DNA of 64,000 nucleotides, from NCBI RefSeq assembly GCF_004766055.1, contig NZ_SPQR01000003.1, positions 1-64,000 of the forward strand. Direction: 5' to 3'. Under the pieces are notes generated by a model, which was not told the DNA's origin, did not search any database, and saw only the letters and a list, made by a program, of their open reading frames with translations. The position numbers were made by a program, and so were the translations under genes. Position 1 is the first letter of the stretch. Every line of letters begins with the position of its first letter. Positions 1-64,000 of the stretch are shown here, in pieces. Source of the stretch: Desulfosporosinus sp. Sb-LF (lineage in GTDB: Bacteria > Bacillota > Desulfitobacteriia > Desulfitobacteriales > Desulfitobacteriaceae).

Positions 1-168
1 GGTATCCTGAAACGCGAGAAGTATTACGGGTACAAATTCACCAGCCGGGAGCACCTTGTTCAAGCCATTTCTGATTACATCTTCTATTATAATTATCGGC
101 GTTTACAGCGCCGCTTGTATATTATGACGCCGATGGAGTTCTATATGCAGTACGTAAAGGCCGCATAA
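1..168 (+). CDS. IS3-family transposase OrfB, C-terminal 55 residues
   Basis: This is the last part of a DDE integrase-type transposase that would catalyse IS cutting and joining. The visible residues include GILKREKYYGYKF and YYNYRRLQRRL, followed by a TPMEFY ending. That is the standard tail after the catalytic glutamate of IS3/IS150-group OrfB proteins. The frame is open to the left edge and closes with TAA at 166-168. A 13-bp stem hairpin follows directly. Whether the full gene is intact cannot be seen. Confidence 0.85.
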   Translation, partial: GILKREKYYGYKFTSREHLVQAISDYIFYYNYRRLQRRLYIMTPMEFYMQYVKAA

Positions 169-169
169 A

Positions 170-204
170 GAATTGCTACCCGCTTTTTAGACGGGTAGCA
201 ATTC
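170..204 (+). terminator. Hairpin after the transposase gene
   Basis: A perfect 13-bp stem (170-182 with 192-204) and a 9-base loop start two bases after the transposase stop codon. A T-rich stretch follows from about 219. It probably ends the IS transcript. Confidence 0.6.
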
Positions 205-265
205 GGCAAACTTCGTTCTATTTTTTCATTGTCCTATTGACGGGGTGCACACCACAAATTGTTTA

Positions 266-475
266 TTACTCCACTATTTCCTCCACCCTCATCCCGCTCT
301 TCAACTCAAAAACAAAATGCATTGATGTGAGAATTTCTATCTTCTCAACCAACGCATTAAATAATTCTTCATTAAACTCTTCCAATAGTGAATCCCTGCT
401 GTAATCAATTCCACAATTTCATCAAACCTTTGCTTCAACACATTTCTTTCATCCCCTCTTTAGTCCTAGCGTAAA
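266..475 (-). pseudogene. Decayed C-terminus of a large serine recombinase
   Basis: Reading the minus strand from 418 to the stop at 266-268 gives a tail containing FNEELFNALVEKIEIL and HFVFELKSGMRVEE. This is the typical end of large serine recombinases found in clostridial mobile elements. A stop lies at 419-421. The continuing homology, with RFDEIVELI, sits in another frame up to about 475, so the gene is frameshifted as well as truncated. It lies right beside the IS end, which suggests an old integration site. The family call rests on motif resemblance only. Confidence 0.5.
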
Positions 476-907
476 AATCCCAACGGTAATGAAAACAATT
501 ACAACCCCATTACAACTACAGATAAGACTCGGATGTTATCATAGCCTTTTCTTGCGTTCCAAACGCGCATGAAAGGTCCCTTCACACGTCGTTCCATCAC
601 AATTAGAGCAACCCAAATTTTCCGTATTTTACAACTGAGAACAAGCAACATGTACCGATCACGCCGTATTACCGCCCAATTATAACTTGAAGGTTTTCTG
701 GTCAAAAGCTATTCAGCGACACTTGGTGAGAAGATCGGAGCCAAGACAGTGAATCAATTGAAATTTTTATTCGTTTTGGAATTGCTCAGAACTTAAAATA
801 ATATATAATAATGAATAGAAGAAATGCTTACAATTTGTTCCAGAAGTTGCACTGAAAGTTGCGCACTGCTGAAGAGCACATTGTATGCTGTAGGAGGTAA
901 AAGCAAG
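476..907. other. Gap with no supported gene
   Basis: Open frames here (for example on the minus strand at 499-705) lack ribosome binding sites and recognisable motifs. The last part carries the ribosome binding site and presumably the promoter of the methyltransferase at 908. Confidence 0.5.
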
Positions 908-1510
908 ATGATTGAAGAACAATTTAAGGAAAGATATAAAGCAGGAAATACTCCTTGGGATATTGGCAAACCTGATTTCAACCTTATTCAGACTGTAACA
1001 ACAATGGACATAAAACCCTGTAATGTATTGGAAATCGGATGCGGAACTGGCAATAACTCCATATGGCTTGCCCAAAAAAACTTTAATGTTATTGGTATTG
1101 ATGCTTCAGAGATTGCAACACAGAAAGCTTTAGAGAAAGCTTCAAAAACCAATGTGAATTGTACTTTTATTGAGATTAACTTTCTTAACAACAAAATTGA
1201 AGGCGCACCATTTGACTTTGTGTTTGATAGAGGTTGTTTTCATGTATTTAATTTGGATCAAGAACGAAAAATATTTGCTGAAAATGTATCAGCCCATTTA
1301 GAACAAGACGGTCTATGGCTGAGTATTGTTGGAAATGCTGATGAACAACGTGATCATCCTGGTCCACCGCAGCGTACTGCCAGAGATATTGTTAACTCAG
1401 TGGAACCCTACTTCGAAATTCTTTCGCTCGTTTCAAGTCATTTTGAATCAGACCGCCCGAACCCTCCTAGAGCCTGGGTTTGTCTAATGCGGAAAAGGCG
1501 TTCTGTATAA
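908..1510 (+). CDS. Class I SAM-dependent methyltransferase
   Basis: This 200-residue cytoplasmic methyltransferase should transfer the methyl group of S-adenosylmethionine to an unknown small substrate. Near the N-terminus NTPWDIGKP resembles thiopurine/tellurite methyltransferase-like proteins. Motif I is VLEIGCGTGNNS, the acidic residue after beta-2 sits in VIGIDAS, and a motif IV-like FDFVFDRGCFH follows. A longer frame begins at 824, but AGGAGG at 892-897 is correctly placed for the ATG at 908, which also starts just before the family's conserved region. It is monocistronic and closed by a strong terminator. The substrate cannot be read from the sequence. Confidence 0.85.
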   Translation: MIEEQFKERYKAGNTPWDIGKPDFNLIQTVTTMDIKPCNVLEIGCGTGNNSIWLAQKNFNVIGIDASEIATQKALEKASKTNVNCTFIEINFLNNKIEGAPFDFVFDRGCFHVFNLDQERKIFAENVSAHLEQDGLWLSIVGNADEQRDHPGPPQRTARDIVNSVEPYFEILSLVSSHFESDRPNPPRAWVCLMRKRRSV

Positions 1511-1550
1511 AAGACCAGGTGGATCAAATTATGATTCACCTGGTCTTTTA
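1509..1550 (+). terminator. Rho-independent terminator of the methyltransferase gene
   Basis: An 18-bp stem with one G-T pair begins at the stop codon (1509-1526 with 1532-1549, 5-base loop). The right arm ends in CTTTTA. Confidence 0.8.
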
Positions 1551-1706
1551 TGCAGTTTGAATTAAATCACCAACGACATTTGAAACATTTACATATCGAA
1601 TATGTTCCCTTGAACCTACCCACCTCAAAACTATCAAATCTAAGCTACTATAATATGTTTCTCACACAATCCCCCTGAACTCTGAAACCAGTACCACAAG
1701 ACCATC

Positions 1707-2990
1707 CTAGCTGTGTTTTCTGTTGAGACATACTACCGTCTCAACGTGCTGTGTCCAGGGAAACATATCCACAGGCTGCACACTTTCAACCCTGTATCCC
1801 CCTTGTGAGAGCAATCTGAGATCTCTACCCAAGGTTCCCGGATCACATGACACATAGATTATGCGCTGGGGCTTCAGCTCCAGCAAGCGCTTCACAACCT
1901 CAGGATGCATTCCCGCTCTCGGGGGATCCAAAACCACCACATCTGGCTGTTCCTCTATCTTCATCATTCGCGACTCGACTTTCCCCTTCAGGAATTCGAC
2001 ATGGCCGATCGCATTGTTTTTGGCTGCGTTTTGAATAGCATCCTCGACTGCATACGGATTTTCTTCGATACCTGTTACCTTTTTGGCTTCACGTGCTAAC
2101 GCCAAAGTTAGCGTCCCAATACCCGAGTAAAGATCCCAAACAGTTTCTGCTCTGGTCAGAGCAGCTTCAGCCAAAACATGTGCATAGAGGACATCCGTTT
2201 GCTTTGAATTCACTTGCAAAAACGACAAAGGTGATACATCGAAGGGCATATCGAGAATAGTTTGATTAAACATTTCTTCTCCCCATATTAGGACTAAATT
2301 TCCTTCAGAATCACTTCCCCAAACTGATCGTAGTCCTTCTCTGGAGAGAGCCTCAAAAAGATCTGGATTCTCCTCTTCGGAAAGAGCCTTGGTCGGAACC
2401 CCCTCGAGCAATAAGAGCCCTTCGCCCTTATCGTTTTCACGAAAGGTCAAAGTGTGTATCTCGGGGTAACCCTTCGTTAAAAACTCCTCAGTTAATCGAA
2501 TCCAGCGATTCATGCGTTCACTTATGAGAAGGCAATCTTCAAAGTGGATAAGAGTCTTAGATCTTTCTTTGAAATACCCTAATTTCCCTGTCGACTCGCG
2601 ATGCAACCGTGCCTTATTGCGATAGCGCCAAGGATGCTCCATTCCAATCGTTGGTTTGACAGTTACCTTTAGCTTTCCGATTCTCGAGAGGGCATCTTCA
2701 ACCCAGCGTTGCTTCCAAATAAGAGTTTCTTCATAAGTCATATGTTGTAATTGGCAACCTCCACACCCTGAAAAAACGGTGCAAGGGGGGATAATACGTT
2801 CTGGGGAACTCTTGATAATACTCTGAAGTCGCGCCCGTTGCCACTTCTTTTTTGCTTCATAGACAGCAACTACACCTGTTTCTCCTGGCAAAAGACCCGT
2901 GACAAACGTCGCGATGCCATTTATATACCCTATCCCTGAACCATCTGAGATAAGCCGAAGACATTCAAGTTCTAACTTTTTATCGTTCAT
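1707..2990 (-). CDS. rlmD: 23S rRNA (uracil-C5)-methyltransferase, RlmD/RumA type
   Basis: This SAM-dependent enzyme makes 5-methyluridine in 23S rRNA. The 427-residue protein has an N-terminal TRAM-like region (about 1-60) and a [4Fe-4S] cysteine cluster with Cys70, Cys76 and Cys79 in PPCTVFSGCGGCQLQ. A fourth cysteine probably lies in HFEDCLLI. The SAM fold contains DLYSGIGTLTLALA. The C-terminal motifs VVLDPPRAGM and YVSCDPGTLGRDL hold the catalytic cysteine. Length and motif order fit the RumA/TrmA family. AAGGAG lies ahead of the ATG. Firmicute members often act on two sites (RlmCD), so the exact uridine is not certain. Confidence 0.9.
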   Translation of the reverse strand: MNDKKLELECLRLISDGSGIGYINGIATFVTGLLPGETGVVAVYEAKKKWQRARLQSIIKSSPERIIPPCTVFSGCGGCQLQHMTYEETLIWKQRWVEDALSRIGKLKVTVKPTIGMEHPWRYRNKARLHRESTGKLGYFKERSKTLIHFEDCLLISERMNRWIRLTEEFLTKGYPEIHTLTFRENDKGEGLLLLEGVPTKALSEEENPDLFEALSREGLRSVWGSDSEGNLVLIWGEEMFNQTILDMPFDVSPLSFLQVNSKQTDVLYAHVLAEAALTRAETVWDLYSGIGTLTLALAREAKKVTGIEENPYAVEDAIQNAAKNNAIGHVEFLKGKVESRMMKIEEQPDVVVLDPPRAGMHPEVVKRLLELKPQRIIYVSCDPGTLGRDLRLLSQGGYRVESVQPVDMFPWTQHVETVVCLNRKHS

Positions 2991-3032
2991 AATAAAACTC
3001 CTTCATTAGCACCAATTACCTTTTACTCATTT

Positions 3033-3743
3033 TTAGTACCGCTGTATCCATAACGCAATGGCCATTAAACCATTCCAAGTTCCATGGGCAATAATTGCTG
3101 GCCAAATCGTTGACGAACGCTCATACAGCCACGAAAGTATGACTCCCCCAATAAATAATGGTAAGAAGCGAACTATATCAAAATGAAGCGTTGCAAAAAA
3201 AACACCTGTCAGCAACATTCCTCTTCCCCTGCCAAAGGCTTGACGAAGAGGAGGGTAAATTAAACCACGAAAAAGCATCTCTTCCTTAATCGGGGCAATG
3301 ACTCCCCCTAATACCGTAAGAAAACCAAATTCCCAAGTATAGTTTACCCCTTTTACTGCTAGCGCAAAACTCTGTGGGGCAGGAGTTCCTAGTAAACGAG
3401 TTAATAAATTTCCTAAAAAGCCAACACCCACAAATAATAAGACTCCTGTTACAAACCCCAACATAACATAGCGCTTAGGCGGCTTGACAAATCCCAGGTC
3501 GGAAAATGGTCGATGAATAAGGCGTAGAAATATCCATATTAAACCAAAGTAGATCAGTGCATCCCCTAATCCAACTCCGAAAAAATAGAGAATCCCACGC
3601 ACAGAATCCAAGTCTTTCGGAGTTTCCAACCATCCGAGCGGAAATTCGATTAACGTCACTAGTGCAATCAATAACAGGCCTTGCCAAATGTTCCAAACAG
3701 GTCGTCTTGGCGGAATAAGAAGACCAACCTTTTTCTTAGCCAT
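3033..3743 (-). CDS. CPBP (CAAX protease/Abi) family intramembrane protease
   Basis: This predicted integral membrane metalloprotease has about seven hydrophobic segments. Motif 1 is EEMLFRGLIY with its paired glutamates and arginine. Motif 2 is TLHFDIVRFLP. A late histidine in IIAHGTWN completes the set typical of the CPBP family. The substrate is unknown; members process prenylated or other membrane proteins and some act in bacteriocin immunity. A start at 3752 is possible, but GAGG touches that ATG. The ATG at 3743 (MAKKKVG) has GAGG nine bases upstream and is preferred. The gene sits alone behind rlmD. Confidence 0.8.
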   Translation of the reverse strand: MAKKKVGLLIPPRRPVWNIWQGLLLIALVTLIEFPLGWLETPKDLDSVRGILYFFGVGLGDALIYFGLIWIFLRLIHRPFSDLGFVKPPKRYVMLGFVTGVLLFVGVGFLGNLLTRLLGTPAPQSFALAVKGVNYTWEFGFLTVLGGVIAPIKEEMLFRGLIYPPLRQAFGRGRGMLLTGVFFATLHFDIVRFLPLFIGGVILSWLYERSSTIWPAIIAHGTWNGLMAIALWIQRY

Positions 3744-3824
3744 CTCATACATCCTCAGTATTTATTTAATTTCCTTCCGTTTCCAATTCTAACCGTTAAA
3801 TCAACCATTGTCTACAAAATGCAA

Positions 3825-3858
3825 AAGAAGGGGCTCTAAATTTAGAGACACCCTTCTT
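3825..3858 (-). terminator. Terminator of the CoA-transferase gene
   Basis: AAGAAGGG at 3825-3832 pairs with 3851-3858, with an inner palindrome CTCTAAATTTAGAG. On the minus strand the arm runs into CTTCTTTTG. It lies about 55 bases after the CoA-transferase stop. Confidence 0.6.
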
Positions 3859-3913
3859 ACCTCACTCGTACTGGAGTAAGTATTGAGATCAAACCTATCT
3901 AGTCATGAATCTA

Positions 3914-5242
3914 TTATGCCTTACGACGCCAAATCTTCTGTTTCTTGGCCTCTTCGATTAATTCTTCCCTGAAATCAGGGTGAGCAATTGAAATCAAGGC
4001 TTCTGCACGTTGCCAAGTAGACAAGCCTTTAAGATTAACCTTACCAAACTCAGTAACTACAAACTGAACGGTTGGTCGTGTGTCTGTAATTGCTGCGCCA
4101 TGCGTCATAATACCTTTAATGCGGGAATGAAGTTGCCCTTGTTTATCCTTATAGGTGGAGGGTAAGCAGATAAAGCTTTTTCCACCCTTTGAATTATAAG
4201 AGGCTTCCACAAAGTCAAGCTGCCCTCCTGCACCACTAATCATACTCGTTCCTGCCGACTCAGAACATACCTGACCTGTCAAATCAATTTCCAAAGCACT
4301 GTTGATGGAAATCAATTGGTTATTTTGAGAAGCAATAAACGGATGATTGGTGTAATCCACTGGGTACCCTGCCAATGACGGGTTATCCCGCATGAAATCA
4401 TACAACTTTTGGGTTCCTGCTGCAAAGGCAAAAACGATCCTACCCCTATCTAATTGTTTGTTCATCCCAGTTACTTTACCTGCTTCTACCATATCCACAA
4501 ATCCGTCAACCAGCATCTCGGTATGAATCCCCAGATCCTTTAGATCCGATGTAGCAATCATCTGTCCTAGGGCATTTGGCATTCCGCCAATTCCCAACTG
4601 AATACATGCCCCATCCTTAATTTCAGGTAAGACATAGGAGGCAATTTGTTTGTCGATTTCAGAAGCAGATGCCGAAGGTAATTGTGGAAGACCTTTGTGC
4701 CCTGCTTCAACAACATAATCTACTTTTGAAATATGGACTGTATGGTCATAGCCCCCGTGGACTCTCGGCATATCGTCATTAACCTCAACTATGACGGCAC
4801 GCGCCTTCTCGATTGCTGCTGCATAGTGAGAAACCGTAGCCCCAAAGCTAAAAAATCCATGTTCGTCCATAGGGGCAACCTGAATAGCCACAACATCTGT
4901 TTGTAGGTCCTCACGTAAGTAACGAGGTAGTTCAGAATATTTAAGGGGAATATAATAAGCCAAACCGGCTTGGGCCATTTTTCTTTCACGTCCGCCCATA
5001 TGCCAGCTATTCCAAATAAAATGTTCTCCAGTTGTATCAGCTTCCATGCAAGCTATAGGTGTCAAAATCACGCCTCCGCGCAAATTCACATTATGAAGTT
5101 CGTCTTTACGCCGTGCCAAAGCTTGATCTAATAAAGCGGGCATACTTGCGGCCCAAGCAAACTCAACCCAATCATCACTACGAACAACTTTTACAGCTTC
5201 ATCGGCAGTAACACACTTTTTAAGATACTCATCCTTCAACAT
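3914..5242 (-). CDS. Acetyl-CoA hydrolase / 4-hydroxybutyrate-type CoA-transferase
   Basis: This 442-residue cytoplasmic enzyme of the acetyl-CoA hydrolase/transferase family should move CoA between acyl-CoA and a free acid such as acetate. Supporting motifs are the CoA-binding loop IQLGIGGMPNALGQM, ESAGTSMISGAGGQLDF, and a C-terminal region with THGAAITDTRPTVQFVVTEFG, as in butyryl-CoA:acetate and 4-hydroxybutyrate CoA-transferases. AAGGGGG precedes the ATG. The gene is monocistronic. A consensus sigma-54 promoter lies 250 bases upstream and repeated TGTCnACA boxes lie further up, so expression is probably switched by an enhancer-binding activator. The acid substrate cannot be told from sequence alone. 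Confidence 0.85.
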   Translation of the reverse strand: MLKDEYLKKCVTADEAVKVVRSDDWVEFAWAASMPALLDQALARRKDELHNVNLRGGVILTPIACMEADTTGEHFIWNSWHMGGRERKMAQAGLAYYIPLKYSELPRYLREDLQTDVVAIQVAPMDEHGFFSFGATVSHYAAAIEKARAVIVEVNDDMPRVHGGYDHTVHISKVDYVVEAGHKGLPQLPSASASEIDKQIASYVLPEIKDGACIQLGIGGMPNALGQMIATSDLKDLGIHTEMLVDGFVDMVEAGKVTGMNKQLDRGRIVFAFAAGTQKLYDFMRDNPSLAGYPVDYTNHPFIASQNNQLISINSALEIDLTGQVCSESAGTSMISGAGGQLDFVEASYNSKGGKSFICLPSTYKDKQGQLHSRIKGIMTHGAAITDTRPTVQFVVTEFGKVNLKGLSTWQRAEALISIAHPDFREELIEEAKKQKIWRRKA

Positions 5243-5494
5243 TTATACATCCCCCTTGTTACTTCTCCATAATTGTATCTAAAGCAGATACAATTAAATT
5301 TTTAAAATTTAAAACTATGTTTTATTAAATAAAACTGAAATTTATTTTTAAAATTATTTATATTATTCAAAATGAAGAGTTCTTTCTTCTCCAACCCTTT
5401 CTGATCTATTTTGTCGTTAAGCTTCAACCCCCCTTTTGCTGTTCAGAGATAACTTACCTAATAATTAGCCGCCAACTAATCTGACTGAATTGTC
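5243..5494 (-). other. Long 5' leader of the CoA-transferase gene
   Basis: This AT-rich stretch lies between the sigma-54 promoter and the CoA-transferase ribosome binding site. It has no ORF with a ribosome binding site and no strong hairpin. If the sigma-54 promoter is the real one, the mRNA has a leader of about 240 nt. Confidence 0.4.
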
Positions 5495-5511
5495 TTGCAA
5501 TTTATGTGCCA
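5495..5511 (-). promoter_or_regulatory. Sigma-54 (-24/-12) promoter for the CoA-transferase
   Basis: On the minus strand the sequence is TGGCAC-ATAAA-TTGCAA. It matches the RpoN consensus TGGCAC-N5-TTGCW at every conserved base and has the required spacing. It points toward the CoA-transferase gene that starts at 5242. Confidence 0.8.
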
Positions 5512-5609
5512 ATGGATCTTTTCCTAGTTTTCAATCTTCAGATTGCTTATATATTAGGGTTCAAGGACTCTTGCCTCATCAAATTCCTAAACAATGCCGC
5601 TTCTATCAC

Positions 5610-5712
5610 TGTCTACAAAAGTCTACATTCGGAACTAGATAACTCAAAACCACTTGCAATATCCAGCTTTCGTAGGTGTCGACAAACGGATACATGTCCC
5701 AAAATGTAGACA
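5610..5712. promoter_or_regulatory. Candidate enhancer (UAS) boxes for a sigma-54 activator
   Basis: Four related 8-mers lie 100-200 bases upstream of the sigma-54 promoter: TGTCTACA at 5610-5617, AGTCTACA at 5620-5627, TGTCGACA at 5677-5684 and TGTAGACA at 5705-5712. The last is the exact reverse complement of the first. Position and symmetry fit binding sites for an enhancer-binding protein. The activator is not identified. Confidence 0.5.
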
Positions 5713-5814
5713 CGCTAAATACCTCAAACGATCTATGACGGTAATTCTATGAATATTTCTAACCTTCATTGTATTTATTTTAATCCATAGGAACTTTAAG
5801 TGAGAAAATATCAG

Positions 5815-5857
5815 CTAAAATAGAGGGGTGTGCTTAAAGCACACCCCTCTATTTTAG
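5815..5857. terminator. Strong terminator after the dehydrogenase gene
   Basis: A perfect 19-bp stem (5815-5833 with 5839-5857) with a 5-base loop includes CTAAAAT/ATTTTAG arms. It lies about 60 bases beyond the stop of the minus-strand dehydrogenase gene and can work in either direction. Confidence 0.8.
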
Positions 5858-5915
5858 GAGATCATACGTGGTTATAATCTTTTGACTATTATTTGAGGAT
5901 AAGGTTGGCGCATTA

Positions 5916-6917
5916 TTAGATCATCGCTTCTATGATAGCAGAAGCCATCTCTTGAGTACCGGCCTTCCCACCCAAATCCGGGGTTATATAATCTCTTTGA
6001 CCCAGTACTTGCTCGATGCCTTTCTCAACCCGCTTGGCTTCTTCCAGAAATCCCAAATATTTAAGCATTTCTACGCCAGAGAGAATCATCGCTAGTGGAT
6101 TTGCGAGATTCTTGCCTGCGATCTGCGGAGCACTACCATGGACAGCCTCAAACACAGCACCCATTTCCCCGATATTTGCCCCTGGGGCCACGCCCAAGCC
6201 ACCTACCAAGCCAGCGACAAGGTCCGAAACAATATCCCCATAAAGATTAGGTAAAACTAATACATCAAATTGCTCCGGGACTTGAACCAAATTCATACAA
6301 AGAGCATCGACAATCAGATCGTCGCACTTAATTTCCGGATAATCTCGTGCCACGGATCGCACACTTTCCAAGAAAAGACCGTCACTCAATTTCATAATAT
6401 TAGCTTTATGAACAATCGTAACCCTCTTACGCCCCTCCCGACGGGCCAGATCAAAGGCATAGCGCCCTATGCGCTCCGATGCTTCGCGAGTAATAACCTT
6501 GATGCTTTCAGCTGCATCATGCCCGACCATGTGCTCGACTCCGGCATAGAGATCCTCCGTATTCTCCCGAACAACTACTATATCTACACCTTGATAGCGG
6601 GATTCAACGTTCGGCAGGTTTCGCAAATGCCGTACATTTGCATAAAGTTGTAATTGCTGGCGCAATGAAACATTGACACTGCGAAAACCCTTCCCAACCG
6701 GGGTCGTGATGGGTCCTTTAAGTGCCACCTTATTCCGACGAATGGTTTCTAGAACATACTCCGGCAAAGGAGTTCCATCCCGAGCAATACAGGCTTCCCC
6801 TGCTTCAACCACTTCCCACTCTATCGGGGCTCGACTAGCTGTAATGACTTTCTGGGTAGCCCTACTAACTTCTGGGCCGATTCCATCCCCCGGAATCAAG
6901 GTTATCTTAATAGACAT
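5916..6917 (-). CDS. NAD-type isocitrate/homoisocitrate dehydrogenase family
   Basis: This 333-residue beta-decarboxylating dehydrogenase most likely converts isocitrate to 2-oxoglutarate with NAD. It opens with ITLIPGDGIGPEV. The substrate-helix motif RSVNVSLRQQL has the serine and asparagine seen in isocitrate and homoisocitrate enzymes rather than LeuB. Metal-binding aspartates lie in LYGDIVSDLVAG, and FEAVHGSAPQIAGK is the cofactor region. The frame extends to 6938, but AAAAGGAG lies inside that extension and serves the ATG at 6917. It follows the homocitrate synthase gene with a hairpin between. That neighbour suggests supply or use of 2-oxoglutarate in the same pathway. Homoisocitrate as substrate cannot be ruled out. 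Confidence 0.8.
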   Translation of the reverse strand: MSIKITLIPGDGIGPEVSRATQKVITASRAPIEWEVVEAGEACIARDGTPLPEYVLETIRRNKVALKGPITTPVGKGFRSVNVSLRQQLQLYANVRHLRNLPNVESRYQGVDIVVVRENTEDLYAGVEHMVGHDAAESIKVITREASERIGRYAFDLARREGRKRVTIVHKANIMKLSDGLFLESVRSVARDYPEIKCDDLIVDALCMNLVQVPEQFDVLVLPNLYGDIVSDLVAGLVGGLGVAPGANIGEMGAVFEAVHGSAPQIAGKNLANPLAMILSGVEMLKYLGFLEEAKRVEKGIEQVLGQRDYITPDLGGKAGTQEMASAIIEAMI

Positions 6918-6940
6918 TGAATTTGTGCTCCTTTTCATAG

Positions 6941-6966
6941 AAAAAGGCAGCTCATTGCCGCCTTTT
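6941..6966 (-). terminator. Intercistronic terminator-like hairpin between nifV-type gene and dehydrogenase
   Basis: On the minus strand a 10-bp stem (6966-6957 with 6951-6942) with an AATGA loop runs into TTTTT, 15 bases after the synthase stop and just ahead of the dehydrogenase ribosome binding site. It may attenuate downstream expression. Confidence 0.55.
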
Positions 6967-6981
6967 AAGTTTCTTGGTTTT

Positions 6982-8115
6982 TTACAAGCTCCGTTGCTTT
7001 AACATATCTCCATAAATGTAAACCAGTTCCTTGTCAAAGAGTGAACGCTTCATATCGACAGCCAATGCTCTTACCCGTGCCAACATTTCCTCGGCGTCCT
7101 CGTTTGTCATCTCTTTGCCATATTCTAGGAGAAACTTTGCTTTGATAGAGGCCGTCCCCGAGTGTTTTCCAATCACAATCTGGCGTTCGAGCCCTACATC
7201 CTCAGGGCTGAATGCTTCATATGTTTTAGGATTTTTCAAGGCTCCATCAGCGTGAATCCCGGATTCATGCGCAAACATATTACTTCCCACAATCGATTTC
7301 CAGGGGGGGAGCATACGACCTGAGGCCCGTGCAACATATTCAGAAACCTCAACAAAGCGCTCCGTGGCAAAGCTCAAATCTGTATCAAGTAAGTGTTTTA
7401 AGGCCATGACGACCTCTTCTAATGCTGCATTACCAGCTCGTTCTCCCAAGCCATTCACCGTGACTCCCACATGGGATGCACCAGCCTTTACTCCAGCTAG
7501 CGCATTGGCCGTTGCCATGCCAAAATCATCATGCGTATGCATTTCAACGTCTATATTCGTTTTTTCAATCAGCATTTTAATACGATCATACGTTGTGAAA
7601 GGATCCAAGATGCCTACGGTATCACAATATCGCAAACGATCCGCACCCGCTTTTTTAGCTTCTTTCGCAAATTGCACAAGGAAATCCATGTCGGATCGGG
7701 AAGCATCTTCTGCATTGACGGAAATATACATTCCTTCGCGTTTTGCAAAGGCGGTTGCCTTAATCATCCGCTCTAAAACATCCTCACGAGTGGTCATAAG
7801 TTTATGCTCTATATGAATATCTGAAGTAGAAATAGAAATTGCTACCGCATCCACACCGCAAGCTAAGGACGATTCAATATCCGAGATTACCGCTCGATTC
7901 CAACCCATAATACTCGCTTTTAAATCCAATTTCACAATATCACTGATGGCCTTTTGTTCATCTCCACCCATGACAGCAACGCCAGCTTCAATTTGTTGAA
8001 CGCCAAGCTCATCAAGCAAACGAGCAATGCGCATTTTTTCTTGATTCGAGAAAACAACCCCCGCCGTTTGTTCTCCGTCGCGTAACGTGGTATCCACAAT
8101 TGTTAAATGTCTCAA
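6982..8115 (-). CDS. nifV: Homocitrate synthase, NifV type
   Basis: This enzyme condenses acetyl-CoA with 2-oxoglutarate to homocitrate, the organic ligand of the nitrogenase FeMo cofactor. The 377-residue TIM-barrel protein has the DRE-TIM signature DTTLRDGEQTAG at its start. It also has the metal-binding MHTHDDFGMATAN, the loop NGLGERAGNAALEE and HESGIHADG. It aligns along its length with Azotobacter-type NifV as I recall it. The start is TTG at 8115 with GAGGGG upstream. No nif structural genes are in the window. Related Re-citrate synthases belong to the same family, and the neighbouring isocitrate-type dehydrogenase makes that alternative worth keeping. Confidence 0.8.
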   Translation of the reverse strand: MRHLTIVDTTLRDGEQTAGVVFSNQEKMRIARLLDELGVQQIEAGVAVMGGDEQKAISDIVKLDLKASIMGWNRAVISDIESSLACGVDAVAISISTSDIHIEHKLMTTREDVLERMIKATAFAKREGMYISVNAEDASRSDMDFLVQFAKEAKKAGADRLRYCDTVGILDPFTTYDRIKMLIEKTNIDVEMHTHDDFGMATANALAGVKAGASHVGVTVNGLGERAGNAALEEVVMALKHLLDTDLSFATERFVEVSEYVARASGRMLPPWKSIVGSNMFAHESGIHADGALKNPKTYEAFSPEDVGLERQIVIGKHSGTASIKAKFLLEYGKEMTNEDAEEMLARVRALAVDMKRSLFDKELVYIYGDMLKQRSL

Positions 8116-8313
8116 TCAGACACACCCCTCTTCTTTGACTCGAAATTTATTATATAGATTTGACTTACAATTACTTTCTATAGTAGCACAATCCACCTTA
8201 AGTTAGAAGGATGCCAATTACCTTATACTGTATACTTATTAGGCAAAACCCTCGTTATCTCGAGTAAACAAAGAATAAAAGGGAGCCTCCCCTTTCAGAG
8301 AGACTTTAAAAAA

Positions 8314-9762
8314 TTACGACAATTTTTCCTTTAGTAACTGATTGACTAGACCCGGATTCGCCTGTCCCTTGGTAGCTTTCATGATCTGCCCGACAAGGAA
8401 CCCAATAGCTCGATCTTTCCCCGCTCGGTAGTCCTCCACGGATTGAGAATTAGCGGAAATTACGCCGTCAATTATCCCTTGAAGTGCGCCTTCATCGCTT
8501 ATCTGAGAAAGTCCCTTTTCCTTCACAATGAGCTTAGCCTCTTTACCCGTGCTATACATTTCTTCCAGCACACTTTTGGCAATCTTGCCACTGATGGTTC
8601 CTTTATCTATGAGATCGAGGAGCTCCGCCAATTGTTTGGCCGAAATTGGAGAATCATCCATACTAGACTGATTTGTATTAATTAGACGTGTGACTTCCCC
8701 CATGACCCAGTTTGCCAACGTCTTGGCGTCTCCATAGTAAGATAATGCCTCATCGAAGAAATTCGCCATGGCTTTTCCTTGCGTGATAACAGAAGCATCA
8801 TATGCTGACAGCCCAAGGGCCTGTAGCCGGACACGACGCGCCGAAGGAAGCTCGGGGAGAGTTTTACGAATTTTCTCCACCCATTCTCTATCAATCACCA
8901 AAGGGGCCAGGTCTGGCTCTGGAAAATACCGATAATCATGCGCTTCTTCTTTGGAGCGAAGAGTTAGCGTTATCCCCTTGCCCTCATCCCAAGTGCGTGT
9001 CTCCTGTACTACGCTTTCTCCTGCATTTAGTACTCGTGCTTGCCGCGCTACTTCATACTCCATACACCTACGAACTGAGCTAAAGGAATTTAAGTTTTTT
9101 GTTTCTGTTCGGGTTCCCAGCGTTGTCGCTCCGATCGGTCGAAGCGAAACATTGACATCAAATCGCACCGAGCCTTGTTCCAACCGACAGTCTGAAACTT
9201 CCGTGTACTCTAGAATCTGAACTAATTGCTCGAGATAAGCGAGAACTTCGGAAATTGAACGCAGATCAGGTTCTGAAACGATTTCTAGTAATGGCACCCC
9301 TGCGCGGTTATAGTCTACAGAAGACTCGTTCGAGGTTGTGATGGTCTCTCCACTATGCACGAGCTTTCCAGCATCTTCTTCCATGTGAGCCCGAGTGATC
9401 CCGATCCACTTCTTCTCCCCGTCCACCTCAATCTCCAAACCACCCTTACCACAGATAGGCAAATCAAATTGAGAAGTTTGGTAGTTTTTAGTTAAGTCGG
9501 GGTAAAAGTAATTTTTACGGTCAAACTTGGAAAACTCAGCAATCTCACAGTTCAACGCTAAGCCCGCTTTTATAGCATAATTGACAACTTCGCGGTTAAG
9601 AACCGGGAGAGTCCCAGGCATACCTAGACATACCGGGCAAACATGCGTGTTCTGTTCTCCCCCAAACTCTGTGGTACATCCACAGAAAATCTTCGTCTTA
9701 GTTTGGAGTTCAACGTGAACTTCCAAACCACAAACCATTTCGTATTTATCAGCGACTACCAC
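8314..9762 (-). CDS. gatB: Asp-tRNA(Asn)/Glu-tRNA(Gln) amidotransferase subunit B
   Basis: GatB is the kinase and tRNA-binding subunit of the GatCAB complex, which amidates mischarged Glu-tRNA(Gln) and Asp-tRNA(Asn). Visible motifs are [29 protein letters not shown]-like text near residue 45, [16 protein letters not shown], a [11 protein letters not shown] loop and the C-terminal YqeY-like domain ending in [15 protein letters not shown]. The cluster contains the CGC and CPVC cysteines of the zinc site. The gene overlaps the end of gatA. GGAGG at 9772-9776 is well spaced for the GTG at 9762; a TTG at 9768 is in frame but only three bases from the site. Confidence 0.93.
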
Positions 9763-11230
9763 GCGCAAGCACCTCCCCTGAAAGATTCGGTTTTAACGTG
9801 TGATAATTTGTATTTTGCTCGAATGTATAAGCTGTTCGATACAATGTCCCTTCATCAAACGCTTTACCCATTAACTGCATTCCGATTGGCAAACCCTTAA
9901 CAAATCCAGCTGGAATAGAAATAGCTGGAATACCCGCTAAATTAATTGGGACGGTCGTGATATCTGATAGGTACATGGCCAGAGGGTTCGCTGATTTTTC
10001 CCCAAATTTAAACGCTGAAGTCGGGGCCGTCGGGGAGAGCAAAACATCAAACTTTTCAAATGCCTTCTCAAAATCCTGCTTAATAAGAGTTCTGACTTTT
10101 TGTGCTTTTAAATAATAAGCATCATAATACCCCGAACTTAAGGCGTAGGTTCCGAGCATAATCCTTCGCTTCACTTCTTGCCCAAATCCCTCCGCCCGAG
10201 TTGTTTTGAACATACCTAACACATCGGCGGCCTCTGCCCGATATCCATAGCGCACGCCATCGTAACGAGCAAGGTTCGAACTGGCTTCAGCCGTCGCAAT
10301 TAGATAATAAGCAGGTATAGCATACTCCGTATGGGGTAAAGAACATTCCCCTACTTCTGCACCTAGATCGATCAACGTCTGAATACCCGCTTGAATCACA
10401 CTCGCAACGTCGGGATCAATCCCTTCTCCAAAATACTCACGGGGTATCCCAATCTTTAAGCCTTTGATGTTATTGACAAGAAACTTAGTGTAATCCGACT
10501 TCTCAGACGGAACTGACGTTGAGTCCAAGGGATCATATCCGGCAATAGCATTCATCACCAAGGCATTGTCCCTCACGGTCTTGGTCAATGGACCAATTTG
10601 ATCCAGCGAAGACGCAAAAGCGACAAGTCCAAACCGGGAGACTGCGCCGTAAGTTGGCTTCATTCCCACCACTCCACAGAAAGCGGCTGGTTGACGAATG
10701 GATCCCCCCGTGTCTGAGCCCAAGGTAAATGCTGCTTCGTCCGCTGCTACCGCTACAGCTGAACCTCCGGAAGACCCTCCTGGGACACACTCCAAGTCCC
10801 AAGGATTTCTAGTCTTTGCAAAATAGGAATTCTCGGTTGAGGAACCCATAGCAAACTCATCCATATTTAATTTACCGAGTAGAATCGTACCTGCAGCCCG
10901 TAAACGGTCTGTAACTGTGGCATTATATGGAGGAACAAAGTTTTCCAACATCTTTGAAGCGCAGCTTGTGCGGATCCCTTCGGTGCACATGTTATCCTTC
11001 AAGGCCATTGGAATTCCCTCTAAGGCTCCTACTACTTCACCCTGAGCAATTTTATAGTCAACCTCGGCCGCTTGGGTTAAAGCCTGATCCTCTAAGACTG
11101 TTAAATACGCTTGTAACTCCGGATCAACTGAGTGAATTCGTTCTATGTAAGCTCTCGTCAACTCTGTGGAGCTTAAGTCTTTGTGAACCAGCAGTTCATG
11201 TAGCTCACTGACCGATTTTTCTGTACCCAT
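9749..11230 (-). CDS. gatA: Asp-tRNA(Asn)/Glu-tRNA(Gln) amidotransferase subunit A
   Basis: GatA is the amidase-signature subunit that releases ammonia from glutamine for GatB. The 493 residues match the family length. The catalytic Ser-cis-Ser-Lys triad is visible: the lysine in [11 protein letters not shown] and the serines in [14 protein letters not shown] and [20 protein letters not shown] precedes the ATG. It follows gatC by about 20 bases and overlaps gatB, so the three form one operon in the order gatC-gatA-gatB. Confidence 0.96.
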
Positions 11231-11249
11231 TGTCGCATTAGTCTCCTTT

Positions 11250-11549
11250 CTAAGTCAGACTTATTTTCGGCACCCTGAAAAAGCCTTCATCGGCATCTGG
11301 TGCATTGCGCAGTGCTTTTTCCTGATTGATCGAAGGCCCAACTTGGTCCTCGCGCAATACATTATGTAGGGGAACGGCATGAGCTGTAGGCGCCACATCG
11401 TCCGTGTCTAATTTCTCCAACATGGCCGCATAGCCTAAAATGGAGTTAAGTTGCTCTGTATACTCTTGAGTTTCCTGTTCGGTTAACTCAAGACGCGCCA
11501 AGGCCGCCACGTATTCAACGTCTTCACGTGAAATTGTCAACTTATTCAC
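11250..11549 (-). CDS. gatC: Asp-tRNA(Asn)/Glu-tRNA(Gln) amidotransferase subunit C
   Basis: GatC is the small clamp subunit that holds GatA and GatB together. The 99 residues carry the conserved N-terminal [16 protein letters not shown] helix and the C-terminal RVPKI segment after a [10 protein letters not shown]-like stretch. It starts with GTG at 11549, with AAGGAAGG just upstream. It is the first gene of the gatCAB operon, with a consensus promoter 33 bases before the start. Confidence 0.95.
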
Positions 11550-11581
11550 CTTCCTTTGGATAGTTTGTTGCTTTATCCTCT

Positions 11582-11610
11582 ATCATAACAAATCTGGGAG
11601 AACGGGGCAA
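11582..11610 (-). promoter_or_regulatory. Sigma-70 type promoter of gatCAB
   Basis: On the minus strand TTGCCC (11610-11605) and TATGAT (11587-11582) are separated by exactly 17 bases, just upstream of gatC. Confidence 0.65.
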
Positions 11611-11758
11611 TATTTTACGAAAAAGAGCAGTGCAGGCTGGGTAAGTACTTTACGGCTTTTTTAAGCTTAAAATTGCACTTGATAATGGACTATTACAGAG
11701 GTTGGATGAGCTAATCAAATTGCAAGCCCAGCAGCCTTAAAACAGAACTTAATTACTG

Positions 11759-11799
11759 AAAAGCCGGTTTCTCTACATAATGGAGAAACCGGCTTTTTT
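11759..11799. terminator. Terminator after ligA
   Basis: A perfect 15-bp stem (11759-11773 with 11783-11797) has a 9-base loop and T-rich arms on both strands. It lies 7 bases beyond the ligA stop. Confidence 0.85.
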
Positions 11800-11805
11800 A
11801 AGTAA

Positions 11806-13836
<2,031 letters not shown>

Positions 13837-13933
13837 TTAACAAGTGCTCAGACTTCAAAGTCATTGAATTATCAATACTATGATTCCCTCGATACTACTT
13901 ATTAACTCGTAGTTCATGACTAGGTACGAAAAA

Positions 13934-14866
13934 TTAAGCTTGGAAATATGTCGTCATTTGTGGTACGACTTGCTTTTTACGGGAAAGAACGCCTGGTAGA
14001 TCAACGCTTCCATTGACAATTTCTTTGCCGAAGGCTTTAGCCACTTCCTCTGGGTTATCCCCTTTAACGATCAGTTCTGTGGTGTCTGTTAAAATGTCGG
14101 TGATCATCAAGCAAAGATAACGCATTCCTTGGTCCACACGATGTGCCTCAATCGCTGCTGTTAAGTTTGCCCGAACGTCTTCAAAACCATCCATACCCAT
14201 CAAGCTTACTTGTCCAACACCGATTTTATGAGGTCCCATGGTGAAGGCTTTGAGGTCTTCTTCAATCATGCTTTGAGGAGTACGATCTGCAATGTTGGAA
14301 GATGCTTTGAACATGTCGATTCCAAAGGTCTTTGGATCTACTCCAGCAATTGCTGCAAGTTCAGCAGCGATCGTTTTATCCAACTCTGTGCAGGTTGGGG
14401 ATTTGAAGATGACTGTATCGGAAAGAATCGCAGCGAGTAAAATTCCGGCCATAGCTTTTTCCGGAACTAATCCGCTTTCTTTGTAAGCTTGGGCTACAAT
14501 GGTACATGTGGAACCAACAGGCTCAATACGAACATAAAGGGGTTCAGATGTTTGAAATCCGCCCACTTTGTGGTGGTCTACAATTTGTACGAGCTGAGCT
14601 TGATCTGCACCAGCAACTGCTTGGCCATATTCATTGTGGTCGACGAGAATCAATTTTTGTTTAGCTTCAACGGACTCCAACACTTCAGGAATAGCAACTC
14701 CATAGTAGTTGAGTACATACTCAGTCTCTTTATTGAGTTTTCCAGCGGAACAAGGAACTACATTGGCCGTCCCCGTAAGTTCTTTTAAACGAGCTAAAGC
14801 AATCGCTGAGCAAACTGAATCTGTATCTGGGCTTTTGTGACCAACAACATAAATTTTATCTGACAT
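13934..14866 (-). CDS. ppaC: Manganese-dependent inorganic pyrophosphatase (family II)
   Basis: This DHH-family phosphoesterase splits pyrophosphate to phosphate in the cytoplasm. The 310 residues show the metal-binding motifs GHKSPDTDSVCS, LVDHNEYGQ and the DHH motif IVDHHKVGGF. The C-terminal substrate motif is SRKKQVVPQ. The preferred start is the ATG at 14866, with AGGTG upstream; an in-frame GTG at 14875 overlaps that site. It lies between pcrA and ligA with gaps of about 50 and 145 bases, possibly in one transcription unit. Confidence 0.95.
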   Translation of the reverse strand: MSDKIYVVGHKSPDTDSVCSAIALARLKELTGTANVVPCSAGKLNKETEYVLNYYGVAIPEVLESVEAKQKLILVDHNEYGQAVAGADQAQLVQIVDHHKVGGFQTSEPLYVRIEPVGSTCTIVAQAYKESGLVPEKAMAGILLAAILSDTVIFKSPTCTELDKTIAAELAAIAGVDPKTFGIDMFKASSNIADRTPQSMIEEDLKAFTMGPHKIGVGQVSLMGMDGFEDVRANLTAAIEAHRVDQGMRYLCLMITDILTDTTELIVKGDNPEEVAKAFGKEIVNGSVDLPGVLSRKKQVVPQMTTYFQA

Positions 14867-14925
14867 AATCAACACCTAAACCTTTCTCTTCCTCAATTTT
14901 TAAACTGTACGTGAAACTAATAAAA

Positions 14926-17202
14926 TTACAATTTCGTTAGCTTGGCATATTCAGCCAGGAGTTTTTTAATTCCAATTCCGCCATCAAAAACAATCGTCAG
15001 TTCTGCAAGATCTCCTTCTCCTCTAACGGAGACAATAACCCCTCGACCAAACGTCGCATGTTCAACCTTTTCTCCTAGTTGATGTGCCTCACCCCCTTTA
15101 CTAACAAGAGTACTTCCAAAACCTTTTTCCCAAGAACCAGCACCCAAGGGAATCGAACGATCTGACGTGGTATTCCTCTGTCGGATCGGTTTGGGCGAAG
15201 TATTAGGACGACGTTTTGGCGGATCAAGTGGATCGATATCCGTCATTAATTCCGACGGAATCTCTTTTAAAAAGCGAGAAGGCTGATTGTATTGCGTCTT
15301 GCCATAAAGCATCCGCATTTCCGTATTACACAGGTAAAGCTTCTCCCTCGCCCGAGTAATCGCGACATAACAAAGCCGGCGTTCTTCCTCTAAAACAATC
15401 GGCTCCATGAATGAACGGCTACTGGGAAAAATCCCATCTTCCATACCTACCACAAAAACGACCGGGAATTCTAAGCCCTTCGCGCTATGCATCGTCATTA
15501 AAGCCACGGCTTCTTCCGCTTGGTCCAATTCATCAATATCGGCGACCAAGGAAACCTGTTCTAAGAATCCGCTTAATCCCGGGACAATCTCATCCGCTTC
15601 AGCCCCATCGTTTGACGCATTTTGAGCAGCTTGAGCCGCTTTGGCATCGTACTCAGCAGTTACGGATAGAAACTCCAACAGGTTTTCCAGTCGAGTCTCC
15701 GCTTCAGGTGTATTTTCCGCCTGAAGAATTGCTTTGTACCCAGTTTTGTTCAAAATCTCTTCCACCAGATCAGATACATTTGCCTCTCGTGCATAACCCA
15801 CCAAACCCTGCATCATGTGGGCAAAGCCTATTAATGGTTTCTTAGCTCGTGTCGACAATTCCGGAATATATTCAGCCTCAAGAATGGCGTCCAACACCGG
15901 CATACCTTGTTCATTTGCATATTCTAAAATTTTCTCCAGGGTGCTGTCCCCAAGGGCGCGTTTGGGCACATTAAGCACACGGGCAAAGCTCACTTGATCA
16001 GAAGGATTATATAAGACTCTTAAATAGGCTAAGATGTCTTTGATTTCCAAGCGCTGATAAAATTTCAGCCCTGAAAAAACGCGATACGGCGTAGCTGCTT
16101 TCATGAGACGCTCCTCGAGAGCCCTCGACTGTGCATTTGTCCGATAAAGGATGGCAAAATCATTAAAGGGGCGTCCTTCTAGCTCGTGCAAACGTTGAAT
16201 TCGTTCGACGACATAGCCAGCCTCATCTCGCTCATCAGCCCCTACATAACAGATGACTGACTGCCCCTCCGAGTTTTCTGTCCAGAGCGACTTCTCTTTA
16301 CGCGATTCGTTATTTCTGACTACTGCATTAGCGGCATTAAGGATCTTTTGAGTAGAACGGTAATTTTGTTCGAGTTTGATAACCTTAGCTTCAGGATAAT
16401 CCCGCTCAAAGTCGAGGATATTTTGGATATCCGCCCCGCGCCATCCATAGACTGACTGGTCATCATCTCCAACGACGCAGAGATTTCGATATTTACTAGC
16501 TAGGAGTTTCACCAACATATACTGAGCATGGTTCGTATCTTGGTACTCATCCACCATAATATAGCGGAATTTATCTTGATAGTACCGATAGACTTGGTCA
16601 CTTTGCTGAAAGAGCTGAACTGTGAGCATGATAATATCATCAAAATCAAGGGCATTGTTACTCTTAAGTCGTTTCTGATAAGAACGATAAATATCAACAA
16701 CTTTTTGCTGAAAATAATCCGATGCCTTATAGGAAAACTCTTCAGGATCTTGAAGTTTGTTCTTGGCGTCACTAATGACGGCTGCCACACTGCGCACTGG
16801 GAATTTTTTTTCATCATAATTGTGTTCTTTTAAGCATGCTTTGAGTAATGACTGTTGATCCCCTGTATCATAAATGACGAAGTTCTTCGTATAGCCTGGC
16901 AAATTATCAATTTCACGCCTCAGTATACGGACGCAGGCTGAGTGAAATGTAGTGACCCATAGTCCATACCCCTCACTGCCAAGTAAGGTTGCCACTCGTT
17001 CCCGCATCTCTTTCGCCGCTTTATTCGTAAATGTGATCGCTAAAATCTCACTGGGTTCTATTCCCTGAGCAATTAAATGGGCAATTCTATAGGTGAGCAC
17101 TCGTGTCTTCCCAGACCCCGCACCTGCAAGAATTAGAAGCGGCCCTTCTTTATGCTCAGCAGCCTCACGCTGTATTGGATTCAAATCGTCCAACCGATAC
17201 AT
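14926..17202 (-). CDS. pcrA: ATP-dependent DNA helicase PcrA (UvrD/Rep family)
   Basis: PcrA is the 3'-5' SF1 helicase of Gram-positive bacteria, used in repair and in removing proteins from DNA. The 758 residues contain the Q motif LNPIQREAAEH, Walker A LAGAGSGKTRVL, motif II VDEYQDTNHAQ, motif III GDDDQSVYGWRGAD, motif IV LEQNYRSTQKIL, motif V MTMHSAKGLEFPVVF and motif VI YVAITRARE. A tudor-like C-terminal domain (EKVEHATFGRGVIVSV) binds RNA polymerase in relatives. GAGGTG precedes the ATG. The next genes downstream are ppaC and ligA. Confidence 0.95.
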   Translation of the reverse strand: MYRLDDLNPIQREAAEHKEGPLLILAGAGSGKTRVLTYRIAHLIAQGIEPSEILAITFTNKAAKEMRERVATLLGSEGYGLWVTTFHSACVRILRREIDNLPGYTKNFVIYDTGDQQSLLKACLKEHNYDEKKFPVRSVAAVISDAKNKLQDPEEFSYKASDYFQQKVVDIYRSYQKRLKSNNALDFDDIIMLTVQLFQQSDQVYRYYQDKFRYIMVDEYQDTNHAQYMLVKLLASKYRNLCVVGDDDQSVYGWRGADIQNILDFERDYPEAKVIKLEQNYRSTQKILNAANAVVRNNESRKEKSLWTENSEGQSVICYVGADERDEAGYVVERIQRLHELEGRPFNDFAILYRTNAQSRALEERLMKAATPYRVFSGLKFYQRLEIKDILAYLRVLYNPSDQVSFARVLNVPKRALGDSTLEKILEYANEQGMPVLDAILEAEYIPELSTRAKKPLIGFAHMMQGLVGYAREANVSDLVEEILNKTGYKAILQAENTPEAETRLENLLEFLSVTAEYDAKAAQAAQNASNDGAEADEIVPGLSGFLEQVSLVADIDELDQAEEAVALMTMHSAKGLEFPVVFVVGMEDGIFPSSRSFMEPIVLEEERRLCYVAITRAREKLYLCNTEMRMLYGKTQYNQPSRFLKEIPSELMTDIDPLDPPKRRPNTSPKPIRQRNTTSDRSIPLGAGSWEKGFGSTLVSKGGEAHQLGEKVEHATFGRGVIVSVRGEGDLAELTIVFDGGIGIKKLLAEYAKLTKL

Positions 17203-17231
17203 TAAACCACTTCACCTCACTTCTTGTACAT

Positions 17232-17240
17232 ATTATAACA
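17232..17240 (-). promoter_or_regulatory. Extended -10 promoter for pcrA
   Basis: On the minus strand TGTTATAAT is an extended -10 box about 30 bases before the pcrA start. No good -35 is visible. Confidence 0.4.
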
Positions 17241-17583
17241 TACAGTACGTCCTACTTTTGCACACGGTCGCCTTTGTGATTAAGATATCACAATAATTAA
17301 TACCTATACCTAAACATGGTGACCGCAATAGGACAACCCTCATTATGAAGTATTATAACAGTATTTTTATAAATAATCTGAGTCACACTAGGTCTCCTCT
17401 TCTAAAATTGAATCGAAGGAGAAAAACAGGCACAGAAATATGTAATAACTACCTGAATAATGACAGTTGGAGTGAAAATCGGAACTCAAATGGCAAGATC
17501 TACCTTAACAATAACGCCTAAGCAATATAAATAAGGTTAATGGAGACATCCTATTCTCCATTAACCTTATCAAATACTTTGTT

Positions 17584-17613
17584 GGCCTAACCGCTTCGCG
17601 GTGGCTTTTATTT
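17584..17613 (+). terminator. Plus-strand terminator-like hairpin
   Basis: The inner stem CCGC-TTC-GCGG is flanked by GCC/GGC and followed by TTTTATTT. The transcript it would end is unknown. Confidence 0.4.
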
Positions 17614-17723
17614 AATCGACCACCCTTAAGTCTTAGTCTCCTGAGAAATTCTTTTGAAATTCAAAAAACAAGGCCATTTTCGCCCCATCTTATGTGGGTA
17701 ATTTCCATTTCTCATCAATAAGT

Positions 17724-17756
17724 AATGAGCAGATGTACCTGGTAAATCTGCTCATT
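17724..17756 (-). terminator. Hairpin downstream of asnS
   Basis: An 11-bp stem (17724-17734 with 17746-17756) lies about 80 bases beyond the asnS stop. The minus-strand tail (ACTTATT) is only weakly T-rich. Confidence 0.45.
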
Positions 17757-17834
17757 TAAGAACCCCGCCGATTCTCACCTAAACATTCTGTAATTAGACC
17801 ACTTACCTATGATTCAGTTAGAAATCTGCTTTAA

Positions 17835-19226
17835 CTAAAACTCACAACTATTGGCGGTTCTGGGGAAAGAGATCACATCACGGATATTTGACATTCCCGT
17901 CAAATACATAATAACACGTTCAAAACCAAGTCCATACCCGGCATGTTTCACACCACCATACCTTCGAAGGTCAAGATACCACCCGTAGTCTTCTGCGTTC
18001 AGACCAGATTCCTCCATACGACTTTGCAGTACATCAAGACGTTCTTCCCGTTGGCTTCCCCCAATAATCTCTCCAACCCCGGGAACGAGCAGATCCATAG
18101 CAGCAACAGTCTTGTTGTCCTCGTTAAGCCGCATATAGAACGCCTTAATTCCTTTCGGATAATCTGAGACGAAGACAGGTTTTTTGAAAATCTTTTCTGT
18201 CAGATAGCGTTCATGCTCGGTTTGAAGATCTGTACCCCAATGCACTGGATATTCAAAATTAGCATTTTCCTTCTCCAGCATTTCTACGGCTTCAGTGTAA
18301 GTAATATGCCCAAAATCAGAGTTCAGGATATTTTCCAGTCGATCAAACAACGTCTTATCGACAAAGCTATTAAAAAACGCCATTTCCTCAGGTGCATTGT
18401 CAAGGGCATATTGAATGATGAATTTCATCATTTCTTCGGCCAAGTTCATGTCGTCTAGAAGATCGGCAAAAGCGATCTCCGGCTCAATCATCCAAAACTC
18501 AGCTGCATGTCTCGCCGTATTCGAATTTTCCGCTCGAAATGTTGGTCCAAACGTATAGACATTACGAAAAGCCATGCAGTACGTTTCAACATTGAGCTGG
18601 CCACTGACCGTTAAGCTCGCAACTCGTCCAAAGAAGTCTTTAGAAAAATCAATACTGCCCGTTTCGTCATGAGGAGGTTTAGCCATATCCAGGGCGGTCA
18701 CCCTAAACATCTCTCCTGCACCCTCAGCGTCACTCCCTGTGATAATTGGTGTATGCACATAGACGTACCCTTTTTCTTGAAAAAACTTATGAATGGCATA
18801 GGCAACTACAGAACGCACTCGGAAAACGGCTGCGAAGGTATTTGTTCTAGGGCGCAAATGTGCAATCGTTCGTAAATACTCAAACGTATGTCGTTTCTTC
18901 TGAAGTGGATAATCGGCCGCAGATAGTGAGAGAACCTCGATATGTTCCGCTTTCAATTCGAACGGTTGCTTCGCCCCAGGAGTGGATACAAGCTCGCCCT
19001 GTATTCGTAGTCCAGAACTGATTGTGAGCTTTCCAATCTCCGAGAAATTCGCAAGACTCTCTTCAAAAACTATTTGAATGTTTTCGAAAAAACTACCGTC
19101 ATTGACTTCAATAAAGCCAAACGCTTTGGATGAGCGAACTGTACGAACCCATCCAGAGATTTCTACTTTTTGATTGAGAAACCGGTCTGTCTCTCTGAAA
19201 ATTTGTCTAACTGTTACAGATTGCAT
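17835..19226 (-). CDS. asnS: Asparaginyl-tRNA synthetase
   Basis: This class IIb synthetase charges tRNA(Asn). The 463 residues have an N-terminal OB-fold anticodon-binding domain with [20 protein letters not shown]. The class II catalytic core carries motif 2 around [20 protein letters not shown]. Motif 3 is [12 protein letters not shown], and the Asn-specific ending [11 protein letters not shown] is present. The longer frame to 19280 is rejected because GAGGAGG sits in front of the ATG at 19226. The window also encodes GatCAB, so the cell may use both direct and indirect Asn/Gln routes. No T-box fits in the 78-base gap upstream. Confidence 0.95.
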
Positions 19227-19304
19227 AATTTTCCTCCTCAAACTATCCCATTGAGGGTATAAGATTAGTTTATATCGCAATTATACCTGATTAGAATCAC
19301 GACT

Positions 19305-21323
19305 TCAAATCACGAACCGCATACTTTGAGTCTTCAATTCCTCCATCAATAGAATCAGTTGCTGAGTACTTTCGCGAATCGTACTGACCGTTGCACTCAT
19401 TTCCTCTGTCGAGGCGGCAATTTCCTGTGCGGCAGCCGCATCTTCTTGACACATACCCGAAATTTCAGCGACTGACCTAGTTATTGCCTGCCCCATTTGG
19501 ACAATTTCACTAACCTCTCCCTCCATCGACGCCAGCAGATGAGCAACAGCCTGTGTCCCATGAGATATCTCCATAAATTGCCCCAATGCCAGATTCCCGA
19601 TGCCCGACTGTTCTTTGATCAAATCGACCGCTTCTTCCGAAACTTGGGCTGAGTTTTCTACATTTAAAGCCACTTGGTCGATCAACTCCGCGATCTGCGA
19701 GGCACTTTTCCTGGATCCTTCAGCTAACTTGCGAACGTCTTCGGCCACGGCAGCAAATCCTCGCCCAACTTCCCCCGCACGAGCCGCCTCTATCGCTGCA
19801 TTAAGGGCAAGGAGATTCGTCTGGTCGGAAATCCCAGTAATGATCTGAGTAATCCCACGGATTTGTCCCGTTTGATCTTTTAGAATTTGACTTCCAGTCT
19901 GAATTTCCTCTACTTTGACCACAAAAATCCGCATTTTCTCCGCCAAATTCTTCATTATTTCTTCCCCATTGACTGTCCGCGCACCAACGTCAGAGGTGCT
20001 GCTAGCTATGTGCTTGATATGTCGTGCTAAATTTTGGACGCTTATATTGATACCTTCACTTTGCAAATTCATCTCACTCGTACGATAGGCAATTGTTTGA
20101 GCACCAGTAGCCACCTGGTTAACACTTTCGGCCACTTGGTCTGTCCCTTTGGACGTTAAATCGACAGCCGCCGAAATTTCCTTCGCAGAACTCTCCACCT
20201 GCCCCACTGCTTGATTAATTGAAGAACAAATATCCTTGGTGTTTTCCAGCATCTTTTTCATAGCAAGCGCTAAAGTTCCTAACTCTCCATACCAATTCGT
20301 TTTAATGTTAATTTTTAAATTACCCGTCGCAAGGACCCCCGCATCTTCGGTTAACTGAGTCAGCGGGCGGGTAAGAGTTAAGGAAACAAAATATCCTGCA
20401 ACGACACCAAACACAAGAACCAATAATCCAACAAGCAAGACCCAACGTTTTAAGGCGTTTAGCTCCTGTACTACCCTTTCCCGCGAGATTATAGTCTTAA
20501 TATAGCCTTTCACTTCACCACGGTAGTCTTTAAAGGGAATGAGTAAAACATTTGAACTGCCATCTCCACTCACCGTAAATTGGGCTTGTCCATTGGCTAG
20601 TACTTTCAACGTGCTTTCAGGCACGGCAAAATTATCTTTACCAGTACCAGCTAGTAACCCACCATTCTCTTTCACATTTTTGATCATTGAAGCAGATGGA
20701 TTAAGTAGATAGATATAGTAATCTCCGGGATTTTTCTTCTGTAAAACCTTTAAAAAATCTTCACCAAAGTCCATTCCATATTCTGCACTACCAACCCACT
20801 GATCTTGATACTTGACTGGCACTACAACTCGAAATCCGTATCCTTCAACCCCTTCTTCCAGTCCTTCCACGATCTTATTTTCTTTATTCGCCGTCACCAC
20901 AGTAGGCCGGATTTTTGAAAGGTCATCCCCAAATTTATTAGGCGAATGAGCTCTGTAAAATGAGATCGCTGGTGAAAGATGAAACTGAAGTTGGCTAAAG
21001 CCTTCTTTCTTTATCTCGTTAAAAACGGGCTGTACAAGACGTGCCACGGTAGCCCGATCTCGTTCTGCTAAGGCCTTAGCCACATCCGGGTTCATCGTCA
21101 TGGATAGTACAGAAGACCTTGCCTGAACAAGACGATTAGCGAATTCATCCTTGATTCCCTGTTCCACAAGTTTTTCCGTTTGAAGTTCACTCGTGTTGAC
21201 AAATTTCTCTGCGTTCCATAGGCTTGCTCCAGATAAGGCCGCTACCACGACAATAATCACCATACCCGCAATAAGTGTAATTCGAGTTTTAATGGACATG
21301 GAACGTTTAGCCTGCTTAGACAT
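19305..21323 (-). CDS. Methyl-accepting chemotaxis protein with Cache sensor
   Basis: This 672-residue membrane chemoreceptor signals to CheA/CheW. An N-terminal transmembrane helix (about 14-33) is followed by an extracellular double-Cache-like ligand domain that includes [17 protein letters not shown] second helix lies at about 285-307, followed by a HAMP domain near [10 protein letters not shown]. The long cytoplasmic coiled coil has the conserved hairpin tip [19 protein letters not shown]. The true start is the ATG at 21323 with GGAGG upstream; the upstream GTG at 21338 overlaps that site. The ligand is unknown. Confidence 0.9.
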
Positions 21324-21547
21324 TTTGCAATCCTCCACAACCCCAATAAGCTATATATTCCAACGATACTTTTCTATAACTCTTAACATTCAATAAATTA
21401 GACCTAAATTTCTACCCCAATATTAAATCCCATAAGTTAATGAGAAACCTTAACAAGCACCCCTTTCATGTAATTATGAAACTTTGTTTTTCCGGATCTT
21501 TGAATTTTATTATAACTACCCTATGTTACACTACATGCCGCAATTAA

Positions 21548-21590
21548 AATGAAATGTAGATGACACAAATTATGTCATCTACATTTCATT
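21548..21590. repeat. Perfect 18-bp inverted repeat between divergent genes
   Basis: The left arm is 21548-21565, the right arm is 21573-21590, and the loop is 7 bases. It lies between the divergent chemoreceptor and DUF2249 genes, so it does not follow a gene end. It could be a large operator, an insulating terminator or a small mobile palindrome. Confidence 0.6.
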
Positions 21591-21734
21591 AAAAAACCAT
21601 GATTAAAATCACAGCCGCATTTCATTTTTTACGGTATATTTAAATAAATCCTTTCGATGATCAAAATAATGTCAGGGAAATAGTGACAAACTATCCTGAA
21701 TTGGTGAAACTTTAAATACAAGGAGGTACTTAAA

Positions 21735-21968
21735 ATGACTCAGTTTACAGCCCAAGTCGATGTGCGCAAGTACGCCCCCAAGGATAAGCAACCCGCCATT
21801 TTCGGAACGTGGAATAACCTTAAACCTGGTGAAAAAATGGAACTCATTAACGATCATGACCCAAAACCACTCTATCATCTTTTTTCTGCAGAACATGCCG
21901 GGCTCTTTACTTGGGACTACCTTGAAGAAGGACCGGATGTCTGGCGTGTTGCCATTTCAAAGAAATAG
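21735..21968 (+). CDS. DUF2249 domain protein
   Basis: This 77-residue soluble protein spans one DUF2249 domain. It opens with VDVRKYAPKDKQPAIF and contains ELINDHDPKPLYHLF. The ending is FTWDYLEEGPDVWRVAI, all family hallmarks. The biochemical role of the family is not settled; in other genomes it sits near hemerythrin and nitric-oxide or anaerobic respiration genes, but here it stands alone. AAGGAGG lies nine bases before the ATG. A hairpin closes the gene. Confidence 0.85.
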   Translation: MTQFTAQVDVRKYAPKDKQPAIFGTWNNLKPGEKMELINDHDPKPLYHLFSAEHAGLFTWDYLEEGPDVWRVAISKK

Positions 21969-22015
21969 CTTAAATTATTGAATCAAATCAATTTACGAGG
22001 ACCCTTAAAACGCGG

Positions 22016-22044
22016 AGGATGGTGCCTAACTAAGACACCATCCT
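22016..22044. terminator. Hairpin between convergent DUF2249 and MutS-like genes
   Basis: A 9-bp perfect stem (22016-22024 with 22036-22044) with an 11-base loop lies between two converging genes. It is followed by ATTTCC, so the T-run is weak. Confidence 0.5.
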
Positions 22045-22104
22045 ATTTCCATCGTTCGTCATCGATCAATTCTACTAACCTCTCCTCAGCCCATTTGAAG
22101 TTGC

Positions 22105-23907
22105 TCATTCATCCACATCAATACCCGCCATTTTGATCAGATACATTGCATTACGAGTCGTTGAAATCCCAGGCCGAAGTTTATAGTCAAAATGAATTTC
22201 GTCATTTCTATAAAACTCCCTGAAATGATAGTTGCGGATTCTCCGGTTACTTTCACGCTCCAGGTCCCCTAGTTCTAAATCATGTGTTGATACCATGCCC
22301 ATGGCCCCAACCTTGCTTAGTTGCCGAATCAAGACTTTGGCCCCAGCATGACGGTCTTGTGAATTCGTCCCTTTAAAAATCTCATCTAGCAGGAAGAAGA
22401 TCTTGCTTTCTGTTTTGGACGCGCTAACGATCTGTTTAATTCGCAGTAATTCTGCATAGAAGGAAGAGATATTTTCTCCGAGGTTATCACTCACACGCAT
22501 ACAGGTATAAATTCGCAACATCGAACAGTTAAAACGCTGAGCACACACGGGAGCCCCAACATACGCCAGAACAAGATTAATTCCCACTGTCCGTAACAAT
22601 GTGCTTTTTCCAGACATGTTCGAACCCGTAATTAATAATATTCCGGAGTCCTTCTCCATGGCTAAATCATTGCAAACCGAATTCCCTAGGAGCGGGTGCC
22701 CCATCTTGACTGCCCCAATTCCTGAACTTTCCGAAGTGATCTCTGGAAACCCCCAGGTTGGGTGATCCATGTGAATAATTGCCAGACTGCTTAAGGCTTC
22801 AAGTTCGGCGATGGTGTCCACCCAGCGGCCAAGAGAACGTCCCGACTTTTCCTTCCAGGATTCCAAAGCGATCATGCACTGGATATCCCAAAGGGTGAGA
22901 ATATTAATTATCAGAAACATCGCATTCCCTCTGTTGGCTATAAGTTCAGCTAAACACGATAACTTTCTAATCTGTTCAAATGCTGTTTTGCCATCACGGT
23001 CATATAAGCCTTTTTTGAGCGCTTGTAGGTAATCCGATTGAAAGGTTCGTTTTTCAAACCGTTCAAGCATTTTCTCATAGACTCTAATACTTTCTTTGTA
23101 CGTATAAACGGCATTAAGTGCTTTGCCTCTTTGCTTTCCAACAAAAACAATAACCGTCTGAATTAGGAGACCCATCAGTGGAAACATTATGGAAATTCTC
23201 GCTGTCAGAAGGTAAAAAAGCAAAAATGTACTCGTGACGATCGGGAGCGCGCGAGCAGAGATCATCACTCCCAATCGCAGGTAGGTTGGGTCATAGGTCT
23301 TCGCCCACTCAACAATGTGCTTCGGAGAATTCAGTGGTCGCTTCGTCATTCTAGCCTCTGCTAAAAGACGCTGTCGCCAAGCCAGATTTCTTGAAAGTTC
23401 CTGGATAGCTTCCTGCTTTTTTTGTATCCTTTCCATCCCGTCTGGGGGCTCGGTCAAAGTTTCTTTCAACTTCTCCCTTCCCCTAAAGGTCTTGGCGCTA
23501 TTTATCCATTGAAAAAGTGATCCATAACCAAAAAGGTCAAGATCGTCTGAATAAGGGTGAGCAGGGTTTTTAAAGTCTTCTCCATTATCCGTGAAAGATT
23601 TCCATTCTCCCGCTAAACGCTTCAAGGCTTGATCATGGTTTTCACAAAGTACCCGAAGATAGTTTTGCTTAGTTCTTAATTTCTGGTGCCAAAGGACTAA
23701 GGCAGCAAAAAGAACCAACGTAAAGATAACCATACCCAAACCCAATGTAGATCTTTCAGACATGTATAAAAATACTGCCAGCCCACAGCCAGCAAGGAAC
23801 GTAACGAGTCTTACATTACTTAATCGGTTAATCGTTTTGGTGATTTTCTCTAGCCGCCGCGCATAATACGACTTTCGTTTTTCATACTGTTCTCTTGACT
23901 CTTTCAA
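22105..23907 (-). CDS. Membrane-anchored MutS-family ATPase
   Basis: The C-terminal half is a MutS-type ATPase: Walker A ITGSNMSGKSTLLRTVG, Walker B FFLLDEIFKGTNSQDR and the switch histidine in MVSTHDLELGDL. It lacks the mismatch-reading domain I. The first 100 residues instead hold two hydrophobic segments (around 35-52 and 55-72), and a further pair lies around 205-245, so the protein is probably membrane-bound. This architecture is known from uncharacterised MutS-related proteins, not from MutS1 or MutS2. It starts at TTG (23907) with GGGGG upstream. Its role is unknown; mismatch repair is doubtful. Confidence 0.75.
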   Translation of the reverse strand: MKESREQYEKRKSYYARRLEKITKTINRLSNVRLVTFLAGCGLAVFLYMSERSTLGLGMVIFTLVLFAALVLWHQKLRTKQNYLRVLCENHDQALKRLAGEWKSFTDNGEDFKNPAHPYSDDLDLFGYGSLFQWINSAKTFRGREKLKETLTEPPDGMERIQKKQEAIQELSRNLAWRQRLLAEARMTKRPLNSPKHIVEWAKTYDPTYLRLGVMISARALPIVTSTFLLFYLLTARISIMFPLMGLLIQTVIVFVGKQRGKALNAVYTYKESIRVYEKMLERFEKRTFQSDYLQALKKGLYDRDGKTAFEQIRKLSCLAELIANRGNAMFLIINILTLWDIQCMIALESWKEKSGRSLGRWVDTIAELEALSSLAIIHMDHPTWGFPEITSESSGIGAVKMGHPLLGNSVCNDLAMEKDSGILLITGSNMSGKSTLLRTVGINLVLAYVGAPVCAQRFNCSMLRIYTCMRVSDNLGENISSFYAELLRIKQIVSASKTESKIFFLLDEIFKGTNSQDRHAGAKVLIRQLSKVGAMGMVSTHDLELGDLERESNRRIRNYHFREFYRNDEIHFDYKLRPGISTTRNAMYLIKMAGIDVDE

Positions 23908-24152
23908 ATGTTTTGTCCCCCAAAAATACTCAGGCCGAGTATTTACTATTTCCGATGAGCACGTGAAACGACCACAGATATTATCTATGCGTATTATACA
24001 CTACCGAATCACCGTTTACCATATCATGGAACTCTAGCTCAACCGAGGTCGCGCCATACGTTTTCTTAGGCTTTAATCTTTCCTAAAGATTTCTCGGATG
24101 CTATACTTCTGAGAGGATTATTGATTCGGCGATACTTTTTGGAGGGATTATT

Positions 24153-25526
24153 GTGAAACATAGCAACCATAGCCAACTTACGACCACTCTTCTGGCACTA
24201 GATTCTCTTTCTATTTATAGAGGCCTTCTGGAGGACCGGGTGTTGAGTCGGTTAAGAGATTTACTTATTTGTCTAGATCATAAAAGTGTTAAGAATAGAG
24301 ACGGCGAGTTCAGAAGGGTTATCAATTCCTATAATGATTTCTACTTTGAGCTGGCAAAAAGCGGTACTATTTCTTTAACTGACTATATCGTGGACAAGCT
24401 AATCTTTGATGAAAATCCTTTTTCTTTCAAGATGCAAACTTTAAAGATTAACGACTCTGATACAATCTTTGAGAACTCTGTTTCAAACGATCTTAGGTGT
24501 CTACAGATCGTCTCACAACTCAATCCAACGATGGTTAAAACAGAGATTACTGAGTTGTATAAATTTAAGGACACAAGCTTTGATGCCATCATCGAAGGAC
24601 TTCCTAATTGGGTTTTGGACGGCCAATCTACTAGCGGTCTAGATCATATAAAACAATTAAAGAAAAACTTTTTGACTAACCGCTGGGATTTCTGCATAGA
24701 TCAGCTTAAGGATTTCCACCAAAGCTACGGTTGCGGCCTATTTGCACGCTATAGAGCCTTTGTTTGGGAGCGGTCTGATGGGCATGGCTACCTTAAAGGA
24801 ATCGATAGTCCTGATCCGATCACCTTAGACGAACTTATAGATTACCAAAACGAACGTTCAAGAGTGCTTGAAAATACGCTTCAGTTTTTGAAGGGCTTTC
24901 CTGCTAACAATGTGCTTCTTTATGGAGATCGGGGTACCGGAAAATCATCGACGGTCAAGGCCATACTCACTGAATATCATACGCAAGGGTTGCGCATGTT
25001 GGAGGTACCAAAGGCCTATCTTGCTGATTTCCCGCTGATAATTAGGCAGTTGAAAGATAGGACACAAAAATTTGTTATCTTCATTGATGACCTAGTCTTT
25101 GGTGATAATGAAGAGAACTATACTTCGCTAAAAGCAGTACTTGAGGGTGGCCTCGAAAGTAAAACACCCAACATTCTAATTTATGCCACCTCAAACCGAA
25201 GGCACTTGGTCAAGGAATATTTTAATGAGAGAGCTGGCTTGCAGTCTAACAACCACGATGAGGAAGTGCACGCTGGGGACACCATGCAGGAAAAACTTTC
25301 ACTTGCCGATCGATTCGGCCTAAATATCGTGTTTTCTTCACCGGATCAGAAGAAGTATCTAGCAATAGTCCAAGGGATTGCGGCTAGAAGAAATTTAAAG
25401 ATTGATCAAGAAAGACTGCAAAAAAAGGCCCTTCAATGGGCACTCAGTTATAACGGCCGTTCAGCCAGAACCGCAAAACAATTTGTCGATTGGATCGAGG
25501 GACATGACCACTTAAAAAACCAATAA
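24153..25526 (+). CDS. AAA+ ATPase, DUF815 family
   Basis: This 457-residue protein has a variable N-terminal half of unknown fold and a C-terminal AAA+ module. Walker A is NVLLYGDRGTGKSSTVKA. Walker B is KFVIFIDDLVF. A sensor-1 stretch ILIYATSNRRHLVKE and the arginine-rich RFGLNIVFSSP follow. This arrangement marks the DUF815 family, which resembles DnaA/DnaC-type ATPases; its function is not established. It starts with GTG and has GGAGGG six bases upstream. It is divergent from the MutS-like gene and is followed by a strong terminator. Confidence 0.8.
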   Translation: MKHSNHSQLTTTLLALDSLSIYRGLLEDRVLSRLRDLLICLDHKSVKNRDGEFRRVINSYNDFYFELAKSGTISLTDYIVDKLIFDENPFSFKMQTLKINDSDTIFENSVSNDLRCLQIVSQLNPTMVKTEITELYKFKDTSFDAIIEGLPNWVLDGQSTSGLDHIKQLKKNFLTNRWDFCIDQLKDFHQSYGCGLFARYRAFVWERSDGHGYLKGIDSPDPITLDELIDYQNERSRVLENTLQFLKGFPANNVLLYGDRGTGKSSTVKAILTEYHTQGLRMLEVPKAYLADFPLIIRQLKDRTQKFVIFIDDLVFGDNEENYTSLKAVLEGGLESKTPNILIYATSNRRHLVKEYFNERAGLQSNNHDEEVHAGDTMQEKLSLADRFGLNIVFSSPDQKKYLAIVQGIAARRNLKIDQERLQKKALQWALSYNGRSARTAKQFVDWIEGHDHLKNQ

Positions 25527-25636
25527 GATAATTCTGCTGCTTTCGCTCACTCAAGACCGTAAATGTTACGGTTGAGGCTCCTGTAATGACAGGCGAGCAA
25601 TAGTATCTCTATATTAAGTATTTGAATTTAATAGTC

Positions 25637-25664
25637 AAACGGAAGAGGCGTGCCTCTTCCGTTT
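25637..25664. terminator. Bidirectional terminator
   Basis: AAACGGAAGAGGC (25637-25649) pairs with 25652-25664. It is followed by TTCTTG on the plus strand and preceded by an A-rich arm. It separates two converging genes. Confidence 0.75.
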
Positions 25665-25679
25665 TCTTGTACTTTACTT

Positions 25680-26015
25680 TCACGAAAAATTCGAGATTTG
25701 CAATAAGGTAATAATCGTTAACCCTAGTATAAATACGGCGACAACAAGAGATGAATACGCCATAACTCTTTTTTGCTTATGGCTATTTTTTAAGCCTTGA
25801 ATGCCATTAGCAGTCAGCAGTATACTTAGTAACATTTGGTTAGCCAAGTTTAATTGAATCTTTTGTAAACCCGTGGTGCTACCAAAAAGAACAAACGATG
25901 ACAAGATCACTACCGCGACAACAATGACTAATTTAAACATATTTATGGGCTTAAAGATTTTATTCCTAGTATTTTTTGTGCTTCCCTTAACTTTCTTATC
26001 TTTCTTATCTTTCAT
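25680..26015 (-). CDS. Small membrane protein (DUF3953-like)
   Basis: This 111-residue protein has a very basic N-terminus (MKDKKDKKVKGS) and three hydrophobic segments. Between them runs NQMLLSILLTANGIQGLK. The arrangement recalls small Bacillus DUF3953 proteins, a weak resemblance. The frame extends to 26042 through in-frame ATGs inside a heptanucleotide repeat. The preferred start is the ATG at 26015, with GGAGGAAAGAG ahead of it. No function is assigned. Confidence 0.6.
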   Translation of the reverse strand: MKDKKDKKVKGSTKNTRNKIFKPINMFKLVIVVAVVILSSFVLFGSTTGLQKIQLNLANQMLLSILLTANGIQGLKNSHKQKRVMAYSSLVVAVFILGLTIITLLQISNFS

Positions 26016-26025
26016 CTCTTTCCTC

Positions 26026-26051
26026 CATCCTTCATCCTTCATCCTTCATCC
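26026..26051. repeat. Heptanucleotide tandem repeat (TTCATCC)
   Basis: Three exact TTCATCC copies (26031-26051) follow a partial one. They sit directly upstream of the ribosome binding site of the small membrane protein gene and carry in-frame ATG codons on the minus strand. Confidence 0.7.
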
Positions 26052-26075
26052 AAAGTAATCCAGCGACCATTTAGT

Positions 26076-26585
26076 TTAACAGTCAGCGACCCTATCTAAG
26101 AAATCTCCGATAACACCCCACTCCCTGAGCTTTTCTACATATCTTTTGGTATTGGCAGGACTAGAAGATGTAAGCCTCTGAAACGTTAAATTCGGTATTG
26201 CTCCAAATCCGATCCGTTTTTTGTAGGTTTCGTACGCTTTACCACCATTAAACATAACTATTTTTATGCCGGGATAGGCCTTAAACAGACCACTAAAGTC
26301 ATTTACTTTCTCTTCCCGAATGTTTGAATCCAGACTACCTTCTCTATAGCAATTTTCGATAACATCCCATAGGGCAATTTGCTTACCTTTGATAAATGAC
26401 ACCCGCTCTTCGTATGCCTCGCAGGGTTCCAAGTCAAATAGGGAATAAATTAACTTCCAGAATTGATTTCTGGGATTCGCATAATATTGTTGTAATCTCA
26501 GGGATTCTATCCCCGGCATTGACCCCAGGATTAAAACACGTGAACGTTCATCTACAATGGGTTGAAATGAACTCACCCTACTCAA
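26076..26585 (-). CDS. DNA-deoxyinosine (hypoxanthine) glycosylase, Mug/UDG superfamily
   Basis: This 169-residue repair enzyme should remove hypoxanthine, or uracil-like bases, from DNA. The N-terminal motif VLILGSMPGIESL and YYANPRNQFWK match the uracil-DNA-glycosylase superfamily subgroup known as DNA-deoxyinosine glycosylase. A C-terminal LTSSSPANTKR segment corresponds to the DNA-intercalating motif. It starts with TTG at 26585, with AGAGGGGG upstream. It stands alone between a small membrane protein gene and a divergent decarboxylase-like gene. Confidence 0.8.
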   Translation of the reverse strand: MSRVSSFQPIVDERSRVLILGSMPGIESLRLQQYYANPRNQFWKLIYSLFDLEPCEAYEERVSFIKGKQIALWDVIENCYREGSLDSNIREEKVNDFSGLFKAYPGIKIVMFNGGKAYETYKKRIGFGAIPNLTFQRLTSSSPANTKRYVEKLREWGVIGDFLDRVADC

Positions 26586-26843
26586 CTTGTTCCCCCTCTT
26601 TTTAGTTCAACTTCAGTTTTTAGTACTTTCATCTCTACTCCTTCATTTAATGATATGACTGTGTTGTTCACGCTTCCTATCATTATACCCCAAACTTTAG
26701 TTAGATTTGAAACTTCTGGATTTCAATATTTTATGATGAATTCCCTAATTTTAATTTTTACGTTTGGTTAGCTGGGCTGAATAACAGCCTATCAATTGGA
26801 GAATAATGTATAAAGTGCAATATGTAAAAAGGAGCTTACTCGA

Positions 26844-27200
26844 ATGGATGATTATTTTGATAATCTTGACAGTACTGAAATTAACTTAAAGTATTTTACA
26901 GAACACCATGGGAATATTTATGACGCCTACGAAAAATACGGCCAGTTAGTCCATAAGGATGGTGGCCCTTTGGATGAAAAGACCTGCTGGTTGATCAAAG
27001 TAGCACTGTCTACTGAGTGCCAATACCCGAGAGCTTTAAGAACGCACATATTAAAAGCCTTAAAATGTGGTTGTACTCAGGAGGAAATCGAACACGCCAT
27101 TCTTCTAGTAGCTCCCAGTGCAGGATTCCCCAGAACTATGGCTGGAATTCTGATTATGAGAAGTGTTTTGGGGGAAGCAGAAGATAGCTCAGTTCATTAA
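26844..27200 (+). CDS. Carboxymuconolactone decarboxylase-family protein
   Basis: This 118-residue all-helical protein has one CMD/AhpD-like domain. The core reads TECQYPRALRTHILKALK, then CGCTQEEIEHAILLVAPSAG. AhpD enzymes carry a CxxC at the position where this protein has ECQYPR, so the peroxidase-reductant chemistry is not supported and its reaction is unknown. AAAGGAG precedes the ATG. The gene is single, with the structured repeat element 100 bases downstream. Confidence 0.75.
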   Translation: MDDYFDNLDSTEINLKYFTEHHGNIYDAYEKYGQLVHKDGGPLDEKTCWLIKVALSTECQYPRALRTHILKALKCGCTQEEIEHAILLVAPSAGFPRTMAGILIMRSVLGEAEDSSVH

Positions 27201-27324
27201 TTTGCCTTTATAATCGACCACGCTCTCTCGAACTTCTAGACGTTTGAAAATCTAAAAACATACTCACTCCCCTAACATCAGCATACTGCAAGCGACATTA
27301 AACTGAACCCTCTGCCTTAAAGAC

Positions 27325-27351
27325 TAAGGGGTTCCATTTTGGAGTTGAAAA
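27325..27351 (+). repeat. Left arm of a 27-bp inverted repeat
   Basis: It is the exact reverse complement of 28129-28155. Flanking bases also match in part. Confidence 0.85.
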
Positions 27352-27423
27352 CGTAAATTCGCAGGGGAAATAGCAAATTTTCAGCATATTATTCGCATAT
27401 AAAATCGCAAGATTTTAGCAGAA

Positions 27424-27462
27424 AAATAGCCACGATTTTGTGTTAACAAATCGTGGCTATTT
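27424..27462. repeat. 15-bp perfect hairpin inside the element
   Basis: 27424-27438 pairs with 27448-27462, with a 9-base loop. The arms end in AAATAG/CTATTT. It could terminate transcripts. Confidence 0.7.
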
Positions 27463-27665
27463 ACATTTCGAGTGGGTTAAACCCCTTATGTCGCTTAATA
27501 AGAATATTGTGCATTAAGTTTACTGTAGATTATGCTTATTATCTACAGAAGGATGACAGATACCAGAGCCTAATAATTTGATTATAATCCGTCCTCTGGT
27601 TTCTCGCTTCTTTCATCTGAGTATAAACAATGTTCGCCTGCTGAAGCGGGTGAAGCGTTCCTCTG

Positions 27666-27743
27666 TCATTTATTCCTTTTCTTCAAAGCTACGTAAAACG
27701 CAACTGCAACACATATAGCAATCGCTACAAGAGCTCCAATCAT
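27666..27743 (-). CDS. 25-residue membrane peptide
   Basis: The translation is a single hydrophobic helix (MIGALVAIAICVAVAFYVAL) ended by a basic KKRNK tail. AGAGGAG stands eight bases before the ATG, which makes translation likely. Size, one helix and a positive tail resemble type I toxin peptides and other small membrane proteins, but no antitoxin RNA is demonstrated. It sits inside the inverted-repeat-bounded element. I do not recognise a family. Confidence 0.5.
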   Translation of the reverse strand: MIGALVAIAICVAVAFYVALKKRNK

Positions 27744-27969
27744 TTCATCGACTCCTCTAACATAATATACTTAAGTTCGTCTATTCTACAATAACGCAAT
27801 AACCATATTATACCTCATCTACTTGAGATAAAGAATATCATTCCAATCATAAACCTTATCATCGATTCCGAGCCTCATTCGAGGGTTGATAACTTTCTTG
27901 GATTAACCTCTTTTCAGTAAAATTTCAGCACTTTATTAGCAGGCGAAATAACAGATGTTCAGCGTTATT

Positions 27970-28001
27970 TTAGCAAAAGAAATAATTATTTCTTTTGCTA
28001 A
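27970..28001. repeat. 32-base perfect palindrome
   Basis: Each half is TTAGCAAAAGAAATAA or its reverse complement, with no spacer. Confidence 0.8.
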
Positions 28002-28071
28002 GGAAGTGCTAAAAAACTGCTAATTTTATGCTATTTTTAAAATGCCTCCTTGCTACAGGCGGGATAAAGCA

Positions 28072-28102
28072 AAATCAGCAGATGTTAAAAATCTGCTGAT
28101 TT
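28072..28102. repeat. 12-bp hairpin inside the element
   Basis: 28072-28083 pairs with 28091-28102 (AAATCAGCAGAT arms, 7-base loop). Confidence 0.75.
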
Positions 28103-28128
28103 CGTGCTGAAACCTATGCTATTTTTGA

Positions 28129-28155
28129 TTTTCAACTCCAAAATGGAACCCCTTA
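28129..28155 (-). repeat. Right arm of a 27-bp inverted repeat
   Basis: It is the reverse complement of 27325-27351. Just outside it, CCTTAAAGACTAAGG also occurs near the left arm as a direct repeat. Confidence 0.85.
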
Positions 28156-28262
28156 CCTTAAAGACTAAGGGTTCAGTTTTTGGAGTCAAAGAGCGAAATC
28201 ACACTGAAAACAGAAGGTCTTTAACGGTGGTCACGAATTATTATGTAGTTAACTCTCATTTA

Positions 28263-28298
28263 AAAATGAGAACCAGAGAATTATCTGATTCTCATTTT
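28263..28298 (-). terminator. Terminator of the GH18 gene
   Basis: A 10-bp stem (28263-28272 with 28289-28298) with a 16-base loop runs into TTTTT on the minus strand, about 60 bases after the stop. Confidence 0.65.
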
Positions 28299-28356
28299 AT
28301 TAGTCTAAGCCTTTCAGCTTGACTGGTCTTTATTTAACCTTCGATTTTGGAACTGC

Positions 28357-29685
28357 TTAGTATCTAACTGACACCTGACTAGTTGATGAATTTCCTGCTG
28401 CATCATAAGCAATGGCGCTCATGGTATGAGTTTGGTTCGTTTTTTTAACTTGATAATACACCGAATAGGGTGAAGAGGTATCTGTACCTACAAGTTTACT
28501 ATCATAATAGAATTGGACCTTAGTCACTCCAACATTATCTTGGGCACTTGCCTTCATAGTGCTGCCCTTTTTATCGATGGTATAAGATAAGCTCACTGTT
28601 GGCGAAGTCAAATCTACAACTGGCGCAGGTGAAGGCGTGGTAACGGCTAATGCGAACTTAGTGCGGATTGCGGGATAAATATTGCTGTCTTCACCACCGA
28701 GCCGCCAAATTGAAATGCCGTTAATATTATATTTATTAACAAGGTCTAATAATGTATTTACAGATGTAGAGTCTTCAAACCAAACGGTGTGGCTGATACC
28801 GTTTACAGTATAGGAATAATGAGGCCCATTTTGCGCGTCGTCTGTAATTTGTGCGCCGTAAGTGTTTGCGGTGTTGATCGCTTGACTGTAGGTCACACCC
28901 TTGCCAGATGTACCTACCCAATCATAACCGTAGTCAGGTACGCCGAGTTCAATTTTACTTGGTGGGATAGCCGTGATTGCATAGAGCAGAACGTTATTTA
29001 CCCAACTGTAAGGAGCAATTGAGCCTGCAATAGAACCAGACCAAGAATAATCGTAAGCCATAATTCTCATTTTATCTACGGCTTGTCCCAGAGCAACGTA
29101 ATCGTATGCCGTATAAGATGTCGATATTGTCTTAGCGGGAACACAAAGCATAAGAGTTTTGCCGTTAGCGTGAAGTTGAGTTCCTAAATTCTGCACAAAT
29201 GAAGTAAATGCGGAGTGATCTGTTGATGAGATGTTTTCGTAGTCAATTTCAATCCCAGAGTAACCCATGGAAACCACTTTATTCACAATGTTAGTGATAT
29301 GAGATTGGACAACAGCGGGACTGTTGATAATGGTTGATACTGTAGTGCCGTTATATTCGTTGCTGATAAGCGGAGTTAAAGTTCTTCCGTTAGTTTGAGC
29401 AAAAGAAATCAAAGTACTATTTTCAGAATTGGTTAGGGCTGTAAGAGTTCCTGTGCTTGTAACGTCATACCAGAAAGGAGTCATTTCATTAAATGTATCA
29501 AGATTATTTTGCACAACGCTTAATGCCTGGGCTTGGTCCCAATAGGGAATCCAACCGCTGACCGAACGGTTTAGATTAAACGTGGTGCTTGCGAAAGCGG
29601 AAGCCGGTGAGCTGATGGTTAGAAGTACGAAACATAGTGCGATACCGACGAAGCGTTTGATTAGTGGATTGATTGTTTTAAACAT
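28357..29685 (-). CDS. Secreted glycoside hydrolase family 18 protein
   Basis: This 442-residue exported protein probably binds or cleaves N-acetylglucosamine polymers such as peptidoglycan or chitin. A signal peptide runs to about residue 33, cutting near ASAFAS. The GH18 barrel contains YSGIEIDYENIS, which keeps the aspartate and catalytic glutamate of the DxxDxDxE motif in shortened form. It also has MRIMAYDYSW and a GISIWRLGGED strand 8 motif. A C-terminal Ig-like domain (SPTVSLSYTI to the end) may anchor it to the cell wall. GGAGCGG precedes the ATG at 29685; an upstream GTG at 29712 overlaps that site. Spore-cortex enzymes such as YaaH are related. Confidence 0.85.
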   Translation of the reverse strand: MFKTINPLIKRFVGIALCFVLLTISSPASAFASTTFNLNRSVSGWIPYWDQAQALSVVQNNLDTFNEMTPFWYDVTSTGTLTALTNSENSTLISFAQTNGRTLTPLISNEYNGTTVSTIINSPAVVQSHITNIVNKVVSMGYSGIEIDYENISSTDHSAFTSFVQNLGTQLHANGKTLMLCVPAKTISTSYTAYDYVALGQAVDKMRIMAYDYSWSGSIAGSIAPYSWVNNVLLYAITAIPPSKIELGVPDYGYDWVGTSGKGVTYSQAINTANTYGAQITDDAQNGPHYSYTVNGISHTVWFEDSTSVNTLLDLVNKYNINGISIWRLGGEDSNIYPAIRTKFALAVTTPSPAPVVDLTSPTVSLSYTIDKKGSTMKASAQDNVGVTKVQFYYDSKLVGTDTSSPYSVYYQVKKTNQTHTMSAIAYDAAGNSSTSQVSVRY

Positions 29686-29939
29686 GACACCGCTCCTTTT
29701 TAAAAAATTCACAAACAGAAAGTGTTAAATATGTGCTGCTTGTTACTTAATATTAACAATAAGGGTAACGGGGTTCAATCTCCTTAAGGAAGGAAAATTG
29801 TAGAATAAAAAATAAGGTTTTCTTAATGTTCATTGAGAGTAGGAAATGTGAAAGAAACCAATTTTCCTGCCCTATTTCAAGAAATTACTTCATTGTCGCA
29901 TCACCTACATCCAATTATCTATACCTTCTGGTAATAAAA

Positions 29940-29948
29940 TGGTATAAT
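29940..29948 (+). promoter_or_regulatory. Extended -10 promoter of the ABC-F gene
   Basis: TGGTATAAT is an extended -10 box 44 bases before the ABC-F start. The -35 is poor. Confidence 0.5.
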
Positions 29949-29992
29949 ATATACTTGAGTTTAAATAAATTTATGATAAAGGAACGATTTGA

Positions 29993-31606
<1,614 letters not shown>

Positions 31607-31696
31607 ATTAATTTACCGGACTGTGAGAATCATTGTGTTTCATTTGAAAAATATACGCCTACTATGAAAAGAAATTTTGTATTTGATGATAAATAT

Positions 31697-31725
31697 TTGA
31701 CATATATCTATTTTTTGGTTATACT
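31697..31725 (+). promoter_or_regulatory. Sigma-70 type promoter of the zinc-ribbon gene
   Basis: TTGACA (31697-31702), a 17-base spacer and TATACT (31720-31725) form a near-consensus promoter. It gives a leader of about 117 nt. Confidence 0.75.
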
Positions 31726-31767
31726 AATGGAAGCTCGTTAATATTAATGGATTTACGCAAACCTTCT

Positions 31768-31832
31768 CTATTGCCTACGGCTCTGGGAAGAGGCTGATGA
31801 ACTTACCATGTAGCGGGTAATACAAACAATAG
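31768..31832 (+). ncRNA. Structured 5' leader of the zinc-ribbon gene
   Basis: The leader can fold as a three-way junction. CTATTG (31768-31773) pairs with CAATAG (31827-31832). CTCT-GGGA-AGAG (31781-31792) closes a GNRA-type tetraloop. TTACC (31803-31807) pairs with GGTAA (31816-31820). The outer stem ends directly before the GGAGG ribosome binding site. This suggests a cis-acting regulatory RNA; I do not recognise a known riboswitch. Confidence 0.45.
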
Positions 31833-31848
31833 TGGAGGTTTTTTTTAA

Positions 31849-32157
31849 ATGTTCAATGACAAGATTTTAAATTGCAAAGACTGTGGCCGAGATTTCGAAT
31901 TTTCTGCTTCTGAACAAGAGTTCTACGCAGAAAAAGGATTCACCAATGAGCCTGGTCGTTGCCCAGAGTGCCGTGCAGCAAAGAAAGCACAAAACAGAAA
32001 CAATGATGGTGGCGGATATTCGCGTCAACAACGTGAAATGTTCCCTGCAATCTGCGCTACTTGCGGGAAAGAAACAACCGTTCCTTTCCAACCATCGGGT
32101 GACAAGCCTGTTTATTGTCGCGAGTGCTACCAACCACGTTCACGCAACAATTGGTAA
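31849..32157 (+). CDS. Double zinc-ribbon protein (zf-trcl-like)
   Basis: This 102-residue soluble protein has two cysteine-rich zinc modules. The first uses CKDCGRDF and CPECRAAK, with the spacing of the probable zinc-ribbon family zf-trcl. The second uses CATCGKE and CRECYQPR near the C-terminus, with a glycine/asparagine-rich linker between. Such proteins are common in Clostridia and are thought to bind nucleic acid, but the function is unproven. It has a strong promoter, a structured leader, GGAGG before the ATG and an efficient terminator, which points to high and regulated expression. Confidence 0.8.
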   Translation: MFNDKILNCKDCGRDFEFSASEQEFYAEKGFTNEPGRCPECRAAKKAQNRNNDGGGYSRQQREMFPAICATCGKETTVPFQPSGDKPVYCRECYQPRSRNNW

Positions 32158-32170
32158 ATCGTTAATCACA

Positions 32171-32206
32171 GAAACCTCCATTGGCCTAATGGTCAATGGA
32201 GGTTTC
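32171..32206 (+). terminator. Terminator of the zinc-ribbon gene
   Basis: A perfect 13-bp stem (32171-32183 with 32194-32206) with a 10-base loop is followed by TTCTTTATCTT. Confidence 0.85.
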
Positions 32207-32213
32207 TTCTTTA

Positions 32214-32240
32214 TCTTGGTATTCTTATAGAATACCAAGA
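32214..32240. terminator. Second hairpin in the convergent gap
   Basis: A 12-bp perfect stem (32214-32225 with 32229-32240) has a 3-base loop. There is no T-run. It lies between the zinc-ribbon terminator and a longer stem. Confidence 0.5.
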
Positions 32241-32258
32241 ACTTCGCGTTCGAATCCG

Positions 32259-32310
32259 AGGTCAGGCAAAGGGCCCAAGAAAATTCTTTCTTGGGCCCTT
32301 TGCCTGACCT
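32259..32310. terminator. 24-bp stem between converging genes
   Basis: A perfect 24-bp stem (32259-32282 with 32287-32310) and a 4-base loop lie 32 bases beyond the DUF2680 stop. It can stop transcription from either side. Confidence 0.7.
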
Positions 32311-32341
32311 TGTTTAAGTATACTAGATTCTTCGGGGATGA

Positions 32342-32865
32342 TTAATTTACTGTGGAGTTACTTGCTGTAGGTGTGGTCGAGGTCGACGGTGCTGCAGATC
32401 CACGCCAAACATGGCCTCCGTGGCCACCACGCATGCCGCCCATACCCGGTACAAAGGTACCCGCCTTCATCGCTTCTTGCTGAACTTTTAACTGAGCTTG
32501 GGCTGCATCGCTCCAAGTCTTGATCTGTTCGTCAGTCATGAGCTGACCTTTTTCAATCTCTGAACCACCAAACATCTCTTTAGCTTTGGCTTTACCCATA
32601 CCGAAAACCTGACCGTTTGCAGGAGCTTAATCGCTGGATTGCTGGCGCTGATCAATTGCGTTCTTCATCTTGTCCGCCTGTTGTTGGGTTATAAGTCCAG
32701 CCTCTACTTCCTTGTCTACAATTTGCTTGTGAATTCCAAAAACATCTGCTGGGTTAAGGTCTTGATCTCATCGAGCTTTGCTGAGTCTGTGGCGCCAAAA
32801 GCTGCCGTTACTCCCCCGACCAACAAAACGGCACTTAGCATACCTGCGGCAAGTTTCTTTTTCAT
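32342..32865 (-). pseudogene. DUF2680 exported protein, frameshifted and with an internal stop
   Basis: The gene starts at the ATG at 32865 with a perfect AAGGAGG site. It encodes a signal peptide (MKKKLAAGMLSAVLLVGG). The frame breaks at an A5 run (T5 on the minus strand, 32738-32742). DUF2680-like text continues in another frame (GIHKQIVDKEVEAGLITQQQ). That frame reaches a TAA at 32627-32629 but stays open beyond it as an 85-codon ORF from 32599 ending in a Gly/Met-rich region and a Ser/Thr tail. The unbroken protein would have about 174 residues. Two lesions suggest a true pseudogene, though a homopolymer error could explain the first. Confidence 0.75.
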
Positions 32866-33017
32866 GCGATTCCTCCTTCGTAAAATGTTCCGATTAAACC
32901 TGCATCTTTGATCAGTACACCTTAATGATACCCTCCACTTATGTTCAAATTGCGAAATACAATTTAAGAAGTAGTGCTATTTCAGTAAAGGAAATACCAA
33001 TACTCACTGTTTAGAAA

Positions 33018-35099
33018 TTACTTAAGATCATATCGTCGCATTTTTTCATAGAGCCAGGAACGAGAAATCCCTAAGAGTCGGGCAACCTCCGATTTATTGC
33101 CGTTCATCTTGATCAAAGCCTTTTCCATTGTTTCGCGGTCCAAATGATCATGAGCATTCTCCAGGTTCCATCCCTTCGTCGATGATAACGCAACTTCCAT
33201 CTTATCCTCCCTAAGGTAAAAGGGCAAATCCTCCAGCTCTAGCATTTTCCCAGATGCAAAATTCACTGCCCGTTCAATCACATTTTTTAATTCTCGTACA
33301 TTCCCCGGCCAACTGTGATCGAAGAGGATCTTTTGCACTTCAATAGAAACGCCACTAATCTGTTTGCCAAAATCCAGATTAAGCCGTTCTAGAAAGACTT
33401 GAATGAGGGGTATAATGTCTTCCGATCGATCGCGCAGAGGGATAAGGTGTAAATTGATCACATTTAGACGGTAATAAAGGTCACTTCGGAATTCACCGTT
33501 CTCCACCTTTTGAATAAGTTCTTTGTTAGTGGCGGCAATGATTCGCACATCGACTTTTACAGACTCGTTACTCCCTACTGGCTCAAAACTCCTCTCCTCG
33601 ATCACTCTTAGGAGCTTACTCTGCAAATTCATGGACATATCTCCTATTTCATCCAGAAAAAGTGTTCCCTCATCTGCAACAGTAAATTTACCAGCTCTAC
33701 CTCCTTTTTGTGCACCAGTAAAGGCCCCGCTTGCATATCCAAAAAATTCCGATTCCAGAAGGTTTTCTGGAACTGCTGCGCAGTTAACCTTGATATAGGG
33801 ACCTTTTCGTCGAGGGCTCGCCTGATGAATAGCCTCCGCAAAAAGTTCTTTGCCCGTGCCACTCTCCCCCGTCAACATGATCGAAGAACTCCCCCGTGCG
33901 GCCATCTCAGCTTCTTGCTTTAAACGTCGCATATCTGGACTTACTGTAACTATCTGGTTGAAAGTGACCGCTATTCGGCTAGTTCCTACTTTTTCCTTGT
34001 AAAATTCATAGTCACTATCCATCTGAGCCAACCTTTCAGATACCTCTTTCGTCTCTTCCAATTTCTGATAAACGATCTTTTTCACCGCCCCGATAATCTT
34101 TCCCTTGCGCACGATAGGCAAGCGGGAAACGATGCAAACCCTACCGTTAATGACCTGAATTTCATTAGTTTCTGCCATTCCAGTCTTCAAGGTCCTAGGA
34201 AGGCGAGTGTCCTCGATTATCTGATCCACAGGCCGGTGCAGAAGCTCCTTCTCCCTTTTGCCAAATAACAGGCATGCTGCCTCATTGACGAGAGTAATTT
34301 TGCTCTGGTCGTCCACGACAAGGATCACTTCATAGGCATTGTTAATGACAGTTTGTAATGTCTCGTACAAACGTTTGGTAGCATCAAGCTCCAATGCTAC
34401 CTGGTGAAAATCAGTCAAAGCCTGAAAGACAATTACGGCTCCCTTCGTTTCTCCCACTGGATTGATATTACAGAGTACCGTCACCTGGTTTATTTGCATT
34501 TGCATTTGCACCCCAACCATATGCTGTGACCGTTTGAGTACTGCGTTTAAATCTATGGTTGGAAACACGCTTCCAAATAAGCATCCTATAATCGTCTTTT
34601 GCTTTAGATCGAGAATTTTCTCACCCGCAGGATTGATTTGCTGAATGCAGTTATTTCGATCCACAACAATGATTCCATTCGGCATAGCCTGATATACGGC
34701 GTTGAGTTCGACCGCTAATTGTTCCGCTTTGCGGAACAAAGCCATGATCATATCTTCCTTGGTAAAAAGTCCAAGCACTTTCCCAACTTTGTCTACTACC
34801 ACGCCCATTCCCACCGAGCACAGCCTCGCACGTTGTTCTACATCCCTGTAGTGGGTATCTATTTCCACTGTTACTACTTGGCGATTGATATGTCTCAGGA
34901 GTGGTTCTGACGCTTCAGCCCCAGCCAAAAATGCATCCAATACATTAACTTTGGTCAAGATTCCGATCAGAAAACCATCTTCATCCACCACAGGCAAGGC
35001 ATCCATTTTGGCCTGGCGTAAAAGTACTACTCCCTGGATAAGTTGATCTTCAGCGTGAAGAAAAGGAACATCCCTGGTCATCATTTCATTCATCAGCAT
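33018..35099 (-). CDS. Sigma-54-dependent activator with CBS, PAS, AAA+ and Fis domains
   Basis: This 693-residue enhancer-binding protein should open RpoN promoters. A CBS pair (about 5-115, with DALPVVDEDGFLIGILTK) could sense adenylate ligands. Two PAS domains follow (about 125-235 and 240-355). The AAA+ core has Walker A LTGESGTGKELFAE, the sigma-54 contact loop GAFTGA, and TLFLDEIGDMS. The Fis-type helix-turn-helix at the end reads NKSEVARLLGISRSWLYEKM. There is no receiver domain, so it is not a two-component regulator. GAGGTGAG precedes the ATG. A sigma-54 promoter lies 430 bases upstream, pointing away. The CBS-PAS layout recalls amino acid fermentation regulators such as PrdR. Confidence 0.9.
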   Translation of the reverse strand: MLMNEMMTRDVPFLHAEDQLIQGVVLLRQAKMDALPVVDEDGFLIGILTKVNVLDAFLAGAEASEPLLRHINRQVVTVEIDTHYRDVEQRARLCSVGMGVVVDKVGKVLGLFTKEDMIMALFRKAEQLAVELNAVYQAMPNGIIVVDRNNCIQQINPAGEKILDLKQKTIIGCLFGSVFPTIDLNAVLKRSQHMVGVQMQMQINQVTVLCNINPVGETKGAVIVFQALTDFHQVALELDATKRLYETLQTVINNAYEVILVVDDQSKITLVNEAACLLFGKREKELLHRPVDQIIEDTRLPRTLKTGMAETNEIQVINGRVCIVSRLPIVRKGKIIGAVKKIVYQKLEETKEVSERLAQMDSDYEFYKEKVGTSRIAVTFNQIVTVSPDMRRLKQEAEMAARGSSSIMLTGESGTGKELFAEAIHQASPRRKGPYIKVNCAAVPENLLESEFFGYASGAFTGAQKGGRAGKFTVADEGTLFLDEIGDMSMNLQSKLLRVIEERSFEPVGSNESVKVDVRIIAATNKELIQKVENGEFRSDLYYRLNVINLHLIPLRDRSEDIIPLIQVFLERLNLDFGKQISGVSIEVQKILFDHSWPGNVRELKNVIERAVNFASGKMLELEDLPFYLREDKMEVALSSTKGWNLENAHDHLDRETMEKALIKMNGNKSEVARLLGISRSWLYEKMRRYDLK

Positions 35100-35318
35100 C
35101 CAAGCTCACCTCACCCTCGTACTGTTAATACAAATGATAATTTTTCTGCGCTCCCCTTCAACAAAGGGCTCCTCTGGTATTATTCTCTCCATACACTTCT
35201 AATTCCTTTCACTTTCAAACTATTCATAATAGAAAGATACTTAGGTCTTTTAATTACAAAAGCGCTAAGTATCTTTGACAAACTATTTCAGTATAATTAG
35301 AGTTTTAGTGTTTGTTAT

Positions 35319-35336
35319 TGTCCTGAATGACGGACA
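35319..35336. promoter_or_regulatory. Candidate UAS for the divergent sigma-54 promoter
   Basis: TGTCC (35319-35323) and GGACA (35332-35336) form an inverted repeat with an 8-base gap. A further GGACA follows near 35351. It is about 190 bases upstream of the -24 box, a normal enhancer distance. Confidence 0.35.
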
Positions 35337-35526
35337 GTTGGCAACACAATGGACACTTTTCGCTTCAATTTCGTCGAGAAAAAATATAAATCCGCTGTAC
35401 ACTTGGAACAAAAATACCCTACCGATAACTTCTTGACCCATTTCCATCCTGTACTGGAGCCAAAGTTTACAAAAATATCTGATCAAAAATGCCAATTTAG
35501 CCCAGCAACAAGAACTGTTCTAATTC

Positions 35527-35543
35527 TGGCACAACTATTGCAA
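35527..35543 (+). promoter_or_regulatory. Sigma-54 (-24/-12) promoter
   Basis: TGGCAC-AACTA-TTGCAA matches the RpoN consensus at every conserved base and has the correct spacing. It points rightward, away from the activator gene and into the gap before livF. Confidence 0.8.
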
Positions 35544-35552
35544 TATTCTGAA

Positions 35553-35709
35553 TATGATTTCACCTTTTAACGCATGTCCACCTTCAACGAATCACGTGTA
35601 TTGCCCAAACATTCAAGAGCATTTATTCTTGTATATTGAATTTCCTAGGCAGAGTTCAATATACCTCCTCATATTTTCACCTATTGTAACTACAATAGGT
35701 GATTTTTTT
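35553..35709 (+). ncRNA. Candidate sigma-54-dependent small RNA
   Basis: Counting 12 bases from the -12 element puts the start near 35553. An intrinsic terminator ends the transcript near 35709, giving about 157 nt. It contains a 10-bp hairpin (35631-35640 with 35655-35664) with a 14-base loop. An unpaired CCTCCTC (35664-35670) follows, which could bind Shine-Dalgarno sequences, and then the terminator hairpin. No ORF with a ribosome binding site fits; an ATG frame from 35554 runs through the terminator into antisense livF. This is inference from promoter and terminator placement. Confidence 0.6.
35678..35709 (+). terminator. Plus-strand terminator of the candidate small RNA
   Basis: CACCTATTGT (35678-35687) pairs with ACAATAGGTG (35692-35701), with an AACT loop, and is followed by A and seven T. 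The minus-strand side has no T-run, so it is directional. Confidence 0.8.
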
Positions 35710-35725
35710 ACGGCTAGGCACTGTG

Positions 35726-35756
35726 AAAAAACCCCCTTGCATAAACGCAGGGGGGC
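35726..35756 (-). terminator. Terminator of the liv operon
   Basis: On the minus strand a 9-bp GC-rich stem (35732-35740 with 35747-35755) is followed by TTTTTT, 23 bases after the livF stop. Confidence 0.85.
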
Positions 35757-35778
35757 AAATACTCATTGTCTAAAAAAG

Positions 35779-36516
35779 CTATTCTCCGAGATAGGATTTT
35801 CGGATCGCTTCATTTTGAGCTAATTCTTGTGCGAGTCCTTCCAGAACGATTGCCCCAGTCTCTAAGACATAGGCTCGGTTGGAAATTTCCAAGGCTAAAT
35901 GAGCATTCTGCTCTACCAGTAGAATCGTCGTTCCAGACACATTAATATCTTCAATGATGTGAAAGATCTCCTCCACGAGCATCGGAGCCAAGCCCATGCT
36001 AGGTTCATCCAGAATAAGAAGGTCAGGGCGAGCCATTAAAGCCCTCCCCATGGCCAACATTTGCTGTTCCCCACCAGACAAGGTCCCTGCCATCTGCTTG
36101 ATTCTCTCCTTCAGTCTGGGAAAATGATGGAACACTCGATCGAAGTCCTCCTGGCCTAGTTTGCCCTTTCGGATATGCGCTCCCATTAGAAGGTTCTCAT
36201 AAACAGACATCTCAGGAAACACATGGCGCCCCTCTGGTACATGGGATAAACCCATCTCGACAATTTTGTGTGGGAGCATGCCTTCGAATTTTTTGCTCCC
36301 CGCTTGGATACCGTGAATATATTTATCTTTAAACGTTACCTTACTATCTTTGTTGGACGGTTTTAAAAGCCCTGAAATTGTACGAAGGGTGGTGCTTTTT
36401 CCTGCTCCATTTGCACCGATTAAGGCGACGATCTCCCCTGTCTTCACTTCCAAGGAAATCCCGTGCAAGGCCTTAATTGAGCCATAGCTTACATCGACAT
36501 TTTCTAACTTCAACAT
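35779..36516 (-). CDS. livF: Branched-chain amino acid ABC transporter ATP-binding protein LivF
   Basis: This is one of two cytoplasmic ATPases that power branched-chain amino acid uptake. The 245 residues show Walker [15 protein letters not shown], a Q-loop-like SHVPEGRHVFPEMSV typical of LivF, signature TLSGGEQQMLAMGRAL and Walker B LLILDEPSMGLAP. The H-loop region reads ILLVEQNAHLAL. AAGGAG precedes the ATG. It is the last gene of a five-gene operon and is followed by a strong terminator. Confidence 0.93.
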   Translation of the reverse strand: MLKLENVDVSYGSIKALHGISLEVKTGEIVALIGANGAGKSTTLRTISGLLKPSNKDSKVTFKDKYIHGIQAGSKKFEGMLPHKIVEMGLSHVPEGRHVFPEMSVYENLLMGAHIRKGKLGQEDFDRVFHHFPRLKERIKQMAGTLSGGEQQMLAMGRALMARPDLLILDEPSMGLAPMLVEEIFHIIEDINVSGTTILLVEQNAHLALEISNRAYVLETGAIVLEGLAQELAQNEAIRKSYLGE

Positions 36517-36531
36517 GTCTTGGTCTCCTTC

Positions 36532-37314
36532 CTAGCGCCGGATTCTACTTTTAAATTGACCGGAGCCCAAGTATGCTTCGACAACGGCTTTGTTACCACG
36601 CACCTCTATCGGTGTCCCTTCAGCAATCTTTTTGCCATAATCGAGCACGGCAATTCTTTCAGAAATACCCATAACCAATTTCATATCGTGTTCCACCAGG
36701 AATACCGTGACTCCTGTATCACGGATCCTGCGGATCATTTGCATTAATACCACTTTTTCCTGAGGATTCATCCCTGCGGCAGGCTCGTCTAAAAGAAGTA
36801 TCTTGGGCGTAGACACTAAGGCTCTCGCGATTTCCAAACGCCGCTGTTCCCCATAAGAAAGATTTCTCGCCTTTTCTTCCCATTTTGCTTTCAAGTCTAA
36901 AAATCTTAAGGCTTCCATGGACTTTTCTGTTAAATCTGCCTCTTCTTTTTTCATACCCGGCAAGCGAGTGAAGGCTTGAAGTAACCCGGCTTTCCCTAGG
37001 CAATGCGCGCCGATCTTCACATTGTCCAAGACTGAGAGTTCATTAAACAAACGAATGGTTTGGAACGTCCTGGTAATCCCCATTTCCGCAATTTTGTGGG
37101 TAGGAATGCTACCTAATGGTTTTCCAGCAAACGAAATCGCACCCTGGGTTGGTTTGTAAATACCCGTAATCAGGTTAAAGACCGTACTTTTACCCGCTCC
37201 ATTAGGTCCAATAAGCGCTAGGATTTCCCCCTGATTTATTTCCAGATTTAAGGTATCCACCGCAGTTAGACCGCCGAAGCGAATAGTCACATCGTCTAGT
37301 GTTAATAAGCTCAC
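36532..37314 (-). CDS. livG: Branched-chain amino acid ABC transporter ATP-binding protein LivG
   Basis: This is the second ATPase of the Liv importer. The 260 residues contain Walker A LIGPNGAGKSTVFN, LivG-type GITRTFQTIRLF, signature LSYGEQRRLEIARAL, Walker B ILLLDEPAAGMNP and FLVEHDMKLVM. It starts with GTG at 37314, two bases after the livM stop, with GGGGGG upstream, so the two are translationally coupled. livF begins 15 bases downstream. Confidence 0.93.
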   Translation of the reverse strand: MSLLTLDDVTIRFGGLTAVDTLNLEINQGEILALIGPNGAGKSTVFNLITGIYKPTQGAISFAGKPLGSIPTHKIAEMGITRTFQTIRLFNELSVLDNVKIGAHCLGKAGLLQAFTRLPGMKKEEADLTEKSMEALRFLDLKAKWEEKARNLSYGEQRRLEIARALVSTPKILLLDEPAAGMNPQEKVVLMQMIRRIRDTGVTVFLVEHDMKLVMGISERIAVLDYGKKIAEGTPIEVRGNKAVVEAYLGSGQFKSRIRR

Positions 37315-37316
37315 CC

Positions 37317-38285
37317 TTATTCCCCCCGTCCGGTCTGTTTTTTCCTAGGCAACATCATTGCCCGTCGAACGGCTTGCTTCAAGTTTACTCCGCCCATTAA
37401 ACCATAAGGACGAAAGATCATGATTACAACAAGCAGTAAACCGTAAACCATCATCCTGTAATTGGATAGGGATCGCAGGGCTTCAGGAGCTGCAGTAAGG
37501 ACTATCGCGCCAATGATGGTTCCTGGAATGCTCCCCAACCCACCGAGAACGACAATACTTAAAATATCGACCGACTTAAGAAAGCCAAAATCCGTTGGTT
37601 GAATAAAGGTGGTGGTATGCGCAAACAGCGCTCCACCCACCCCAGCACAAAAAGCACCTATTGCAAAGGCCTGAATTTTGTAAAGAGTGGTGTTAATTCC
37701 TATTGCTGAGGAAGCAACCTCATCTTCTCGAACCGCAAGCATTGCCCTTCCATTCCGGGAATCTTCCAACCATACCATCGCAAATATTGTCAGAACCGCA
37801 ATCGTCATAACGATCGGAAATGTCGTAGATCCATTAATCCCCAAGAAACCTATGGCGCCATTCGTTATTTTCATATTAGTAAATTGGACCCGAACAATTT
37901 CGGCAAAACCAAGCGTGGCAATGGCCAGATAATCCCCGGTAAGACGTAAAGTTGGAAATCCAATGATTAGTCCAAATAGACCCGCAATAACTCCACCAAT
38001 TAACACCCCTAGTAAAAAGGGCACGTGATAGTTTACTGTAGCAATTGCCGAGGAATAAGCTCCGATACTCATAAACGCTGCATGACCTAAAGATAGTTGG
38101 CCAGTAACCCCTGTAATAAGGTTCAAACCTAGAGCCATGATCAGATTAATCCCTATGAACAAACCTATGTTCAAAAGATACGGGGATGAGACATTATTGA
38201 TAATTTCCGATATGAACGCAGTCAAGCCGAGTGCCATGAGGAACAGCAGAGCCTGAGCGAACCAATTATTGAATAATCTCTTCAT
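37317..38285 (-). CDS. livM: Branched-chain amino acid ABC transporter permease LivM
   Basis: This integral membrane permease of 322 residues has about nine to ten hydrophobic helices. Family marks are NLITGVTGQLSLGHAAFMSIGA near residue 55 (quoted in part), FPTLRLTGDYLAIATLGFAE and the EAA-like loop IVVLGGLGSIPGTIIGA. AAGGAGAGG precedes the ATG. It follows livH by 14 bases. Together they should form the heterodimeric channel of the importer. Confidence 0.92.
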   Translation of the reverse strand: MKRLFNNWFAQALLFLMALGLTAFISEIINNVSSPYLLNIGLFIGINLIMALGLNLITGVTGQLSLGHAAFMSIGAYSSAIATVNYHVPFLLGVLIGGVIAGLFGLIIGFPTLRLTGDYLAIATLGFAEIVRVQFTNMKITNGAIGFLGINGSTTFPIVMTIAVLTIFAMVWLEDSRNGRAMLAVREDEVASSAIGINTTLYKIQAFAIGAFCAGVGGALFAHTTTFIQPTDFGFLKSVDILSIVVLGGLGSIPGTIIGAIVLTAAPEALRSLSNYRMMVYGLLLVVIMIFRPYGLMGGVNLKQAVRRAMMLPRKKQTGRGE

Positions 38286-38299
38286 GGCTATTCCTCTCC

Positions 38300-39178
38300 T
38301 TACACCTTCTTATTTGCTTTGCGCCCAAGGATTCCCGAGGGTTTGAACAAGAGCACTACTATAAGGATGGCAAAGGCAAAGGCATCCTTGTACTCAGATA
38401 AATTAACCGTTACACCCAGTATTTCAGTCAAACCAATTACCATTCCGCCAATCATGGCACCGGGAATACTTCCAATTCCCCCGAGCACTGCTGCCGCAAA
38501 CGCTTTGAGACCGGCCATGAGTCCCATGTAAGGCTGAACCGCGTTAAAATAAATGCCAGATAATACACCAGCGGCTCCAGCTAAGCCGGAACCTATAGCG
38601 AAGGTAATAGCAACCACTCTGTCGATATTGACTCCCATAAGGCTTGCCGCATCCTGGTCCTGAGAAGTAGCGCGCATAGCCCGGCCGGTTTTAGTATAGG
38701 CTACAAAAAGTTGTAGGCCGAGCATCAAGAGGGCGGCAACTCCAATGATGACAATCTGATAAATTGTAATCTGAAAACTACCCACTACAAAAATTTTGTT
38801 TTCGAAGAGTTTGGGAAAACCTCTCGTATTGGGTCCCTTAAGTCGAACCATTAAAGAAGACAAAAAGATAGAAACCCCAATCGCACTAATCAGTGCAGAA
38901 AGGCGGGATGAGCGACGCAACGGTTTGTAGGCAACACGCTCAATAATCACTCCAAGCACCATGGTAAGAAGCATCGCGCCTAACAATGCCATGTAAACAT
39001 TGACAGAATTATAGGATGCAAGAACAAGGCCTGCAAACGCGCCAAACATATATATTTCCCCATAAGCGAAATTGATCATGCCAATAATACCATATACCAT
39101 GGTATATCCTAAGGCTATAAGTGCATAAATGCTGCCAAGGGCGAGCCCGTTGATCAGTTGCTGCATTAAATTGTTCAT
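38300..39178 (-). CDS. livH: Branched-chain amino acid ABC transporter permease LivH
   Basis: This is the second permease, 292 residues with about eight helices. It starts NNLMQQLINGLALGSIYAL, carries GYTMVYGIIGMINFAYGE and the coupling loop AAVLGGIGSIPGAMIGG. The frame extends to 39262, but AAGGAGGGGG stands before the ATG at 39178. A hairpin separates it from livJ. As in other Liv systems, its ABC partners are livG and livF downstream. Confidence 0.92.
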   Translation of the reverse strand: MNNLMQQLINGLALGSIYALIALGYTMVYGIIGMINFAYGEIYMFGAFAGLVLASYNSVNVYMALLGAMLLTMVLGVIIERVAYKPLRRSSRLSALISAIGVSIFLSSLMVRLKGPNTRGFPKLFENKIFVVGSFQITIYQIVIIGVAALLMLGLQLFVAYTKTGRAMRATSQDQDAASLMGVNIDRVVAITFAIGSGLAGAAGVLSGIYFNAVQPYMGLMAGLKAFAAAVLGGIGSIPGAMIGGMVIGLTEILGVTVNLSEYKDAFAFAILIVVLLFKPSGILGRKANKKV

Positions 39179-39244
39179 ATTGGCCCCCTCCTTAAAACTC
39201 AGCAAAGTAAAATTGTAATGACCTAGAATTACTTTGAATGCTTT

Positions 39245-39281
39245 AGTAGCAGCACTAGTCACGGAGGCCAGTGCTGCTACT
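39245..39281 (-). terminator. Intercistronic hairpin between livJ and livH
   Basis: A perfect 12-bp stem (39245-39256 with 39270-39281) and 13-base loop lie 39 bases after the livJ stop. No T-run follows on the minus strand. It may protect the livJ mRNA 3' end or partly terminate. Confidence 0.55.
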
Positions 39282-39319
39282 GATTTAGGATAATAGAACT
39301 CAGAAGCCTCTATGACGGA

Positions 39320-40516
39320 TTACTTAACTTCTACAGGGACCTTTTTCAAAAGCGAGAATTTGCCACCTTTGACTTCAAGTAAATACACTGGGCTTTTAAT
39401 CGGTTCACGAGAAGCCTGGAACGTGATGGTGCCTGATACACCCTCGTAATTTTTGGTCTTAGCCAAAGAATCCTTAAACTTTTCTGGATCTGCACTATTT
39501 GCATCCTTGATCGCTTGAGCAATCAGCATCAAGGCGTCATAGCCTTGGGCTGAAAATAGATCAGGTACTTCATTCTTGTAGCTTGCTTTAAAAGCGTTAA
39601 TGAATTTCTCGGTATTCGCGGTTGGCTGTTCAGGAGAGAACCCAGCATAGGAGATAGAGCCTTCCACTGCTTGTCCACCGATTTTCATTAAATCGTCCCC
39701 TTGTAGGCCATCTCCTCCGACCATTATCGCCTTGATTCCCACTTCGCGGGCTTTCTTCATGAGCAAGGCCCCCTCAGTATAATAACCAGAGAATACGATA
39801 ACATCGGGATTTACAGCTTTAATCTTAGTAATCTGACCGCTGAAGTCTGTGTCTTTGTCCTGGATGAATTCTTCAATTGCAATGTTACCACCATTGGCCT
39901 TAATTGCATCGGTAAAAATTTTAGTCAGAGCGACACTGTAATCATTGTTCTTGGAAGTAATCAGGGCAACATTTTTCCAGCCTTTGTCCTGAATAATGTA
40001 CTTCATTGTTGCTGGAGCTGCAATGGTATCCAACAGAGTATCTCTGAAAATATAAGGTCCTATTTCCACCACATTAGTCCCTGTAGCACCTGCTGAAAGG
40101 ATCACTGTCTTTTTGCTATTGGCGATTTGACCCGCCACACGGGTAATTCCAGTGGTTGGATCTCCAATAATCGCTACAACCTTATCTTGACTAATCATTT
40201 TGTTCGTGATGTTGATTGCCTGATCCTTCTGCCCTGCATTGTCCTCTTCCACTAGTTTCACCTGGCGTCCAAGAACCCCACCATTTTTGTTGAGTTCCTC
40301 AATGGCCATGTTCAGACCCTTTAAAGTGTTGAGTCCGTACATCGCAACATCCCCAGTCTTAGCGCCCAGGAAACCAATTTTAATGGGTTCTTTACTGTCC
40401 GCGGGAGTTGTACTGTTTCCTGTTTGACTCTTGCTTCCAGCACAGCCGCTCACTACGAGTAGCGCGACCATCAGAAAACTTAGGGCGACAATGGCTTTAC
40501 TCTTTCTGTGAAACAT
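39320..40516 (-). CDS. livJ: Branched-chain amino acid ABC transporter substrate-binding lipoprotein
   Basis: This 398-residue extracellular solute receptor is anchored by a lipid. The lipobox VSGC follows a hydrophobic signal, giving a lipidated cysteine near residue 25. The mature protein is a type I periplasmic-binding fold (Peripla_BP_6) with KIGFLGAKTGDVAMYG, GRQVKLVEEDNAGQ, AIIGDPTTGITRVA and SAGATGTNVVE. GAGGAAGAGAG lies before the ATG. It heads the operon livJ-H-M-G-F. Ligand preference within the family (leucine, valine or another amide or acid) cannot be read. Adjacent placement of a CBS-PAS activator hints at amino acid control. Confidence 0.9.
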   Translation of the reverse strand: MFHRKSKAIVALSFLMVALLVVSGCAGSKSQTGNSTTPADSKEPIKIGFLGAKTGDVAMYGLNTLKGLNMAIEELNKNGGVLGRQVKLVEEDNAGQKDQAINITNKMISQDKVVAIIGDPTTGITRVAGQIANSKKTVILSAGATGTNVVEIGPYIFRDTLLDTIAAPATMKYIIQDKGWKNVALITSKNNDYSVALTKIFTDAIKANGGNIAIEEFIQDKDTDFSGQITKIKAVNPDVIVFSGYYTEGALLMKKAREVGIKAIMVGGDGLQGDDLMKIGGQAVEGSISYAGFSPEQPTANTEKFINAFKASYKNEVPDLFSAQGYDALMLIAQAIKDANSADPEKFKDSLAKTKNYEGVSGTITFQASREPIKSPVYLLEVKGGKFSLLKKVPVEVK

Positions 40517-40644
40517 CTCTCTTCCTCCTCATTTTTTTACACATATAAATGTATTTTAACATAAATATTAATAGCTGTACCAGTACAATTACATGTATAA
40601 AGTATTCCTATATTTTTCAGAGTTTTTCAGAAGAGAGTAGAGTC

Positions 40645-42819
40645 CTATTTCTTTAATTTTGCCAACGCATCCGCCAAGGCCGTATTCATCAGCACTGCAT
40701 CATTTTGATTTCTAAGAAACGATCCTACTTCCTTCTTATTAATAGTTCCCTTTTCGCTTTCCCTGCGTTTCGTAAATGTGGATAGTTTCTCTCGATGCCC
40801 GCAGACACAAGTGAACAGTTTATTTTCCCCATCACCCTTAAGCTCCATCTTTTTATGGCATTCAGGACACCGCGCGTTTGACGTTTGCGAAATACCCTTT
40901 CGATACCCACATTCCCGGTCCTGGCAGACATACATTTCTCCTTTTTTACCTTTGACTTGCAGCAAAAACTTGCCACATTCAGGACACTTTGTTCTCGTCA
41001 TGTTATCATGTTTGAAGGTTTGAGCACTGCCAACCACCGTAGACACAAGTTGGGTGGCGTACCGTCTCATACTCATCAAAAACGCTTGACTGTTTGCCCG
41101 ACCTTTACTAATCTCCGTCAATTGTTGCTCCCACTTAGCGGTGAGTTCTGGTGATTTAAGTTCAGGAGGGACTAAACCAATGAGCTGAATCCCCTTAGAC
41201 GTAGGGATGATTTCTTTGCCTTGTCGATTCATATAGAAGGAATTAAAAAGTTTCTCAATAATTTCCGCACGTGTTGCCGGGGTTCCCAGTCCATGACTTT
41301 GATCCATCGCTTCCCGAAGTTTCTGGTCTTCGATTAACTTTCCGGGGTGTTCCATAGCGGACAACAACGTGGCCTCAGTATGCCTTGAAGGTGGTTTGGT
41401 TTTGCCCATGCCTAACTTAACAGATAGGTTTCGAAGAATCTCGTTCTTACGAAGTTCCGGGAGAGTCTGCTCTACTTCCCTATCCTCTGCCTCATCGCCT
41501 AGGTTACCCTGTCCTTCGTAGACCTTGCGCCATCCTTTAAGCTTCACCACTTTACCTTTAGCCGTGAAGATTTCTCCTTTGATAAGGACCTTAACCATCG
41601 TTTGCTCATACTCAAATGCTGGGGAAAGGACGGCAAGAAACCGCTTAACGATCAAATCATAAATTTTCAATTCCTCTGAGCTAAGCCTGGACAAAGTGGG
41701 AGGTTGTTCTGTTGGGATAATGGCATGATGATCTGAAACTTTGGAACTATCAACAAACCGTTTTGTGATAATGAGTTTATTCCTCAAGATACTACGTGCC
41801 AAATCGACATAAGGTCCGAGAGCAACACTTTTTAAACGTTCCGGCAAGGTCGGAACGATATCTTCGCTAATATGACGTGAATCTGTTCTTGGATAAGTTA
41901 CCAACTTGTGATTTTCGTAAAGCTGTTGCATGACCGAAGACGTCGTTTTGGCGGAGAATCCATATTTTCGGTTGGCATCGCGTTGTAGCTCGGTCAAATC
42001 GTAAGCCAGTGGTGGGAGTTCTTTCTTTGATTCTTTTTCGACTTCCAAGACTTCCCCCGTTTGTCCTGTCACTTTAGCCACCAGTTCGTCTGCTTTGTTT
42101 TTAACAAAAATTCTAGTTTGTCCACTTTTATCTTGCCAGTGGAGTGTCAATCCGTTTGCTAAGACGTTGATTGACCAATAGTCCTTGGGAACAAACTGCT
42201 TAATCTCATTTTCTCGTTCCACAACCATAGCCAGAGTGGGGGTTTGCACTCTCCCCGCCGAAAGTTGAGCATTATATTTGCACGTTAAGGCTCTGGTCAC
42301 ATTCAACCCGACTAACCAGTCTGCTTCTGCTCGACATTCTGCTGCAGCATACAAAGCTTCATAATCCCTGCCAGGCTTTAAATTGTTAAACCCTTCCTTG
42401 ATTGCCCGTTCTGTTAATGAGGAAATCCACAATCGCTTAACGGGTTTTCGCCAACCCGCTTTTTTCATAATCCATCGTGCGACAAGTTCGCCTTCCCGCC
42501 CAGCGTCGGTCGCAATAATCAGATCGACAATCTCGGGACTTTTCATAAGACTTTTGACTACTCCAAATTGCTTCGAGGTTTCTTTCATGACTACTAAGTC
42601 CATCTGAGCAGGAAGCATCGGTAAATCTTCCAGCTTCCAAGTTTTATACTTATCATCATACAACTCTGGGTCCGCAAGCGTCACCAAATGACCTAGTGCC
42701 CAAGCCACAACGTAGTTAGAGCCAACGAAACACCCATTGCCCTTTTGATGACAATTGAGAATCTTCGCAACTTCACGACCCACCGACGGTTTTTCGGTCA
42801 ATACTAATGTCTTTCCCAT
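40645..42819 (-). CDS. topB: DNA topoisomerase III (type IA)
   Basis: TopB relaxes and decatenates DNA by passing a strand through a single-strand break. The 724 residues begin with the TOPRIM domain (TLVLTEKPSVGREVAKIL, then IIATDAGREGELVAR). The catalytic tyrosine lies in HKLVTYPRTDSRH. THGLGTPATRAEIIE-type text lies near residue 490 (here SHGLGTPATRAEII). The C-terminus has zinc fingers CPECGKFLL, CQDRECGYRKG and CPECHKKMEL. GGAAG precedes the ATG. Such proteins occur both on chromosomes and on conjugative elements; no transfer genes are nearby. Confidence 0.94.
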   Translation of the reverse strand: MGKTLVLTEKPSVGREVAKILNCHQKGNGCFVGSNYVVAWALGHLVTLADPELYDDKYKTWKLEDLPMLPAQMDLVVMKETSKQFGVVKSLMKSPEIVDLIIATDAGREGELVARWIMKKAGWRKPVKRLWISSLTERAIKEGFNNLKPGRDYEALYAAAECRAEADWLVGLNVTRALTCKYNAQLSAGRVQTPTLAMVVERENEIKQFVPKDYWSINVLANGLTLHWQDKSGQTRIFVKNKADELVAKVTGQTGEVLEVEKESKKELPPLAYDLTELQRDANRKYGFSAKTTSSVMQQLYENHKLVTYPRTDSRHISEDIVPTLPERLKSVALGPYVDLARSILRNKLIITKRFVDSSKVSDHHAIIPTEQPPTLSRLSSEELKIYDLIVKRFLAVLSPAFEYEQTMVKVLIKGEIFTAKGKVVKLKGWRKVYEGQGNLGDEAEDREVEQTLPELRKNEILRNLSVKLGMGKTKPPSRHTEATLLSAMEHPGKLIEDQKLREAMDQSHGLGTPATRAEIIEKLFNSFYMNRQGKEIIPTSKGIQLIGLVPPELKSPELTAKWEQQLTEISKGRANSQAFLMSMRRYATQLVSTVVGSAQTFKHDNMTRTKCPECGKFLLQVKGKKGEMYVCQDRECGYRKGISQTSNARCPECHKKMELKGDGENKLFTCVCGHREKLSTFTKRRESEKGTINKKEVGSFLRNQNDAVLMNTALADALAKLKK

Positions 42820-42949
42820 ATCATACTTCCTATCTTTTGCTTTCTTGATTTCACAGCCAAACGCAACTATTGCTAGAGTACTTTAGCAAATTTGAATAAA
42901 ATGAATGCAGGCCACGGCACAGGAAGTGCCTTTTGTCAAATGCCCATGG

Positions 42950-43915
42950 CTAAAGCTCCTCTTTGGGGACCCTTGTTTTGTAATTCACGATGATTACCCC
43001 AAGAGCAACTAACGCTAAAGCCATAAACATATTAAGTGTCAATCGTTCGCCTGGAATGAACAAAGCAGACAACATAGCTCCAGAAACGGGTGTCATAAAT
43101 TTGTAGACGCTAATTTCTCCTGCCTTATTGTATTTTAGAATAGCATACCAGAGAGAAAAGGCGGTTGCTGAGAGAAACGCCGAATAAAATAGGAGAAGTA
43201 ACGCTTTGTTCGTAAAGACCATGGCGTGTGGTGTTAAACCTGGAAGGCCAACCGCAATAAGAAGTAGGGACCCCAATAGCATTTGCCACGCCGTCAGAAC
43301 AAAAGGATGAACCACGTTAGAAAGGCGTTTTGCAAAAATGGTTCCTATGGCACTCACTAAACCCGATAAGATCATAAAACCTTCTCCCCGCCAAGAGAAG
43401 TCAAGAGTGAAACGCGCTCCAGCATTGATCATGATAATTCCTGCAAAGCCTGCGACAAGTCCAAAGAGCTTACGCCAATCCAAGCGATCATCGACATAAA
43501 CAAAATGTGCTAATACAACCACAAAAAAGGTACCTGCCGAAGATAAGATGGCACCCTTCATTCCAGAGGTATGTGCCAAACCATTATAGAAAAAGAAATA
43601 CTGCAAACTGATTTGTAATAGCCCCAACAGAAACAAGTGAGGTAACATTTGGCTTTTAACTTTTGGTGATTGACGAATTCCTACGACAATTAAACAAAAA
43701 ATGATTAAAGAAGCCAAGAAGAAGCGTATCCCTGCGAGTACAATAATCGCATAACGATCATCCGAGGCTATGCCGAGTTCAGCGTAGCTTACTTTCAAAA
43801 CTGGGAAGGCACTTCCCCAAAGAACCGCGCAAAACAGTGCGATAGCGATGACCCAATATTTATTGATTAAGTAATGTCCTAAACCTTGTTCTCTTTTACG
43901 TGAAATGGAGTGCAT
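42950..43915 (-). CDS. EamA/DMT-family transporter
   Basis: This 321-residue membrane protein has ten predicted helices made of two EamA repeats. The first repeat starts at ALFCAVLWGSAFPVLK and the second around FSWRGEGFMILSGLVSAIG. EamA proteins export amino acids or metabolites; the substrate is unknown. The frame runs up to 44035, but that extension lacks a ribosome binding site. AAGGAACG lies before the ATG at 43915, whose product begins with a short basic tail. A hairpin separates it from the ybaK-type gene. Confidence 0.82.
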   Translation of the reverse strand: MHSISRKREQGLGHYLINKYWVIAIALFCAVLWGSAFPVLKVSYAELGIASDDRYAIIVLAGIRFFLASLIIFCLIVVGIRQSPKVKSQMLPHLFLLGLLQISLQYFFFYNGLAHTSGMKGAILSSAGTFFVVVLAHFVYVDDRLDWRKLFGLVAGFAGIIMINAGARFTLDFSWRGEGFMILSGLVSAIGTIFAKRLSNVVHPFVLTAWQMLLGSLLLIAVGLPGLTPHAMVFTNKALLLLFYSAFLSATAFSLWYAILKYNKAGEISVYKFMTPVSGAMLSALFIPGERLTLNMFMALALVALGVIIVNYKTRVPKEEL

Positions 43916-43994
43916 AGTTTCGTTCCTTCCGTTGATGCTTCTTTCTTTACTATGTGTAATAATAATGCCTATTATGGAAATGGTCAAACTTAAA

Positions 43995-44015
43995 GGAGAA
44001 CCCAGTAGGTTCTCC
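43995..44015 (-). terminator. Hairpin after the ybaK-type gene
   Basis: An 8-bp stem GGAGAACC/GGTTCTCC with a 5-base loop is followed by TTTAAG on the minus strand, 37 bases after the stop. Confidence 0.55.
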
Positions 44016-44051
44016 CGTAGAATAGTTTTAGCCAAAGCTGTTAACAGCCAT

Positions 44052-44510
44052 TTATGCTTGAATTACGTCGATCCACTGTCCGTCTGTTAGTTCTTCCAAT
44101 TCCTCCACGCTTAACTTGATAGCAGTATTGGATGCACCAGCAGCAGGAAAAATACGAGTATGAGCTTGTAACGAATAATCCAGATAAATAGGTAAGGATT
44201 GTAGTAATCCAAAGGGACATACCCCGCCCACAGGATGTCCAGTAACAGCGACAACTTCATCTGCTTCAGGCATCTTTGCTTTAGTATTAAAGATATCCTT
44301 GAATTTCCGATTATCTATTCTCTTATCTCCAGCTGTAAGGATCATGACAAAGCGATCGTTCACTTTAAACAACAAGGATTTGGCAATTTCCCCAGGGGTT
44401 ACTCCTAACGACTCTGCAGCTTTGGCTACTGTACTTGTATCCTTAAAAGTTAATATCTCAACCTCTTTGTTGTTTTGCTTCAAAAACTCTTTAACCTTTT
44501 CTACTGACAT
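44052..44510 (-). CDS. YbaK/ProX-type aminoacyl-tRNA deacylase
   Basis: This 152-residue protein of the YbaK/aaRS-associated editing family hydrolyses mischarged tRNA such as Cys-tRNA(Pro) or Ala-tRNA(Pro). Markers are GVTPGEIAKSLLFKVNDRFVM, quoted in part, the conserved lysine-bearing segment AGDKRIDNRKFK, and GHPVGGVCPFGL, the classic YbaK substrate motif. GGAG precedes the ATG. It stands between an aspartokinase gene and the EamA transporter. Which mischarged tRNA it edits is not known. Confidence 0.88.
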   Translation of the reverse strand: MSVEKVKEFLKQNNKEVEILTFKDTSTVAKAAESLGVTPGEIAKSLLFKVNDRFVMILTAGDKRIDNRKFKDIFNTKAKMPEADEVVAVTGHPVGGVCPFGLLQSLPIYLDYSLQAHTRIFPAAGASNTAIKLSVEELEELTDGQWIDVIQA

Positions 44511-44568
44511 AATTTACTCCTCTCCTGGCAAAGTAGCAAGAGTTTAATACCTTGTCATACAAGAGTTG

Positions 44569-45963
44569 CTAATTATGACTTTCAACAAGACATAAATCTT
44601 CATTTAAAGAAATAATAGCCTTAGTGTATTTTTCGCGATCTATCACAAATTGCATATTGACCTGGCGAAGTGACTGTGATACGCACTTGATATTGATGTT
44701 GTTTTTCGCCAAAGCATTCGCTGCTCTTGCTAGAATCCTTGGCATCGCTATATTGGATCCAATCACACAAACGATCGCTGCCTCTTGAACGGTCACCGTT
44801 CGATATTCCGTTTCAAGTTCAGACACCAAGAGATCATTAAGGTCAGACTGCCATATTACTAAGGATATGCTATTTGCATTGGTGGTTTTCATAATATAGC
44901 TAATATTATAGGTTCTAAACTTCTTCATAATTTCTAGATCAAAGCCTGGTTCACCAACCATCGAAGTGTCATGAATTTCTAAAACCGCAATTTTATCAGA
45001 GCCTGCGATTATTTCTATCTTAGCCTGTGGGCCAATATAATCATTTGAGATTACAGTCCCAGGATGATTAGGTTCAAAGGTATTCTTTATACGAAGATTT
45101 ATTCCAGCCATTTCTAATGGTTTCGATGCATTAGGATGAATAGCCTCCATTCCGATATCCGCAAGTTGATCTGCTACATCGTAATTTGTCCTGCCCACGG
45201 GTATCGCTTTGTCGACACCTACAATTTTGGGATCGGCTGAGGATAAATGATATTCTTTGTGTATAATTGCTTCATCTGCTTGAAGATGGGTTGCGATTTT
45301 GGAAAAGGTTATCTCCGAGTATCCTCTTTCATATTCTCGCATGATTCCCTCGATCCCTTTCGTATAGCCCGTAGCCACGATGATTGCTTCCTGAGGATTT
45401 ACGTTCTTAAATGATTTCTCAATACGATCACTAATTGAGAGTTGCTTAGAATCACGGAAACCCGTCAAGTCAACTAACTCGGCGAGAATACCGTTATTAC
45501 GCAATATATTGACTGAGTTAAAGGCGGAATGAGCTTCTCCAATCGATGCGAGCAGCTCCCTGGCGGCAGAGAAAATACTGTCTCGTCCGACATATCCAGA
45601 CGCAATGATGTCTTCCATGCTATTTAGATAAGCTTTCGTTTGCCTAACTCGTTCTTCTAAGAATTCACGACACACTTTAGTATCTAGACCAAGATCAGTA
45701 AACGACTCGTTAATCTGTAGTGCCTTGCTCAACAGTTCATCCATGGATGGCTCATAATCTTCACCCTGGATGAAGCACTGGTAAATACCCGGAGCCTTTG
45801 TCTTTTTATCTTCAAGAAGCATATTAGTTACTCCAGCATAAGCAGAGACAACAAATACTCTTCCATACCGAAACCCTTTAGAACCTGGATGGCCTATGAT
45901 GTCGTTAAGTACATTCTGAAATTGGGACATTGACGTTCCACCGATTTTTTCCACAGTAAGCAT
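44569..45963 (-). CDS. Aspartate kinase, Ask_Ect-like
   Basis: Aspartokinase phosphorylates aspartate, the first step to lysine, threonine and methionine. The 464 residues begin with LTVEKIGGTSMSQFQ. This KIGGTSM form, rather than KFGGTSV, is the signature I associate with the Ask_Ect class found in ectoine clusters. The kinase core includes TGYTKGIEGIMREYERGYSE and HKEYHLSSADPKIV. Two C-terminal ACT domains follow (IAVLEIHDTSMVGEPG and AAIVCVIGSNIAMPR). No ectABC genes are near. The ribosome binding site is distant (GAGAGG, 13 bases). A promoter overlapping an inverted repeat lies upstream. Confidence 0.85.
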   Translation of the reverse strand: MLTVEKIGGTSMSQFQNVLNDIIGHPGSKGFRYGRVFVVSAYAGVTNMLLEDKKTKAPGIYQCFIQGEDYEPSMDELLSKALQINESFTDLGLDTKVCREFLEERVRQTKAYLNSMEDIIASGYVGRDSIFSAARELLASIGEAHSAFNSVNILRNNGILAELVDLTGFRDSKQLSISDRIEKSFKNVNPQEAIIVATGYTKGIEGIMREYERGYSEITFSKIATHLQADEAIIHKEYHLSSADPKIVGVDKAIPVGRTNYDVADQLADIGMEAIHPNASKPLEMAGINLRIKNTFEPNHPGTVISNDYIGPQAKIEIIAGSDKIAVLEIHDTSMVGEPGFDLEIMKKFRTYNISYIMKTTNANSISLVIWQSDLNDLLVSELETEYRTVTVQEAAIVCVIGSNIAMPRILARAANALAKNNINIKCVSQSLRQVNMQFVIDREKYTKAIISLNEDLCLVESHN

Positions 45964-46040
45964 AATACAATCTGTACCTCTCTTCTTTCAATTCTCCCCC
46001 TACACCCTTCATTCGGCAAAGTTCAGCGAATTCCTTCATA

Positions 46041-46080
46041 ACAAACGTAATTTGATTGTACCAGAATCAGATACGTTTGT
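46041..46080 (-). promoter_or_regulatory. Promoter with overlapping inverted repeat upstream of the aspartokinase
   Basis: On the minus strand GAGACA (46083-46078), 17 bases and TACAAT (46060-46055) form a plausible promoter. The inverted repeat ACAAACGTA/TACGTTTGT (46041-46049 and 46072-46080) covers the -10 and touches the -35, so it may be an operator. Confidence 0.4.
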
Positions 46081-46093
46081 CTCGTGTATAAAG

Positions 46094-46132
46094 ACAAGAG
46101 GGCTTAAAGACGTCTGCTTTAAGCCCTCTTGT
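46094..46132. terminator. 16-bp hairpin upstream of the aspartokinase promoter
   Basis: 46094-46109 pairs with 46117-46132, loop ACGTCTG. It lies between divergent genes and follows no known gene end, so its purpose is unclear. Confidence 0.5.
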
Positions 46133-46269
46133 TTACTTCATTTCCAATGGATAGGAACCCGGGATTAATTTGGAACATATGTTGATTATGTGGACAGGGG
46201 TACCGTACTGATTGTTTAACCCAGTTGACGAGGATACAAAAAATCAATTGTAATAAGGAGGAATAATCT

Positions 46270-46452
46270 TTGAATATTGAAGAATTTCTAGAGCTAGAGC
46301 CTGATGAACTTTATATCCTTCTCCAAAAAATGCCACCTCAAGAATTAGATGAACTGCAATCGATCGTTTTAGAAAGAATCAAAGAACTACGAGAGGAAAT
46401 TGCTCTAGCCCGGAAAACATTTTCATCTCTCAAAATTGAACCAGAGAAATAG
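46270..46452 (+). CDS. 60-residue acidic helical protein of unknown function
   Basis: The product is short, highly charged and predicted to be all-helical (FLELEPDELYILLQKM, then LDELQSIVLERIKELREE), with heptad-like leucine spacing that suggests a coiled coil. AAGGAGG stands eight bases before a TTG start, and a 20-bp terminator stem overlaps the stop, so I take it to be a real gene. No family is recognised. It is divergent from the aspartokinase and converges on another unknown gene. Confidence 0.65.
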   Translation: MNIEEFLELEPDELYILLQKMPPQELDELQSIVLERIKELREEIALARKTFSSLKIEPEK

Positions 46453-46505
46453 TTCATGAATCAACCCCATAACACTAAAACGTGATATGGGGTTGATTCA
46501 TGAAC
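46452..46505. terminator. 20-bp bidirectional terminator
   Basis: A perfect 20-bp stem (46452-46471 with 46486-46505) has a 14-base loop. It serves the 60-residue gene and the converging minus-strand gene. Confidence 0.85.
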
Positions 46506-46513
46506 ATTTAGTT

Positions 46514-47095
46514 TTAATTAAAAAAGCGACTTGAATTAGCTAGCATAAACAGTGGTTTCCGTAGATAGTCTATCGGGTATAAATCATCCCTAGCTGAGAT
46601 TAATGCCATAATTTTACCTACGTTAGATACCGGATCGATGGCAACTATTACAAATGCGTCCTTTTCGGTGGATAAAGGATATATTACATTGTTCTTATTC
46701 AGAACATCATGATAGGCATCCAAAGTGAGCACTCTAAAATCGAGGTTACGCCAACGTATATCATAAAGCTTAAAGGCTTGGTGTGCAACTAAAGGCAAGA
46801 GGATGTCTTCCGTCAAATACAGCTCGATCCCAATCATATACCCTTCACTATCGAGGTCATTCCAATATTCACAATGGAACAGGTTATTGACAGCCTCTCT
46901 GTACGTCTTAGTCGCCAAACGCATTTGATTCAAACTTTGGCCCATGCCCAGCCATTTAATTCGTGGGATGCTGAGGCTGTCTACATCATAATAAAGCCCA
47001 ATATCACTTTTCTCGAGGGTATACTCTGAAGTTGTTTCATCAGGCATTAAGTAGATATAACCCATTTGCATGTTATTGTCACAGGTAATAAGCAC
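46514..47095 (-). CDS. Hypothetical 193-residue protein
   Basis: I do not recognise the whole protein. The first 50 residues (MGYIYLMPDE, then DIGLYYDVDSLSIPRIKWLGM) resemble the small beta-rich DUF2283 fold in pattern only. The rest is mixed alpha/beta with a hydrophobic patch VAIDPVSNVGKIMALISA. No signal peptide or membrane helix is evident. It starts with GTG, with AGGGGGG upstream. It shares a strong terminator with the converging 60-residue gene and has a 260-bp gap behind it. Confidence 0.65.
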   Translation of the reverse strand: MLITCDNNMQMGYIYLMPDETTSEYTLEKSDIGLYYDVDSLSIPRIKWLGMGQSLNQMRLATKTYREAVNNLFHCEYWNDLDSEGYMIGIELYLTEDILLPLVAHQAFKLYDIRWRNLDFRVLTLDAYHDVLNKNNVIYPLSTEKDAFVIVAIDPVSNVGKIMALISARDDLYPIDYLRKPLFMLANSSRFFN

Positions 47096-47357
47096 ATAAC
47101 ATCCCCCCTAAGCTTAATAGTCTTGTCAGTCTTATTAACAAGGTAGGTATATCATACCAAAAATTACTATTTATTTCCATACAAAAAGAAGGTGTGTCGA
47201 CATATATTCCAGCTTTCGAACAGTCTTTTTCATTTTTCGATTAAGAACGATTCATGAATTTGTTCTTTCTGCCGTAAACTTCTACACCTGTATCACTATT
47301 TCCTGCCGTCCTGTGTCTATACAATTATTAATAATTGCTTGACTTTTAGACCCACGC

Positions 47358-48500
47358 TTAATCCAAATTCTTCTTAAATTTCTTTGATGCGATTGCCAAC
47401 AAAATAATAGCAAAAGCGCATAACGTTAATGTGTCCTGCCAAAGATACTCGATTCCCACGCCTTTGAGGAAAATCCCTCGCACGATTTCTAAAAAGTAGG
47501 TAAGAGGTAATAACCCGCCCATAATTTGTAACAACTTAGGCATGGTTTCCCGAGGAAAGATAAATCCCGACAAAAGGATGGAGGGTAAGATCAAGATGAA
47601 CGTCATTTGCATCGCCTGTAGCTGAGTCTTGGCGACGCTAGAGATTAAGAGACCGATTGCCAAGATGGTGAATAGGAAAATACTAGACAGCAAGATAAGG
47701 AGCGGTATGCTACCGATCGGCACTACACCGAACCAGAAAATTCCTGTCGCCAGAATCAGGGACAGGGAAACAAATCCGATAAACACGAAAGGAAGGAGCT
47801 TACCCAGAAGTAATTCAAGGGAACGAATCGGGGTCACGATCAATTGTTCCATAGTGCCGCGTTCCTTTTCCCTCACAATGGCAAATGAGGTCAACATCGC
47901 AATTACATTTTGCAGGATGAGACCGATTAAGGCTGGAATGTTAAAGACCTTTGATTTCATATCCGGGTTGTACCAGACTCTAGTCTCCATATTGAGCGGC
48001 AGGCCCGTATTTTCGGCAGTGCCTGAGGCAATAAAGCGTTCACTCTGGAGCTGCAACGATTTATTCAGTCCAAGCATTTGAACTGCGGACATGACTGCCC
48101 GGGCTACGGTAGGATCCGAGCCATCAACCAAAACCTGAATAGTTGCCTGTTCTTTGCCCTGTAGTTTCCTTCCAAAATTCGGAGGAATAATGAGTGCTGC
48201 CCGTGCTTTGCCACTATCCAGGTTACCTTCTATCTCCTTATAACCATGAACAAACGTATCCGGATTCATGTATTGAGTGTTACGAACGGAAGCAATAAGA
48301 TCCCTACTATCAGCTGTTTGGGATTGGTCCCAAACCACCGTAGGAAGGTGCTCCACATCCGTGTTTACCGCATAGCCGAACAAGAGGAGCATCCCGAGCG
48401 GCATGGCAATGGCCATGACCAAACTGGCTCGATCTCGGAGGATATGGATGAATTCTTTCTTCAAGACCGCTATGAAACGCACCCAAGAAAATCGTTGCAT
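47358..48500 (-). CDS. ABC-2 type transporter permease (YbhS/YbhR-like)
   Basis: This 380-residue permease has one N-terminal helix (LVMAIAMPLGMLLLFGYAV), a large extracytoplasmic domain and five C-terminal helices with REKERGTMEQLIVTPIRS, the standard ABC-2 coupling region. It forms an exporter with the ATPase encoded directly upstream; their stop and start overlap as TAATG. With HlyD and TetR genes in front, the operon resembles ybhGFSR/cecR-type drug exporters, here with one permease that would act as a homodimer. Confidence 0.88.
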   Translation of the reverse strand: MQRFSWVRFIAVLKKEFIHILRDRASLVMAIAMPLGMLLLFGYAVNTDVEHLPTVVWDQSQTADSRDLIASVRNTQYMNPDTFVHGYKEIEGNLDSGKARAALIIPPNFGRKLQGKEQATIQVLVDGSDPTVARAVMSAVQMLGLNKSLQLQSERFIASGTAENTGLPLNMETRVWYNPDMKSKVFNIPALIGLILQNVIAMLTSFAIVREKERGTMEQLIVTPIRSLELLLGKLLPFVFIGFVSLSLILATGIFWFGVVPIGSIPLLILLSSIFLFTILAIGLLISSVAKTQLQAMQMTFILILPSILLSGFIFPRETMPKLLQIMGGLLPLTYFLEIVRGIFLKGVGIEYLWQDTLTLCAFAIILLAIASKKFKKNLD

Positions 48501-49273
48501 TACCCCCGTCCTCCTTTATTAATCGCAAGGTTGCGAGGGTCTTCCGAGGCTTCGTGTTCAACGTAATAAATGAAAAGATCATCTAAATTATCTCTCGATC
48601 CTCTTTTCTTCATATCTTCCGGCGATCCAAACGCGATCAACCTTCCATAAAAGACAAAACCCAAGTAATCACAACTGGCAGCTTCATCCATATAGTGAGT
48701 GCTGACCAGAATCGTCATCCCCTCTTTGGCAAGTTGATGAATCAAGTCCCAAAAAATCCGTCGAGAGACTGGATCCACTCCAGCCGTCGGTTCATCCAAA
48801 ATGAGTAGTTGCGGATTATGCAGTAAAGCACACGCCAAAGCCACTCTTTGCTTCCAACCACCCGAAAGAGAAGAGACCATTTGTGACGTTCGCTCGGCCA
48901 AGCCGATCCGTTCAATCACCCGTTCTTTCTGAGCACGGGCCATTTTTCCACGTAGATTGTATACCCCAGCATAGAAATCAAGATTCTCGCTTACGGTTAG
49001 ATCATCATAGAGGCTAAATTTTTGAGACATATAACCGATACGCTGTTTGATTTCTTCAGGCTGAGTTCTAACGTCGTAGCCAAGCACTGTAGCCTGCCCC
49101 TCCGTTGGCACCAGGACTCCACAAACCATGCGGATAATGGTTGTTTTTCCAGCGCCATTCGGCCCAACAAAACCCATAATCGCTCCGGTAGGAAGTTGAA
49201 AGGTTACTCCCCGAACCGCTGTATAAGTACCAAACCGTTTAACCAAACTCTGGCAATCAATGGCCATATCCAT
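48500..49273 (-). CDS. ABC-2 exporter ATP-binding protein
   Basis: This cytoplasmic ATPase drives the adjacent permease. The 257 residues show Walker A FVGPNGAGKTTIIR, Q-loop GYMSQKFSLYDDLTV, signature SSLSGGWKQRVALACAL, Walker B LLILDEPTAGVDP and the H-loop in LVSTHYMDEA. GAGGAG is eight bases before the ATG at 49273; an in-frame GTG at 49282 lies within that site. The DrrA-like form fits drug or toxic-compound export. Confidence 0.9.
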   Translation of the reverse strand: MDMAIDCQSLVKRFGTYTAVRGVTFQLPTGAIMGFVGPNGAGKTTIIRMVCGVLVPTEGQATVLGYDVRTQPEEIKQRIGYMSQKFSLYDDLTVSENLDFYAGVYNLRGKMARAQKERVIERIGLAERTSQMVSSLSGGWKQRVALACALLHNPQLLILDEPTAGVDPVSRRIFWDLIHQLAKEGMTILVSTHYMDEAASCDYLGFVFYGRLIAFGSPEDMKKRGSRDNLDDLFIYYVEHEASEDPRNLAINKGGRG

Positions 49274-49286
49274 TTGCCTCACTCCT

Positions 49287-50303
49287 CTATCGCAGGGTCA
49301 CATCTGCAGGCATACCCGCTTTCAACTGATCTTTACCTTCGGTAATACTAAGTTTAACGGCATAGACGGTGGTTGTTCGTTCCTCTTTCGTCTGTACGTT
49401 CTTAGGAGTGAATTCTGCCTGGTTACTTATATATTGAATTTGTCCTTTGAACGTTTTTCCAGGGTAAGAATCCACAGCGATCGAAGCTTCTTCTCCCACT
49501 TTTACCTGGCTAAGCTTTGCTTCAGGGACATATATTTTAATCCACAAATCCAACGGATCAAGCATCGTCACCAACGTTGTACCAGGATTGACAACCTGAC
49601 CTAACTCGACATGCTTGTAAAGAACTTGACCGCTTGACGGACTCTTAATAGTTAGTTTGTTTATACTCAGCTCTGCAGCTTTAACGGATTGGGCTGTAAT
49701 ATCAACAGCCGCTTTCTGGGCCTGAATCGCAGGTTGTGTGTTACCAGCTTGCGCTTGGTCTAGACTAGCCTGAGCAGCACTAACATTTGCTTGTGCACCC
49801 TCATACTGAGCTTTGAGTGTGTCAAGTTTGTTTTGCTGAGCATCCACAATTTGCTTACTTATGGAACCAGCCGCGTAGAGTTTTTGATCATTGGTGAGAT
49901 TATTCTCTTCGAACTGAAGATTCGGGGCTAAAGCCGCTGCATTAGCACTAGCAACTGTCAGCATTTCCTTAAGCCGTCGAATTTCTTCCGCCCGCGCTCC
50001 TCCCAAGAGGTCATTGAGTTTAGCTTGCGCCTGTGCCTGCTGGCTCTTCGCAGTATCCAAAGATATTTTAGCCTGACTGTCATCCAATTTGGCAATAATA
50101 TCGCCCGCTTTAATGAGCTGACCTTCATGCACCAGCAGTTCGACGATTCTGCCGCCCAACTCTGGCTGCACAGGAAGTTCCGTACCTTCAATCGTCCCAG
50201 AATACGTATTAGTCTCCGTAGAGTGGTTAAAATATCTGTTACCCCAGATCGACAGGGTAATGAGGACTAGAGCAATGACAACAATCGTGATTTTCTTTCT
50301 CAT
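49287..50303 (-). CDS. HlyD-family membrane fusion protein
   Basis: This 338-residue adaptor is tethered by one N-terminal helix (about residues 5-21). A biotinyl-lipoyl-like half motif (VQPELGGRIVELLVHEGQLIKAG) begins the body. A long alpha-hairpin rich in Ala, Gln and Asn follows, then the second lipoyl half (KSPSSGQVLYKHVELGQVV) and a beta-barrel. It should link the ABC-2 exporter to the cell envelope. GGGGGAG is before the ATG at 50303; the frame extends to 50327 without a better site. It resembles YhiI/YbhG. Confidence 0.9.
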   Translation of the reverse strand: MRKKITIVVIALVLITLSIWGNRYFNHSTETNTYSGTIEGTELPVQPELGGRIVELLVHEGQLIKAGDIIAKLDDSQAKISLDTAKSQQAQAQAKLNDLLGGARAEEIRRLKEMLTVASANAAALAPNLQFEENNLTNDQKLYAAGSISKQIVDAQQNKLDTLKAQYEGAQANVSAAQASLDQAQAGNTQPAIQAQKAAVDITAQSVKAAELSINKLTIKSPSSGQVLYKHVELGQVVNPGTTLVTMLDPLDLWIKIYVPEAKLSQVKVGEEASIAVDSYPGKTFKGQIQYISNQAEFTPKNVQTKEERTTTVYAVKLSITEGKDQLKAGMPADVTLR

Positions 50304-50330
50304 GTTTCTCCCCCTTCTCCTCTTCATGAC

Positions 50331-51002
50331 CTACGACTGTATTTGGGTTCCCCGCAGAAAAATGTCCACAATGGCTCTAAGTTCCTGCCGATTGTCTTTT
50401 CCCTGTTCACGTTCTGGAAACAGCGAACGGGATACAAGATAAATCACAACTGCTCCGACGATGCTACGCATCATTGTCCAGGCATCCAGGTCGTCTCTCA
50501 ATTCCCCTTTGAATTGACGCTGCTGTAAAAAAGCTAAAAATGATTCCTGAACGCGCCCTACCACATCATTAATCAAGGCATCCTTCAGTTCAGGATGAAA
50601 ATTTGCTTCAATGATTACAATACGAAGTAAGGGCCATAAGGCCGTGACATGTTTTTGACGATCTTCAAGTATGAGTAGGAGCACATCTTCCATGGGTAAA
50701 TGATCATATTGCAACAGGAGATCGTGCAGAGAATTATCTACTCCTGGACCAATAAAATTTTGCACCAGGGGAATTAACGTTGCCAACAAAATTTCCTTCT
50801 TTGTTTTAAAGTGTCGAAAGATGGTACCTTCCGCAACTCCAGCTACACGAGCGATCTCGCTGGTAGTGGATGCACTGTATCCTTTTTCTGTGAATACTGT
50901 AAGTGCAGCTTTTAGTATTTTCCATTGTTTGTCTGTTAATTCCCCATACAATCGTTCTCCCCCTAACCCGAAGTGTTGAAAAATAGGTATTTGATCAGAC
51001 AT
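50331..51002 (-). CDS. TetR-family repressor of the efflux operon
   Basis: This 223-residue regulator has an N-terminal helix-turn-helix with ALTVFTEKGYSASTTSEIARVAG, quoted in part, followed by VAEGTIFRHFKTKKEIL, the typical TetR recognition helix. The C-terminal ligand domain is unrelated to characterised ones by eye. It is the first gene of tetR-hlyD-ABC-ABC2, overlaps no gene and likely represses its own operon. GAGGG is nine bases before the ATG at 51002; the ATG at 51017 has no site. Palindromic ATGAGT/ACTCAT boxes upstream are its probable operator. Confidence 0.88.
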   Translation of the reverse strand: MSDQIPIFQHFGLGGERLYGELTDKQWKILKAALTVFTEKGYSASTTSEIARVAGVAEGTIFRHFKTKKEILLATLIPLVQNFIGPGVDNSLHDLLLQYDHLPMEDVLLLILEDRQKHVTALWPLLRIVIIEANFHPELKDALINDVVGRVQESFLAFLQQRQFKGELRDDLDAWTMMRSIVGAVVIYLVSRSLFPEREQGKDNRQELRAIVDIFLRGTQIQS

Positions 51003-51060
51003 TAAATAATCCCTCATTTACATGTTTAGTGATCCATTAATTTAGAGATAAGATATATGC

Positions 51061-51069
51061 ATTATACCA
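51061..51069 (-). promoter_or_regulatory. Extended -10 promoter of the tetR operon
   Basis: On the minus strand TTGGTATAAT gives an extended -10 box 59 bases before the tetR start. Confidence 0.5.
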
Positions 51070-51087
51070 AAATATTCCCTAAAGATA

Positions 51088-51134
51088 AATGAGTAATTAA
51101 ATTAATTATGATAGTGTTTACTCATTAAATGAGT
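51088..51134. promoter_or_regulatory. Candidate TetR operator
   Basis: ACTCATTAAATGAGT (51120-51134) is a 15-base palindrome. A third ATGAGT half-site is at 51089-51094, forming a larger inverted repeat with ACTCAT. It lies upstream of the tetR -10 and near the start of the divergent helicase transcript. Confidence 0.45.
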
Positions 51135-51302
51135 GACACCTCTATAGAAATCTTAGATGCATAAAGATCCGACACCTTTGACCTTCAGATGATTTCGAGT
51201 TTTTAGCGGGATTAATTAGACTAGCGGGTGACAATTATGATATTCTTAACTGATAACCTCAAACTATTCTAAAGACTAATACCTGCAAAGGAGTCTTTCT
51301 TC

Positions 51303-54300
51303 ATGCCTCGCTTTAACATTACTGAGAAACAAATTCTAGATCTAGCTGATAATGACCACGTCTACAAAAAGGGCGTTTCTTATTACATGGACAATAGGGT
51401 CAGCAATTTCGTTTTCTCTTCTGAGAAAAGTATGGTCAACGCTTCTGTGGTTGTCGGATTACATTATACCGTGCAGGTATCATTTGATAAAGATACCTCT
51501 ATACGCTCATACCGCTGCAATTGCCTGGGCTTTGCAGACTATCCTGGTGCCTGCAAACATGTCATTGCCGTGTTAAAAGCAGCTCAGCAAAAGTTGCCAT
51601 TAGCCTGGCCTAACCCCGTGGTCCAGAACCGCGTTGTCGAAGACCTTCTGGCTGTCTTTGCCAATCATCATACAGACTCCCCCCAAGACGAGCTGAACCT
51701 AAATGTAGAGCTGCTAATCATGCCCGGACATCGTCTTTCTGCCCACTTGCAACTTAAACTGGGTCTACAGCGCCTCTATGTCGTCAAAGACATTGGCCAA
51801 TTACTTACTTCTTTAAAAACAGGGCGATCCCTAGAATTCGGCAAGCAGTTCACACTTGAACCGTCACGCCAGGCCTTTAAAGAGGAAGATCAAGCCCTGA
51901 TCTCCATGCTGCAAGAAATGTTTGAGCAACATACAGCCTTAACCGAAATGCAAGGCCCTTTTTATTCCACGACCCTACTAAGTCAAAAGTCTGTACCCTT
52001 GAGTGGCTATTATTTAAAAAAGTTTCTGGACGCTTTAGGGGATAAGCCGTTTCTATGGAACATCGGTTCTGCTAATCCGCAAACCTCCCAGATTATTCGG
52101 CAAGGGATGCCTATGGAATTCTCACTTCAAGCCCAAGGTCAGGATCTAACCTTGGCCCTAGGCAATGAAGAAGTGCCCCTCCAACTAACCCCCGATGGAA
52201 GCTATTACGCATACCGGCAGAACATCTACCTTGCTTCTACAACACAAAAAGACCTTCTTCCTCCAATTCTAACTGCGCTTCGCAAAGGATCTATGACTAA
52301 TCTATTGATCCCTGCCGCACAGAAAGAGTTTTTTGCCTCAGAGGCCCTGCCTCTAATCTGGAAACTGGGACAAGTGACTATTGAGCCCACACTCGGAGAG
52401 AAATTTAACCAGGAAACTCTAGAGGCCAAAATTTATTTTGATCGTGCGCACGATTTGGACGATATGGGTATCACTGCTCGCGTGGCTTTTCACTATGGCG
52501 CGACCACCATCAACCCGTTTGCCTCTTCCCGTGAAACCAGCAATGAGTCAGCTTCCAATGAAGTTATCCTTATCCGATCTGTAGAGCAAGAACGACAAAT
52601 CCTGAACATTCTTGAACAAGCCGATTTTATTGTCTCTAAGGGTAAAATCCACCTTGAAGAGGATGATAAAATCTTTGAATTCACGGTGAACTGGCTTCCT
52701 AAACTTCGAGACCTTGCCGAATTATACTATTCCGATCAATTTAAACTTAAAATTCGAACCTCTACCACATTCTCAGGCCAGGTTCGTCTGAATGAAACTC
52801 TGGATATCTTAGAAATATCATTCCAATACACCGAGATTGCTCATGACGAATTAACGGACATTTTTCATTCTCTTCATTTAAAGAAAAAATATCATCGCCT
52901 TCGAGACGGCTCCTTTCTTGATTTGAACCAGCCCGAGTTAGATGCCGTCTCTCAACTCATTGAAAACTTGGACCTGAGCGCCGATGATCTCAACAACAAA
53001 CTCCTCAGTCTGCCGAAGTATAGAGCCCTGTATATCGACAGTTTCTTACGCCAGGCCAACCTGCCAGGAGTGCAACGCAACAAAGCGTTCAAGCAATTGG
53101 TTCAAAGCATCCTAGAGCCTCAGGACGGGGAGTTTGAAATTCCAGGAGAGCTTCAGCATATCTTGCGAGATTACCAGAAAACCGGCTTTAAATGGTTAAA
53201 AACTCTGGCCTCGTATGGACTTGGCGGTATCTTAGCCGATGACATGGGGCTTGGTAAGACATTACAGGTCCTCTCCTTCATTTTGTCAGAAAAGCCGACA
53301 GCTACCCACCCCGCATTGGTCATCGCCCCCACATCGTTGATCTACAACTGGCAAGAGGAAGCGAAGAAGTTCACCCCAACCTTGCAAGTGTTGGTCGTCG
53401 AAGGCACTCCCCAGGAACGGGAGGCTCTATTGATCGATATTAACCAATGGGATCTTGTGGTTACCTCTTACCCCGTATTACGGCGAGATATTGAGAAATT
53501 CACCGAATTTGACTTTTCCTATTGTTTTCTAGATGAGGCACAGCACACCAAAAACCCCCAAACCCTTAACGCCAAGTCCGTCCAGAAGATTCGGGCCAAA
53601 GGTTATTTTGCACTAACGGGCACGCCCATTGAGAACTCACTTTCGGAACTTTGGTCCCTCTTTAATTTCATCATGCCTGGCTATCTTCTCTCCCACCAGG
53701 AGTTCCGCAAGAAATACGAACTGCCAATCATCAAGGATGCGGACTCCAAATCACTGGAAGAACTAAGCCGTCATGCCAACCCCTTTATTATGCGAAGGCT
53801 TAAGAAAGATGTCCTCAAGGAACTGCCCGACAAGATCGAAACCCAGCTTAATGCTCCTTTAACAGAAGAACAAAAAAAGTTATACTTAGCCTATTTACAC
53901 GAAGCAAAAGGGCAAATAGCCCAAGAAATTGCCGCCGTGGGTTTTAGCAAAAGCCAAATGAAGATATTGGCAGCTTTAACTAGGCTGAGGCAAATTTGCT
54001 GTCATCCAGCTATGTTTTTAGAGAATTATAGCGGAGATAGCGGCAAAATGCTGTTATTACAGGAACTATTAGCCGATGCTCTAGGCAGTGGCCACCGTAT
54101 CCTTATTTTCTCCCAATTCACGACAATGCTCGATATCATCCAAAGTCATCTAGCCTCGGAAGGCATTGAACACTTCTATCTTTCGGGTTCGACCAAAGCG
54201 GCAGAACGCGTAAAAATGGCCAATTCCTTCAACTCAGGCCAAGGTAAAGTCTTCCTTATCTCTTTAAAAGCTGGCGGCACTGGCTTAAATCTCACCGGCG

Positions 54301-54554
54301 CCGACATGGTCATTCACTACGATCCCTGGTGGAACCCCGCAGTGGAAGACCAAGCAACTGATAGGGCTCACCGCATCGGTCAAGAAAACGCAGTTCAGGT
54401 GATCAAACTTATTACCCAGGGAACCGTCGAAGAAAAAATTAACGCTTTACAAACTAAGAAAAAAACGTTAATTGATTCCGTAATTCAACCGGGAGAAACT
54501 ATGCTTTCTAAATTATCCGAAAAAGAACTGAGAGAGCTTTTTGATTTGGCATAG
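51303..54554 (+). CDS. SWIM zinc-finger SNF2-family helicase
   Basis: This 1083-residue Swi2/Snf2 ATPase is predicted to move along double-stranded DNA or remodel nucleoprotein. The N-terminal SWIM finger (YRCNCLGFADYPGACKHVIA) has CxC...CxH zinc ligands at about residues 62-80. A long bacterial SNF2-associated middle region follows. The ATPase core starts around 620: ILADDMGLGKTLQVLSF, motif II LDEAQHTKNP, motif III LTGTPIENSLSELW. The second lobe has RILIFSQFTTMLD and motif VI DRAHRIGQ. The role in bacteria is unknown; some relatives sit in defence islands, but the neighbours here give no such sign. AAAGGAG precedes the ATG. Confidence 0.92.
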   Translation: MPRFNITEKQILDLADNDHVYKKGVSYYMDNRVSNFVFSSEKSMVNASVVVGLHYTVQVSFDKDTSIRSYRCNCLGFADYPGACKHVIAVLKAAQQKLPLAWPNPVVQNRVVEDLLAVFANHHTDSPQDELNLNVELLIMPGHRLSAHLQLKLGLQRLYVVKDIGQLLTSLKTGRSLEFGKQFTLEPSRQAFKEEDQALISMLQEMFEQHTALTEMQGPFYSTTLLSQKSVPLSGYYLKKFLDALGDKPFLWNIGSANPQTSQIIRQGMPMEFSLQAQGQDLTLALGNEEVPLQLTPDGSYYAYRQNIYLASTTQKDLLPPILTALRKGSMTNLLIPAAQKEFFASEALPLIWKLGQVTIEPTLGEKFNQETLEAKIYFDRAHDLDDMGITARVAFHYGATTINPFASSRETSNESASNEVILIRSVEQERQILNILEQADFIVSKGKIHLEEDDKIFEFTVNWLPKLRDLAELYYSDQFKLKIRTSTTFSGQVRLNETLDILEISFQYTEIAHDELTDIFHSLHLKKKYHRLRDGSFLDLNQPELDAVSQLIENLDLSADDLNNKLLSLPKYRALYIDSFLRQANLPGVQRNKAFKQLVQSILEPQDGEFEIPGELQHILRDYQKTGFKWLKTLASYGLGGILADDMGLGKTLQVLSFILSEKPTATHPALVIAPTSLIYNWQEEAKKFTPTLQVLVVEGTPQEREALLIDINQWDLVVTSYPVLRRDIEKFTEFDFSYCFLDEAQHTKNPQTLNAKSVQKIRAKGYFALTGTPIENSLSELWSLFNFIMPGYLLSHQEFRKKYELPIIKDADSKSLEELSRHANPFIMRRLKKDVLKELPDKIETQLNAPLTEEQKKLYLAYLHEAKGQIAQEIAAVGFSKSQMKILAALTRLRQICCHPAMFLENYSGDSGKMLLLQELLADALGSGHRILIFSQFTTMLDIIQSHLASEGIEHFYLSGSTKAAERVKMANSFNSGQGKVFLISLKAGGTGLNLTGADMVIHYDPWWNPAVEDQATDRAHRIGQENAVQVIKLITQGTVEEKINALQTKKKTLIDSVIQPGETMLSKLSEKELRELFDLA

Positions 54555-54791
54555 CACCGCATTCGCGGAAGCACATGGACTCTCATGCTGCATTCATCGG
54601 AGGAGGAAGTACGCATACAACACTAGGAACATCCTGTTCCGTGCATGTTCGTTATTGCGTTTCTTAACACCTAGGCGTCTGCGCTCATTGACGCAAATTC
54701 TCCGCAATATCTAATCTAAGAAACTTTCACTGGGCCTGGTAGATGGGGTTTGGAACGTTTTGAGGATCTGAAGAAAAAAATACTAACAGAT
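54555..54791. other. Gap after the helicase gene
   Basis: No ORF with a ribosome binding site and no strong hairpin is seen here until the terminator at 54792. Confidence 0.4.
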
Positions 54792-54833
54792 AGTAGAAAA
54801 AAGCACCTAGTAAAACAGGTGCTTTTTTCTACT
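54792..54833. terminator. Terminator between helicase and chemoreceptor genes
   Basis: A 17-bp perfect stem (54792-54808 with 54817-54833) with A6/T6 arms and an 8-base loop serves both converging genes. It is 237 bases beyond the helicase stop. Confidence 0.8.
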
Positions 54834-54966
54834 TGATTTTTATTGATTGATTTATAAGCGATATTGAGCGAATTCAGGCAATGAAGCGTTTAATCACGAC
54901 AAACAGGACTTGTCCCTAGATTGTATTGACGCCGAAGTCCATTGATAGCATGATAGCTATGAACGC

Positions 54967-56706
54967 CTAAATCTTAAATTTAGCAACAGCACTCATTAGG
55001 CTTTCCCCGAGCTTAGCTAAGCTTTCAGCGGATTGACTTACTGATACCATAGTAGCAGCTTGTTCCTCAGAAGCGGCGGAAACCTCTTCTGCACTGGCTG
55101 CACTTTGCTCAGCAATTACGCCTATACTTTCCACTGCTGTAACGGTTTGAGTGGTCCCGCTGGCCATTTGCTGTGACGCGGCTGTTACCTGCCGAATCTG
55201 TTCAACAACTGTGTTGATCTCTTCAACAATGGTACGGAAGGAATTCCCCGCTAAATTAACCGCTTCGACTCCCGCGTCCACTTCTCCCTTACCTTTTTCC
55301 ATCATATTGACGGCACGTTCCGTCTCTCGTTGAATATTTCCAATTAATATGGCTATCTGAGTTGCGGATGTCGATGATTGTTCCGCTAATTTCCGTACCT
55401 CTTCAGCGACAACAGCAAAGCCTCGCCCTTGTTCACCAGCACGTGCAGCCTCAATGGCCGCATTTAAAGCTAGTAAGTTAGTCTGTTCGGCAATTCCCTT
55501 AATGACATCGACGATTTGTCCGATCTGCTGGGATTGATCTCCCAGCTTAAATACTGCTTCACCTGTTTGCGTCGATACTTCTCGGATATGCTCTATTTTC
55601 TGCACAGCATTTTCCGCCTGAAGAGCCCCTAATTCAGCAGCCTGTGCTGCCTTTCCACTACTTTGGCTAGCGATTTCCGCATTCGCGGCTACCTGTTGGG
55701 CACTAGCTGACAACTGCTCGATGACAACACCAGTATCCTTCACTGATGTCGCCTGGTTTGTCGCCCCCGACGCGAGTTGAGCTAGAGTGTCAGAAACCTG
55801 TTCACTTGCAGCAGTCGCTTCCTCCGCTGCAGCTGATAATTCTTGACTAGTTGCCGCCACACTTTCAGACTGTGTTAGAACTTCTCCAATAACTTCTCTT
55901 AGCGAATGCACCATCTCACCAACAGCTCGGGATAGAACACCGATTTCATCTCTATTTCTGATTTCAGGCATTTCCACGTTCAAGTCTCCATCAGCCACGG
56001 CTTGTGCGACCTTCGTGACTGCAGATAGAGGACGACTAATATGTCGCGCCAGCATAATGGCCAAAACCGTTCCCCCGATCAAGGCAATTGCTACGAAAAT
56101 AATAAGAAGTCTTATAACAGAACTCTTTTTGGCATCCGCATTTGCAACAGCTTGGGCCCCTCCAGTAGCCATAAAAGCCATCTGATCTTCCATATTTTTT
56201 AGGAGGAGTTCAAAACTTGCTTTGCTCTTATCCGTTAGTATAGGACGGGCCTCAACATCCTTACCAACCTCCACCAACTTCCAAATTTGGTCAGCATCCG
56301 CCATATAGGCATTAAATGATTGCCGCATTGCTTGATTTCTTGCTTTCCCCTCCGAAGTTGTTACGTATTGTTCATATGTGGTAAAATCATTCTCCCATTT
56401 GGTTTTAAAATTTAGGAATTGAGCTTTATCGTCCTGAAAAACTCTCGCATCAGCCCGCATTGTAAATCCTAACAAAAGAGTGCGCCGAGTGTCTTCTGTA
56501 TCCTCAACCACTTGTGCCAAGGAACTTGTTCCTTTCAACCAATGCCCACCTAAATCCTCTGCTCCTCGATTGATCTGATAAACACCGTAATAACCCACGC
56601 CCCCTACCAGCAGAGTAAGTAACAAAACAGCCAAAAAGCCTAACTGTAATTTAATTCGTATTCCATAGTTAATGACCGATTTTGTTGTTCCAATCTCTTT
56701 GTCCAT
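54967..56706 (-). CDS. Methyl-accepting chemotaxis protein with four-helix-bundle sensor
   Basis: This 579-residue chemoreceptor has a transmembrane helix at about 21-43. An extracellular four-helix bundle (4HB_MCP type, with [17 protein letters not shown]-like text near 70, here [13 protein letters not shown]) follows. A second helix lies at about 190-211, then a HAMP domain and the MCP signalling coil with tip [20 protein letters not shown]. It senses an unknown ligand. The GGAG site is 13 bases before the ATG, a little far. It is separate from the other receptor in the window, whose sensor domain differs. Confidence 0.9.
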
Positions 56707-56952
56707 GATTTTAATGTCACTCCGTTTCCCTCTCGAATCCCTTTAAACCTTGTATTTCTACATGGAAATCTTATAACCTCTTTTTTGTAATAAAATTTGC
56801 TAATAGTACCAGCAAAAAACATCTTATTATGAAACTTCAGGTAAATAACGTTTAAATCGTTCAATTTGTCGAGGGAGAAGGATTATTTTTGTAAAACGAG
56901 AATAATAATAAAGCCTTATAACTGAAATAATTTCTGAGAGAAGGTGAATCGT

Positions 56953-58017
56953 TTGATCAACGCGCAAATGCAAAGCGCGACTGAATTCCTAAGTCTTTTA
57001 TCGAGTAGTTCAGGAGTTTCGGGCTATGAAGCGCCTATCGCTTCTTTGGTTATGGAACGATTTAAGACTTTAGCAGCTGAAGTGCATAGCGATACATTTG
57101 GCAATGTTTACGCCCTAAAAAAAGGCAACGGACGACGTGCCAAAGTCATGTTAGCTGCTCATATGGATGAAATCGGCCTTATCGTAAAAAAGATTGATCC
57201 CCGTGGTTTCATAAGTATAGCTTCAATTGGTGGGGTCGATCAGAGGACCCTCTTGTCTCAAGAAGTACTCGTTCATGGACACCAAACCATTCCTGGTATT
57301 ATTGGCACCATGCCCCCCCACCTTCTTCAAATTAGCGACACGGAAAAAGCCGTTAAAATGGAAGAAATGGCTCTTGATGTTGGACTTTCTCCTACTAAAA
57401 TCAAGGAGCTCATTCAAGTCGGCGATACTATCACCCTACGACGCGAAACCCATTCTTTGCTTAATAACGTCCTGGCAGGAAAATCGTTGGACGATCGAGC
57501 TGGTGTCGTTGTAATGATGGTTTGCCTAGAGGAACTTTCTCGATTACACCATGCGCATGATGTGATCGCAGTAGCAACTGCGCAAGAAGAAGTTGGAGTT
57601 CGAGGAGCGCTTACCAGTGCTTATACGCTTAATCCAGATCTAGCCGTGGCTATTGATGTAACCCATGCAAGCACTCCTGATACTAAGGGGCAAGTAACGA
57701 TCGAATTAGGCAAGGGACCTGCCGTTGCACTCGGCCCAAATATCCATCCCTCAATCTTTCGCCACCTCTCAGAAACTGCCCGAGAGCATCGTTTACCCAT
57801 TCAAATTGAACCAATCCCTGGAGTCACAGGAACCGATGCTTGGGCTATCCAAGTAACCCAAGCAGGTATTCCCACGGGACTCCTCTCAATTCCCCTACGT
57901 TATATGCATACCTCAGTAGAAACGCTCGACATGCAAGACGTGCTTAACTCAGGAAAACTACTGGCGCATTTTATTGCCTCCTTACCTGACGATTTGGAGG
58001 GATTTATATGTTATTAA
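56953..58017 (+). CDS. M42-family aminopeptidase, first of three
   Basis: This two-metal aminopeptidase (FrvX/YsdC/TET type) trims N-terminal residues from peptides in the cytoplasm. Metal and catalytic residues can be seen: His in LAAHMDEIGL, bridging Asp in KSLDDRAGVVV, catalytic and metal Glu in ATAQEEVGVRG, Asp in AVAIDVTHA and final His in RYMHTSVET. It is about 354 residues long. AGAAGGTG is six bases before a TTG at 56953. A GTG at 56944 overlaps that site and an ATG lies at 56968, so the start is uncertain. Its end overlaps the next gene by 10 bases. Confidence 0.9.
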   Translation: MINAQMQSATEFLSLLSSSSGVSGYEAPIASLVMERFKTLAAEVHSDTFGNVYALKKGNGRRAKVMLAAHMDEIGLIVKKIDPRGFISIASIGGVDQRTLLSQEVLVHGHQTIPGIIGTMPPHLLQISDTEKAVKMEEMALDVGLSPTKIKELIQVGDTITLRRETHSLLNNVLAGKSLDDRAGVVVMMVCLEELSRLHHAHDVIAVATAQEEVGVRGALTSAYTLNPDLAVAIDVTHASTPDTKGQVTIELGKGPAVALGPNIHPSIFRHLSETAREHRLPIQIEPIPGVTGTDAWAIQVTQAGIPTGLLSIPLRYMHTSVETLDMQDVLNSGKLLAHFIASLPDDLEGFICY

Positions 58018-59051
58018 AGAGTCTGAGCGAATTAAACGGTACCTCGGGGGCTGAACGTCTCGTGCGTGATTTCTTGCGCCAACAAATCGAACCTTATGTA
58101 GATTCAGTCATCATCGATAAAATGGGGAATTTGATTGCGACTAAAAATGGACATCGACCTGGTCCTAAGATCATGATTACCGCTCACATGGATGAGGTCG
58201 CGCTGATGATCGTCGAAATCACCAGCGACGGTTTTCTCAAATTCCGACCCGTCGGGGGAATTGACCCTCGAATCCTCGTCTCTAAGCCAGTTCTAATTAA
58301 CGAAACCATCATCGGAGTCATCGGGGCCAAAGCCATCCACTTACAAAAGCCCGCTGAACGCCAAAAAGCCTTACCCCTTGACCAACTTTACATTGACATA
58401 GGAGCTAAGTCCAAAGAAGAAGCTTCTAGTAAGGTCAAGCTCGGTGATTATGCCTATTTCATGACAAAATGCGAATCCTTTGGAGAAGGTCTTTACAAAG
58501 GAAAGGCCTTTGATGACCGGGTAGGATGCGCTATCTTAGTGGAGCTTCTGAAGAAGGACTATGATTTCCCCTTAGTCGCAGCATTTACAGTGCAAGAAGA
58601 GGTCGGCCTGCGGGGCGCTAAGGTCGCGGCTTATCATATCTCACCAGATTTCGCAATTGTCCTTGAGGGGACTGTGGCTGCGGATGTCTCAGATCGAGAA
58701 GAAGAAGGTTGGGTTACCGAAGTTGGTAAAGGTCCGGCTTGTTCTTTGATGGACAGGGCAACCCTATATACCCCCAAACACATCCAATGGGTTACAGACA
58801 TAGCCCGCCAGATGGGCATTCCTCTGCAGTTTCGACGCGGCTCCAGCGGCGGAAATGACGCAGGTTCTATTCATGTTAGTAAAATCGGAATTCCGACAGT
58901 TGTCTTAAGTGTTCCTTGTCGCTACATCCATTCCTGTGCCTCAGTCATTTCCGAAAAGGATTATGCTGCATGCCTCAACCTAGTGGATGAACTTTTGAAC
59001 GATCTCCCGCGTAAACTCAAAGCTAGCCCAGTGGATAAGGAGGACATATAA
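58008..59051 (+). CDS. M42-family aminopeptidase, second of three
   Basis: This 347-residue paralogue of its neighbours has the M42 metal set: ITAHMDEVALMIV, KAFDDRVGCAIL, FTVQEEVGLRGA and a final His in RYIHSCASV. At the position where the others have DVT it has VLEGTVAAD, so a glutamate replaces the aspartate ligand. That variant occurs in some M42 subgroups and may change metal or substrate preference. GGAGGG precedes the ATG, which overlaps the upstream stop. The last base of its stop is the first base of the next start. Confidence 0.9.
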   Translation: MLLKSLSELNGTSGAERLVRDFLRQQIEPYVDSVIIDKMGNLIATKNGHRPGPKIMITAHMDEVALMIVEITSDGFLKFRPVGGIDPRILVSKPVLINETIIGVIGAKAIHLQKPAERQKALPLDQLYIDIGAKSKEEASSKVKLGDYAYFMTKCESFGEGLYKGKAFDDRVGCAILVELLKKDYDFPLVAAFTVQEEVGLRGAKVAAYHISPDFAIVLEGTVAADVSDREEEGWVTEVGKGPACSLMDRATLYTPKHIQWVTDIARQMGIPLQFRRGSSGGNDAGSIHVSKIGIPTVVLSVPCRYIHSCASVISEKDYAACLNLVDELLNDLPRKLKASPVDKEDI

Positions 59052-60079
59052 TGGATTTTACAATGCTTAGTCAGTTAACACAGTTGTTCGGCCCGTCCGG
59101 TTCCGAGGAGCTAGTCGCGAAATTTATCTCTACTCAAGTGCGCCCTTACTGTGATGAACTGACGACAGATACCTTAGGCAATCTCATTGTTCGGCGCCAT
59201 GGAACAGGTAAACGGATCCTAATCGCCGCTCATATGGACGAAATAGGCTTAATGATAACCCATATTGATAAGAAAGGATTTCTGCGTTTTGCTCCCTTAG
59301 GTGGAGTGCATATTACCAACCTTATTGGTCAAAGAGTCAAGTTTAACAATGGGCGGATTGGAACGATCGGGGTTGAAAAGTTAGAAAAACCCACCGATCT
59401 CAAGCTTGAAAAGCTCTTCCTGGATATTGGTGCATCAACTCAAGAAGAAGCTGAGCAGCTTGTCCAGATAGGGGAAACGGTTACTTTTATCGGGGATTTT
59501 GTGGAGTCCGGATCGAGGATTATTTCTAAGGCCCTTGATGACCGCATTGGTTGTTTTGTGGCAATTGAAGCTCTCAAACGAACCAAGTCCACTCATGAAT
59601 TAGCGTTTGTCTTCACTGTACAGGAAGAAGTCGGTACCCGTGGTGCTCAAACGGCAGCCTTTGCCCTGGAACCGGACTTGGCCATTGCCGTGGATGTGAC
59701 GCTTACCGGGGATACCCCCAAAGCACACACCATGTCCGTCGAGCTAGGCAATGGAGTGGGAATTAAGGTTTTAGACCGCTCCATGGTGACCTCTCCGCAA
59801 ATTAAACGTTGGATGGCCGCTGTAGCCACTGACAAGAACATTCCCTTTCAATGGGAGATTTTAGAGTTTGGGGGAACGGATTCTGGAGCGATTCATTTGT
59901 CTCGAGGAGGGGTCCCCTCAGGAGTTCTCTCGATCCCCACGCGTTATGTCCATAGTCCCGCCGAAATGCTCGACAAACGGGATGTAGAAGCAGCGGTAGA
60001 TTTGCTTGTGGCACTTTTAGAAAGCCTTGAGCCCCAACTTGCCCTTACCCAAACACCGCTTCTCCTACCCTTTGCGTAA
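59051..60079 (+). CDS. M42-family aminopeptidase, third of three
   Basis: This 342-residue member of the trio has the full ligand set: IAAHMDEIGLMI, KALDDRIGCFVA, FTVQEEVGTRGA, AIAVDVTLTGD and RYVHSPAEM. AAGGAGG stands before the ATG. The three overlapping genes strongly suggest co-translation in fixed ratio. M42 enzymes assemble as dodecameric tetrahedra, and hetero-complexes of related subunits are known in Archaea, so a mixed particle is possible. The operon ends in a 26-bp terminator stem. Confidence 0.92.
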   Translation: MDFTMLSQLTQLFGPSGSEELVAKFISTQVRPYCDELTTDTLGNLIVRRHGTGKRILIAAHMDEIGLMITHIDKKGFLRFAPLGGVHITNLIGQRVKFNNGRIGTIGVEKLEKPTDLKLEKLFLDIGASTQEEAEQLVQIGETVTFIGDFVESGSRIISKALDDRIGCFVAIEALKRTKSTHELAFVFTVQEEVGTRGAQTAAFALEPDLAIAVDVTLTGDTPKAHTMSVELGNGVGIKVLDRSMVTSPQIKRWMAAVATDKNIPFQWEILEFGGTDSGAIHLSRGGVPSGVLSIPTRYVHSPAEMLDKRDVEAAVDLLVALLESLEPQLALTQTPLLLPFA

Positions 60080-60128
60080 TCAAACCCATCATTAAGCAGG
60101 CCGTTTTAAAATAACATGAGGATCCGAC

Positions 60129-60189
60129 ACATAAAATAACAGGGTTGTAACAAACGTCTTTTCTTTGTTACAACCCTGTTATTTTATGT
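60129..60189. terminator. 26-bp terminator of the M42 operon
   Basis: A perfect 26-bp stem (60129-60154 with 60164-60189) and 9-base loop lie 50 bases after the third peptidase. The right arm is T-rich. Confidence 0.85.
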
Positions 60190-60290
60190 GAATTTCCTTC
60201 AACTACTAGAATTATTCACCTCTTCGCAGTCTACATTAAATCTTGAAAGCGGGAACATTCACCAAATGTTATCATGACGGTAAAGCTTAT

Positions 60291-60367
60291 CTAGTTTATA
60301 ATAAGTTAGTGCCTAGATTATAATGAGTTGTGTTCAAATGAAGTTCTACTTTCTTATCATTTGAACA
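60291..60367 (+). promoter_or_regulatory. Twin TATAAT repeats and an inverted repeat upstream of the MFS gene
   Basis: CTAGTTTATAATAAGTT (from 60291) recurs as CTAGATTATAATGAGTT 22 bases later, each with a TATAAT box (60297-60302 and 60319-60324). An 11-bp inverted repeat follows (60331-60341 with 60357-60367), close to the start site, which may be a repressor site or leader hairpin. Confidence 0.45.
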
Positions 60368-60406
60368 AACTTGCTAATAAATTTAAAGCAAGAAGGATAA
60401 CGCAAA

Positions 60407-61606
60407 ATGAATCAAACCTATCGTGATATTTCAGAAAATATACAACGTCCGCTCCTAACTAAACGCCTGTTACTGATCCTAGCGATTAGTTGTGGACTGT
60501 CGGTGGCTAACCTCTATTATAATCAGCCCTTACTCGCCGACATGGCCCAAACCTTCCATGTTTCCGCACGAGAAATGGGAAACATCTCGATGCTAACTCA
60601 AACAGGATACGCTTTGGGTCTTTTTTTGTTTGTCCCATTGGGCGATATCAAAGATAAAAAACGCCTAATCATTATGTTACTTGGCGCCGTCGCGATATCC
60701 TTAATTGGTGTGGCGGTCTCCCCGAATTTAAAGATGCTGGGAATAGCGAGTTTCGCCGTCGGAACCACGACAGTTGTTCCTCAGATCATTGTTCCTCTAG
60801 CAGCACAACTAGCTGACCTCAAAGAACAGGGCCGTATCGTTGGGATCGTCATGAGTGGCTTATTTTTCGGAATACTTTTAGCCCGAACGATCAGTGGCAT
60901 TATAGGGAGCCTTCTGGGCTGGCGCGCGATGTTTATTATCGCCTCAGGAATGATGTTAATTCTAGCACTTGTGCTTATGCGTTTTCTGCCAAAAAGCCAC
61001 CCTACGTCAAAATTGACTTATCAACAAACCTTGAGTTCTCTATGGGGACTTATCACGGGACAACCCTTATTACGGGAGGCTGCCCTTATGGGTGGACTAC
61101 TCTTCGGTTCGTTTAGCGTCTTTTGGACAACTCTGGCCTTTTTCATTAAACAACCGCCCTACCATTATGGCACTGAAGTGGCTGGATTGTTTGGTCTGAT
61201 TGGAGTCGCGGGGTCATCCTTTGCCCCATTCGCTGGGCGATTAGCTGACAAAAAAGGTCCCCGCCTTGTGGCAGGGGTTGCTTCCGCTCTAACCTTACTT
61301 TCGTTTGTGTTGCTTTGGCTTTTCGGGTATCATCTATGGGGTCTCGTGATCAGCGTTATTTTATTAGACTTAGGTGTGCAAAGTGCCCAAATTTCAAATC
61401 AGGCAAGAGTTTACAGTTTGGTCCCTGAAGCCAAGAGCAGACTGAACACTGTTTATATGGTCACTTACTTCATTGGAGGAGCACTTGGATCGTACCTCGG
61501 CATGTATGCTTGGAGCCTTTGGCAATGGAATGGGGTTTGTCTCACTGGAAGCCTAATGATTCTGCTTAGTTTAGTTGTATGGAGTATCGGGGGAAGAAAG
61601 CGTTGA
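60407..61606 (+). CDS. Major facilitator superfamily transporter
   Basis: This 399-residue membrane protein has twelve predicted helices. It begins near the first helix with LILAISCGLSVANLYYNQPLL, quoted here in part, and carries the MFS loop motif PLGDIKDKKRLI after helix 2 and the related FAGRLADKKGPRLV after helix 8. The YYNQPLLADMA start is shared with a well-represented group of proton-driven exporters. Substrate unknown. AAGGAT precedes the ATG. It converges on aguB with four bases between the stops. Confidence 0.88.
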   Translation: MNQTYRDISENIQRPLLTKRLLLILAISCGLSVANLYYNQPLLADMAQTFHVSAREMGNISMLTQTGYALGLFLFVPLGDIKDKKRLIIMLLGAVAISLIGVAVSPNLKMLGIASFAVGTTTVVPQIIVPLAAQLADLKEQGRIVGIVMSGLFFGILLARTISGIIGSLLGWRAMFIIASGMMLILALVLMRFLPKSHPTSKLTYQQTLSSLWGLITGQPLLREAALMGGLLFGSFSVFWTTLAFFIKQPPYHYGTEVAGLFGLIGVAGSSFAPFAGRLADKKGPRLVAGVASALTLLSFVLLWLFGYHLWGLVISVILLDLGVQSAQISNQARVYSLVPEAKSRLNTVYMVTYFIGGALGSYLGMYAWSLWQWNGVCLTGSLMILLSLVVWSIGGRKR

Positions 61607-61610
61607 ACCT

Positions 61611-62486
61611 TTAAATCCTTAACTCTCCATCATTCGATGAGATAATTTTATACAAATCAGGTCGTCGATCCCGGAAGATTCCCCACTCGAGTCGCTGTAT
61701 CTCTAATTGCTCCAAGTCAAATTCAGCTATCAGCACAGTTTCTTCTGTTCTGCCCGCTTCGGCTACCTTGTTGCCTTGCGGACCAGCAATAAAGGACGAT
61801 CCGTAAAAGGTAATACTGGAATCATCGTCCTTTTCAATTCCGATTCGGTTCGAGGCAATCACTGGAATTAAGTTAGCTGCAGCGTGTCCCAACATACAGG
61901 TCTGCCAGTGTTCCTTGGAATCGATTGACCCATCTTGGGGCTCAGAGCCAATAGCCGTTGGATAAAAAAGCAGTTCTGCACCCATTAATGCCATACATCG
62001 AGCAGCTTCTGGGTACCATTGATCCCAGCAGACCCCCACACCAATTTTCCCAAAACGGGTATTCCAGACCTTAAACCCTGTATCCCCAGGGTTGAAATAG
62101 AATTTTTCCTCATAACCTGGACCATCTGGTATATGACTCTTACGGTATTTCCCCAACACATCTCCATTGGCATCAATGACGGCAAGCGAATTATACCGGG
62201 CATAGTTCTTTTTTTCATAGAAGCTGATCGGCAATACCACCTGAAGCTCTTTAGCTACTTGTTTAAAATGCTGAACAGCTTTATTCTGCTCTAATTCCGC
62301 CGCATAGATATAGTAATTGGATTTTTCCTTTTGACAAAAATATGGGGTCTCGAATAGCTCTTGGAGCAAGATAATTTGAGCGCCCTTGCTAGCTGCTTCC
62401 CTAACCAGCCTATCCGCCTTTTCGATATTCTCATTGGTATTTTCAGAACAGCTCATCTGAGTAGCTGCCACTTTTACGTTTCTCAC
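61611..62486 (-). CDS. aguB: N-carbamoylputrescine amidase AguB
   Basis: This nitrilase-family amidase hydrolyses N-carbamoylputrescine to putrescine, ammonia and carbon dioxide. The 291 residues show the Glu-Lys-Cys triad: Glu in ILLQELFETPYF, Lys in YRKSHIPDGPGY and Cys in GVGVCWDQWYPE. The frame continues to 62669 inside aguA, but GGGGAGG sits before a GTG at 62486, two bases after the aguA stop. The gene pair aguA-aguB makes putrescine from agmatine in two steps. Confidence 0.93.
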   Translation of the reverse strand: MRNVKVAATQMSCSENTNENIEKADRLVREAASKGAQIILLQELFETPYFCQKEKSNYYIYAAELEQNKAVQHFKQVAKELQVVLPISFYEKKNYARYNSLAVIDANGDVLGKYRKSHIPDGPGYEEKFYFNPGDTGFKVWNTRFGKIGVGVCWDQWYPEAARCMALMGAELLFYPTAIGSEPQDGSIDSKEHWQTCMLGHAAANLIPVIASNRIGIEKDDDSSITFYGSSFIAGPQGNKVAEAGRTEETVLIAEFDLEQLEIQRLEWGIFRDRRPDLYKIISSNDGELRI

Positions 62487-62487
62487 C

Positions 62488-63525
62488 TTAATTCCTCCCC
62501 TCAGGCATCTGCTGGGTTGTGCAATGCACATTTCCGCCCTCGCGGATAATCCCCATCCCATTGACCGTTCGAATCCGCCTTTTAGGGAAAACTTCGCACA
62601 ACACCTGCGCCGCCAGGCGATCCGTCTCTTTCGCCTTACCGCCAAATACGGGCAAAATGATTCCCCCATTTACAAAATAGAAATTTAGATAACTCAAGGT
62701 ATAACGCGTATTAGTCTCGGTGTGGCATAATTTCGGCGGCTGCTGGATGGGGATGATTTCAAAGTTTCTTCCCAAGGCATCGGTTTCCTCACGAAGTATC
62801 TTTAAGTTTTCTTGGGTAATCGCATAATTTTCATCCTCTGGATCGTCACAAACCTGCAGCAAGATTTTCCCGGGAGCCGCAAAACAGGCGACATTATCCA
62901 CATGCCCGTCGGTCTCATCCCCGTCTAACCCTTTTTTCAACCAGATGACTTTCCGCACATTCAAAAAGTTCTTTAACTCAACTTCGATCTGTTCTTTAGT
63001 GAGTTCTGGGTTTCGGTTGGGATTCAGGAGACACTCCTCCGTTGTCAAAAGCGTGTCTTCTCCGTCTACATGAAGGGAACCTCCCTCCATCACTAGAGGA
63101 GCATCAAACCGTTTCAATCCAACAGAATCAAGAATTTGCGGAGCTACCTGATCGTCCAAATCCCACGGGGCATATTTGCCACCCCAAGCATTGAACCGCC
63201 AGTTTACCCCTGCTAACTCCCCGCTATCATGGACTAGAAATGTCGGCCCATTATCCCGTAGCCACGCATCATTATGCTCGATAGAAAGGCATTCAATCCG
63301 TTCGTTCTGAAATATTTGAGCGAGGTTTTCCAGATCGCCAGGATTCACCACGACAGTCACTGGTTCAAATTCGGCAATCGCCTGGATAATTTCGGCATAG
63401 CCCCGGCAGACTGCTTCGAAGTCCTCAGGATAACACATGGAGGCTTGAACAGGCCATGAAATAAACGTGCGCATATGCTTGGCCCATTCTGCAGGCATTT
63501 TAAAGTTTAAATTAATCGGATACAT
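62488..63525 (-). CDS. aguA: Agmatine deiminase AguA
   Basis: This guanidino-group-modifying enzyme converts agmatine to N-carbamoylputrescine and ammonia. The 345 residues start MPAEWAKHMRTFISWP. They contain the active-site runs WLRDNGPTFLV, MEGGSLHVDGEDTLLTTE and DETDGHVDNVACFA. The catalytic cysteine is in GGNVHCTTQQMPEGR at the C-terminus. GAGGGA precedes the ATG. aguB follows directly, so both steps are co-transcribed. No arginine decarboxylase is in the window, so agmatine may come from elsewhere or be taken up. Confidence 0.93.
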   Translation of the reverse strand: MYPINLNFKMPAEWAKHMRTFISWPVQASMCYPEDFEAVCRGYAEIIQAIAEFEPVTVVVNPGDLENLAQIFQNERIECLSIEHNDAWLRDNGPTFLVHDSGELAGVNWRFNAWGGKYAPWDLDDQVAPQILDSVGLKRFDAPLVMEGGSLHVDGEDTLLTTEECLLNPNRNPELTKEQIEVELKNFLNVRKVIWLKKGLDGDETDGHVDNVACFAAPGKILLQVCDDPEDENYAITQENLKILREETDALGRNFEIIPIQQPPKLCHTETNTRYTLSYLNFYFVNGGIILPVFGGKAKETDRLAAQVLCEVFPKRRIRTVNGMGIIREGGNVHCTTQQMPEGRN

Positions 63526-63668
63526 TGCATTCCCTCTTATTCATAGTTTTATGGACTATTCTTCTTATTCTACTTCATCATATAAAGAATATAAACCTTA
63601 AGTAACCTAACCTTCATTCTAAATATATTTCTAGATCTACTATCCTGATTCTAATCCAGTTTTCTCAA

Positions 63669-64000
63669 TTAGACCACACGCACTACAATTTTGTGTAGAA
63701 CGTCTGTGGTATATCCTAAAAAAACTGCGGCATCTTTGATATGATGATAAACTTCTCTATATTTCAAGGCTTGCATCAGATCTGGGCTCTTAAATAGCTC
63801 TACCATACCTGCTCGATACTCATCTTCAATGGTCATCTGAATCTTACGTATAGTTCCTATTTGAATTTGAGACTTGCGAGGAACATCTTTTAAAAGATCG
63901 ATTGCCTCCACAAGTTGATCTGTCCCTCCCTTTAATTGCTGTACCATATTTTGAATAATAGTATCCGTTACCACTTCAAAGGCTTCCATTTCTATAAGCG
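63669..64000 (-). CDS. DUF47 (PhoU-like) protein, C-terminal part
   Basis: The frame is open to the right edge, so this is the C-terminal part (about 110 residues) of a longer gene. The helical sequence with ELFKSPDLMQALKYREVYHHI and the ending DVLHKIVVRVV, quoted in part, fits the end of DUF47 family proteins, which regulate phosphate permeases of the PiT type. Such proteins are usually about 205 residues, so half is outside. The partner transporter gene would be expected beside it, beyond the edge. Confidence 0.7.
   Translation of the reverse strand, partial: LIEMEAFEVVTDTIIQNMVQQLKGGTDQLVEAIDLLKDVPRKSQIQIGTIRKIQMTIEDEYRAGMVELFKSPDLMQALKYREVYHHIKDAAVFLGYTTDVLHKIVVRVV

Follow-up and report, generated by a model that had tools for sequence, protein, structure and literature searches.

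Does the sigma-54 promoter between an activator gene and the liv operon of Desulfosporosinus sp. Sb-LF drive a small RNA, and if so, of what kind? The question is raised by a 64,000-nucleotide stretch of contig NZ_SPQR01000003.1 (hereafter, the window), in which a -24/-12 promoter of exact consensus (TGGCACAACTATTGCA, 35527-35542, + strand) has an expected start near 35553. Proteobacteria have small RNAs driven by sigma-54, among them GlnZ and NrsZ (PMC9731577).

The genome encodes RpoN (PF04963 match), and the exact pattern TGGCACN5TTGCW was detected 18 times in its 4.27 Mb, as compared with 2 times for the reversed pattern. Of the 17 sites besides the one studied here, 15 are intergenic and precede a gene start by 26-260 nt (at two of these, the distance was read by eye from the sequence), and 2 are inside genes. 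Because 15 of 17 precede genes, an exact site predicts a real promoter well in this genome, and the consensus RpoN promoter proposed in the initial annotation (TGGCAC-N5-TTGCAA) probably works as one. Most of the genes behind the 15 intergenic sites have catabolic or redox functions; of all 18 sites, only the one studied here is intergenic without having a protein gene behind it. The window has a second exact site (5496-5511, - strand), with a CoA-transferase-like gene ~250 nt downstream of it. Elsewhere in the genome, the sigma-54 promoter at G000:C3:193300-194900 precedes a thiolase-like fragment, apparently truncated or decayed, which is followed by a 3-hydroxyacyl-CoA dehydrogenase-like gene.

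The divergent upstream gene (33018-35099, - strand) does encode a sigma-54 activator, as had been claimed: Pfam models matched CBS, PAS, AAA+ (Sigma54_activat, PF00158) and Fis-type HTH domains in this enhancer-binding protein of 693 aa. A C. difficile survey places 23 of 30 sigma-54 promoters next to the gene of an activator (PMC7438776), which makes it reasonable to pair the window promoter with its neighbor, and the divergent activator probably serves it. An inverted repeat, TGTCC-N8-GGACA (35319-35336), ~190 bp upstream of the promoter, is a possible activator site, judged from sequence only. Another inverted repeat between the activator gene and the promoter (35233-35276) is imperfect and terminator-like, with 19-nt arms that are 89% complementary and a 6-nt spacer. 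Orthologues of the activator (69-80% identical) are present in most genomes of the genus with other neighbors (CoA-transferase, thiolase or other genes), and no promoter-hairpin unit was found beside them in these relatives.

From the promoter and the terminator downstream, we infer a non-coding transcript of 157 nt (35553-35709, + strand). Its predicted fold has a minimum free energy of -32.4 kcal/mol (z = -4.1; none of the shuffles was as low). Within it lies a hairpin (35631-35664, + strand) with a 13-bp stem, of which 10 pairs are perfect and 3 more (two of them G-U) extend it, and with the loop CCTAGGCA (35644-35651; loop bases, CCUAGGCA). A CU-rich tail (TATACCTCCTCA, 35660-35671, + strand) overlaps the stem end, and the first bases of its CTCCTC are single-stranded in the predicted fold. 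The terminator scan identified an intrinsic terminator at 35677-35709 (+ strand; 11-bp stem, AACT loop, T7). The directional unit of hairpin, tail and terminator described in the initial annotation is thus all present. The convergent liv operon has a terminator-like repeat of its own at ~35724-35756 (- strand), which was recognized by its sequence and is absent from the consensus terminator scan.

The gap was also said to hold no credible ORF, and this stood up. The ORFs across it (e.g., 35554-35823) have no Shine-Dalgarno sequence and cross both terminators, and other copies of the element do not preserve the frame that crosses the hairpin. A protein-coding reading of that frame (ILNFLGRVQY...) was considered, as it seemed repeated in some copies, and was rejected, the frame being stopped or its start missing elsewhere. 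Bare 10-bp stems are common in the window (31 in 64 kb), and it is the conservation of the hairpin that exceeds chance.

A DNA search of 61 genomes matched the hairpin segment in relatives from the genus and the family and, as separate hits, short stretches that resemble the promoter; the whole promoter-hairpin-terminator unit was not found in any relative. Covariance models (R1, then R2 built from 15 copies; their E-values are rough) located 16 instances of the element, spread over 11 of 46 Desulfitobacteriaceae genomes; 37 further genomes from the class had none. The carriers include Desulfosporosinus strains, Paradesulfitobacterium ferrireducens and Acididesulfobacillus acetoxydans. The window copy has the highest score of all, and it is the sole copy of the hairpin in its own genome. 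No match was found among the viral contigs of IMG/VR that would point to a viral or mobile origin.

The consensus of the element is a 13-bp stem with the loop CCUWGGCA and a tail near UAUACCUYCUC, usually followed by a terminator. The loop is nearly invariant, outlier copies excepted, and it is the loop, not the tail, that is most strongly conserved. The tail is nevertheless UAUACCUYCUC-like in most copies, even where it is shifted out of the stem pairing (G032, G027), and in most other copies it is followed by a terminator-like hairpin with an unrelated stem sequence. Neither the window nor its relatives had a match in Rfam at the gathering score; a weak PyrR-like match (21.8 bits, cut-off 54) was taken as chance. 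No earlier description of the hairpin element was found in the literature, and to our knowledge, and in the libraries searched, it appears to be an undescribed RNA element of Desulfitobacteriaceae.

Three stem pairs show compensatory changes (A-U/G-C; G-C/A-U; A-U/G-C/G-U). Double changes were counted in 13 cells of the alignment as compared with 3.4 in shuffles. Of the stem cells, 92% are paired; sliding the partner left no more than 46% paired. Among 14 copies aligned by hand without gaps, 38 cells are G-U and only 2 are A-C, which fixes + as the transcribed strand, the one chosen in the initial annotation. The covariance model likewise scored the window hairpin at 63.6 bits on the + strand and 15.3 bits on the - strand. 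These sequence patterns show that the conserved hairpin is an RNA read on the + strand.

The genes beside the element in relatives are, by their annotation, typical of nickel/cobalt uptake. They encode CbiM (PF01891/PDGLE), FecB-type binding proteins in operons with FmdE (PF02663), CGGC proteins (PF08821), CsoR/RcnR-type repressors (PF02583), and a SAM methyltransferase in operons with SBP_bac_5. By our own count, 13 of the 15 copies outside the window have such a context, and only those in G023 and G067 do not. The element sits in leaders, upstream of a same-strand gene, in G033, G062, G001a, G032 and G027; it is located 3' of CbiM-type genes in G001b, G002 and G021; and it is free-standing, with no same-strand gene behind it, in G067 and the window. 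In four cases (the window, G067, G001b and G002) it is followed by a terminator and by no close same-strand gene, and in these it is not a leader. The window has no metal gene near the element, and the genes downstream, those of the liv operon, are convergent.

The link to sigma-54 was not shared by the other copies: no TGGCA[CT]N5TTGC site was found in the ten neighborhoods examined. Judged from a single genome for each species, the link appears specific to the source species. Of the conservation expected for promoter, hairpin and terminator, that of the hairpin and the terminator was borne out, and that of the promoter and the locus was not.

In relatives, a second motif, GRCCATGRAGGTYTG...CTTYRTGGYC-T(n), is often present 70-200 nt upstream of the element; it was not found in the window. 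In its full form (GRCCATGRAGGTYTGACY...hairpin...CTTYRTGGYC-T(n)), the motif spans ~42 nt with two stems and a T tract, as at G000:C5:66423-66464. Leaders of CbiM, FmdE, CooT-like, CGGC, CsoR-type, SBP_bac_5 and methyltransferase genes carry it at their 5' end (loci L080, L126; L040-L049, L081-L099, L127-L139). The pattern occurs in 40 of the 46 family genomes, with copies far above the reversed control. Seven genomes from other families of the phylum have it as well, in front of FmdE and other genes. It had no match in Rfam and could be an unrecognized metal-linked attenuator or riboswitch. In G007 and G023, the leader ahead of the element is another conserved one, GGATGGACCCAAAAAAGC...GCTTTTTTGGGTTTT, which is also terminator-like (L042 6250-6460 and 8800-9027; L043 5950-6142); the G007 copies had no match in Rfam. 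A pseudoknot between the tail and GGAGGU of the second motif looked plausible by eye at several loci and was rejected, as it is mismatched in G027 and would need a motif that is missing from the window.

With confidence a little short of even, we tentatively favor a free-standing, sigma-54-driven small RNA in which the conserved module is the part that does the work, with a protein or an mRNA as its partner. The divergent enhancer-binding protein would probably act at the promoter to give the ~157-nt transcript, the 3' part of which would be one copy of the module (the hairpin with loop CCUWGGCA, the CU-rich tail and the terminator). The module is likely a self-contained functional RNA, because it is found in leaders, at 3' ends and free-standing beside nickel/cobalt-type genes. 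It would have been brought under sigma-54 control in the source species, and it would probably act in trans, via a protein or mRNA that recognizes the nearly invariant loop and the pyrimidine tail. Several points weigh against a small RNA. No sigma-54 promoter was found in the ten neighborhoods of other copies and the loci of the activator orthologues are without the unit, so promoter and module are perhaps neighbors by accident; at least half of the copies are upstream of a gene, as a cis element would be; and no target was found when the genome was searched with the tail complement. A decoy that competes with cis copies in the same genome is unlikely, since the window hairpin is the only copy there.

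The positions of the copies upstream of genes could also mean that the element acts in cis in nickel/cobalt-type operons, as a transcription attenuator or part of the leader. The window copy would then be an orphan with little function here, its gene having been lost or not having moved with it, a possibility that we regard as unlikely but take seriously. About half of the copies do sit in leaders, 70-200 nt 3' of the second motif, and the leader copies precede FecB-type, methyltransferase or CGGC genes. A terminator comes after most copies, and the window, with neither a metal gene nearby nor the second motif, fits an orphan. This account is hard to reconcile with the free-standing and 3'-end copies in three other genomes. 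In addition, stem, loop, tail and terminator of the window copy are intact, with the top score of all copies, which is unlike decay.

The promoter, rather than the hairpin, could be the remnant. It would then be the relic of a deleted metabolic operon, with the RNA a short transcript running to the next terminator, and this we find doubtful. Among the window ORFs, no gene remnant was seen between promoter and hairpin, and what follows the promoter is a conserved RNA element, not random sequence. Still, every other intergenic exact site in the genome precedes protein genes, as do similar promoters in G019 and G027, and the different genes that relatives keep beside the activator indicate that its locus was rearranged. 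A vestigial element behind an orphaned promoter is possible.

The mode of action suggested in the initial annotation, that of an antisense-type small RNA whose CCUCCUC pairs with Shine-Dalgarno sequences and blocks translation, fared less well, and we consider it improbable. Its structural part was retained: the start of the tail is accessible in the predicted fold, and the tail is pyrimidine-rich in most copies and so complementary to G-rich ribosome binding sites. A generic Shine-Dalgarno sequence, however, pairs with any CU-rich tract, and the specific complement of the tail (the 11-mer GAGGAGGTATA) was not enriched, with 71 sites of at most one mismatch in the organism's own genome versus 97 for the reversed control. 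Two exact sites were found off the locus; by eye, one (C1) is closely before an ATG, whereas the other (C11) has no start codon at ribosome-binding distance. That conservation is strongest in the loop, not the tail, also argues against such pairing. Finally, a DNA operator of a metal regulator, to which the nickel/cobalt-type gene contexts and a palindrome (TATTGA-N16-TCAATA) whose geometry we take to resemble NikR sites would be suited, is largely excluded, because the departures from the palindrome follow a strand-specific wobble pattern (G-U on one strand, almost never A-C; 15 bits on the minus strand vs 64 on the plus) and the spacer, which would be free in a NikR-type operator, is the best conserved part.

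The favored small RNA can be compared with known systems. Qrr, GlmY and CrcZ are further sigma-54-dependent small RNAs of Proteobacteria with the same layout. RsaE/RoxS are C-rich small RNAs of Firmicutes and, like the window RNA, have a pyrimidine-rich single strand next to a hairpin; the window RNA differs in having no Rfam match, in a conserved core that is the hairpin loop, and in a tail complement that is not enriched. Rli55 and EutX are riboswitch-controlled regulatory RNAs and, like them, the module can follow a leader attenuator and can end in its own terminator, whereas the window has no known riboswitch (Rfam) and no ANTAR-type dual hairpin was seen in it. The likeness to GlnZ and NrsZ consists in a short non-coding RNA made from or under a -24/-12 promoter, with an enhancer-binding protein as activator and an intrinsic terminator at the end (PMC9731577), and a Qrr-type RNA shares this arrangement of promoter, activator and terminator in the available text on it (PMC10162802). 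In contrast to the sigma-54 small RNAs of Proteobacteria, to which no sequence similarity was found, the window RNA belongs to a Gram-positive anaerobe, and its module occurs more widely than the sigma-54 promoter in front of it.

For a Gram-positive organism, an RNA driven by sigma-54 would be unusual, because the C. difficile promoter map, in its available text, names no SigL-driven non-coding RNA; most non-coding RNAs are there assigned to SigA and a few to SigD, SigB and sporulation factors (PMC7438776). The accessible part of a regulon reconstruction in Clostridiales also names no sigma-54-driven small RNA (PMC6615313).

More speculatively, the element may represent a new family of regulatory RNAs in Desulfitobacteriaceae, in which the hairpin with the loop CCUWGGCA is recognized by a partner from the nickel/cobalt uptake network, with use both in cis, downstream of a leader motif linked to metals, and in trans, as a free RNA, and with sigma-54 control in this species. 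We regard this as rather unlikely in its full form; if true, sigma-54 control of the module would couple sigma-54-dependent metabolism to metal supply. The more durable point is the conserved element itself, which is in no RNA library searched and has clear covariation and ties to nickel/cobalt-type genes. Its conservation, covariation and gene contexts in relatives make it a concrete, testable candidate for a regulator in this family.
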